From Gemmatimonadota bacterium (GTDB lineage: Bacteria > Gemmatimonadota > Gemmatimonadetes > Gemmatimonadales > Gemmatimonadaceae): a DNA stretch of 34,787 nucleotides. Positions 1 through 34,787 of this stretch are shown piece after piece. Position numbers and translations under genes: made by a program. Each line of letters begins with the position of its first letter. Position 1 is the stretch's first letter. The stretch covers positions 1-34,787 of the forward strand of contig JANYIJ010000250.1 of NCBI GenBank assembly GCA_025362095.1. The letters run 5' to 3'. The notes under the pieces are model-generated. The model was not told the origin of the DNA. It was given only the letters and a program-made list of their open reading frames with translations, and ran no database searches.

Positions 1-25
1 CCGCCCGCTCACTCGTCTTAATTTG

Positions 26-898
26 ATGACCAAAGCCGGAACCGTTACCGTCGCCGGCAGACCCAACGCCGGAAAGTCCACGCTCCTCAACCGGCTCGTC
101 GGGCAGCGCCTCGCGATCACGAGTCCCAAGCCCCAGTCCACTCGCGAACGCGTCGTCGGACTCATCACCGATGCCGACTCACAAATAATTCTTCTCGACA
201 CTCCGGGTCTCCTCGAACCGGCGTACGCGCTTCAGAAATCCATGCAGGAATCGTCGATCAGGGCGCTGCAGGACGCCGACGTGATCATACACCTCATTGA
301 CGGGCTCGAGGGGCAGGTTGAGACTCTCGCAAAAGCTGCCGGCCTCGCCGAAGACCGCGCTCCAAAAGCGCCGACCATCCTCGTCTTCAACAAGAGCGAC
401 TCTCTCGTCGAGGGCCGCCGCAACGCATTCCTCACCGACAATCCGGGTGCGATGCTCATCTCAGCCCTCAACGGCGAAGGCGTGCCCGAGCTCCTCGCTC
501 GTGTTCGCGCGCTCCTCCCGGAGCACCCGTTCTACTACGACGCCGAAGATCTCAGCACACAGAACATGCGCTTCTTCGCGAGCGAAATGGTCCGCGAAAC
601 GGCGCTCGAGCAGCTCGAAGACGAAGTGCCATACAGCATCGCCTGCGAGATCGAGGAATTTCGCGAGAGCCGCTCACCGGTGTACATTCGAGCCGTGCTG
701 CACGTCGAGCGCGACAGTCAGAAACGCATCCTCATCGGCGCCGGCGGAACGCGCATCAAGTCCATCGGCACCAGGGCGCGCGGTAAGATCGAGGCGCTCA
801 TCGGATCTCCCGTCTACCTCGACCTCCACGTGAAGGTGCTTCCCAACTGGCGCCGCGATTCCTCGGCACTCCGGCGCCTCGGCTACCGCGTCGATTGA
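26..898 (+). CDS. era: GTPase Era, 16S rRNA/30S assembly factor
   Basis: Era is a membrane-associated GTPase that binds the 3' end of 16S rRNA during 30S maturation. All G motifs are visible: P-loop GRPNAGKS (residues 11-18), DTPG (58-61), NKSD (122-125) and a SAL-type G5 motif. An effector-loop threonine lies in the KPQSTRERVVG stretch typical of Era. The C-terminal half is a type II KH domain with the GxxG loop GAGG at 238-241. The 290-residue length is normal. I chose the ATG at 26 because the protein then begins right before the first beta strand; an in-frame TTG lies one codon upstream. Bases 1-25 probably belong to an upstream spacer or gene that cannot be judged here. A Trm112-like gene follows after 33 bases. 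Confidence 0.97.
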   Translation: MTKAGTVTVAGRPNAGKSTLLNRLVGQRLAITSPKPQSTRERVVGLITDADSQIILLDTPGLLEPAYALQKSMQESSIRALQDADVIIHLIDGLEGQVETLAKAAGLAEDRAPKAPTILVFNKSDSLVEGRRNAFLTDNPGAMLISALNGEGVPELLARVRALLPEHPFYYDAEDLSTQNMRFFASEMVRETALEQLEDEVPYSIACEIEEFRESRSPVYIRAVLHVERDSQKRILIGAGGTRIKSIGTRARGKIEALIGSPVYLDLHVKVLPNWRRDSSALRRLGYRVD

Positions 899-917
899 AT
901 CGAGGAGAGAAACCAGC

Positions 918-935
918 GTGATTCAACAGCCATGA
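918..935 (+). other. Five-codon mini-ORF overlapping the Trm112 start
   Basis: GTG ATT CAA CAG CCA TGA follows GAGGAG (902-907) at 10 bases. Its TGA shares bases with the Trm112 ATG (ATGA). It could load ribosomes for reinitiation because Trm112 has no site of its own. It may equally be chance. Confidence 0.3.
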
Positions 936-1099
936 CACTCGCTCCCCGTCTGCTCGAAATTCTCGTCTGCCCACGCTGCAAAGGCGCGCTCGAATATCGC
1001 GAGCACGAATCGGCGCTCGACTGTCACGCGTGCAAGCTGCGCTACGCCATTCGCGACGACATTCCCATAATGCTCGTCGATGAGGCCACACCGCTCTAG
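932..1099 (+). CDS. Trm112/YcaR-like small zinc-binding protein
   Basis: This 55-residue protein has two CxxC knuckles (C13/C16 and C31/C34) and the [12 protein letters not shown] signature of the Trm112p-like (UPF0434, YcaR) family. The family comprises small zinc proteins; the eukaryotic and archaeal members activate methyltransferases, while the bacterial role is mostly unproven. The gene sits between era and a PorV-like gene, overlapping the latter by about 20 bases if that gene starts at 1080. No Shine-Dalgarno sequence lies directly before the ATG. Instead GAGGAG at 902-907 precedes a five-codon mini-ORF (GTG at 918) whose stop overlaps this ATG as ATGA. Too short for many gene callers, but the cysteine spacing and N-terminus make it convincing. 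Confidence 0.88.
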
Positions 1100-2069
1100 C
1101 GTGATGGTGCTCAGGCGCCTCGCTCTCGTCGCGATGCTCGCCGTCGCGGCATCGGCGGCTCGCGCGCAGGGCGGTCTCTCCACCGAGGGAGCGCTCTTTC
1201 TGCTGATCCCCGTCGGCGCGCGCGCCGTGGGAATCGGGCAGGCAACCGTCGCGTCCGACATCGGCAGCGAATCGATCTGGGCAAATCCCGCAGGCCTGGC
1301 TCGCCTCCTCAGACGCGAGATCTCGATCAATCACTCGCAGACGATCGTGGCCACCGGTGACGCGCTCAACTTCGTCTTCCCGGCGGGGAAGGCGGGTGTG
1401 ATCGCCGCAGCGGCCTACCTGATGGACTACGGGCAACAGGAAGCCACCGATCAGTTCGGCGCGACCGGCACCATCCTGCCGCGCTCGTTCGTAATCGCGG
1501 CCTCGTATGCGGCAACGTTCGGTTCTCGCTTCAGCGCCGGCATCACGTACAAGTTCGTGCAGGAGCGCGTCGACTGCAGCGGCACGTGCGGAAATATTCC
1601 CGCATTCAGCGCGTCGACCAACGGACTCGACCTCGGCGCGCAGATGGTCGTCGACAGCGCGCGCCGCCTCACGCTCGGCCTCGACCTTCGCGACGCGGGG
1701 CTCAATCTGCAGGTGAACGACGCGCCGCAATCGGACCCGCTGCCCACGCGCATTCATCTCGGCGCGCAGTATCTGCTTCCCGGAATCGAGAAAAGCATTC
1801 CCGACGGCGAACTGCGCGTCAGCGCCGAGATCGTCGAGCCGGCATCGTTCAGCGCGACGACGGTGCGCGCGGGCGGCGAGCTCACCTTCAAAAAACTCTT
1901 CTTTCTGCGGCTCGGCGTGACGAGCGGGAGCGGCGACGGCGCCACCGCCGCATTTGGGCTGGGCGTGAAGCGCGGCGGTCTCGCGATGGATTTTGCCCGC
2001 GGCTTTGGAGGATTCTCATCGGATGCCGGCAAGCCGCCGACGTACCTCACGCTGAGGTTCCAGTTCTGA
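1080..2069 (+). CDS. PorV/PorQ family (UPF0164) outer-membrane protein
   Basis: A 329-residue exported protein. A hydrophobic signal peptide ending near ARAQ is followed by the family hallmark [14 protein letters not shown] and a WANPAGLAR motif. The rest is alternating beta-strand sequence ending in aromatic F-Q-F, typical of an outer-membrane beta-barrel. PorV/PorQ relatives resemble FadL-type barrels and in Bacteroidetes shuttle or anchor type IX secretion cargo. Whether a type IX system exists here cannot be seen. A second in-frame start at 1104 (ATG, preceded by GTG) gives a cleaner signal peptide ([12 protein letters not shown]...) and may be the real one. Its stop TGA overlaps the next ATG (TGATG), so the two genes are probably translationally coupled. 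Confidence 0.82.
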
Positions 2070-2956
2070 TGCTGGCGCGGCGCGCGGTGGTCGCTGCGAG
2101 CGCCGGACTGCTGTCAGTTCCGGCGCGCGCGCAGTTCGTTCCCGCTCCCGCCGGCATCACGATTCCTGCGACGTTCTCGTCGCGGTCGACTCCCGCGGAA
2201 CGTGGCGATACCACCAAGGGGTCGAAGAAGATTCACATCGGGCCGATCGTCATCCCGCGCCGCGATTCGTCCTGGTGGGTTCCGCTCGCGTCGGCGGTGG
2301 TGCCCGGCACCGGACAGGCGCTGGTCGGACAAGATCGGTTCATCGCGTATCTCGCCATCGAAGGGTTCGCGATTCTCGGCTATATCGATCAGCGCGCGGC
2401 GCAGATCCGCGCGACGGACCGCTATCAATCGCTCGCGGGCAACATCGCGCGATCGCTCTTTCCGGGGCCATACCCGGCGGGATCGTGGGCGTACTACGAA
2501 TCCATGGAGCACTTCAAGGAGAGCGGCGTGTTCAACCTCACGCCGGGAGCCGCGTTCACGCCCGAGCCCGATGTGACCACTTACAACGGAGCGAGCTGGC
2601 TGCTTGCCCGGCAAACGTACTGGAACAATCCCAACGTCCAACCGGCGATCACTTCGTCGGAATATGTGAAGTCGTTCGCGTTTTACACGGCGCGCGCGAT
2701 CCAGCCGCAGTTCCGCTGGTCGTGGGCGAACGCACAGCTCGAGTGGGACGTGTACATCCAAAACATCCAAGAACGGAATCAGGCGGCCCGCGATGCCAGG
2801 CTGCAGCTGGGCATCTTGCTCGCGAATCACATCCTCTCGATGGTGGATTCGTACGTGACGTTGCGGGTCCGCGGAGGACTCGGCGCTCAGCACGAGCCGT
2901 CCTCGCTCTATGCGACAGTTCCGTGGGCGCCGTTCGGCCGACCCTCGCGGCCCTGA
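2069..2956 (+). CDS. Exported DUF5683-like protein of unknown function
   Basis: A 295-residue protein starting at the ATG that overlaps the upstream stop. It has a signal peptide ([22 protein letters not shown]). A hydrophobic segment around WWVPLASAVVPGTGQALVG (residues 69-87) carries the PGxGQ motif typical of DUF5683 and related TM2-like membrane proteins, followed by AYLAIEGFAILGYID as a likely second membrane hairpin. The remainder is soluble and rich in aromatic residues, ending with a hydrophobic helix (LGILLANHILSMVDSYV) before a short tail. The function is unknown. Coupling to the PorV-like gene suggests an envelope role. The family assignment is from a short motif only, so treat it as tentative. 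Confidence 0.6.
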   Translation: MLARRAVVAASAGLLSVPARAQFVPAPAGITIPATFSSRSTPAERGDTTKGSKKIHIGPIVIPRRDSSWWVPLASAVVPGTGQALVGQDRFIAYLAIEGFAILGYIDQRAAQIRATDRYQSLAGNIARSLFPGPYPAGSWAYYESMEHFKESGVFNLTPGAAFTPEPDVTTYNGASWLLARQTYWNNPNVQPAITSSEYVKSFAFYTARAIQPQFRWSWANAQLEWDVYIQNIQERNQAARDARLQLGILLANHILSMVDSYVTLRVRGGLGAQHEPSSLYATVPWAPFGRPSRP

Positions 2957-2988
2957 CGAAGTGGTGCAAGTGCCTGCTGTTTCATTGT

Positions 2989-3017
2989 TTGACACCCTCT
3001 GTGGGTGCGCCTATCTT
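2989..3017 (+). promoter_or_regulatory. Sigma70-type promoter for the GGDEF/zinc-ribbon pair
   Basis: A perfect -35 box TTGACA (2989-2994) is followed after exactly 17 bases by TATCTT (3012-3017), four of six matches to TATAAT. Predicted transcription start is near 3024, giving a leader of about 23 bases to the GTG at 3047. It lies in the longest spacer of the first 5 kb, after a gene with a different functional theme, which supports a new transcription unit. No experimental support is available here. Confidence 0.62.
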
Positions 3018-3046
3018 GCCCGAATACCCTTCGCTCGAAGGAGTTC

Positions 3047-4042
3047 GTGGCGCTAACGACCGCGTTCATCTTTGCGCCGGATGGTCAGCCGCTCCCGGTT
3101 CCGGTGCGCAGTTGGCTTGAGACGCAGCAGTTTCCCGTGGCCACCGTGCGCTCTTCGGACGAGTTACTGTCCGCGGCGCTGCGCAGCCGCCCGAGACTGG
3201 TGGTCGTCGATGCGCGCACGCATCCGGTCGCCGCGCTGAAGGGATGCCAGCGGCTGAAATCCGATTCGTACACCGGCATCGTGCCGGTCGTGGTCTGCTC
3301 GCGCAACGACGACACGTCGTTCACCGCGGCTTTCGACGCTGGCGCCGACGAAGTGCTGCGCGAGGGACTCTCCGCGACCGACGTCTCGCTGCGGCTCGCC
3401 GCGATGCTGCGCCGGTCGGATCGCGACACCCACGTGCACCCCTCCACACGCCTGCCGGGCACCACCGAAATCGAGGCGAACATTCACGAGCGCCTCGAGC
3501 GCGGCGAAACGTTCGCCGTCTGCTACGCGGACCTCGACCATTTCAAGGAATACAACGATCGCTACAGCTACTACGATGGCGACCGCGTCATCCGGATTCT
3601 CTCGAGGATTCTGCACGACGTGGTAAAGGGCACATGCGAAGACGCCGCCTTCGTGGGGCACATCGGCGGAGACGATTTCCTGTTTGTCATGCCTGTCGAG
3701 CAGGTGCACGATACGTGCGCTGAGATCGTGACAACGTTCGACGCACTGATTCCGTTCCAGTATTCCGAGCAGGACAGGCGGGCTGGATATTATTTTGGAA
3801 AGGACCGCAGGGGCGCTTTGCACAAGGTGCCGCTGATGACGGTGTCTATCGGAGTCGTCACGAACGAGCGTCGCACGTTCACGCACGCGGCACAGGTGAG
3901 TGAGCTCGCGACGGAAATGAAGAGCTATGCGAAGACGCTGCCGGGATCTGTGTTTACGATCGACCGTCGCGGCGACACGTCGGATGATGATCCGCAGTCG
4001 ATCGAGCAGGTCGACGCGGCGACCATGTCGGAGGAGAAGTGA
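3047..4042 (+). CDS. Degenerate receiver plus GGDEF (GGDDF) domain protein
   Basis: 331 residues from the GTG at 3047, which has AAGGAG (3038-3043) directly upstream; a GTG at 3005 is in frame but lacks such a site. Residues 1-120 look like a response-regulator receiver fold. The beta3 aspartate is present in RLVVVDAR, but the N-terminal acidic pair and the usual beta5 lysine (KP) are missing, so phosphorylation is doubtful. Residues 130-310 form a GGDEF domain with ADLDHFKEYND and GHIGGDDF as the signature; the fourth position is D instead of E, and no RxxD inhibitory site precedes it. The role is either a divergent diguanylate cyclase or a c-di-GMP/nucleotide sensor; the sequence cannot decide. 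It overlaps the zinc-ribbon gene by GTGA, implying joint function. Confidence 0.82.
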   Translation: MALTTAFIFAPDGQPLPVPVRSWLETQQFPVATVRSSDELLSAALRSRPRLVVVDARTHPVAALKGCQRLKSDSYTGIVPVVVCSRNDDTSFTAAFDAGADEVLREGLSATDVSLRLAAMLRRSDRDTHVHPSTRLPGTTEIEANIHERLERGETFAVCYADLDHFKEYNDRYSYYDGDRVIRILSRILHDVVKGTCEDAAFVGHIGGDDFLFVMPVEQVHDTCAEIVTTFDALIPFQYSEQDRRAGYYFGKDRRGALHKVPLMTVSIGVVTNERRTFTHAAQVSELATEMKSYAKTLPGSVFTIDRRGDTSDDDPQSIEQVDAATMSEEK

Positions 4043-5316
4043 ACGTAACGTGTCCTGATTGTCGCTCGATTTTTCGAGTCGACCCCGCGAAGGTGCCGCT
4101 CGGCGGCGTTCGCGCGCGCTGCTCCGTTTGCGGCGGCGTGATTTCTGTAAGTGCGCCGGAGTTTGCGACCGCGGGGGTCGCCTCTGACTCCGCTCCGATG
4201 CCGATCGCGTCGCCGCCGTCGCCGCCGTCGCCGTTCGTCGCTGAAACTCCGGAGCCGTTCGAGAGCGCGAATGCTGCGCCGGCGTTCCCAGATCTCGAAC
4301 CTGTCGACGAGATCGCAGTCGTCGAGAGCGTGGAGGCGATCGCGGAAGTTCCCGCGACGGATTTCGATTCTGATTTCGAGGCGATGCCCGAACCGGCGAC
4401 GGTCGAGCCGGAGGCGGTCGCGCCACCGCGCGCGCCCACACCGGTGTTCACTCCGGCTGTGCCGCCGCCGCCACCGCGCGCTCCGACGCCGGTGTTCACG
4501 CCTGCGGTGCCTCCCCGTGCGACGACTCCGGCGTTCACGCCGCCAGTGCCGCCGCCTGTGACGGCAGTGCCGCGTCCGGAACTGCCTCCGCTTCCTCCGC
4601 CGATGCCTGGCTCTGGGCCCGGGAGCACTCCGCGTCCGTTCCCGTCCGTTGGCGTTACCGGAAGCACTCCGCCTCGCGCACCGTTCGCTCCTGCGCGGCC
4701 GACGATGGCTCCGGGTTCGCCGATGCAGCCGCCGCGACCGACCACGGGCTCGACTCCAGCGCTGCCGCCCGCCGCTCCCGCCGCTCCCGCGCGTCCAACA
4801 TCGATGTCGCCGACGCCGCCCGTGCCTCCGCGAGTCACGCAACCGCGCACGATCACATCGCAGCCGTTCACGCCGCCGGTCATCCCGCCGCGGCCGCCCG
4901 CTCCGACACCTGCCGCGACGCCAGTCGTTCCGGTCGCCGCGGTTCCCCCAGCAGCGCCGCCAATCGCGCCGCCAATCGCGCCGCAGCCGACGGTCTCAAA
5001 GGTCACAGCGCCCACGCCGATTGTGCCGGCGCCCGGTGGCCCGGCCAAGCGCGCGCCGAATCCGTTCCTCGCCAACGATCCCAACCAAAAGGCAAAACGG
5101 CTGGCGCGGGCGCTCGTATCCGACATGGTCGCGTACCTCCCGCAAAAGCGCGAGGAGGGCATCAAGAACAACACGCTCAAGCAGCTCTTCAGAGAGGAAA
5201 TCAAGAAGAGCTATGAGGAATACGTCGATCAGATCGGCAAAGAGTTCGCCGACGGCACGACGCATTTCCAGGACGCGCTGAACGATGTTCTTGCCGGGGG
5301 AAAGAAGATTTTTTAG
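4039..5316 (+). CDS. Zinc-ribbon, proline-rich linker protein with conserved C-terminal helical domain
   Basis: 425 residues, GTG start overlapping the upstream stop, with GAGGAGAA just before it. Residues 1-37 are an MJ0042-type zinc ribbon (C5/C8 and C28/C31, LGGVRARCSVCGG). Residues about 40-335 are a low-complexity Pro/Ala/Thr linker with an imperfect repeat RAPTPVFTPAVPP. Residues about 345-425 form a charged helical domain (KRLARALVSDMVAYLPQKRE, ending near FQDALNDVLAGG). I recognise that domain as one recurring at the C-terminus of otherwise unrelated signalling or zinc-ribbon proteins in Myxobacteria, Acidobacteria and relatives; its function is unknown. No signal peptide or membrane segment is seen, so it is probably cytoplasmic. 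A long minus-strand ORF here is a shadow of the GC-rich linker. Confidence 0.78.
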   Translation: MNVTCPDCRSIFRVDPAKVPLGGVRARCSVCGGVISVSAPEFATAGVASDSAPMPIASPPSPPSPFVAETPEPFESANAAPAFPDLEPVDEIAVVESVEAIAEVPATDFDSDFEAMPEPATVEPEAVAPPRAPTPVFTPAVPPPPPRAPTPVFTPAVPPRATTPAFTPPVPPPVTAVPRPELPPLPPPMPGSGPGSTPRPFPSVGVTGSTPPRAPFAPARPTMAPGSPMQPPRPTTGSTPALPPAAPAAPARPTSMSPTPPVPPRVTQPRTITSQPFTPPVIPPRPPAPTPAATPVVPVAAVPPAAPPIAPPIAPQPTVSKVTAPTPIVPAPGGPAKRAPNPFLANDPNQKAKRLARALVSDMVAYLPQKREEGIKNNTLKQLFREEIKKSYEEYVDQIGKEFADGTTHFQDALNDVLAGGKKIF

Positions 5317-5326
5317 TAGTTGGTCG

Positions 5327-5432
5327 GTGTCTGGGGTCTTCTGTCTAGAGTCTGGAAACACGCTGTTTGCAGTTGTGAGCTCACAACCGCGAACAGCGTG
5401 TTTTTAGACCCCAGAAGGAAGACCCCAGACAC
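5327..5432 (+). terminator. Nested palindrome, probable terminator between zinc-ribbon gene and prfB
   Basis: Two nested inverted repeats fill the spacer. The inner one (5356-5403) is a near-perfect 48-base palindrome centred on GAGCTC at 5378-5382, with one wobble and one mismatch, and runs into TTTTT at 5401-5405 as an intrinsic terminator would. The outer arms GTGTCTGGGGTCTTC (5327-5341) and GAAGACCCCAGACAC (5418-5432) are perfectly complementary over 15 bases. A further AGACCCCAGAAG copy lies at 5406-5417. The size and nesting exceed a simple terminator, so it may also be a dispersed intergenic repeat. Confidence 0.7.
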
Positions 5433-5477
5433 AGACTCCACCGATTATCTTTCAGCTTCACTCCCATCTCAATTCCA

Positions 5478-6603
5478 ATGGCCGAATCCGAGCGCGCGAA
5501 ATCATTGAAAGCTGACGCCGACCGGCTGACCGAGCTGCGGAGGTTTCTTTGACCTCGATGGCAAGCGCGAAACGCTGACCACCCTCGAGGCCGAAATGGC
5601 CGACGGCGCGTTCTGGAACAACCAGGAACGCGCCCGTGAAGTGGTGCAGCGCACGAAGTCATTGCGCGTGTGGACCGAGCCATACGACAAGCTCTGGAGC
5701 CGGCTGCAGGGCGCCATCGAGATGGACACGCTGCTCGAAGCGGACCCCGATCCCGACATGATCGCCGAGGTCACGATTGAAACCGCGGCGATCCGCGACG
5801 AGACCGACGCATTCAAGCTCAAGTCGCTGCTGCAGGGGCCCGACGACTACCGCAACGCGCAGGTGGAGATTTCCGCGGGCGCGGGCGGCACCGAGGCGCA
5901 GGATTGGGCGCAGATGCTCATGCGCATGTACACGCGCTGGGCGGAGCGCCGCGGTTTCGGAGTCGAGATTCTCGACCTGAGCGACGGCGAAGAAGCCGGC
6001 ATCAAGGGCGCCGTGCTCGAGATCACCGGGCAATACGCGTACGGATTTCTGCGGCCCGAAGCGGGCGTGCACCGGCTCGTGCGCATCTCGCCGTTCGATT
6101 CTCAGGCGCGCCGACACACGAGCTTCGCGTCGATCTTCGTGTACCCGGTGGTCGACAACGAGATCAACATCGAGATTCGCGACGAGGACGTGAAGATGGA
6201 CGTCTTTCGGGCATCGGGTGCGGGCGGCCAGCACGTCAACAAAACCAGCTCGGCTGTGCGCCTCACGCACATTCCGTCGGGGATCGTGGTGACCTGCCAG
6301 CAGGAGCGGTCGCAGGGCAAGAACAAGGCGACAGCGATGAAGCAGCTGAAGAACCGCCTGTATCAGCTCGAGGTGGAGAAGCAGGCTGCGGTGAAGGCCA
6401 AGCTCGACGCGAACAAGGCCGACGTAACATTCGGCAGCCAGATTCGCAGCTACGTGTTCCAGCCGTACACCATGGTGAACGACCATCGCACGGAATTGAA
6501 AATCACGGACGTGCAGAAAGTGATGGACGGCGCGATCGATCCATTCATTGAGGCGTATCTGAAAATGACCGGCGCGCAGGGGAAAACCGGAGGTAAGTCG
6601 TGA
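5478..6603 (+). CDS. prfB: Peptide chain release factor 2 (programmed +1 frameshift)
   Basis: RF2 releases nascent peptides at UGA and UAA codons. Frame 0 opens at the ATG at 5478 and gives 24 codons ending in CTT TGA (stop 5550-5552). The remaining 350 codons start at GAC (5551) in the +1 frame and end at 6603, for 374 residues in total. The shift site has the classical layout: an internal Shine-Dalgarno CGGAGG (5538-5543), then TTTCTT and TGAC. After the shift the anticodon-like SPF is at residues 204-206 and the catalytic GGQ at 249-251, practically the E. coli numbering. The frameshift is autoregulatory: low RF2 slows termination at UGA and favours shifting. The stop overlaps the lysS GTG. 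A naive call starting at 5596 loses the N-terminus. Confidence 0.95.
5538..5553 (+). promoter_or_regulatory. prfB programmed +1 ribosomal frameshift signal
   Basis: CGGAGG (Shine-Dalgarno-like) is followed by TTT CTT TGA C. The P-site CTT codon slips forward onto TTT and reading resumes at GAC (5551). Layout and spacing match the bacterial RF2 autoregulation element, with UGA followed by C, the weakest termination context. Confidence 0.93.
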
Positions 6604-8174
6604 CCGAAGAAGCACAGGGTGGGGAAACAGACCTCAACTTCGTCCTCCAGGCGCGGCGCGATAAACTCGACGCGCTCGTCAGCGCGGGCGTCGCGCCGTT
6701 CGCATACGGATTTGACCGTTCGCATTTCGCGGCTGCGGCCATTGCGCTGATGCCACCGCCGGCGGCAGAAGGAGAGCATGCGGATGGACCGCAGGTGCGG
6801 GTGGCGGGACGCATCGTCGCGTGGCGCGCGCACGGCAAGACCACGTTTGCGCACCTGATGGATCCGAGCGGCCGCATTCAGCTCTACTTCAAGAAAGACC
6901 AGATCGGCGAGCAGCAGTATGCGGTGCTCGACAACTTCGATCTCGGCGATGTGATCGGCGTGAGCGGGCCGCTGTTTCGCACGCGCACGGGTGAGGTCAC
7001 AGTCCGCGCTGAGAAAGTCGAGATGCTCGCGAAGGCTTTGCGTCCGCTTCCGTTCGGGAAAGAAGAAGTCGTTGACGGCGTGACGGTGCGTCACTCCGGA
7101 TTCGCAGACGGCGAAATGCGCTCGCGGCAGCGCTACGCCGACCTCGCGGTGCATCCCGAGGTGCGCCGCCTCTTCCGCGCGCGCTCGGCGATGATCACCG
7201 CGATTCGCGGATTCATGAACGAACTCGACTATCTCGAGGTGGAAACGCCGGTGCTGCAGCCGCTGTACGGGGGCGCGACGGCGCGTCCGTTCATCACCCA
7301 TCATGCGGCGCTCGACATGCCGCTGTACCTGCGCAGCGCCGACGAGCTCTATCTCAAGCGGCTGATCGTCGGCGGGCTCGAGCGCGTCTATGAGATCGGC
7401 CACGACTTCCGCAACGAAGGCATCGATAAAACGCACAATCCCGAGTTCACGATGCTCGAGTTCTACGAGGCCTACGCCGATTACGAACTCATGATGACGC
7501 GCGTCGAACAACTCCTCGTGCGCGCGCACGGGGCCGTAGCGCGCGTACTCGGCGACGGGCAACCGGCGACGGGCGCGCAACGTGCGACTGGCGAGGGGAA
7601 CAGCGCGGAGTTGCCGGATTTCAAGCCGCCGTTCCCGCGGCTCGACTGGCTCACCACGCTCAGCAAGGCGATGGGCGTTCCGAATGTGATGGAACTCGAC
7701 ACGGCCGCGCTTGCGTCGGCCGCGGAGCAAGCCGGCGTGCAGAAAGTCGGCTCGCTCTCGCGGCCGAAACTCCTCGACGAGCTGTTCCAGGCGCACGTGG
7801 AATCGAAGATCGACACGCCCACGTTCGTCGTCGATTATCCGCTCGAACTCTCGCCGCTCGCGAAACCAAAACGCGGCAACCCCGCGCTCACCGAGCGATT
7901 CGAGCTCTTCGCGCGCGGCAAAGAACTCGCGAACGCATTCTCGGAGCTCAACGATCCGCTCGATCAGCGCCGCCGGTTCGAGGCGCAGGCGAAGCTCAAG
8001 GCCGCCGGCGACGATGAAGCCAGCGGCGTCGACGAAGACTATCTGCGCGCGATGGAGTACGGCATGCCGCCCACGGGCGGCGTAGGAATTGGAATGGATC
8101 GCCTGTTCATGTACCTCACCGGCACGAGTCACATCCGCGACGCGATTCTCTTTCCCACCATGCGCCCCGAGTAG
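6600..8174 (+). CDS. lysS: Lysyl-tRNA synthetase, class II
   Basis: 524 residues, GTG start overlapping the prfB stop (GTGA). LysRS charges tRNA-Lys with lysine using ATP. An N-terminal OB-fold anticodon-binding domain is visible (VRVAGRIVAWRAHGKTTFAHL, about residues 66-86). It is followed by class II motif 2 (FRNEGIDKTHNPEFTMLEFY) and motif 3 (GVGIGMDRLFMYL, near the C-terminus), with the family ending FPTMRPE. Between about residues 314 and 345 a short Gly/Ala/Thr-rich insertion is encoded by DNA with a 10-base direct repeat. The prfB-lysS pairing is a widespread arrangement. lolC follows after 7 bases. Confidence 0.97.
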   Translation: MTEEAQGGETDLNFVLQARRDKLDALVSAGVAPFAYGFDRSHFAAAAIALMPPPAAEGEHADGPQVRVAGRIVAWRAHGKTTFAHLMDPSGRIQLYFKKDQIGEQQYAVLDNFDLGDVIGVSGPLFRTRTGEVTVRAEKVEMLAKALRPLPFGKEEVVDGVTVRHSGFADGEMRSRQRYADLAVHPEVRRLFRARSAMITAIRGFMNELDYLEVETPVLQPLYGGATARPFITHHAALDMPLYLRSADELYLKRLIVGGLERVYEIGHDFRNEGIDKTHNPEFTMLEFYEAYADYELMMTRVEQLLVRAHGAVARVLGDGQPATGAQRATGEGNSAELPDFKPPFPRLDWLTTLSKAMGVPNVMELDTAALASAAEQAGVQKVGSLSRPKLLDELFQAHVESKIDTPTFVVDYPLELSPLAKPKRGNPALTERFELFARGKELANAFSELNDPLDQRRRFEAQAKLKAAGDDEASGVDEDYLRAMEYGMPPTGGVGIGMDRLFMYLTGTSHIRDAILFPTMRPE

Positions 8175-8181
8175 TGCACCC

Positions 8182-9441
8182 GTGAAACGGCCGCTCGCGC
8201 GACTCGAACTGGAAATCGCCTGGCGCTATCTGCGCAGCAGGCGCGGGTCGCGGCTGCTCTCGTTCATCACGGTGATCGCGATCAGCGGCATCGTCGTGGG
8301 CGTCAGCGCGCTGATCGTGATCATCGGCGTGATGAACGGACTCCAGACCGATCTGCGCGAAAAGATTCTCGTGGGCAGCCCTGATATTCGCGTGCTCAAG
8401 TACGGCGAAGAATTGCGGATCGACGACTGGCGGCCGCTGCTCGATTCGGTGCGCAAGAAGAAGGGTGTCGTCGCGGCCTCGCCCGTCGTGCTGACCCAGG
8501 CGCTCATGCGCAAAGACCCGGGGAGCTACTCCGAGGGGGTCTCGATCGCGGGGATCGCGCCGGCGGGAAGCGCCGATCCCGAGGTCACCACCATTCGCCA
8601 GCATGCCATCGAAGGCGATTTCAAATTCACCAGTGCTGGCGGCAAGCATCGCGGCGCAGTGGTAGGGAAATCGCTGGCGAGCCGAATGAGCGCGACTGTC
8701 GGAACGAAGCTCGTGCTGATGACATCGGTCGGCGCGAAGATGAACGCGGCGATGGGATTCATCATTCCGCGCAGCTTCGAATTCGAAGTGACGGGCGTAT
8801 TTGACACCGGAATGTTCGAGTACGACGACCGCTACGTGTTCGTCGATATCGAGGCGGCGAAAGATCTCGCCGGTCTCGACAGCGCGGTCACCGCGATCGA
8901 GGTTCGCACCGCCAGCCGCGCCGAGGCGCCGGCGATTGCCGAGTCGATGAATCTCGACTACCCCTATCACACGATGGATTGGCACGAGCAGAACTCGGGG
9001 CTCTTCAAGGCGCTGTCGCTCGAGAAGCTCGGCATGAGTGTGATCCTGAGTCTCATCGTGATCGTTGCAGCGTTCAACATCGTGAGCACGCTCTCGATGG
9101 TCGTGCGCGACAAGACGCGCGAGATCGGAATCCTCAAGGCGATGGGCCTGCCGTCCGCTTCTGTGCGGCGGATTTTCCTCGCGCAGGGGCTGGTGATCGG
9201 CGTCGTCGGCACGAGCATCGGGCTCGTCATCGGCCTGGCCGTGGGAATCGCGATGGGACGCTACCATCTGATCAAGCTCGATCCATCCGTCTATTTCATT
9301 GACCACCTGCCCGTGCAGATGCGCGTGCTCGACACCGTGCTGATTGTCGTGCTCGGCGTGCTCATTGCCACGCTCGCAACGCTGCATCCGGCGATCTCGG
9401 CGTCACGGCTCTATCCGATCGAAGCGATTCGCAGCGAATGA
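8182..9441 (+). CDS. lolC: LolC/LolE-family lipoprotein-releasing ABC permease
   Basis: 419 residues from the GTG at 8182, 7 bases after lysS; an earlier in-frame ATG lies inside lysS and would add unrelated sequence. The Lol complex extracts outer-membrane lipoproteins from the inner membrane and hands them to LolA. Topology fits a MacB/LolC-type permease: an N-terminal membrane helix (about residues 22-48, LSFITVIAISGIVVGVSALI), a large periplasmic domain, and three C-terminal helices around a KTREIGILKAMG coupling motif. It overlaps lolD by ATGA. Only one permease gene is present, so the transporter may be a homodimer or a LolF-like form. LolC and LolE cannot be separated by eye. Confidence 0.93.
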   Translation: MKRPLARLELEIAWRYLRSRRGSRLLSFITVIAISGIVVGVSALIVIIGVMNGLQTDLREKILVGSPDIRVLKYGEELRIDDWRPLLDSVRKKKGVVAASPVVLTQALMRKDPGSYSEGVSIAGIAPAGSADPEVTTIRQHAIEGDFKFTSAGGKHRGAVVGKSLASRMSATVGTKLVLMTSVGAKMNAAMGFIIPRSFEFEVTGVFDTGMFEYDDRYVFVDIEAAKDLAGLDSAVTAIEVRTASRAEAPAIAESMNLDYPYHTMDWHEQNSGLFKALSLEKLGMSVILSLIVIVAAFNIVSTLSMVVRDKTREIGILKAMGLPSASVRRIFLAQGLVIGVVGTSIGLVIGLAVGIAMGRYHLIKLDPSVYFIDHLPVQMRVLDTVLIVVLGVLIATLATLHPAISASRLYPIEAIRSE

Positions 9442-10139
9442 CCGAAATGCTCGCAGCGACTGGTGTGGTGAAGACGTTTCACGGCGGCGATGGCGCCGAC
9501 GTGCGCGTGCTCGAGGGCGTGGACATTTCTGTTTCGAGCGGCGAGATGATCGCCATCATCGGGGCTAGCGGTGCGGGAAAGAGCACGCTTCTGCACGTCC
9601 TCGGCGCACTCGAGCGTCCCACGGCCGGAGATGTGCGCCTCAACGGCGCGCGCGTCACCGACCTCGACGACGACGCGCTCGCCGACCTGCGCAACAGGAG
9701 CGTCGGATTCGTCTTCCAGTTCCACCACCTGCTGAAAGAGTTCTCCGCGCTTGAGAACGTGATGATGCCGCTGCGCATTGGGGGCCGGCCTCCAGCCGAA
9801 GCGCGCGATCGCGCCCGGGAACTGCTCGTCCGCGTGGGGCTGGAGTCGCGCATGAGTCACCGTCCGGCGGAAATGTCCGGCGGCGAACAGCAGCGCACGG
9901 CGGTCGCGCGTGCGCTCGCGATGCGTCCGCCGCTGCTCTTGGCAGACGAACCGTCCGGCAATCTCGATCATCACAATGCCGAGTCGCTGCACGATCTGTT
10001 CGCGGAACTCGCGCGGGAGATGGCACTTGGGCTCGTGGTGGTGACGCACAACCGCTCGCTGGCCGCCCGCGCCGGGCGCGTGCTCCTTCTCGAAGACGGT
10101 CGCCTCGATGATAATTCGGGATCTATGGGAGCCGTCTGA
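9438..10139 (+). CDS. lolD: Lipoprotein-releasing system ATP-binding protein LolD
   Basis: 233 residues, an ABC ATPase that powers the LolC/E permease encoded directly upstream (ATGA overlap). Walker A GASGAGKS is at 42-49. FQFHHLLKEFSALENVMMP is the Q-loop region of the MacB/LolD subfamily, MSGGEQQR is the signature, and Walker B/D-loop reads LLLADEPSGNLD. Length and motifs are ordinary. The stop overlaps the mcsA ATG (TGATG), so lipoprotein export and the arginine-kinase genes are probably co-translated. Confidence 0.96.
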   Translation: MTEMLAATGVVKTFHGGDGADVRVLEGVDISVSSGEMIAIIGASGAGKSTLLHVLGALERPTAGDVRLNGARVTDLDDDALADLRNRSVGFVFQFHHLLKEFSALENVMMPLRIGGRPPAEARDRARELLVRVGLESRMSHRPAEMSGGEQQRTAVARALAMRPPLLLADEPSGNLDHHNAESLHDLFAELAREMALGLVVVTHNRSLAARAGRVLLLEDGRLDDNSGSMGAV

Positions 10140-10636
10140 TGCTTTGCGACCAGTGCCATGAACGCGACGCCGTGCTGAACCTCACGCAGATCGTGGAGAA
10201 TGCCGTGACGCAGCTCCACCTCTGCGAGAAGTGCGCGGCCGAGCGCGGCATCGAGACCACGGTCTCGATGCCGAAGCATCCGCTTGGCGAGTTCCTTCAA
10301 GCGGTGCAGCAGCAGGCGCTCCAAATACCGGGCGACGCAGCGAGGTGCTCGTACTGCGGCACATCGCTGCGCGATTTCCGCGCGAGCGGCCGGCTCGGCT
10401 GCGCGCATTGCTATGGCGCGTTCGAACAGAGCCTGCGCGATCTGTTGCGCCGCGTGCATGGAAGCGCGCAGCATGTGGGGCGCGCGTACGAAGTGCCGAA
10501 TCCGGAGCTGCTCGAGCGCGACACCAGTCTCGGCGCACTCCGAGCGCAGCTGCAGAAGGCGATCGACAATGAGGAGTTCGAAACGGCAGCGCGGCTGCGC
10601 GACGAGATTCGGACGCTCGAGCTCACCGTGAGGTAG
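10139..10636 (+). CDS. mcsA: McsA-type zinc/UVR-motif adaptor of arginine kinase
   Basis: 165 residues. Four CxxC pairs, C3/C6 with C29/C32 and C70/C73 with C88/C91, form two treble-clef-like zinc sites as in Bacillus McsA. A UVR motif sits at about 133-163 (QLQKAIDNEEFETAARLRDEI). McsA activates the protein-arginine kinase McsB in Firmicutes; the downstream McsB and ClpC genes make that role likely here. The four-base-type overlap with lolD and the 7-base gap to mcsB indicate one operon. No ctsR repressor gene, which normally heads this operon in Bacillus, is present. Confidence 0.9.
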   Translation: MLCDQCHERDAVLNLTQIVENAVTQLHLCEKCAAERGIETTVSMPKHPLGEFLQAVQQQALQIPGDAARCSYCGTSLRDFRASGRLGCAHCYGAFEQSLRDLLRRVHGSAQHVGRAYEVPNPELLERDTSLGALRAQLQKAIDNEEFETAARLRDEIRTLELTVR

Positions 10637-10643
10637 CGCCGCA

Positions 10644-11732
10644 ATGACGCTCGATCTCTCGCTCCTTCCCGACGGCGGCGTGCCCTGGCTCGCCGCGAGC
10701 GGAGAGCACGCCGATATCGTCCTGTCGTCGCGCATCCGCTTTGCGCGCAACGTCGCGGGCTACGCGTTCACGGCGCGCGCTCGCGACGGCGAACGCCTCC
10801 GCGTGCTGGCGCAGGTTCGCGAGACATTGCCGCGGGTGCCGAGCCTTGTCGACGCGGTGTGCCTGCGCCTTGACGAGATGACCGTGATCGAACGGCAGCT
10901 GTTGCACGAACGCCATCTGGTGAGCAAGGAGCTTGCGGCGCTCGATTCGACGGCTGACGCCAGAAGCGGCGCGGCAGTGCTCGTCTCGAGCGATGCCGGC
11001 GTCATGATCAACGAGGAGGACCATCTCCGCCTTCAGGTGTTTCGTTCGGGATTCGACGTGGGCGGCGCTTTTCAAGCGGCAACGAAACTCGATCGCGAGC
11101 TCGGCGGCGAGGTGCCGTACGCGTTCCATCGCGAGTTCGGCTTTCTCACATCGTGCCCGACCAACACCGGGACGGGGATGCGGGCGTCCGTGCTGATCCA
11201 CCTCCCCGGCCTCGTGCTGACACAGGAGATCGCGAAGGTCCTCCAGGGGCTCCAGCAGATGGGGCTGACGTATCGCGGCCTGTACGGCGAGGGGAGCGAA
11301 GTGGTCGGGAACTTCTTCCAGATATCGAATCAGACCACGATGGGCCGTTCCGAGGACGAACTCACGGAACATTTGACGCGCGTTGTCAAGCGCGTGATCG
11401 AGCAGGAAGAGGAAGCCCGTCGTGTTTTATTGCGGGACGCCGGTTACATTATTGAGGACAAGCTTTGGCGCGCGTACGGAACGCTGCGGCACGCCCGCAG
11501 CCTCCCCGCCGACGAAGCGATGAACCTGCTGAGTGGCGTTCGCTTGGCCGTTGGACTGCAACTGCTGTCGGGCCTCAGTGTATATACCCTCAACAAGCTC
11601 CTGATATTCAGTCAGTCGGCGCACCTCTCGCTCGAAGCGGGGCGGACGCTGACGGAGAGCGAGGCAAATCTGGCGCGTGCGCGGCACGTGAGGCAGGTAC
11701 TCGCAAGCGAGGCGGGGCTGGCCGACCGGTAA
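10644..11732 (+). CDS. mcsB: Protein-arginine kinase McsB
   Basis: 362 residues, a phosphagen-kinase-fold protein kinase that phosphorylates arginines, marking proteins for ClpC in Bacillus. Nucleotide-binding arginines are in VLSSRIRFARNVAGY (26-40). The NEEDHLRLQ loop (123-131) and the catalytic cysteine C171 in SCPTNTGTGMRAS (170-182) are intact, so kinase activity is expected. The C-terminal phospho-arginine sensing motif RDxxRA of Firmicutes McsB is not conserved: the matching place reads ANLARA (341-346), lacking both the R and the D. Allosteric control by phospho-arginine is therefore probably absent or different. The alignment was done by eye on remembered sequence. Confidence 0.94.
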   Translation: MTLDLSLLPDGGVPWLAASGEHADIVLSSRIRFARNVAGYAFTARARDGERLRVLAQVRETLPRVPSLVDAVCLRLDEMTVIERQLLHERHLVSKELAALDSTADARSGAAVLVSSDAGVMINEEDHLRLQVFRSGFDVGGAFQAATKLDRELGGEVPYAFHREFGFLTSCPTNTGTGMRASVLIHLPGLVLTQEIAKVLQGLQQMGLTYRGLYGEGSEVVGNFFQISNQTTMGRSEDELTEHLTRVVKRVIEQEEEARRVLLRDAGYIIEDKLWRAYGTLRHARSLPADEAMNLLSGVRLAVGLQLLSGLSVYTLNKLLIFSQSAHLSLEAGRTLTESEANLARARHVRQVLASEAGLADR

Positions 11733-11771
11733 GCGAAACCGGAATCGGCGGCTCCTCAGACTGGGGAATTC

Positions 11772-14267
<2,496 letters not shown>

Positions 14268-14290
14268 CCTCGATAACTGCCGGAACTCGC

Positions 14291-14328
14291 GGGGCCGGAA
14301 GGGGTTAGAGACCCTTTCGGCCCCTCTT
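14291..14328 (+). terminator. Intrinsic terminator-like hairpin after clpC
   Basis: GGGGCCGGAAGGG (14291-14303) pairs with CCCTTTCGGCCCC (14312-14324) around the loop GTTAGAGA, a 13-bp stem with one G-T wobble. The downstream tract TCTTCATGTT has only scattered T residues, so termination could be partial. Position between clpC and bamA separates the stress/Lol unit from the envelope unit. Confidence 0.72.
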
Positions 14329-14333
14329 CATGT

Positions 14334-14347
14334 TATATTATCGAGCT
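14334..14347 (+). promoter_or_regulatory. Candidate -10 element of a near-leaderless bamA promoter
   Basis: A conspicuous AT-rich stretch containing TATATT (14334-14339) and TATTAT (14336-14341) ends 6-8 bases before the bamA ATG at 14348. A start about 7 bases downstream of the hexamer would fall on or next to the ATG. There is no convincing Shine-Dalgarno sequence before bamA and no clear -35 box (14311-14316 lies in the terminator stem). The call rests on composition and position only. Confidence 0.4.
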
Positions 14348-16777
14348 ATGCGCAAACTTTCCCTGGCGGCACTCGCGTTTTTCTGCGCGGGCTCGAACCT
14401 TCTCGCTCAAGACGCGGCGAATGAGGCCAAGTGCGCCACGCCAGACTCAATCTCGATTTCCGGCAATAAGCGGGTCGCCGGCACGACGATTTTGCTCGAC
14501 GCCGGCCTCACGCCGGGGACGCAGTTGAACGCGCCGATGATGCAGCGCGCGATCCGCAATGTCTTCCAGGGCGGCCAGTTCGACGCGGTGAACGTCGAGT
14601 GCCTGCTCACCAAAACAGATCCCGTCAAGTCGGTGCTGCTGATCCGCGTGATCGAACGGCCGCTGCTCGACGCGACCGACGTGATCGGCGCTTCCGCCAT
14701 CTCGGCGAACACGGTGAAGGAAAAGGTCGATCTCGTGTTCGGCCGGCCTGTCGATCCGGCCGCCGTCTCGCTCGTGATCCAGCACATCGACTCGATCTAT
14801 CAGGCGAACGGCTATTACCTAGCCCGCGTCACCGCGGAGCCGACGATTACCGAGACGAATCACGCGACGATCATTTTTCACATCGATGAAGGAAGCAGGC
14901 TCGCCGTCTCTGGCGTGCGCGTGACCGGAAATAAGTTCGTGCCCACGAAGGACATCGTCGGCGCGATGGCCGTAAAGCCGGAGGGATTCTTCTTCTGGCA
15001 GAAGGGCGAGTTCGATCAGGAGAAGTACTCGAAGGATCTCGGCGACTCGATCCCCAAACTGTACGCCTCGCGCGGCTTCATCGATTTCCAAATCCAGAAG
15101 GACACGCTGATCGTCGACCGCACGCGCGGCAAGGGACTGATCGATCTCGGCGTGGCAGAGGGGCCGCAGTACAAGCTCGGCACGTTCGAGGTAGTCGGTA
15201 ACCGGCGCTTCACCGCGACCGACGTTCAGCGCCTCTATCCGTTCGGTCAGGCGGGCCCGACGCTCACGCAGCGTGTCACAGCGCTCGTGAAGGGCAACAA
15301 GAGCACGCCGAAAGACGTGTTCGACCAGTCCAAGTGGGACGAGGGCACGCGCAAGATCAAAGACGCGTACTCGAACGAGGGCTACATCTACTCGCAGGTC
15401 CATCCGGTGGTCGATCGTCAGCAGACCGATTCCGGGCCGCGAGTGAATCTTCGTTGGGAAGTGCAGGAAGGCACGCCGGCGATCATCAACCGCATCGAAA
15501 TCCTCGGCAACGACTACACGACCGAGACCTGCATCCGCGACCAGCTCTCGATCATTCCCGGCGATGTGTTCAACCAGGACCGGTTGATCAACAGCTACCG
15601 CAGCATCGAGAACCTCGGGTTCTTCGAGTCGCCGCTCCCGCTTCCTGAAACACGGCAGGCGAACGATCAGGGCGACGTCGATATCGTGTTCAAGGTGAAA
15701 GAGAAGAGGACGGGCAACGTCAATTTCGGCGCCTCCATGGGTCAGGGAACGGGGCTTGGTGGGTTTATCGGCCTCAATCAGCCGAACCTGTTTGGCAAGT
15801 GCAAGCGCGGGTCGCTCAACTGGCAGTACGGCCGCTTCATCAACGACCTGCAGCTCTCGTACACCGATCCCGCGCTGTACCAGACGCGCACCTCGATGAC
15901 GGTCTCGCTCTACCGCTCGCAGTCGCAGTACACGATCGCGAATCTCGGGCAGTCGACGCGCACGGGCGGCTCGCTTCGCTTTGCATTTCCGCTGTTCGGC
16001 GTGAACTACACGCGCATCGGCGTCTCGTATGGCGCGGAGGCGGTGCGGTACGGCGGCACGGGCCTGCTCAGCGAAGTCACCACGAACAGCTGCGCGGGTT
16101 GCATCAGATCGACGCTCGGATTCGACGTCACGCGCGACACGCGCATCGAGATGCCGTTTCCGACGGCGGGCAGTCTGCAGAGCTTCCAGGCGCAGTTCAA
16201 CGGCGGCCCGCTCGGCGGAACCGCCTCGTTCCAGCGCTATACCACCGAGTTCAAGTCGTTCGCGACGCTCGCAAAGTTCGGCGGCGATAAAGGCAGTCCG
16301 AACGGCATGAAGCTGCTCGTGGGCCTCACGCAGAAAATGGGCATGGTGGCCGGCAACGCCGGGCCGTTCTTCTCGACGCAGGAGTTCGCGATGGGCGGCG
16401 TGCAGTACGGCGAACCGCTCCGTGGATATCCCGAGTTTTCCATCACGCCGCTCGGCTTCAATCCCGGCACCAGCACGTCGAACGCCGTTCTTCAGTCGTT
16501 CGGCAATGTATTTTTCAGCTCCACTGCGGAGCTGGGTCTCCGCATCAGCTCACAGTTCTACGTAAACGTTTTTTACGACGCCGGCAACCTCTGGGCGCAT
16601 CCGCGTGACTTCAATCCCACGCGCCTGTTCCGCGGAGCCGGCATCGGTGTCGGCACTATCACCCCACTCGGTCCGCTCGGACTCGACTGGGCGTACGGCT
16701 TCGACCGGGTCGATGCGCTCGGCAATCCGGATCCGAAGTTCCAGCTGCATTTCCGTCTCGGTCAGATCTTCTACTAA
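14348..16777 (+). CDS. bamA: Outer membrane protein assembly factor BamA
   Basis: 809 residues, the Omp85 core of the beta-barrel assembly machine. A signal peptide (MRKLSLAALAFFCAGSNLLAQ) argues for the ATG at 14348 rather than the in-frame ATG at 14330. Five POTRA domains can be traced at about 28-107, 108-186, 187-277, 278-378 and 379-457, followed by a 16-strand barrel. The loop 6 lid motif (V/I)RG(F/Y) appears as LRGYP (691-695), and the C-terminal strand ends in aromatic I-F-Y. It is followed by skp after 15 bases, the usual bamA-skp-lpxD order of diderm bacteria. It inserts outer-membrane proteins such as the PorV-like protein of this window. Confidence 0.95.
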   Translation: MRKLSLAALAFFCAGSNLLAQDAANEAKCATPDSISISGNKRVAGTTILLDAGLTPGTQLNAPMMQRAIRNVFQGGQFDAVNVECLLTKTDPVKSVLLIRVIERPLLDATDVIGASAISANTVKEKVDLVFGRPVDPAAVSLVIQHIDSIYQANGYYLARVTAEPTITETNHATIIFHIDEGSRLAVSGVRVTGNKFVPTKDIVGAMAVKPEGFFFWQKGEFDQEKYSKDLGDSIPKLYASRGFIDFQIQKDTLIVDRTRGKGLIDLGVAEGPQYKLGTFEVVGNRRFTATDVQRLYPFGQAGPTLTQRVTALVKGNKSTPKDVFDQSKWDEGTRKIKDAYSNEGYIYSQVHPVVDRQQTDSGPRVNLRWEVQEGTPAIINRIEILGNDYTTETCIRDQLSIIPGDVFNQDRLINSYRSIENLGFFESPLPLPETRQANDQGDVDIVFKVKEKRTGNVNFGASMGQGTGLGGFIGLNQPNLFGKCKRGSLNWQYGRFINDLQLSYTDPALYQTRTSMTVSLYRSQSQYTIANLGQSTRTGGSLRFAFPLFGVNYTRIGVSYGAEAVRYGGTGLLSEVTTNSCAGCIRSTLGFDVTRDTRIEMPFPTAGSLQSFQAQFNGGPLGGTASFQRYTTEFKSFATLAKFGGDKGSPNGMKLLVGLTQKMGMVAGNAGPFFSTQEFAMGGVQYGEPLRGYPEFSITPLGFNPGTSTSNAVLQSFGNVFFSSTAELGLRISSQFYVNVFYDAGNLWAHPRDFNPTRLFRGAGIGVGTITPLGPLGLDWAYGFDRVDALGNPDPKFQLHFRLGQIFY

Positions 16778-16792
16778 ATCCTCGGAGTTTCT

Positions 16793-17497
16793 ATGTACTC
16801 GATCCTTCGCGCGCTCGTAGGCGCAGCAACGCTCCTCGTGGTCAGCAAGGCCGCGCCCCTCGCAGCGCAGTCGGCGCCCGCGCCGCAGCGCTTCGCGTAC
16901 GTCGATACGCGCCTGATTCTCGATCAGGCCCCCGGCAAGCCCGAAGCCGAAGCCCAGCTTCAGAAAGAAGCGGTGGGCTGGGACGCCGAGGTCAAGAGAA
17001 TGCAGGACCAGCTGACGGCGATGATCACCACGTTCCAGAAAGAGTCCGGCGCGATGACGCAGGTGAAGCGCGACGCCGAGACGAAGCGTATTCAGGACAA
17101 GCAGGCCGAGTTCCAGAAGCGCAACGACAGCATCCAGACCGAAGCGGAGAAACGCCGCAACGAAGTGCTCCAGCCGATTCTCGATCAGGTCAAGATCGCG
17201 CTCGAAGACGTGCGCGTCGCGGGCAACTATGATGCGATTTTCGACGTCGGCCAGAACGTGACGATCGTCGCCGTGAACAAGAACCTGAACGTTTCCGATC
17301 GCGTCGTCGCGCGTCTTCGCGTGCTCGGCGTTCCGGTGATCGCAGGCCCCGCGAAAGCTGGCGCACCGGCGCCTGCGGCGAAGCCGTCGGGAATGCCGGT
17401 GAACGCGCCGGCCGGCCTGGGCCGTCCCGCGACGCCGCCGGCAAAGCCGGATTCGGTTCCGCCGAAGAAGCCGGGAGCGACGGCTCCGGTCGAGTAA
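16793..17497 (+). CDS. skp: OmpH/Skp-family periplasmic chaperone with Pro/Ala-rich tail
   Basis: 234 residues; GGAG lies 6 bases before the ATG. A signal peptide (MYSILRALVGAATLLVVSKAAPLAAQ) is followed by the family opening RFAYVDTRLILDQAPGKPEAE. A long charged coiled-coil (about 55-130) forms the tentacle helices, then a strand pair IFDVGQNVTIVAVNKNLNVSD closes the beta core. Skp holds unfolded outer-membrane proteins in the periplasm for BamA. Unlike the E. coli protein (about 160 residues) it has a C-terminal tail of roughly 50 residues rich in Pro, Ala, Gly and Lys, low in complexity and probably disordered. Confidence 0.9.
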   Translation: MYSILRALVGAATLLVVSKAAPLAAQSAPAPQRFAYVDTRLILDQAPGKPEAEAQLQKEAVGWDAEVKRMQDQLTAMITTFQKESGAMTQVKRDAETKRIQDKQAEFQKRNDSIQTEAEKRRNEVLQPILDQVKIALEDVRVAGNYDAIFDVGQNVTIVAVNKNLNVSDRVVARLRVLGVPVIAGPAKAGAPAPAAKPSGMPVNAPAGLGRPATPPAKPDSVPPKKPGATAPVE

Positions 17498-17522
17498 TCC
17501 CGGCAGGAGCGCGAACGGTCGC

Positions 17523-17546
17523 ATGAGCGGAACCCCCACCGCATGA
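17523..17546 (+). other. Seven-codon mini-ORF overlapping the lpxD start
   Basis: An ATG at 17523 opens MSGTPTA and stops with a TGA sharing the lpxD ATG (ATGA). AGGAG at 17505-17509 lies 13 bases upstream, rather far. It has the same layout as the mini-ORF before the Trm112-like gene, and lpxD has no adjacent Shine-Dalgarno. Possibly a coupling leader, possibly chance. Confidence 0.25.
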
Positions 17547-18580
17547 CCGCCGCAGCGCCGACGACCATGACCGCCGCCGAAGTTGCCGCGGCGGTGGGTG
17601 GCACGCTGTCGGGCACGAGCGGAGCGATCGTCGATGCGATCGCTCCGCTCGATCGCGCCACTGCGCGCGATCTCAGTTTTCTCGCGACGGCGAAATACGC
17701 GCAGCTGTTCGAGCGGTCGCAGGCCGGCGTCGTGCTCGTTACTCCTGCGCTCGTGGACACGCCCGGACTATGCGCCACGCGGGTCGTTGTTGAGCGCCCG
17801 CACGATGCGCTCCTCTCGCTGATTCCGCGTTTCTATCGTGCGCCGTCGCGTGAGCCGGGGGTGCATCCCACCGCGATCGTCGAGAAGGGCGCACGAGTGG
17901 GAAGTGACGCGACGATCGAAGCCTACGCGGTAATTCGCGCGGGCGCGGAGATCGGTGATCGCGCGTGGATCGGATCGCACAGCGTGGTGGGCGCGGGCGC
18001 GATTGTCGGGTCTGAATCGCGGCTATTTCCGCACGTGACGCTGTATTCCGGCACGATCATAGGCGAGCGCGTGACGCTTCACAGCGGCGTTCGCGTCGGC
18101 AGTGACGGCTTTGGCTATGTGTTCCGCGGTGGCGCGCACGAGAAGATTCCACACGTGGGCCGCTGCCTGATCGGGAACGACGTCGAGATCGGGGCAAACT
18201 CGACGATCGATCGCGGCAGCATCGACGACACCATCGTCGGAGACGGCACGAAGATCGACAATCTCGTCCATGTCGGGCACAACGTGCGCATCGGGCGGCT
18301 ATGTCTCCTGATGGCGCAGGTTGGGGTCGCGGGAAGCAGCAGGGTGGAAGACGGCGCGATTCTCGCCGGGCAGGTCGGGATCTCCGGGCATCTCACCGTG
18401 GGCGCAGGCGCGCGACTCGCAGCGCAGGCGGGCGTGATCAGCGATGTTCCAGCCGGAGAGACGTGGGGTGGGTATCCGGCGCGCCCGCACCGCGACGCAC
18501 TCAAGGCAAGTGCGGCCCTGTTCAAGCTGAGCGCCATGATGAAACGGCTCGAGCAGCTGCTCGACCGGGAGGAGAAGTGA
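17543..18580 (+). CDS. lpxD: UDP-3-O-(3-hydroxyacyl)glucosamine N-acyltransferase LpxD
   Basis: 345 residues. LpxD adds the second hydroxyacyl chain, from acyl-ACP, to UDP-3-O-acyl-glucosamine. The N-terminal uridine-binding domain (about 1-100, LSFLATAKYAQLFERSQAGVVLV) is followed by a left-handed beta-helix of hexapeptide repeats. The catalytic histidine is H246 in IDNLVHVGHNVRIGR, and the C-terminal helix is MMKRLEQLLDREEK. The first ATG of the frame is used; a second ATG lies 8 codons in. No good Shine-Dalgarno precedes it. A seven-codon mini-ORF (ATG 17523) ends in an ATGA overlap with this start. Its stop overlaps the lpxC GTG. Confidence 0.95.
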   Translation: MTAAAPTTMTAAEVAAAVGGTLSGTSGAIVDAIAPLDRATARDLSFLATAKYAQLFERSQAGVVLVTPALVDTPGLCATRVVVERPHDALLSLIPRFYRAPSREPGVHPTAIVEKGARVGSDATIEAYAVIRAGAEIGDRAWIGSHSVVGAGAIVGSESRLFPHVTLYSGTIIGERVTLHSGVRVGSDGFGYVFRGGAHEKIPHVGRCLIGNDVEIGANSTIDRGSIDDTIVGDGTKIDNLVHVGHNVRIGRLCLLMAQVGVAGSSRVEDGAILAGQVGISGHLTVGAGARLAAQAGVISDVPAGETWGGYPARPHRDALKASAALFKLSAMMKRLEQLLDREEK

Positions 18581-19848
18581 GCGAGCGCCGCACGATTCGC
18601 GAACGCGTCGAAGTCGGCGGCATCGGCCTGCATCTGGGCCGCGAGTGCACGCTCGCGTTTCTGCCCGGCAGAGTTGACAGCGGAATTGTATTTCGCCGCA
18701 TGGATCTCGAGGGCAGTCCCGAAACGCCGGCGCTCGTGAAGCACGCGACACTCTCGGAGCGCCGCACACAGCTCGGCGACGGCGCGGAGGCGCTGCACAC
18801 GGTCGAGCACGTGCTCGCGGCGGTCGTCGGCGCAGGCATCGACGACATCGTGATCGAGATGAACTCGGCCGAACCGCCGATTCTCGACGGCAGCGCGCGC
18901 CCGTTTCTCGAGGCGCTCCGCACCGCCGGCATCGTGGGACATGGCGGCGTGGCGGACGAACTGCGACTCAGCGAGTGTGTGCGCGTGGTGGACGGCGAGT
19001 CGGTGTACATCGCGCATCCCTCGCCGCAGCTCGAGCTCGACGTGTCGATCACGTTTGCGCACCCGCTCATCGGCGCACAGCGCGGACGATGGATCGTGAA
19101 CGAACAGACATTTGCGAACGAACTTTCGGGCGCGCGCACGTTTGGATTTGTGAGCGAGGTCGAGATGCTGCGCGCCAAAGGACTGATCCAGGGCGCGTGC
19201 GCGGAGAACACGCTGGCGCTCAACGACACCGGCGTGGTGGGCAACACGCTGCGCTGGCCCGACGAGTTCGTCCGGCACAAGGCGCTCGACGTGGTCGGCG
19301 ACCTCGCGCTGGCGGGCCGCCGTGTGCGCGCGAGAATTTCAGCAGTGAAACCGAGCCATCGTGGAACCGTGACATTCGTGCGCGAGCTTCTCGCGCACAG
19401 CCACCGGGAGGGAAGCGTGATCGGCATCGAGGAAATCATGCGCGTGCTGCCGCATAGGTACCCGTTCCTGCTCGTCGACCGCATCCTCGAGTTCGAGGAG
19501 AAGAAGCGGATCGTCGGCATCAAGAACGTGACGATCAATGAGCCGTTCTTTCAGGGACACTTTCCCGGACATCCGGTGATGCCGGGTGTCTTGATCATCG
19601 AGGCGATGGCGCAGGTTGGCGGCGTCCTCCTGATGGGCGAGATTCCAGATCCCGAGAGCCGCGTGGTCTACATCATGTCGCTCGACAACGTGAAGTTCCG
19701 GAAGCCCGTGCGCCCCGGCGACCAGCTGCGGCTGGAAGTCGAGATGATGCAGATCCGCGGGCAGGTCTGCCGGGTGCGCGGCGTCGCAAAAGTCGAAGGC
19801 GACGTCGTGTGCGAAGCCGAGATGGCCGCGATGGTGCGCGACAAATGA
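18577..19848 (+). CDS. lpxC: Bifunctional LpxC deacetylase / FabZ dehydratase fusion
   Basis: 423 residues from the GTG at 18577, which overlaps the lpxD stop after GGGAGGAGAA; an earlier in-frame ATG at 18301 lies inside lpxD. Residues 1-280 are LpxC, the zinc deacetylase committing to lipid A. E77 and H78 (HTVEH), H234 and D238 (RHKALDVVGDL) and H261 match the base, zinc ligands and catalytic histidine; the SGARTFGF motif is present. Residues about 285-423 are FabZ (3-hydroxyacyl-ACP dehydratase), with catalytic H293 (PHRYPFLLVDRI) and E342 (GVLIIEAMAQ). The fusion is typical of Bacteroidetes and Gemmatimonadetes. It joins the enzyme that consumes hydroxyacyl-ACP for fatty acid synthesis to lipid A synthesis. 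ATGA overlap with lpxA. Confidence 0.96.
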   Translation: MSERRTIRERVEVGGIGLHLGRECTLAFLPGRVDSGIVFRRMDLEGSPETPALVKHATLSERRTQLGDGAEALHTVEHVLAAVVGAGIDDIVIEMNSAEPPILDGSARPFLEALRTAGIVGHGGVADELRLSECVRVVDGESVYIAHPSPQLELDVSITFAHPLIGAQRGRWIVNEQTFANELSGARTFGFVSEVEMLRAKGLIQGACAENTLALNDTGVVGNTLRWPDEFVRHKALDVVGDLALAGRRVRARISAVKPSHRGTVTFVRELLAHSHREGSVIGIEEIMRVLPHRYPFLLVDRILEFEEKKRIVGIKNVTINEPFFQGHFPGHPVMPGVLIIEAMAQVGGVLLMGEIPDPESRVVYIMSLDNVKFRKPVRPGDQLRLEVEMMQIRGQVCRVRGVAKVEGDVVCEAEMAAMVRDK

Positions 19849-20621
19849 GCGGGCGCATTCATGCCACGGCGATCATCGACAAATCCGCCGAGATCGCAAA
19901 GGACGTGCACGTCGGACCGTTCGCGATCGTGGGGCCGGGCTGCGTGGTCGGGCCGGGGAGCGTGCTGCAGGCACGCGCCACGCTTCAGGAGAATGTGAAG
20001 CTTGGGTCGAAAGTGATTGTTGGAATCGGCAGCGTGCTCGGCGGCGATCCGCAGGACCTGAAGTTCAAGGGCGAGGTCACGTGGGTCGAGGTCGGCGACA
20101 ATACGACCATCCGCGAGTACGTGACGGTCAATCGCGGCACGTCATACTCGTTCAAGACCACGGTGGGCGCGAACTGCTTTCTGATGTCGTACTCGCATCT
20201 GGCGCACGACTGCCACGTGGGAAACGGCGTCATCATGTCGAACGCAACGCAACTGGCTGGGCATGTGACGGTCGAGGATCACGTCATCATTTCCGGCGTC
20301 TGCGCGGTTCACCAGTTCGTGAAGATCGGCCGGCATGCGTTCATCGGCGGGATGTCGCGCGTGCAGAAGGACGTTCCGCCATTTGTGAAAGCGGTTGGCA
20401 GTCCAATCAAGCTCTATGGACTCAATACCGTGGGACTGCAGCGCCGCGGCTTCAGCGATGAAGTCATTGTGGAGCTGAAGAAAGCGTACCGGCTGTTCTT
20501 CCGCTCTGAACTCAACGTGAGCCAGGCGCTCGAGCGCGCGGCCGCAGAGCTCAAGCCGTTTGACGAAGTGAAATCGCTGATCTCGTTCGTCGAGACGAGC
20601 GGACGCGGCGTCACCGTATGA
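19845..20621 (+). CDS. lpxA: UDP-N-acetylglucosamine acyltransferase LpxA
   Basis: 258 residues; the ATG overlaps the fusion gene stop. LpxA transfers a 3-hydroxyacyl chain to UDP-GlcNAc (or a 3-amino analogue) as the first lipid A step. Hexapeptide-repeat beta-helix followed by a C-terminal helical region. The catalytic base is H121 (LAHDC); H140 and H156 match E. coli H144 and H160. G169 corresponds to E. coli G173, the acyl-length ruler residue that favours C14-length chains. N194 and R200 match N198 and R204, but the E. coli E200 position is V196. Numbering is by eye with a constant offset of 4. It overlaps the oxidoreductase gene by ATGA. Confidence 0.95.
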   Translation: MSGRIHATAIIDKSAEIAKDVHVGPFAIVGPGCVVGPGSVLQARATLQENVKLGSKVIVGIGSVLGGDPQDLKFKGEVTWVEVGDNTTIREYVTVNRGTSYSFKTTVGANCFLMSYSHLAHDCHVGNGVIMSNATQLAGHVTVEDHVIISGVCAVHQFVKIGRHAFIGGMSRVQKDVPPFVKAVGSPIKLYGLNTVGLQRRGFSDEVIVELKKAYRLFFRSELNVSQALERAAAELKPFDEVKSLISFVETSGRGVTV

Positions 20622-21631
20622 GCGGTCCGCTTCGCGTCGGCGTCGCCGGAACCGGCAGTCTCGGTTATCACCATGCGCGGCTGCTGCGCGACATCGCCGG
20701 CGTCACGTTCGGCGGGTTTTTCGAAGCGAACCCGGAGCGCGCGGCGACGGTCTCCAAGGAACTCGGCATCACTGCGCACCCGACACTCGACGCGCTCCTC
20801 TCGAATGTTGACGCGCTCTCGGTCGTCACGCCGACCAAGTTCCATCACGAGGTCGCGAAGGCGGCGCTGCTCGCAGGGAAGCACCTGCTGATCGAGAAGC
20901 CGATCACGGCGACCATCGACGAAGCCGACGAACTGATCGCGCTCGCGAAAGCGAAAGGCGTGATGGTGCAGATTGGCCATATCGAGCGCTTCAACCGGGC
21001 GATTCGCGCGGCGCTGCCGTATGTCGATCATCCGCTGTTCATCGACAGTGACCGGCTCGCGCCGTTTAATCCGAGGGGTTCCGACGTTGCGGTCGTGCTG
21101 GATCTCATGATCCACGACATCGATCTGCTGCTCACGCTCACCGGCTCGAAGGTGAGCGGCATTTCCGCGGCCGGGATTCCGGTGCTAACGCCGTCGATCG
21201 ACATCGCAAACGCGCGCATCACGTTCGAGAGCGGCGCCGTCGCAACGATCACTGCGAGCCGCGTGTCGAAGGACCGCATGCGGAAACTCCGGATCTTCCA
21301 GCGAAACGGATATCTGTCGCTTGATCTCGCGGCCGGCACGGGCGAGATGTACCGCCTGCGCAAGGACATGGATCTCGCCGCTCTCGCGAAGTCGGCGCAA
21401 TCGATTGAAGCGTTCGTCGAGCGCGTGGCGATCGATGCGCCCGAGGGCGAGCCGCTGAAGCTGGAGCTGGAGAGTTTCGTCGCCGCGCTGCGCGGCGACT
21501 CGCCCGTTGCCGTCACGGCAGAAGATGGCCGCGACGCGCTCGCCGTCGCGCTTCGCATCGTGCACGATATCGAGCGCTCGCAGCCAGCCGGGCGAAGCTC
21601 TGCGGCCGCGGCCGTGCGCTCTGGTGCGTGA
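20618..21631 (+). CDS. Gfo/Idh/MocA-family oxidoreductase, possibly GnnA-like
   Basis: 337 residues. The N-terminal Rossmann fold has VGVAGTGSLGYHHARLL (6-22). The family EKP motif is at 93-95 and the active-site MIHDID at 164-169, followed by the C-terminal beta-sheet domain. Its place between lpxA and lpxB matches gnnA of Acidithiobacillus, which oxidises C3 of UDP-GlcNAc so that the GnnB aminotransferase can make the 3-amino sugar for amide-linked lipid A. No aminotransferase gene is present in the window, so the substrate is uncertain. It could be another UDP-sugar or a lipid A precursor. The overlaps on both sides (ATGA with lpxA, 8 bases with lpxB) imply a real role in lipid A synthesis. 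Confidence 0.85.
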   Translation: MSGPLRVGVAGTGSLGYHHARLLRDIAGVTFGGFFEANPERAATVSKELGITAHPTLDALLSNVDALSVVTPTKFHHEVAKAALLAGKHLLIEKPITATIDEADELIALAKAKGVMVQIGHIERFNRAIRAALPYVDHPLFIDSDRLAPFNPRGSDVAVVLDLMIHDIDLLLTLTGSKVSGISAAGIPVLTPSIDIANARITFESGAVATITASRVSKDRMRKLRIFQRNGYLSLDLAAGTGEMYRLRKDMDLAALAKSAQSIEAFVERVAIDAPEGEPLKLELESFVAALRGDSPVAVTAEDGRDALAVALRIVHDIERSQPAGRSSAAAAVRSGA

Positions 21632-22730
21632 AGTCCTGATTCTCGCGGGCGAAGCGTCGGGCGATCTCCACGGCGCCGCGCTCGCGGAACAGCTCCACGC
21701 ATTGCGCCCCGAGCTCGCGCTCGCGGGCACCGGCGGCGGGAGGATGCGCGCTGCCGGCGTCACGCTGCTCGAGCAGATGGACGGCGTCGTGGGATTTCTC
21801 GCGCTGTTCAAATACGTGCCCGCGCACATCTCGCTGTATCGCCGCATTCGCGAACGCATTCGCGGCGGGAATGTCGCGCTCGTCGTGCTCATCGACTACG
21901 GATTTTTCAATCTGAAAGTGGGCGCGGCTGCAAAAGCGGCCGGCGTGCCGGTGCTCTACTTCATCACGCCGCAGGTGTGGGCGTCGCGCGCGGGACGCAT
22001 GAAGGCGATGGCGCACGTGATCACCAGGGCTGCCGTGATTCTTCCATTTGAGGAATCGCTGCTGCGCGCGAACGGGATCAACGCGACATTCGTCGGACAC
22101 CCACTGCTCGACCGCGCGCTCGCGCTGCCAGATCGCGCCGAAGCGCGGCGGCGGCTCGGAATTCCGCCGGACAAGGAAGTGCTCGCCCTGTTCCCGGGCA
22201 GCCGCGCTGGAGAGATCAAGCGACTGCTCGATGACTTTATCGCAGTGGGGCGCTTGCTTGAGCGAAGTCGCCCCGGCCTGCACGTGGTGGTGAGCGTCGC
22301 GCCGTCAGTCGAGCTCGACCCGGCACGGGTGCCGTTTCAGATGATCCGTTCGGCGAGCCTCGACATTCTGCGCGCAGCAGACGTCGCGCTCTGCAAGAGC
22401 GGCACGACGACGCTCGAGGCGGCGGTCGCCGGCTGCCCGTGCGCTATTGTTTATCGAACGGGAAAGATCGACTACGCGATCGCGAAACGGATCGTGACGA
22501 TCCCGTTCATCGGCTTGCTCAACATCGTGGCCGGAAGGGAAGTCGCCCCCGAGTTCGTGCAGGACGCGTTCGAACCGATGCGGGTCGCCGACGCGCTCGC
22601 GCCGTTGTTCGATCGCAACGCTCCCGAGCGCGCGGCCATGCTCGCGGGCCTCGCGGAAGTCCGCGCGAAGCTCGGCCAGCCGGGAGCCGCCGCGCGAGTC
22701 GCACAGATGGCGTCGGAGCTCGCGAAGTGA
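21624..22730 (+). CDS. lpxB: Lipid-A-disaccharide synthase LpxB
   Basis: 368 residues from the GTG at 21624, which lies 8 bases before the end of the upstream gene; an upstream in-frame ATG would add unrelated sequence. LpxB (GT19) condenses UDP-diacyl-glucosamine with lipid X. The N-terminus VLILAGEASGDLHGA is the family signature. YFITPQVWASRAGRMK, LPFEE, FVGHPLLD, LFPGSRAGEIKRL and the donor-binding CKSGTTTLEAAVAGCP are all in the expected order. The enzyme making lipid X (LpxH, LpxI or LpxG) is not encoded in this window. It overlaps the next gene by GTGA. Confidence 0.95.
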   Translation: MREVLILAGEASGDLHGAALAEQLHALRPELALAGTGGGRMRAAGVTLLEQMDGVVGFLALFKYVPAHISLYRRIRERIRGGNVALVVLIDYGFFNLKVGAAAKAAGVPVLYFITPQVWASRAGRMKAMAHVITRAAVILPFEESLLRANGINATFVGHPLLDRALALPDRAEARRRLGIPPDKEVLALFPGSRAGEIKRLLDDFIAVGRLLERSRPGLHVVVSVAPSVELDPARVPFQMIRSASLDILRAADVALCKSGTTTLEAAVAGCPCAIVYRTGKIDYAIAKRIVTIPFIGLLNIVAGREVAPEFVQDAFEPMRVADALAPLFDRNAPERAAMLAGLAEVRAKLGQPGAAARVAQMASELAK

Positions 22731-23389
22731 ACGATTCGGTATCTCCCGCACCACCCGCCGTAGACTGGCGTGTGCGGATTCTGCTGCCGATCGGCCTGCT
22801 GTTCGTAGGGTTGCTCGCGCGCAGCTGGCGGATTCGTGAGCGCAACGCAGAGGGCTGGCGCCGACTGCGCGCGGAGAAGAAGCCGTGGATATTCGCGCTC
22901 TGGCATCACTCACTGCTGCCGGTCGCATACAACCACAACAATCAGGGGATTGCCGTCCTTGTCAGCCAGCATCGCGATGGCGAGCTGATCGCGCGCGTGC
23001 TCGCCGCCTGGGGGAACTCGACGGTGCGGGGCTCCACCACTCGCGGCGGCTCACGCGCCCTGCTCGCGATGATTCGCGAGCTCGAGAATGGTGTGACGGT
23101 CGCGCTGACCCCGGACGGCCCGCGGGGACCCGCGCTCGCGTTTCAGGGCGGCGCGCTCATCGCGGCTCAGCGCGCGAACGTTCCCATCATTCCCATCCTC
23201 ATGCACGCCGATCGCGCGTGGCGGCTGAAGAGTTGGGATCGCTTCAGCATCCCAAAGTTTTTCGCGCGGGTGACCATCGCGTACGGCGAGCCCACGATGG
23301 TCGGCGGCGCGACACCGCGCGAAGCCGCCGCCGAAAGCGCGCGGTTCGAGGCGATCATGAATGCAGTGCAAAGAGTCGCCGATGCCTGA
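22727..23389 (+). CDS. DUF374 lysophospholipid/lipid A acyltransferase-like protein
   Basis: 220 residues from the GTG overlapping the lpxB stop. A single N-terminal hydrophobic helix (about 16-36, ILLPIGLLFVGLLARSW) would anchor it to the inner membrane. FALWHHSLLPV, VLVSQHRDGELIARVL, TTRGGSRALLAM and TPDGPRGPALAFQGG are the DUF374 signature, a branch of the LPLAT acyltransferase fold. Lying between lpxB and lpxK, it is a good candidate for a secondary acyl transfer to lipid A or Kdo-lipid A, replacing LpxL/LpxM, but the substrate is not shown by sequence. Its 3' end overlaps lpxK by a few bases. Confidence 0.85.
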   Translation: MNDSVSPAPPAVDWRVRILLPIGLLFVGLLARSWRIRERNAEGWRRLRAEKKPWIFALWHHSLLPVAYNHNNQGIAVLVSQHRDGELIARVLAAWGNSTVRGSTTRGGSRALLAMIRELENGVTVALTPDGPRGPALAFQGGALIAAQRANVPIIPILMHADRAWRLKSWDRFSIPKFFARVTIAYGEPTMVGGATPREAAAESARFEAIMNAVQRVADA

Positions 23390-24407
23390 GCGCGCGATCG
23401 ATCGCGTGTGGGAGTCGTCAGGAATCGGATCCCGCCTCGCGCGCGGCGCGCTGATTCCCGCGTCGTGGGTTTATGCGGCGACGGTCGCCGCGCGCAACGC
23501 GGCGTACGATCGCGGCCTGTTTCGCTCTCACGCGCTCGCGCTCCCGGCAGTATCAGTCGGCAATCTGACCGTGGGCGGCACCGGAAAAACGCCGGTCGCC
23601 GCGTTCATTGCCGCGCGTCTTTTGCAGCTCGGCATGAAGCCCGCGATCGTGATGCGCGGGTATGGCGATGACGAAACCCGTGTGCACGAGCGACTGAATC
23701 CCGAAATCCCCGTGATCGTCGCGGCGGATCGCGTTCGCGGCGTGAAGGAAGCCAGCACAAAAGGACGCAGCGTGGTGGTGCTCGACGACGCCTTCCAGCA
23801 CCGCCGCGCGAAGCGTGACGCCGATATCGTCCTGCTCGCTGCCGATCGCGCGGGGCCCGTGCGCGCGCTTCCCGCAGGACCGTGGCGCGAGCCGCTCACC
23901 TCGCTGCGCCGCGCGTCGATGGTCATGGTCACTCGAAAGAGCGCGTCTGCGGTGCGGGCACGCGAGCTTCTCGCTCACGCGCGGCGGTTCGCGCCGCAGG
24001 CCGCTGCGGCGATCGTACTGCTCGCCGCTGACCGGCTCGTCGACAGTCTGTCGGGGGAATCACTCGACGTCTCGGCAATTCGTGACAAATCCGTGCTTGC
24101 AGTCGCCGGCATCGGCGACCCGCGTGCCTTTTCCACACAACTGTCGGACATCGGTGCCCGCGTGGAGCTTGCGGCGGAGCGCGATCACCACGCCTACACG
24201 GCTGCCGATGCAGCGCTGCTGGCCCTCCGCGCGGCGGGCGCGGACTTCGTTGTGTGCACGCTCAAAGACGCGGTCAAACTGAGCACGCTTTGGCCTCGCC
24301 AAGCGCCTCCGTTATGGTATCTTTCACAGCGAGTGGTGGTGGAGTCCGGCGCTGCTGAGCTGGACGGAATTCTCGCCACGCTCAGGGCAGCAAATCCAAC
24401 CGACTGA
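23382..24407 (+). CDS. lpxK: Tetraacyldisaccharide 4'-kinase LpxK
   Basis: 341 residues from the ATG at 23382; an in-frame ATG at 23361 would add seven residues, and I prefer the later one because family members begin close to a basic-amphipathic membrane helix. LpxK phosphorylates the 4' position of the lipid A disaccharide at the inner membrane. The unusual P-loop [13 protein letters not shown] spans about 59-71. [19 protein letters not shown] and DIVLL are the conserved family blocks, and LPAGPWREP is typical. It closes the lipid A block. A Kdo transferase (kdtA/waaA), a frequent neighbour, is missing. Confidence 0.94.
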
Positions 24408-24456
24408 CATCTCACGCCGGCGGAACGAAAGAACACCGGCCCAACGAACGGCTCGC

Positions 24457-25764
<1,308 letters not shown>

Positions 25765-25849
25765 GACCGAAGGCCGAAGACCGAAGACCGAAACCACGAG
25801 CGCCGCACTCGGGCCTGTTGTTTCGGACTTCGGTCTTCGGACTTCGGTC
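25765..25849 (+). repeat. Long inverted repeat between gdhA and rlmH (terminator-like)
   Basis: Beginning at the base after the gdhA stop codon, a 29-base arm (25765-25793) is complementary to 25821-25849 at 27 of 29 positions. Each arm is itself built of degenerate tandem copies of a 7-base unit, CCGAAGA or CCGAAGG. The 27-base loop contains a short CGAG/CTCG stem. There is no T-run after the stem, so it may act as a bidirectional or Rho-assisted terminator, or be a dispersed intergenic palindrome like the one at 5327-5432. It also leaves only 11 bases before the rlmH start. Confidence 0.8.
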
Positions 25850-25860
25850 CGCTGTTCACA

Positions 25861-26325
25861 TTGAAAGTTCTGGTTGTAGCAGTGGGAAAAGTTCGCAACG
25901 CCGCGATCTCAGCAGCGATCCAAGATTACGAGCAACGCGCAGCGCACTACTGGCCGCTCGAAGTACACGAGGTCCGGGAGGAGCCGTCGAAGTCGCTCTC
26001 CGCGGACCTCGTGCGCGATAAAGAGGGAACGCGGCTCTCGGATGTGGTGCCCGCATCGGCGCATCTCGTGGCGTGCGATCCGGGCGGCGTCTCAAAGACT
26101 TCGGAGGAGTTCAGCGCATGGCTGCAGGGCGAGCGGGAGAAGGGCCACGATGTCGCGTTCGTAATCGGCGGAGCGTTCGGTCTCTCGCCGGCGATTCGCA
26201 AGCGCGCGCGCACGCGGCTGTCACTTGCGCCCTGGACACTGCCGCACGAGCTCGCGCGTCTCGTCCTCGCCGAGCAGCTGTATCGCGCCGGCTCGATCGT
26301 GAAGCGCGAGCCGTACCACAAATGA
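25861..26325 (+). CDS. rlmH: 23S rRNA (pseudouridine1915-N3)-methyltransferase RlmH
   Basis: 154 residues from a TTG start that aligns exactly with the family N-terminus (MKVLVVAVGKVRN); no ATG or GTG is near. RlmH is a SPOUT methyltransferase acting on helix 69 of 70S ribosomes. The SAM-knot motif FVIGGAFGLSP spans 100-110, and the C-terminal signature TLPHELARLVLAEQLYRA is followed by PYHK. The usual GEPYHK ending reads REPYHK here. No Shine-Dalgarno is visible, since the long inverted repeat occupies the leader, so translation may be weak. bshC starts 13 bases downstream. Confidence 0.94.
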   Translation: MKVLVVAVGKVRNAAISAAIQDYEQRAAHYWPLEVHEVREEPSKSLSADLVRDKEGTRLSDVVPASAHLVACDPGGVSKTSEEFSAWLQGEREKGHDVAFVIGGAFGLSPAIRKRARTRLSLAPWTLPHELARLVLAEQLYRAGSIVKREPYHK

Positions 26326-26338
26326 TGGAGATGAGTTC

Positions 26339-27886
26339 GTGAGCGCACCGCGCGTCGTATCAGAACCGATCGGCGGTGGAGCGCTCACCCGGGCGGCGCT
26401 CGAGGGAAGTGCGCCGGTTGGCTGGTTTCTGCCGCGACCTCGCGGCGCGGAGGAATGGCGCAGCCACGCGGAGGCCGTGCGGAGCGCGTTCCCCGGCGCG
26501 CGCTGGCTCGAGACACTGCGTCCCGCGCTCTCGGCGAGCGGCGCCGCAGCAGAGCGACTCGAGCGCGTCGCCGCGGGTCACGGCGTCGTGGTCACGACAG
26601 GACAGCAGCCTGGTCTCTTCGGCGGTCCGGGCTATACGTGGCTGAAGGCGATTTCCGCGCTCGAGTTTGCGAACAGGCTCGAACGCGAAATCGGTGTGCC
26701 TGTTGCGCCAATATTCTGGGCTGCGACCGACGACTCCGATTTTGATGAAGCGGCGTCGACGATCGTCGCGCTTGGCAGCGAAAGCCGCCGGATCGCGATC
26801 GAGCGTGAAGGACCGGAATCACTGGTCATGTCGCAGATGCCGACGGGCGACACGTCCGCGCAAATCACTGCGCTCACCGACGCAGCGGGCTCCGCGTCGC
26901 AGTCGGATGTGCTGGCCGCGCTTCGCGCCGCCTATCATCAGGACGCCACAATCGGAGGCGCGTACGTGCAGCTGCTGCGCGCGATTCTCGAGCCGCTTGG
27001 CATCGCCGTGCTCGACGCGTGGCATCCCGCCGTGCGCTCTGCCGCGCGGCCGACGCTCGTGGAGGCGCTCAATCGCGCGGCGATGATCGATGAAGCCGTC
27101 GCGCTCCGCGGAGTTTCGATCGAGCGCGCCGGATTCCGCGCACAAGTCGCGCGTGTGCCGCGGCTCTCGCTCGTGTTCCGCAGCACCATCGGCGTGAAAG
27201 AGCGCGTTCCGCTCGCGCAGGCCGCGGACGCCGCGCGCCGCGACGATCTCGTGCTCTCTGCGAACGTGCTGTTGCGACCGGTGGTGGAGCGGCGGCTGCT
27301 TCCGACCGTCGCATACGCAGGCGGAGCGGGGGAGATCGCATACTTCGCGCAGGTCACGGCCGTGGCCGAGGCGCTTGGCGCGGCGCTTCCGCTCGTCGTG
27401 CCGCGCTGGTCCGCCACCGTCATTGAGCCAGCGGTCGACCGCATGCTCGGCCGTCTCGGCATGATGTTTGACGATGTGAAGTCGCCGCATGTCGCTGAAC
27501 GCCGGATCGCCGACCGCGCGATGCCGGCTGGGGTGCGGGAGGCGCTGGAGGGACTGCGCTCGGCAGTCGAAGCGCGCGTCGATGCCGTTGCCTCGAGCAT
27601 GACCGCCACGCCGCTCGTCACGAAAGAAGTGATCGAGGGCGCGCGCGCCCAGCTTCGCCATCGCGCTGAGCGCCTCGAGCGCCGCATTCGCGCGGCGGCG
27701 GGCCGCCGTGAGACAGCCGCGATGAACGATCTCACGGCCATTCGCGCCGCCCTCATGCCCGGCGGGGCGAGGCAGGAGCGGAAGCTGAATTATTTGCCGC
27801 TGCTCGCACGCCACGGCGATCTGCTGATCGAGCAGCTCAAGGCCGGTGCAGCGATTCACGCCGGCGGATTGATCGGATCCAAGTGA
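26339..27886 (+). CDS. bshC: Putative cysteine ligase BshC (bacillithiol synthesis)
   Basis: 515 residues, GTG start with GGAG about 10 bases before it. BshC is thought to add cysteine to glucosaminyl-malate in bacillithiol synthesis. The Rossmann-like nucleotide-binding core shows VVTTGQQPGLFGGPGYTWLK (85-104) and PIFWAATDDSDFDEA (124-138), the best conserved family blocks. A long C-terminal coiled-coil (about 400-470) leads to the ending ERKLNYLPLLARHGDLLIEQL. Length is slightly below the usual 530-540. bshA and bshB are not in the window. It lies 1 base before murJ, so it is in the same operon as an unrelated membrane gene. Confidence 0.93.
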   Translation: MSAPRVVSEPIGGGALTRAALEGSAPVGWFLPRPRGAEEWRSHAEAVRSAFPGARWLETLRPALSASGAAAERLERVAAGHGVVVTTGQQPGLFGGPGYTWLKAISALEFANRLEREIGVPVAPIFWAATDDSDFDEAASTIVALGSESRRIAIEREGPESLVMSQMPTGDTSAQITALTDAAGSASQSDVLAALRAAYHQDATIGGAYVQLLRAILEPLGIAVLDAWHPAVRSAARPTLVEALNRAAMIDEAVALRGVSIERAGFRAQVARVPRLSLVFRSTIGVKERVPLAQAADAARRDDLVLSANVLLRPVVERRLLPTVAYAGGAGEIAYFAQVTAVAEALGAALPLVVPRWSATVIEPAVDRMLGRLGMMFDDVKSPHVAERRIADRAMPAGVREALEGLRSAVEARVDAVASSMTATPLVTKEVIEGARAQLRHRAERLERRIRAAAGRRETAAMNDLTAIRAALMPGGARQERKLNYLPLLARHGDLLIEQLKAGAAIHAGGLIGSK

Positions 27887-27887
27887 C

Positions 27888-29510
27888 ATGCTTGTGAGCG
27901 CTCCCGCGGGCGAGGCCAAGGCCGCGGCCGCGCGCCGCAACAGCATGACCGGCGGCGCCGTGCTCGTCGGAACGGGAATCTTTCTGAGCCGCATCGTGGG
28001 GCTCGTGCGTGCCCGCCTGTTCACGCATTTCCTCGGCACGTCGGATTCCGCGGACGCGTTCACCGCCGCGCTCCGAATTCCGAACTTCCTGCAGAATCTC
28101 TTTGGCGAGGGCGTGCTGTCCGCGTCGTTCATTCCTGTGTACGCGCGGCTGCTCGCTGAAGGAGACGAAGAGGAGGCCGGCCGCGTCGCCGGCGCTGTGT
28201 TCTCGATTCTCGCGCTGATCGTCACGGTGATGGTCGTGGTCGGCGTGATGGCCACTCCGCTGCTCATCGATCTGCTCGCACCGGGGTTTCACGACGACAA
28301 ACGCGAACTCACGATCCGGCTCGTGCAGGTGATGTTTCCCGGCGTCGGCCTGCTCGTGCTCTCGGCGTGGTGCCTCGGCATTTTGAACTCCCACCGCCGG
28401 TTCCTTCTCTCGTACGCCTCGCCGGTCGCGTGGAATCTCGTGATGATCGGTGCGCTGCTGCTCTTCGGCGGCAAGGTGGTTCAAGCGAATCTCGTGATGC
28501 TGGTCGCGGTCGCGTCGGTGGCGGGCGCCGCGCTGCAGCTGGCCGTGCAGCTCCCTATGCTGTTCAAGCTCGAGCGCAAACTGCGTGTGTCGCTCAACAT
28601 GCGCGCGACGCACGTGAGAACGGTGGTGACCAACTTCGTGCCGGTGTTCTTCGGCCGCGGGGTGGTGCAGATCAGCGGCTACGTGGATCAATGGCTGGCG
28701 TCGTTTCTCGTCGGCGGTGCCGTCGCGGTGCTCGGCTATGCGCAGAACGTTTCTATGCTGCCGATCTCGCTCTTCGGCATGGCGATCGCCGCGTCGGAAC
28801 TTCCGGCGATGTCGTCCGCCACGGGAACGAGCGATCAGATCGCCTCGGAGATCCGCCGCCGTCTCGATGAAGGACTGCGGCGCATCGCGTTCTATATCAT
28901 TCCTTCGGCGGCCGCGTTTCTCATTCTCGGTGATATCGTCGCCGGCGTGCTCTACCAAGGCGGCGAGTTCACGCGCGAAGGCACGGTGTGGGTTTGGGGC
29001 GTGCTCGCGGGATCTGCAGTCGGACTTCTCGCCGGCACGATGGGGCGCCTGTACAGCTCGGCCTGGTACGCGCAGCGCGACACAAAGACGCCGCTCAAAT
29101 TCGCGATGATCCGCGTGGCGCTCACACTCGTGCTCGGCTACGTCGCCGCGCTCTATCTCCCACGCTGGCTCGGCATCGCGCCACGGTGGGGCGTGGCGGG
29201 CCTTACGGCGTCCGCCGGAATCGCCGGGTGGCTCGAGTTCTGGCTGCTACGTCGCTCGATGAACGCGAAGATCGGCATCACGGGCGTGCCGCTCGCACGT
29301 GTCGCGATGCTCTGGCTTGCCGCTGCGATCGCCGCCGCCCCCGCGCTCGGCGTGAAGTACGCGATGGGGGTGGCGCATCCGGTCTATCTCGCGCTGATCG
29401 CATTGCCCTTGTTCGCGATCGCATATCTCGTCGTGACGGCTCTCGCCGGCGTGCCGGAAGCAACGGAGTTCCGGAGCCGCGTTGCGCGGGTGTTCCGCCG
29501 CGCGACCTGA
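27888..29510 (+). CDS. murJ: Lipid II flippase MurJ
   Basis: 540 residues, a MOP-superfamily integral membrane protein with about 14 predicted helices that moves lipid II across the inner membrane. Family blocks are GTGIFLSRIVGLVRARLFTHF, SADAFTAALRIPNFLQNLFGEGVLSASFIPVYARLL and LVQVMFPGVGLLVLSAWCLGILNSHRRF. A cytoplasmic basic N-terminus (EAKAAAARR) precedes the first helix. It starts one base after bshC; uvrC follows after 14 bases. Confidence 0.95.
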   Translation: MLVSAPAGEAKAAAARRNSMTGGAVLVGTGIFLSRIVGLVRARLFTHFLGTSDSADAFTAALRIPNFLQNLFGEGVLSASFIPVYARLLAEGDEEEAGRVAGAVFSILALIVTVMVVVGVMATPLLIDLLAPGFHDDKRELTIRLVQVMFPGVGLLVLSAWCLGILNSHRRFLLSYASPVAWNLVMIGALLLFGGKVVQANLVMLVAVASVAGAALQLAVQLPMLFKLERKLRVSLNMRATHVRTVVTNFVPVFFGRGVVQISGYVDQWLASFLVGGAVAVLGYAQNVSMLPISLFGMAIAASELPAMSSATGTSDQIASEIRRRLDEGLRRIAFYIIPSAAAFLILGDIVAGVLYQGGEFTREGTVWVWGVLAGSAVGLLAGTMGRLYSSAWYAQRDTKTPLKFAMIRVALTLVLGYVAALYLPRWLGIAPRWGVAGLTASAGIAGWLEFWLLRRSMNAKIGITGVPLARVAMLWLAAAIAAAPALGVKYAMGVAHPVYLALIALPLFAIAYLVVTALAGVPEATEFRSRVARVFRRAT

Positions 29511-29524
29511 GTAGTTTTGTAGCG

Positions 29525-31408
29525 ATGCCGGAGATCCCAGAAAACATCGCGCAAAAGCTCGCACACCTTCCCGACACGCCCGGCGTGTATCTGTGGAAGG
29601 CTGCGGACGGCAGCGTGCTCTACGTGGGCAAGGCGAAACGTTTGCGTCCGCGCGTGCGAAGCTACTGGGCCGAACAGGGCCAGAGCCCGAAGACGCAAAT
29701 GCTGATGGCGCTGGTGCACGATCTCGAGACGATCGTCGTGCCGACGGACACGCAGGCGCTGCTCCTCGAGTACAACCTCATCAAGGAACATCGCCCGCGG
29801 TTCAACATCTTGCTGCGCGACGACAAAACCTATCCATATGTGAAAGTCACGGTGCAGGAGCCGTTTCCGCGCGTGTTCGTTACGCGCCGCCTGCTGAATG
29901 ACGGCGCGAGATACTTCGGACCCTACACCGACGTCGGCGCGATGCGCCGCGCGCTCAACCTCGTTAAGCGCATCTTCACCGTTCGCTCCTGCAGCTGGGA
30001 CATGCCGAATCAGATGCCCGAGCGCGCGTGCCTCGATTACTACATCAAGCGGTGCAAAGGACCTTGCATCTTTGCACAGTCGCTCGAAGACTATCGCGCC
30101 ATGATCGAGGAAGTGCTCGTGTTTCTCGACGGCCGCACGGACGAAGTCGTGCGCCGGGTCAGCGCGCGCATGACGGCGGCCTCGGACGCGATGGATTACG
30201 AACAGGCCGCCGAATTGCGTGACGCGCTCGCGCACCTCCAGCACATGGAGGAACCGACTGTCATGCTCGAAGTCGAGGGCGGAGAGCGCGATGTGGTCGG
30301 CTATGCGCGCGACGGCGAGGACGCCTGCGTCACGATCCTGCGCATTCGCGGCGGCAAGCTGCTTGGCCGCGAACATCGCTTTCTCGAAAACATCGAAGAT
30401 GAGCCCGACACCGAAGTGCTCGGCGCGTTTCTCGTCTCCAGCTACCTGCCTTCAACGGAGCGCGGCGAGGAGCTGCTCATTCCGTTCGATTTCGAAGATC
30501 GACCGCTATTGCAGGAAGCTCTTGGCAAAACACAGGTGCGCATTCCCGAACGCGGATCGCGACGTGAGTTGATAGATCTCGCCGAGCAGAACGCGCGCCA
30601 CTTGCTCGAGGAGTTCAAGCTCGCGGGACTCGAGGCCGACGAGCGCGCGGCCGATCCTGTCTACGAGCTCGGCCGCGAGCTCGGGCTGCACAAGATTCCG
30701 CGCAGCCTGGTCTGCTTCGACATGTCCACCGCGCAGGGACGCGACAACGTCGGCTCGATTGTCTGGTTCGAGAACGGGCGGCCGCGCCGGTCGGAGTACC
30801 GCACGATGCGCGTGAAGAGCGTCGACGAAGCGCACGGGCCGGACGATTTCGCGTCGATGCGCGAGGTGGTCACACGCTACTTTCGCCGCCGCGTGGAAGA
30901 GAAGAAGGCGCTGCCGGATCTCGTCGTGGTCGACGGCGGCAAGGGGCAGCTGTCGAGCGCGGCCGAGGCGCTCACGGAGCTTGGTCTCACGGCGCTGCCT
31001 CTCATTTCGCTAGCCAAACGCGAAGAAGAGATCTTCGTGAACGGAAAATCGGAGCCGGTGCGCCTGCCGAGGCGCTCTCCGGCGCTTAGACTTCTTCAGC
31101 AGGCGCGCGACGAAGCGCACCGCACTGCTGTCGGTTACAATCGCAAGCGCCGCACGATCCGCACGGTAACGTCGGAACTGCTCAAAATTCCCGGCGTCGG
31201 TCCCGTGAAGCGCCGAGCACTTCTCACCGCGTTCGGTAGCATTCAGGGCGTTCGCACTGCAACTCCAGAACAGATCGCAGAACTGCCCGGATGGTCCGTC
31301 CCGGCTGCGACGAAAATGCTCGAAGCACTGAAGCAATCTGACCCAACCGCTCCATCGCCCGACTCAGCACTGACACCCGACGACTCACACCTCACCACTG
31401 AACAATAG
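29525..31408 (+). CDS. uvrC: Excinuclease ABC subunit C (UvrC)
   Basis: 627 residues from the ATG at 29525; upstream in-frame codons lie inside murJ. UvrC makes both incisions in nucleotide excision repair. The N-terminal GIY-YIG nuclease has GVYLWKAADGSVLYVGKAK (20-38). The cysteine cluster CSWDMPN...CLDYYIKRCKGPC is complete, and the UVR motif lies near 220-235 (MDYEQAAELRDAL). The RNase H-like nuclease shows CFDMS near 398 and VVDGGKGQLS near 467. A helix-hairpin-helix pair lies at about 553-600 (LLKIPGVGPVKRRALL). The acidic, Ser/Thr/Pro-rich tail of about 20 residues is not conserved. thrC begins 2 bases downstream. Confidence 0.96.
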   Translation: MPEIPENIAQKLAHLPDTPGVYLWKAADGSVLYVGKAKRLRPRVRSYWAEQGQSPKTQMLMALVHDLETIVVPTDTQALLLEYNLIKEHRPRFNILLRDDKTYPYVKVTVQEPFPRVFVTRRLLNDGARYFGPYTDVGAMRRALNLVKRIFTVRSCSWDMPNQMPERACLDYYIKRCKGPCIFAQSLEDYRAMIEEVLVFLDGRTDEVVRRVSARMTAASDAMDYEQAAELRDALAHLQHMEEPTVMLEVEGGERDVVGYARDGEDACVTILRIRGGKLLGREHRFLENIEDEPDTEVLGAFLVSSYLPSTERGEELLIPFDFEDRPLLQEALGKTQVRIPERGSRRELIDLAEQNARHLLEEFKLAGLEADERAADPVYELGRELGLHKIPRSLVCFDMSTAQGRDNVGSIVWFENGRPRRSEYRTMRVKSVDEAHGPDDFASMREVVTRYFRRRVEEKKALPDLVVVDGGKGQLSSAAEALTELGLTALPLISLAKREEEIFVNGKSEPVRLPRRSPALRLLQQARDEAHRTAVGYNRKRRTIRTVTSELLKIPGVGPVKRRALLTAFGSIQGVRTATPEQIAELPGWSVPAATKMLEALKQSDPTAPSPDSALTPDDSHLTTEQ

Positions 31409-31410
31409 AA

Positions 31411-32556
31411 ATGACGGCTTCGACGTGGACTCTGCACTGTTCCGCCTGCTCGTATAGCGCGCCCGGCGATCGACTCGCCTCTGTGTGCCCCGATTGCGGG
31501 CAGCCGCTTTCTGTGAAGCTTGCGCCGGTGCCGCGCTCTGCAGTCGGCAGCGGTTGCTCGATGTGGCGCTACCACGCGGCGATGCCGATTCTCGACGGCG
31601 AGCAGCGTGTGTCGATCGGCGAGGGGATGACTGCACTAACGGAACTCCCGCATATCGCGAAAGAAACGGGCGTGCGCCGCCTTTGGGTGAAGGACGAAGG
31701 ACTCAATCCAACGGCGAGCTTCAAGGCCCGTGGACTCTGCATGGCGGTCACGCGCGCAAAGGCGCTCGGCCTTCCGGGCGTCTGCGTTCCGACCGCCGGC
31801 AACGCGGGCATCGCGCTCGCCGCCTACGCCGCCGCAGCGCACATGGTCGCTCGAATTTACGCGCCCGCCACCACGCCGCCGCCGATCCTCGGCAGCATTC
31901 GCGCGTACGGCGCGCAGCTCGAACTCGTCGACGGCCATATTGGCGATGCCGGGAAGGCGACGATGCAGTTCGCGAAAGAGAGCGGGTTCTTCAACGTCGC
32001 CACCGTGCGCGAGCCGTATCGCGTCGAAGGAATGAAGACGATGGGATATGAAGTCGCCGAGCAGCTGGGATGGAGATTGCCGGACGCGATCGTCTATCCC
32101 ACCGGCGGCGGCGAGGGTACGATCGGCATCTGGAAGGCGATCGGAGAGATGATCGAATGGGGTTGGCTTCCGCCCGATACGAAGAAACCGAAGATGGTAA
32201 TTGCGCAGGCCGAGGGATGCATGCCGCTCGTGCGCGCGTTCAACGAGGGCGCAGATCGCGCGGTTCCGTGGGAAAATCCGGCGACTCACGCGAGTGGATT
32301 GCGCGTGCCCGGACCGTTCGGCGATCGCTGGACGCTGCGCACGATCAAAGAGAGCAACGGCGGCGCGTTCGCATCGAGCGAAGATGAAATTCGCGCGGCG
32401 ACTTTTCATCTCGCGTCGACCAGCGGCATCGACGCCGCCCCCGAAGGCGGCTGCGGCATCAATGTTGCGAAGAAGATGGTCGCCGCCGGACTCGTCGGGA
32501 AAGACGCTGAAGTCGTAGTATTCAATACCGGCAGCGGCGCAAGCTACCGCTGGTAG
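31411..32556 (+). CDS. thrC: Threonine synthase
   Basis: 381 residues; a PLP enzyme (fold type II) converting O-phospho-homoserine to threonine. An N-terminal zinc-ribbon-like segment has C10/C13 and C26/C29. The PLP Schiff-base lysine is K105 in NPTASFKARG. TAGNAGIALAAYAAAA follows, the phosphate cradle YPTGGGEGT is near 227-235, and the usual ending is FNTGSGASYRW. The cradle reads GGGEG instead of the more common GGGTG. No homoserine kinase or hom gene is nearby. Other fold type II lyases are possible but the overall pattern fits ThrC. Confidence 0.9.
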   Translation: MTASTWTLHCSACSYSAPGDRLASVCPDCGQPLSVKLAPVPRSAVGSGCSMWRYHAAMPILDGEQRVSIGEGMTALTELPHIAKETGVRRLWVKDEGLNPTASFKARGLCMAVTRAKALGLPGVCVPTAGNAGIALAAYAAAAHMVARIYAPATTPPPILGSIRAYGAQLELVDGHIGDAGKATMQFAKESGFFNVATVREPYRVEGMKTMGYEVAEQLGWRLPDAIVYPTGGGEGTIGIWKAIGEMIEWGWLPPDTKKPKMVIAQAEGCMPLVRAFNEGADRAVPWENPATHASGLRVPGPFGDRWTLRTIKESNGGAFASSEDEIRAATFHLASTSGIDAAPEGGCGINVAKKMVAAGLVGKDAEVVVFNTGSGASYRW

Positions 32557-32565
32557 CGTCAAATC

Positions 32566-32675
32566 CCGCATTCCTCCTCCGCACTCCGCATCGGGTTGAA
32601 TTGAATGCACTCCGCATCGGGTTGGCCTGATTTTCCGCATTCCTCATCCGCACTCCGCATCGGGTTGAATTGAAT
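32566..32675 (+). repeat. 41-base direct repeat pair with a partial third copy before larC
   Basis: A 41-base unit at 32566-32606 recurs at 32635-32675 with a single mismatch (C versus A). An 18-base partial copy, GCACTCCGCATCGGGTTG, lies between at 32607-32624. The unit starts CCGCATTCCTC and ends GGGTTGAATTGAAT. The last copy ends 2 bases before the larC ATG, so it supplies the whole leader of that gene, which lacks a Shine-Dalgarno sequence. Too few and too irregular for a CRISPR array. Confidence 0.9.
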
Positions 32676-32677
32676 AG

Positions 32678-33838
32678 ATGATTGCAATCCTCGATCCCTT
32701 CTCCGGCATCGCGGGTGACATGACCCTCGGCGCGCTTCTGGATCTTGGTTTGGATCCGGATTGGCTCCGCGCTCTGCCTGTCGCGCTCGGTCTCGAAGGC
32801 ACCACCGTCAAGATCGAGCGCGTGAAGCGCGGAGAGATCGCGAGCTGGAAAGTCGATTTCGACATTCCCCCGCAGCCGCACGGCCGTCACCTCAAGCATC
32901 TCAAGGCGATTGTCGATGCATCGCCCGCGCCGGCGCATGTGAAAGAGAAGGCCAACGCCGCATTCGAAGCTGTCGCGACGATCGAGGCCGAAATCCACGG
33001 CACCACGATCGACAAAGTGCACCTGCACGAAGTCGGCGCGGTGGACGCGATTCTGGATATTGTCGGATCGATTTGGGGATTCGATCTCATTGGTGTCGAT
33101 GCCGTGTACTGCGGCACTATCGCCCTCGGCGACGGATTCGTCGACGCGGCGCATGGGCGTCTCGCGGTTCCCGCGCCGGCCACACTGCGTCTGCTCGAAG
33201 GTCAGCGCGTACGCAGCGGTCCCGAGGGAAGCGGGGAACTCACCACACCCACGGGCGCTGCGCTGGTCAAGGTGCTCTCGCTCGGCGTCGCGCCTGATGA
33301 GTATCGTCCGCTCAAGAGCGGCTACGGCGCGGGCACGAAAGATCCGCAGGGTCGAGCGAATGTTCTGCGAATTATTCTCGGCGAGCTCGACCCGGTGAGA
33401 GGTGAGGAGTGCGAGCCGCTGCTCTTGCTCGCAGCGGATATCGATGACATGACTGGCGAGTACATCGCCATGGCCGCCGATCTCATTCGCGAGGCCGGCG
33501 CACTCGATGTGACCCTCCTGCAAACCATCATGAAGAAAGGCAGGCCGGGCGTGCGAATCGAAGTGCTCTGCCGTCCCGCCGACGCAACCAGACTTGAAGC
33601 GTTGCTCCTGCGCGAGAGCAGCACGATCGGCGTCCGCAGAACGGCACTCACCCGCCGCGCGCTGTCGCGCAACGAGGCCTCTGTGGATGTGTTCGGCCAT
33701 CGCGTCTCCGTAAAGTCAGTGCAGCTCCCCGGCGGCGGAGAGCGCGCAAAAGCTGAGTACGAGGACGTGCGCCGCGTCGCGCGCGAGACCGGAAGGACAA
33801 CCGCCGATATTCTTGAGGCCATCGCAAAGCGGCCGTAA
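32678..33838 (+). CDS. larC: LarC-family nickel-pincer cofactor nickel insertase
   Basis: 386 residues. LarC inserts nickel into the pyridinium-dithiocarboxylate nucleotide that becomes the cofactor of lactate racemase-type enzymes, using CTP. Family blocks are DPFSGIAGDMTLGALLDLG (6-24), KVHLHEVGAVDAILDIVG (with the HxHE cluster) and ADIDDMTGEYIAMA in the C-terminal half. The Lactobacillus gene is split by a programmed frameshift into LarC1/LarC2; here both halves are one frame. larA, larB and larE are not in the window. The function is well supported by family, but the client enzyme is unknown. No Shine-Dalgarno precedes the ATG; direct repeats form the leader. Confidence 0.93.
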   Translation: MIAILDPFSGIAGDMTLGALLDLGLDPDWLRALPVALGLEGTTVKIERVKRGEIASWKVDFDIPPQPHGRHLKHLKAIVDASPAPAHVKEKANAAFEAVATIEAEIHGTTIDKVHLHEVGAVDAILDIVGSIWGFDLIGVDAVYCGTIALGDGFVDAAHGRLAVPAPATLRLLEGQRVRSGPEGSGELTTPTGAALVKVLSLGVAPDEYRPLKSGYGAGTKDPQGRANVLRIILGELDPVRGEECEPLLLLAADIDDMTGEYIAMAADLIREAGALDVTLLQTIMKKGRPGVRIEVLCRPADATRLEALLLRESSTIGVRRTALTRRALSRNEASVDVFGHRVSVKSVQLPGGGERAKAEYEDVRRVARETGRTTADILEAIAKRP

Positions 33839-34787
33839 GGAGGGCGCCGGTTATCCGGCGCTCGACGGCTGGCGCGGAATCTGCGCGTCGCTCGTAGCGC
33901 TGTTCCATTTCAGAGTCGGGTGGAGCATCGGCGAGAACTCGCATTTCGCCCGCGCGGCGATCGTGCAGCATGCCTCGCTGTTCGTGGACTTCTTCTTCGT
34001 GCTAAGCGGCTTCGTCATCGCCTACCGCTACCGCGACGGGCTGACGGCGCGGACCATCCGCTTGCGCGATTTCGTCGCGCTGCGGTTGGGGCGCCTCTAT
34101 CCGCTGCATCTCGTTACGATGCTGCTTGTGCTCGCGATCGTCCTGTTCTTCCGGTATGGGACGCACGGAGCAGCGCACATCACCTGGGGCGGCGATGACG
34201 TATCGGTGAAGGCGTTCATCGCGAACCTGTTTTTGGCGCAGGGGCTGCACGTGCTTCCGGGCCCGTCGTTCAACCATCCCAGTTGGAGCATCAGCGCGGA
34301 GTTCGCGACCTACGTCGTGTTCGCTCTGCTGTGGACACAGCTCCGTACGCGCTCGTGGATCGCGACGAGTCTGATTCTTCTGGCGGCGCCCGTGGTGCTG
34401 CTCGGAGTCTTCGGGTACAACATCGACGTCTCGTACGACTGGGGATTTGTGCGGGCGATGCTCGGTTTCGCGCTCGGGACTGTCGCGTTCAGCGTATCGA
34501 AGCACGCGCAGGTGCGGGCGCTGCTCGACCAACTCACGCGCGCAGAAAGCACCGTGATCGAAGTGCTGCTGCTGGCGCTCACCTATGCGTTCGTCGCGTT
34601 CGCCGGCGACACGCCCTATTCGCTCGCGGCGCCTTTTCTATTCGCCGGAGTGGTGCTGGTTTTCAGCGAGCAGGGTGGAGCGCTCACGACGGCGCTGGTA
34701 TCTCGTCCGCTCCAATCACTCGGTCGTCTCTCGTACTCGATCTACATGCTGCACTTTCCGCTCCAGGTGATGATCACATGGGTGGCG
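33813..34787 (+). CDS. Acyltransferase family 3 membrane protein (OafA-like), 3' end cut by window
   Basis: An open frame runs to the window edge (at least 325 residues) and is not closed. The core begins GYPALDGWRGICASLVALFHF, the first helix of acyltransferase family 3. It continues with LFVDFFFVLSGFVIAYRYRD, RLGRLYPLHLVTMLL, FNHPSWSISAEFATYVVFA and LGRLSYSIYMLHFPLQ, with about ten membrane helices. Relatives acetylate or acylate cell-surface sugars. The start is uncertain. The only standard start codon just upstream is a TTG at 33813 inside larC, whereas a strong AAGGAGG (33837-33843) has no start codon at proper spacing and is followed by a perfect hairpin (33844-33861). The gene could have a damaged or unusual start. 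Confidence 0.8.
   Translation, partial: MRPSQSGRKEGAGYPALDGWRGICASLVALFHFRVGWSIGENSHFARAAIVQHASLFVDFFFVLSGFVIAYRYRDGLTARTIRLRDFVALRLGRLYPLHLVTMLLVLAIVLFFRYGTHGAAHITWGGDDVSVKAFIANLFLAQGLHVLPGPSFNHPSWSISAEFATYVVFALLWTQLRTRSWIATSLILLAAPVVLLGVFGYNIDVSYDWGFVRAMLGFALGTVAFSVSKHAQVRALLDQLTRAESTVIEVLLLALTYAFVAFAGDTPYSLAAPFLFAGVVLVFSEQGGALTTALVSRPLQSLGRLSYSIYMLHFPLQVMITWVA
33837..33863 (+). promoter_or_regulatory. Orphan Shine-Dalgarno and hairpin at the larC-acyltransferase junction
   Basis: AAGGAGG (33837-33843) lies on the larC stop codon. It is followed at once by GCGCCGG-TTAT-CCGGCGC (33844-33861), a 7-bp perfect stem with a four-base loop, extendable by a G-T and a G-C pair. No ATG, GTG or TTG lies within 5-12 bases. 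The hairpin overlaps the first conserved codons of the acyltransferase, so it could control its translation. Confidence 0.6.

Follow-up and report, generated by a model that had tools for sequence, protein, structure and literature searches.

The McsB protein-arginine kinase encoded in the analyzed DNA (the window, 34,787 nt of contig JANYIJ010000250.1 from a Gemmatimonadota bacterium) carries substitutions at three of the four residues known to hold phospho-arginine (pArg), S285, R337 and D338 in B. subtilis numbering, and retains only R341. We consider it probable (roughly 0.6) that the protein is an active, McsA-dependent arginine kinase in which pArg feedback and pArg-linked oligomerization are lost or weak. 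The residue losses, which spread through the phylum in a recognizable order, occur beside an intact kinase core, an intact activator and intact pArg readers, and it is from this pattern that we infer kinase activity together with the loss of pArg binding, feedback and oligomers.

The mcsB gene (10644..11732, + strand) is a complete ORF of 362 residues, whose product matched the phosphagen-kinase catalytic domain (PF00217) at 1.9e-61 and whose closest solved structures are 6fh1 (E = 2e-78) and 6tv6. Its C-terminal stretch, ESEANLARARHVR, aligned without gaps with EERDVRRAALIR of the Geobacillus enzyme (6fh1) and likewise with NERDIRRAALIR of the B. subtilis enzyme (6tv6), in which the motif neighborhood reads PEERDVRRA and NERDIRRA, respectively. 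Because there is no gap, A341, N342, R345 and A346 of the window protein correspond to R337, D338, R341 and A342 of B. subtilis McsB, the numbering of which was verified on C167, R194, S285, R337 and R341. The translation and the alignment bear out the first-pass annotation, which had read ANLARA (residues 341–346; 11664..11681, +) at the site of the pArg-pocket motif RDxxRA: R337 is replaced by Ala and D338 by Asn, and R341 and A342 are retained. The equivalent of S285, which contacts the pArg phosphate across the interface (PMC8370763), is A289 (11508..11510, +), and the equivalent of R194 is K198 (11235..11237, +). Lys or another residue at position 194 is common outside Bacillaceae, so K198 is not clade-specific. 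S329 (11628..11630, +) occupies the place of Q325, which is 96% conserved outside Gemmatimonadota and absent in nearly all McsBs of the phylum, a loss that by itself implies no link to the pocket.

In the B. subtilis octamer, clamped by autophosphorylation of R194, the resulting pArg194 is gripped by R337, R341, S285 and D338 of the neighboring dimer, and the same pocket mediates allosteric stimulation of Geobacillus McsB (PMC8370763). The R337A/D338A mutant of the B. subtilis enzyme lost its 4-, 6- and 8-mers in favor of dimers, whereas R194K selectively destabilized the octamer (PMC8370763). The window McsB looks like a natural near-equivalent of these two published mutants. The pArg-regulated RDxxRA subtype is marked by R337 with D338 and by the R194 clamp; the window protein, with Ala and Asn at the former and Lys at the latter, falls outside it on both counts, and at the receptor pair S285 and R341 it combines Ala with the retained Arg. 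A joint loss of the R194 clamp and its receptor was not supported, since position 194 is Lys, Ser, Asn or Gly in many McsBs that keep the RD pair.

By fold, core residues and gene neighborhood, the window protein is a McsB. The catalytic C171 (C167; 11154..11156, +), located in SCPTNTGTG, is kept in all 56 Gemmatimonadota alignment rows, the NEEDH loop (residues 123–127; 11010..11024, +) is conserved, and R29, R31, N119, E120, E121, D122, R125, C167, R176, R207 and E212 are invariant across the phylum, in agreement with the initial description of the core as intact. The AlphaFold model, built from 25 aligned sequences (pLDDT 88.5, pTM 0.88), matched 6tv6 and 6fh1 over its full length with a TM-score of about 0.9, and both the sequence and the model matches to these structures place a McsB-type helical dimerization domain at the C-terminus. 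The motif lies on a helix formed by residues 338–356, in a block with pLDDT of about 97. Given the high-confidence model and the full-length match, we expect normal folding of the domain, with the pocket residues specifically changed.

Loss of a regulatory site can also accompany decay of a whole enzyme, and the window protein scored below the NCBIfam equivalog cut-offs (NF002194, 363.1 against 385 bits; NF053707, 354.7 against 500 bits). Such a cut-off is a rule for annotation and does not define the family. Missing it is weak evidence against membership, and both models are probably tuned to Bacillota sequences. It is very unlikely that the kinase is degenerate or inactive: none of the core positions examined varies, the gene keeps mcsA and clpC as neighbors in nearly all genomes, and the family was found in 287 of 298 Gemmatimonadota genomes.

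That ANLARA arose from an alignment, frameshift or assembly artefact is hardly credible. The source assembly is fragmented (253 contigs), but the alignment is gap-free, the helix is modeled with high confidence and many independent genomes are alike; neighboring species and genera carry the same state, which excludes a sequencing error and already refutes the artefact. An R–D pair elsewhere in the pocket, named in the first-pass annotation as evidence against its claim, was looked for in the alignment and none was found. Misalignment and a displaced pair were rejected, as there is no gap and no substitute pair in the motif helix. Outside Gemmatimonadota, R337 is conserved at 96% and D338 at 82%. 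Among the 91 columns conserved at 80% or more outside the phylum, those that fall below 20% in Gemmatimonadales are 89, 115, 206, 325, 337 and 338; catalytic and nucleotide-site positions are unaffected in Gemmatimonadota. The hypergeometric P is about 0.01 at this threshold and 0.003 at the 75% threshold, which adds S285; with the columns partly dependent, both figures are indicative only, and they point to a loss of R337/D338 beyond chance.

We compared 234 aligned McsBs, 200 once near-copies had been removed; the Bacillota sample took in best-scoring and worst-scoring members alike. In the deduplicated set, R337 is absent in 54/66 Gemmatimonadota, 12/25 Negativicutes (the class of Propionispira), 3/66 other Bacillota and 1/42 members of other diderm phyla, proportions that are not random-sample estimates because the Gemmatimonadota loci were picked partly by score and partly by family. 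The clade-wide loss of the pair, proposed as a check at the outset, is thereby confirmed for the Arg. D338 is absent in 32/66, 11/25, 6/66 and 13/42 of the same groups, the last figure being mostly Planctomycetota that read RN, and S/T285 is missing from 62 of the 66 Gemmatimonadota McsBs. R341 is retained in all 200. The McsBs of Omnitrophota, Verrucomicrobiota, Zixibacteria and Latescibacterota retain RD, those of Planctomycetota mostly read RN, and most sampled diderm phyla keep R337, for which reason we rejected the earlier suggestion of a trait of diderm lineages. The losses are in Gemmatimonadota, Negativicutes and sporadic cases, among them the monoderm S. aureus (its short McsB is gapped at 337/338 in the large alignment and was judged from a pairwise one instead).

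In Negativicutes, S285 has mostly become Gly, R337 is gone in about half of the McsBs and D338 in nearly half, and R341 is retained. The same pocket columns were eroded in this class independently of Gemmatimonadota, so that McsB self-sensing seems to have been unplugged at least twice in nature.

The order of the losses was read from trees computed without the pocket columns; they were quick trees with no bootstrap, and their root was not inferred. The Gemmatimonadota McsBs form a single group on the pocket-free tree (SH-aLRT 96–99). In the sister or deepest Gemmatimonadota class sampled (f11), R337 and D338 are kept, Q325 is gone and S285 is mostly gone. Most families in the class of the window have lost R337 and carry Phe at 285 while keeping D338, and in Gemmatimonadales (f1–f3, the window included) both R337 and D338 are gone. 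On these trees D338 was lost later than R337, in Gemmatimonadales. Position 337 changed at least six times within Gemmatimonadota, meaning repeated loss or some regain, and the fewest changes across the 200 McsBs are 14 at 337 and 19 at 338.

The rest of the pathway is in place. Linkage of mcsB with mcsA and clpC is seen in the window and in most of 85 relatives. Upstream of mcsB in the window lies mcsA (10139..10636, +; NF053706 at 1.6e-35, below the curated cut-off), whose product, the McsB activator, has four CxxC motifs (residues 3, 29, 70 and 88) and a UVR motif (PF02151) in the window; at least three CxxC motifs are found in 82/85 loci. Downstream lies clpC (11772..14267, +), encoding the unfoldase, in which the N-domain residues T7, R9, E32 and E109 (E106) are kept; in ClpC, T7, R9, E32 and E106 belong to the pArg sites or lie close to them (PMC12583610). 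Both glutamates are present in 81/83 loci, the remaining two being short fragments. The source genome also encodes a low-molecular-weight phosphatase with CTGNTCRS, a YwlE-type motif, and Thr at that place of the motif steers YwlE and PtpB toward pArg (PMC8001253). CtsR was searched for in 20 Gemmatimonadota genomes and none was found; the same search was positive in the one Negativicutes genome tested, that of Propionispira, which served as the positive control. B. subtilis has both mcsB and CtsR genes. In the B. subtilis control, however, the searches for PF00217 and for CtsR both gave no match, which makes that control uninformative; the mcsB/CtsR stretch is probably missing from the genome used.

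McsB belongs to the McsA-McsB-ClpC quality-control pathway, in which it tags damaged proteins with pArg. We propose that its allosteric pArg receptor site has been dismantled stepwise in Gemmatimonadota. Client proteins would go on receiving pArg from McsB, the mark would remain readable for ClpC and a phosphatase of the YwlE type would take it off, but autophosphorylated McsB or pArg products would bind the C-terminal pocket weakly or not at all. With pocket binding lost or weak, activation by pArg should be absent or weak as well, and so should the oligomers held together by pArg, the closed octamer among them. We predict that the enzyme works as a dimer or in a complex with McsA, and that McsA is the main switch of kinase activity. 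Some residual pArg binding may remain, because the phosphate-contacting R341 never varies. The first-pass annotation had considered the kinase either freed from autocatalytic control or differently subject to it. The second wording fits better, with McsA as the probable main switch, since the enzyme lacks S285, R337 and D338 but retains R341, and McsA, the ClpC readers and the YwlE-type phosphatase remain; "freed" would go beyond what the sequence says. More tentatively, and with a chance slightly short of even, Gemmatimonadota and, separately, Negativicutes may possess a pArg-blind McsB that writes the degradation mark without sensing it, McsA alone setting arginine phosphorylation. If so, positive feedback and a kinase chamber gated by pArg, as described in B. 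subtilis, would be dispensable.

The pocket could also have decayed neutrally, McsA alone always having set the activity, with little physiological effect. This is a no-consequence version of our proposal and overlaps with it; we regard it as somewhat unlikely. The losses are indeed recurrent (at least 14 changes at 337 and at least 19 at 338), intermediate stages persist in living lineages, and for S. aureus McsB a working complex with McsA has been reported (PMC12467219). However, nearly all other lineages keep R337, and the site is therefore normally under selection. Sequence alone hardly separates neutral decay from a dismantled receptor.

A third possibility, and an improbable one, is that the pocket has been remodeled, so that R341, together with R281, R/K343, the clade-specific E/D325 or K314 and the aromatic F285, binds pArg or another effector with changed specificity. 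R341, A342 and R346 are invariant in Gemmatimonadota, and Y310 and K314 are clade-specific and nearly fixed in Gemmatimonadales. As a counterpoint to simple pocket loss, Glu at 325 occurs in most of the window's class, alongside Lys or Arg at 314, and these residues could be parts of a remodeled site. N338 is paired with R343 in 16/22 rows, and R/K343 accompanies D338 in only 12/91; nevertheless, the 338/343 association comes from 4–5 independent pairs and is not significant, and we rejected the N338–R343 covariation as one that appears in raw counts and is unsupported by independent pairs. Moreover, F285 in most of the class puts a bulky ring at the former phosphate contact, and position 337 varies freely (Ala, Ser, Thr, Gly, Leu, Pro), unlike in a dedicated new site.

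Compared with known systems, the window McsB resembles the B. subtilis and Geobacillus stearothermophilus enzymes (6tv6, 6fh1-6fh3) in its full-length fold, catalytic and nucleotide-site residues, dimerization domain, and adjacent mcsA and clpC. It differs from them in having ANLARA, A289 and K198 where they have RDxxRA, S285 and R194; B. subtilis McsB forms pArg-linked multimers, and no CtsR gene was found in the 20 Gemmatimonadota genomes searched. The loss of the RD pair has a precedent in S. aureus McsB (8gqd, with McsA), which also lacks an adjacent R–D pair (KRADILRE) and for which docking nevertheless predicted a pArg site (PMC12055656). That enzyme, 35% identical over the model, keeps the Asp (phmmer alignment) and has Glu, not Ala, after the final Arg; according to a review, the S. 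aureus McsA-McsB tetramer is activated by the McsA zinc finger. The Negativicutes McsBs (L233-L262, L068) show the same pocket eroded separately on a distant branch of the tree, and a CtsR gene is present in the one genome tested, that of Propionispira. Arginine and creatine (phosphagen) kinases share the catalytic domain with McsB, but have no McsB dimerization domain and act on other substrates in a different biology.

A literature search pairing McsB with Gemmatimonadota returned nothing relevant, an absence that is not proof. As far as our tools show, three observations on this known kind of system are new: the pocket eroded step by step across the clade, the erosion recurred in Negativicutes, and R341 never varies. 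The pArg receptor has been described as making McsB self-activating and self-compartmentalizing. Lineages that lack the receptor but possess the whole writer-reader-eraser pathway would separate essential regulation from a Bacillus-type elaboration, and the stages that survive in living lineages (first RD, next xD, finally neither) supply natural proteins for testing McsB regulation. That R341 persists even where its partners have gone suggests that this residue has a second role.

Several observations concern other proteins and genes. Three McsBs of the Bacillota sample (L204, L206, L208) have Trp in place of the catalytic Cys (AWPTN), with NEEDH and the other core motifs intact. Two from the class of Propionispira (L193, L194) have Ser at that position and NEDDH for NEEDH, L194 also being without other core residues; both are candidate inactive or altered kinases. 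In the window, lolD (9438..10139, +; TIGR02211 at 6.7e-83, below the curated cut-off) lies directly upstream of mcsA, and bamA directly follows clpC. Among loci L002-L081, lolD is within 3 kb of mcsB in 33/35 Gemmatimonadota loci and in 25/45 loci of other, mostly diderm, phyla, and the lipoprotein-export genes and mcsAB-clpC (9438-14267 in the window) seem to form an old neighborhood. Farther along, 32678-33838 encodes a LarC-like nickel-pincer cofactor protein in a single frame, and 26339-27886 encodes a BshC-like bacillithiol cysteine-adding enzyme that scored above the NCBIfam cut-off; the bacillithiol thiol pathway is best known from Bacillota.

Follow-up and report, generated by a model that had tools for sequence, protein, structure and literature searches.

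The window, by which we mean the whole stretch of 34,787 nucleotides that was analysed (C107:1-34787), belongs to an assembly of 253 contigs that is 92% complete. Near its end lies larC (Ni_insertion, nickel-pincer cofactor synthesis; 32678..33838, forward strand; Pfam PF01969, E 5.8e-118), whose match of 394.7 bits against a cut-off of 22.1 identifies its product as a LarC protein. Matches to larC occur in 72 of the 99 genomes searched, the window's own genome counted. It is followed on the same strand by a gene for a membrane acyltransferase (Acyl_transf_3; 33813..34787; Pfam PF01757, E 7.4e-26), with the start taken as TTG 33813. The frame of this gene (codons 33714 + 3k) contains no stop between 33714 and the window's last base and gives 325 stop-free codons from TTG 33813. 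The contig end cuts the gene, so that its 3′ end is missing, and a search for the remainder on another contig returned only the window as a match to the last 201 bases. At 91.4 bits against a cut-off of 31, the product belongs to the Acyl_transf_3 family. It resembles other PF01757 acyltransferases in that the domain begins at residue 15 and carries LDGWRG and ALFHF motifs; it differs from them in an N terminus made partly of larC letters and in the missing 3′ end. It shares 49-50% identity with the product of a gene in the genus relative G017 across 311 residues uninterrupted by stops. The GC content at third codon positions (GC3) is 0.815, as against 0.728 in larC and 0.759 and 0.831 in two neighbouring genes that we take to be thrC and murJ, respectively; the total GC is likewise similar to that of the neighbours, and the codon score of the gene is positive (69).

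Repeated and palindromic DNA is also present in the window. A 41-nt direct repeat (97.6%) lies just upstream of larC (32566-32606 and 32635-32675) and is a copy of a dispersed repeat with at least 50 matches in the window's genome, the window included, in both orientations. Long imperfect palindromes are located at 5323-5436 (114 nt, 84% self-complementary) and 25765-25849 (85 nt, 81%).

The preliminary description of this DNA had drawn attention to a strong ribosome-binding motif on the larC stop that lacks a start codon behind it and is followed at once by a perfect hairpin, with a TTG inside larC as the only standard start just upstream; all of these features were found as described. The motif AAGGAGG (33837-33843, forward strand), the only copy on either strand of the window, overlaps the larC stop TAA (33836-33838, forward strand) and contributes the codons K-E-G in the acyltransferase frame. 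Directly behind it comes a 7-bp GC stem on the same strand, formed by GCGCCGG (33844-33850) and CCGGCGC (33855-33861) around a TTAT loop (33851-33854); the whole element (33844..33861) lies inside the codons for GAGYPAL in the N terminus of the acyltransferase. ATG, GTG or TTG begins nowhere between 33814 and 33919 in any frame, and across 33790-33959 there are only two such codons in all frames, TTG 33813 and GTG 33920. The latter, the first start codon to follow the TTG in any of the frames, is out of the acyltransferase frame. A start of the Shine-Dalgarno-led kind, located some 4-11 nt downstream of the motif, is therefore absent at AAGGAGG. Ahead of the conserved motif, the open frame of the acyltransferase offers no ATG, GTG or TTG other than this TTG (33813..33815, forward strand), which overlaps the end of larC by 26 nt, out of the larC frame. 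A start codon hidden by a one-base insertion or deletion can be excluded as the cause of the missing start, because no other ATG, GTG or TTG is found in 33790-33919 in any frame.

Neither the AAGGAGG motif nor the hairpin clearly stands above chance. One AAGGAGG was observed against 1.87 expected per window, and the motif was present in 83 of 100 shuffles. The longer form TAAGGAGG, which was picked post hoc after it had been seen, also occurs once, against 0.11 expected per window, and was present in 10 of 100 shuffles; this longer form on a stop is rarer by chance than AAGGAGG alone, and this counts against reading it as an accident. The window contains 44 perfect stems of 7 bp whose loops measure 3-8 nt; 20 sequences generated by a first-order Markov model contained 35.25 on average (range 20-50). 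The fold of the 101 nt at 33800-33900 has a z-score of -1.64, and 14 of 200 shuffles were at least as stable. The peptide G-A-G-Y-P-A becomes near-palindromic once it is written in locally preferred codons: when 21 residues were recoded synonymously according to local codon usage, the exact stem arose in 2,324 of 20,000 draws (11.6%), and any 7-bp stem in 3,007 of the 20,000. The hairpin is likely to be a by-product of coding for GAGYPALDG.

The proposal that the hairpin regulates the acyltransferase gene found no support: homologues do not conserve the stem, the codons of the peptide would produce it fairly often, and neither a T-run nor an Rfam match above threshold accompanies it. Among 81 homologues (80 from a homologue search, plus the gene of the genus relative G017), a stem of at least 6 bp in the aligned segment is present in just one. 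The stem is missing in this segment from the two nearest acyltransferases, those of G017 and of another genus relative, G011, and AGGAGG does not occur within 30 nt ahead of the motif in any of the 81 homologues scanned. A terminator was rejected since no T-run was found at the hairpin. No Rfam family reached its threshold there, and a known RNA was rejected as well, the sole match being a snoRNA at 15.3 bits (gathering score 50) that lies elsewhere, at 33977-34025, on the opposite strand. A structured regulatory RNA or terminator, for which a conserved stem, a T-run or an Rfam match would speak, is accordingly not recognizable at this site.

The option of a rare start, also raised in the preliminary description, appears plausible, given that TTG 33813 is the sole standard start and would yield an N terminus of ordinary length, 16 residues ahead of LDGWRG. 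In 79 of the 81 homologues an in-frame ATG, GTG or TTG lies 5-28 residues before the LDxWRG motif (ATG in 76 of those), and 26 of the 81 have an in-frame start codon at 14-18 residues; the other two, L069 and L071, have one at least 35 residues before the motif. These are available codons rather than proven starts. The TTG is not preceded by a well-placed Shine-Dalgarno site. A weak Shine-Dalgarno-like AAGGA (33793..33797, forward strand) was left unscored by our script, which takes spacings of 3-14 nt; situated 15 nt before the TTG, it is too far away to be convincing as a good ribosome site. Shine-Dalgarno matches of at least 4 nt precede 9 of the 26 called genes of the window, and matches of at least 5 nt 2 of the 26 called starts, the acyltransferase being included in both totals; the 26 starts come from a rough script based on a simple codon score, which has probably misplaced some of them. 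With this reservation, strong Shine-Dalgarno sites look uncommon in the window, and their absence at the TTG looks ordinary. Eight larC genes were aligned at the codon that gives rise to the TTG: six of them read CTC there, and those of the window and G007 read CTT, which accounts for 9% of Leu codons locally. Judging from the sequence, translation of the acyltransferase most likely begins at TTG 33813, which is our best guess and one that we hold with moderate confidence.

We then compared the surroundings of larC across the genus, using 17 other genomes and the window's own (18 in total). Matches to larC and to the gene that follows it in the relatives, which we take to be DUF512-like, lie on one contig in 13 of the 17 other genomes; those left out are G003, G006 and G012, where DUF512 was unmatched, and G017, where larC was unmatched. 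The gap between the two is 58-113 nt in 12 of the 13, with G011 as the exception at 4,762 nt (these gaps are distances between matches, except that G009 was measured from the stop). Because the DUF512-like gene comes so soon after larC in 12 of these 13 relatives, the larC-acyltransferase arrangement of the window is unusual, and an orthologous larC-acyltransferase junction was found in none of the 17 other genomes. A search of the window's genome for DUF512 gave no match, although the same query matched 90 of the 99 genomes. The gene behind the DUF512-like gene is presumably a der-like GTPase gene, which occupies this position in G009 and G014; in the window's genome, contig C154 (3,309 bases) ends within the der-like gene. 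The truncated der-like gene and the missing DUF512 together point to an assembly gap at this locus.

Two further features of the DUF512-like genes were observed. In several of them a TGATAA/TGATAT box lies about 9-10 nt before the ATG (L133, at about 1636-1657, and L134, L140, L141, L144 and L145), and this box could be a candidate -10 element of a leaderless mRNA. The DUF512-like gene of G011 (G011:C126:35478-36602) is matched over residues 1-221 and again over residues 311-434, and this break suggests an internal deletion.

A DNA query covering the junction (33780-34787, 1,008 nt) was matched in 5 of the 18 genus genomes and at full length in the window's own genome only. The matches in G009 and G011 cover 33780-33837 and that in G014 covers 33780-33829, while G017 matches from 33852; G011 and G017 each have one additional short match elsewhere. 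An acyltransferase fragment in G011 aligns from 33845, with 73% identity over 108 nt. At the DNA level, larC homology thus stops at 33837 and acyltransferase homology starts at 33845, and these two limits place AAGGAGG at the seam between two homologies. The left limit of the acyltransferase homology is sharp at the DNA level only: the protein alignment to G011 starts at residue 10 (codon 33840), and the protein alignment from the genome search starts at residue 4 (codon 33822, inside larC), with residues 4-9 poorly alike. An ATG lies 27 residues before the LDG/LEG motif in G011 and 23 residues before it in G017. The latter also has a GTG 6 residues before the motif, so that the N-terminal extension may not be native in G017. 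The idea that the acyltransferase has lost its start therefore receives indirect support, with the DNA homology limits and the ATG codons of G011 and G017 in its favour, and the GTG of G017 and the further reach of the protein alignments against it. Part of the seam pattern could be mimicked by N-terminal divergence of a variable region, and the seam is known from one assembly, in which the contig ends some 950 bases further on.

The G011 locus contains, between larC and DUF512, the 3′ end of a gene that we take from its sequence to be gspE-like, then the acyltransferase 5′ fragment (L138 3173-3400, about 1.5 kb after the intact larC) and then a copy of the larC tail. The Trp codon of the motif reads TAG in this fragment, and the larC-tail copy (51 bp, 82% identical) is degenerate and in frame with it; as far as can be judged from these features, the fragment looks like a pseudogene. 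The association of this acyltransferase family with larC is seen in two assemblies, that of the window and that of G011, which argues against a random misjoin. A single event shared by the two is made less probable by G009, which has no insert after larC and is the closest relative of G011 here by larC DNA identity (89.5%, as against 81.4% for the window's genome), and by the breakpoints in G011, which differ from those of the window. The larC-DUF512 spacer of G009 has one copy of a repeat that is also present in the G011 insert, and this copy could be the scar of a deletion. Apart from the fragment in G011, an acyltransferase was found behind the gspE-like gene, the apparent source of that fragment, in none of 27 loci; two overlapping loci of the window's genome in the gspE-like search gave an insignificant acyltransferase match (E 0.70).

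The larC-DUF512 spacer of G011 also carries a MITE-like inverted-repeat element (L138 6083-6361) with arms about 71% alike. It has 46 matches in G011, 29 in G014, 25 in the window's genome (G000) and 14 in G009, mostly partial and often counting one place on both strands.

We propose that an acyltransferase gene, probably without its native start, was joined at the larC stop, where the relatives carry another gene. AAGGAGG and the hairpin would then be accidents of the joined letters and of the GAGYPALDG codons, serving neither as a ribosome site nor as a regulator. The TTG inside the end of larC would have been adopted as the start, giving the 26-nt overlap and an N terminus (MRPSQSGRK...) that is partly overprinted on larC. 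The rearrangement is one that we infer from sequence comparison, and the locus is probably what such an event ordinarily leaves behind, with signals at the seam that arose by accident. For a rearrangement seam, accidental signals and a start at TTG 33813 all taken together, we see about an even chance of being right.

The main rivals to a rearrangement with a start at the TTG are gene decay and misassembly. A decaying gene, one deprived of its start by the rearrangement and translated poorly or not at all, is a possibility to be kept in mind, though a rather unlikely one: a well-placed start signal is found nowhere, and the related G011 fragment is pseudogene-like, with its TAG in the motif and its run into the larC-tail copy, but the 325 stop-free codons and ordinary GC3 of the window's gene, and the ordinary N terminus that its in-frame TTG yields, speak against decay. 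We consider it unlikely that the last 950 bases of the contig have been misjoined to larC, or that the assembly lacks a segment containing the real start. The window does end within the acyltransferase, the locus is evidently broken here in view of the unfound DUF512 and the der-like gene cut at the end of C154, and dispersed repeats are common in this genome; however, an acyltransferase fragment occurs near larC in G011 too, independently of this assembly, the GC and GC3 of the gene resemble those of its neighbours, its codon score is positive, and a one-base indel offers no explanation for a start that is absent nearby in all frames.

Two other readings would assign AAGGAGG a real function, past or present. 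In one, TAAGGAGG was once followed after larC by a spacer and an ATG, and a deletion took the spacer, the ATG and the N terminus. A Shine-Dalgarno sequence over an upstream stop is a known arrangement (PMC2784483), the longer motif is expected just 0.11 times per window, and the ATG of G011, 27 residues before LDG, indicates that a comparable stretch could be missing in the window. We nevertheless regard this history as improbable, as larC is directly followed by the acyltransferase in no genus relative searched, and in G011 the fragment is preceded by the end of another gene and stands about 1.5 kb away from larC. It can be compatible with use of TTG 33813. In the other, AAGGAGG would direct ribosomes to start on a non-standard codon, with the hairpin acting as a gate. 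A strong motif does adjoin a stable stem, but the best-spaced rare-start triplet, ATC 33853, does not lie in the acyltransferase frame, G011 and G017 lack the stem, AGGAGG appears in none of the 81 homologues in the 30 nt scanned ahead of the motif, and no Rfam family reaches its threshold. The support for a non-canonical start is confined to the motif itself, and we judge such initiation very improbable; it is equally hard to credit that ribosomes terminating on larC are held at AAGGAGG and start there on a non-standard codon just inside the hairpin. A programmed +1 frameshift from larC into the acyltransferase, which is in the +1 frame of larC, was rejected, since to our knowledge the last codons AAG CGG CCG TAA match no +1 slip site and AAGGAGG overlaps the stop and extends beyond it instead of preceding it.

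By itself, the larC-acyltransferase junction has little significance. It does show how a convincing picture of a ribosome site and a hairpin can arise where genes are joined in GC-rich DNA and, if TTG 33813 is used, how a displaced gene may take its start from within its new neighbour.

The junction can be set beside three arrangements described in the literature. Termination-reinitiation coupling, like the present case, involves neighbouring genes on one strand, the second of which starts close to the stop of the first. According to Huber et al. (2023, PMC10666635), it needs short overlaps, mostly of 4 or 1 nt, and overlaps of more than 8 nt are called rare in one genome tabulated. The 26-nt overlap at the larC end is neither of the usual 4 or 1 nt nor a very short gap, and does not fit such coupling well. 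Shine-Dalgarno sites that overlap the stop of an upstream co-directional gene are described by Palleja et al. (2009, PMC2784483); TAAGGAGG sits on the upstream stop in the same manner, but the defining partner of that arrangement, a start codon 4-11 nt downstream, is absent here. Another parallel is with gene pairs whose overlaps, according to Fonseca et al. (2013, PMC3887535), resulted when a start codon was lost and replaced by one within the neighbouring gene. The present case differs from these pairs in that a rearrangement, not a point mutation, seems to have cost the gene its start and in that the new start is putative. It is like them in being a unidirectional pair overlapping through a 5′ extension, on the same strand and out of frame, with the sole standard start of the downstream gene located inside the upstream one.
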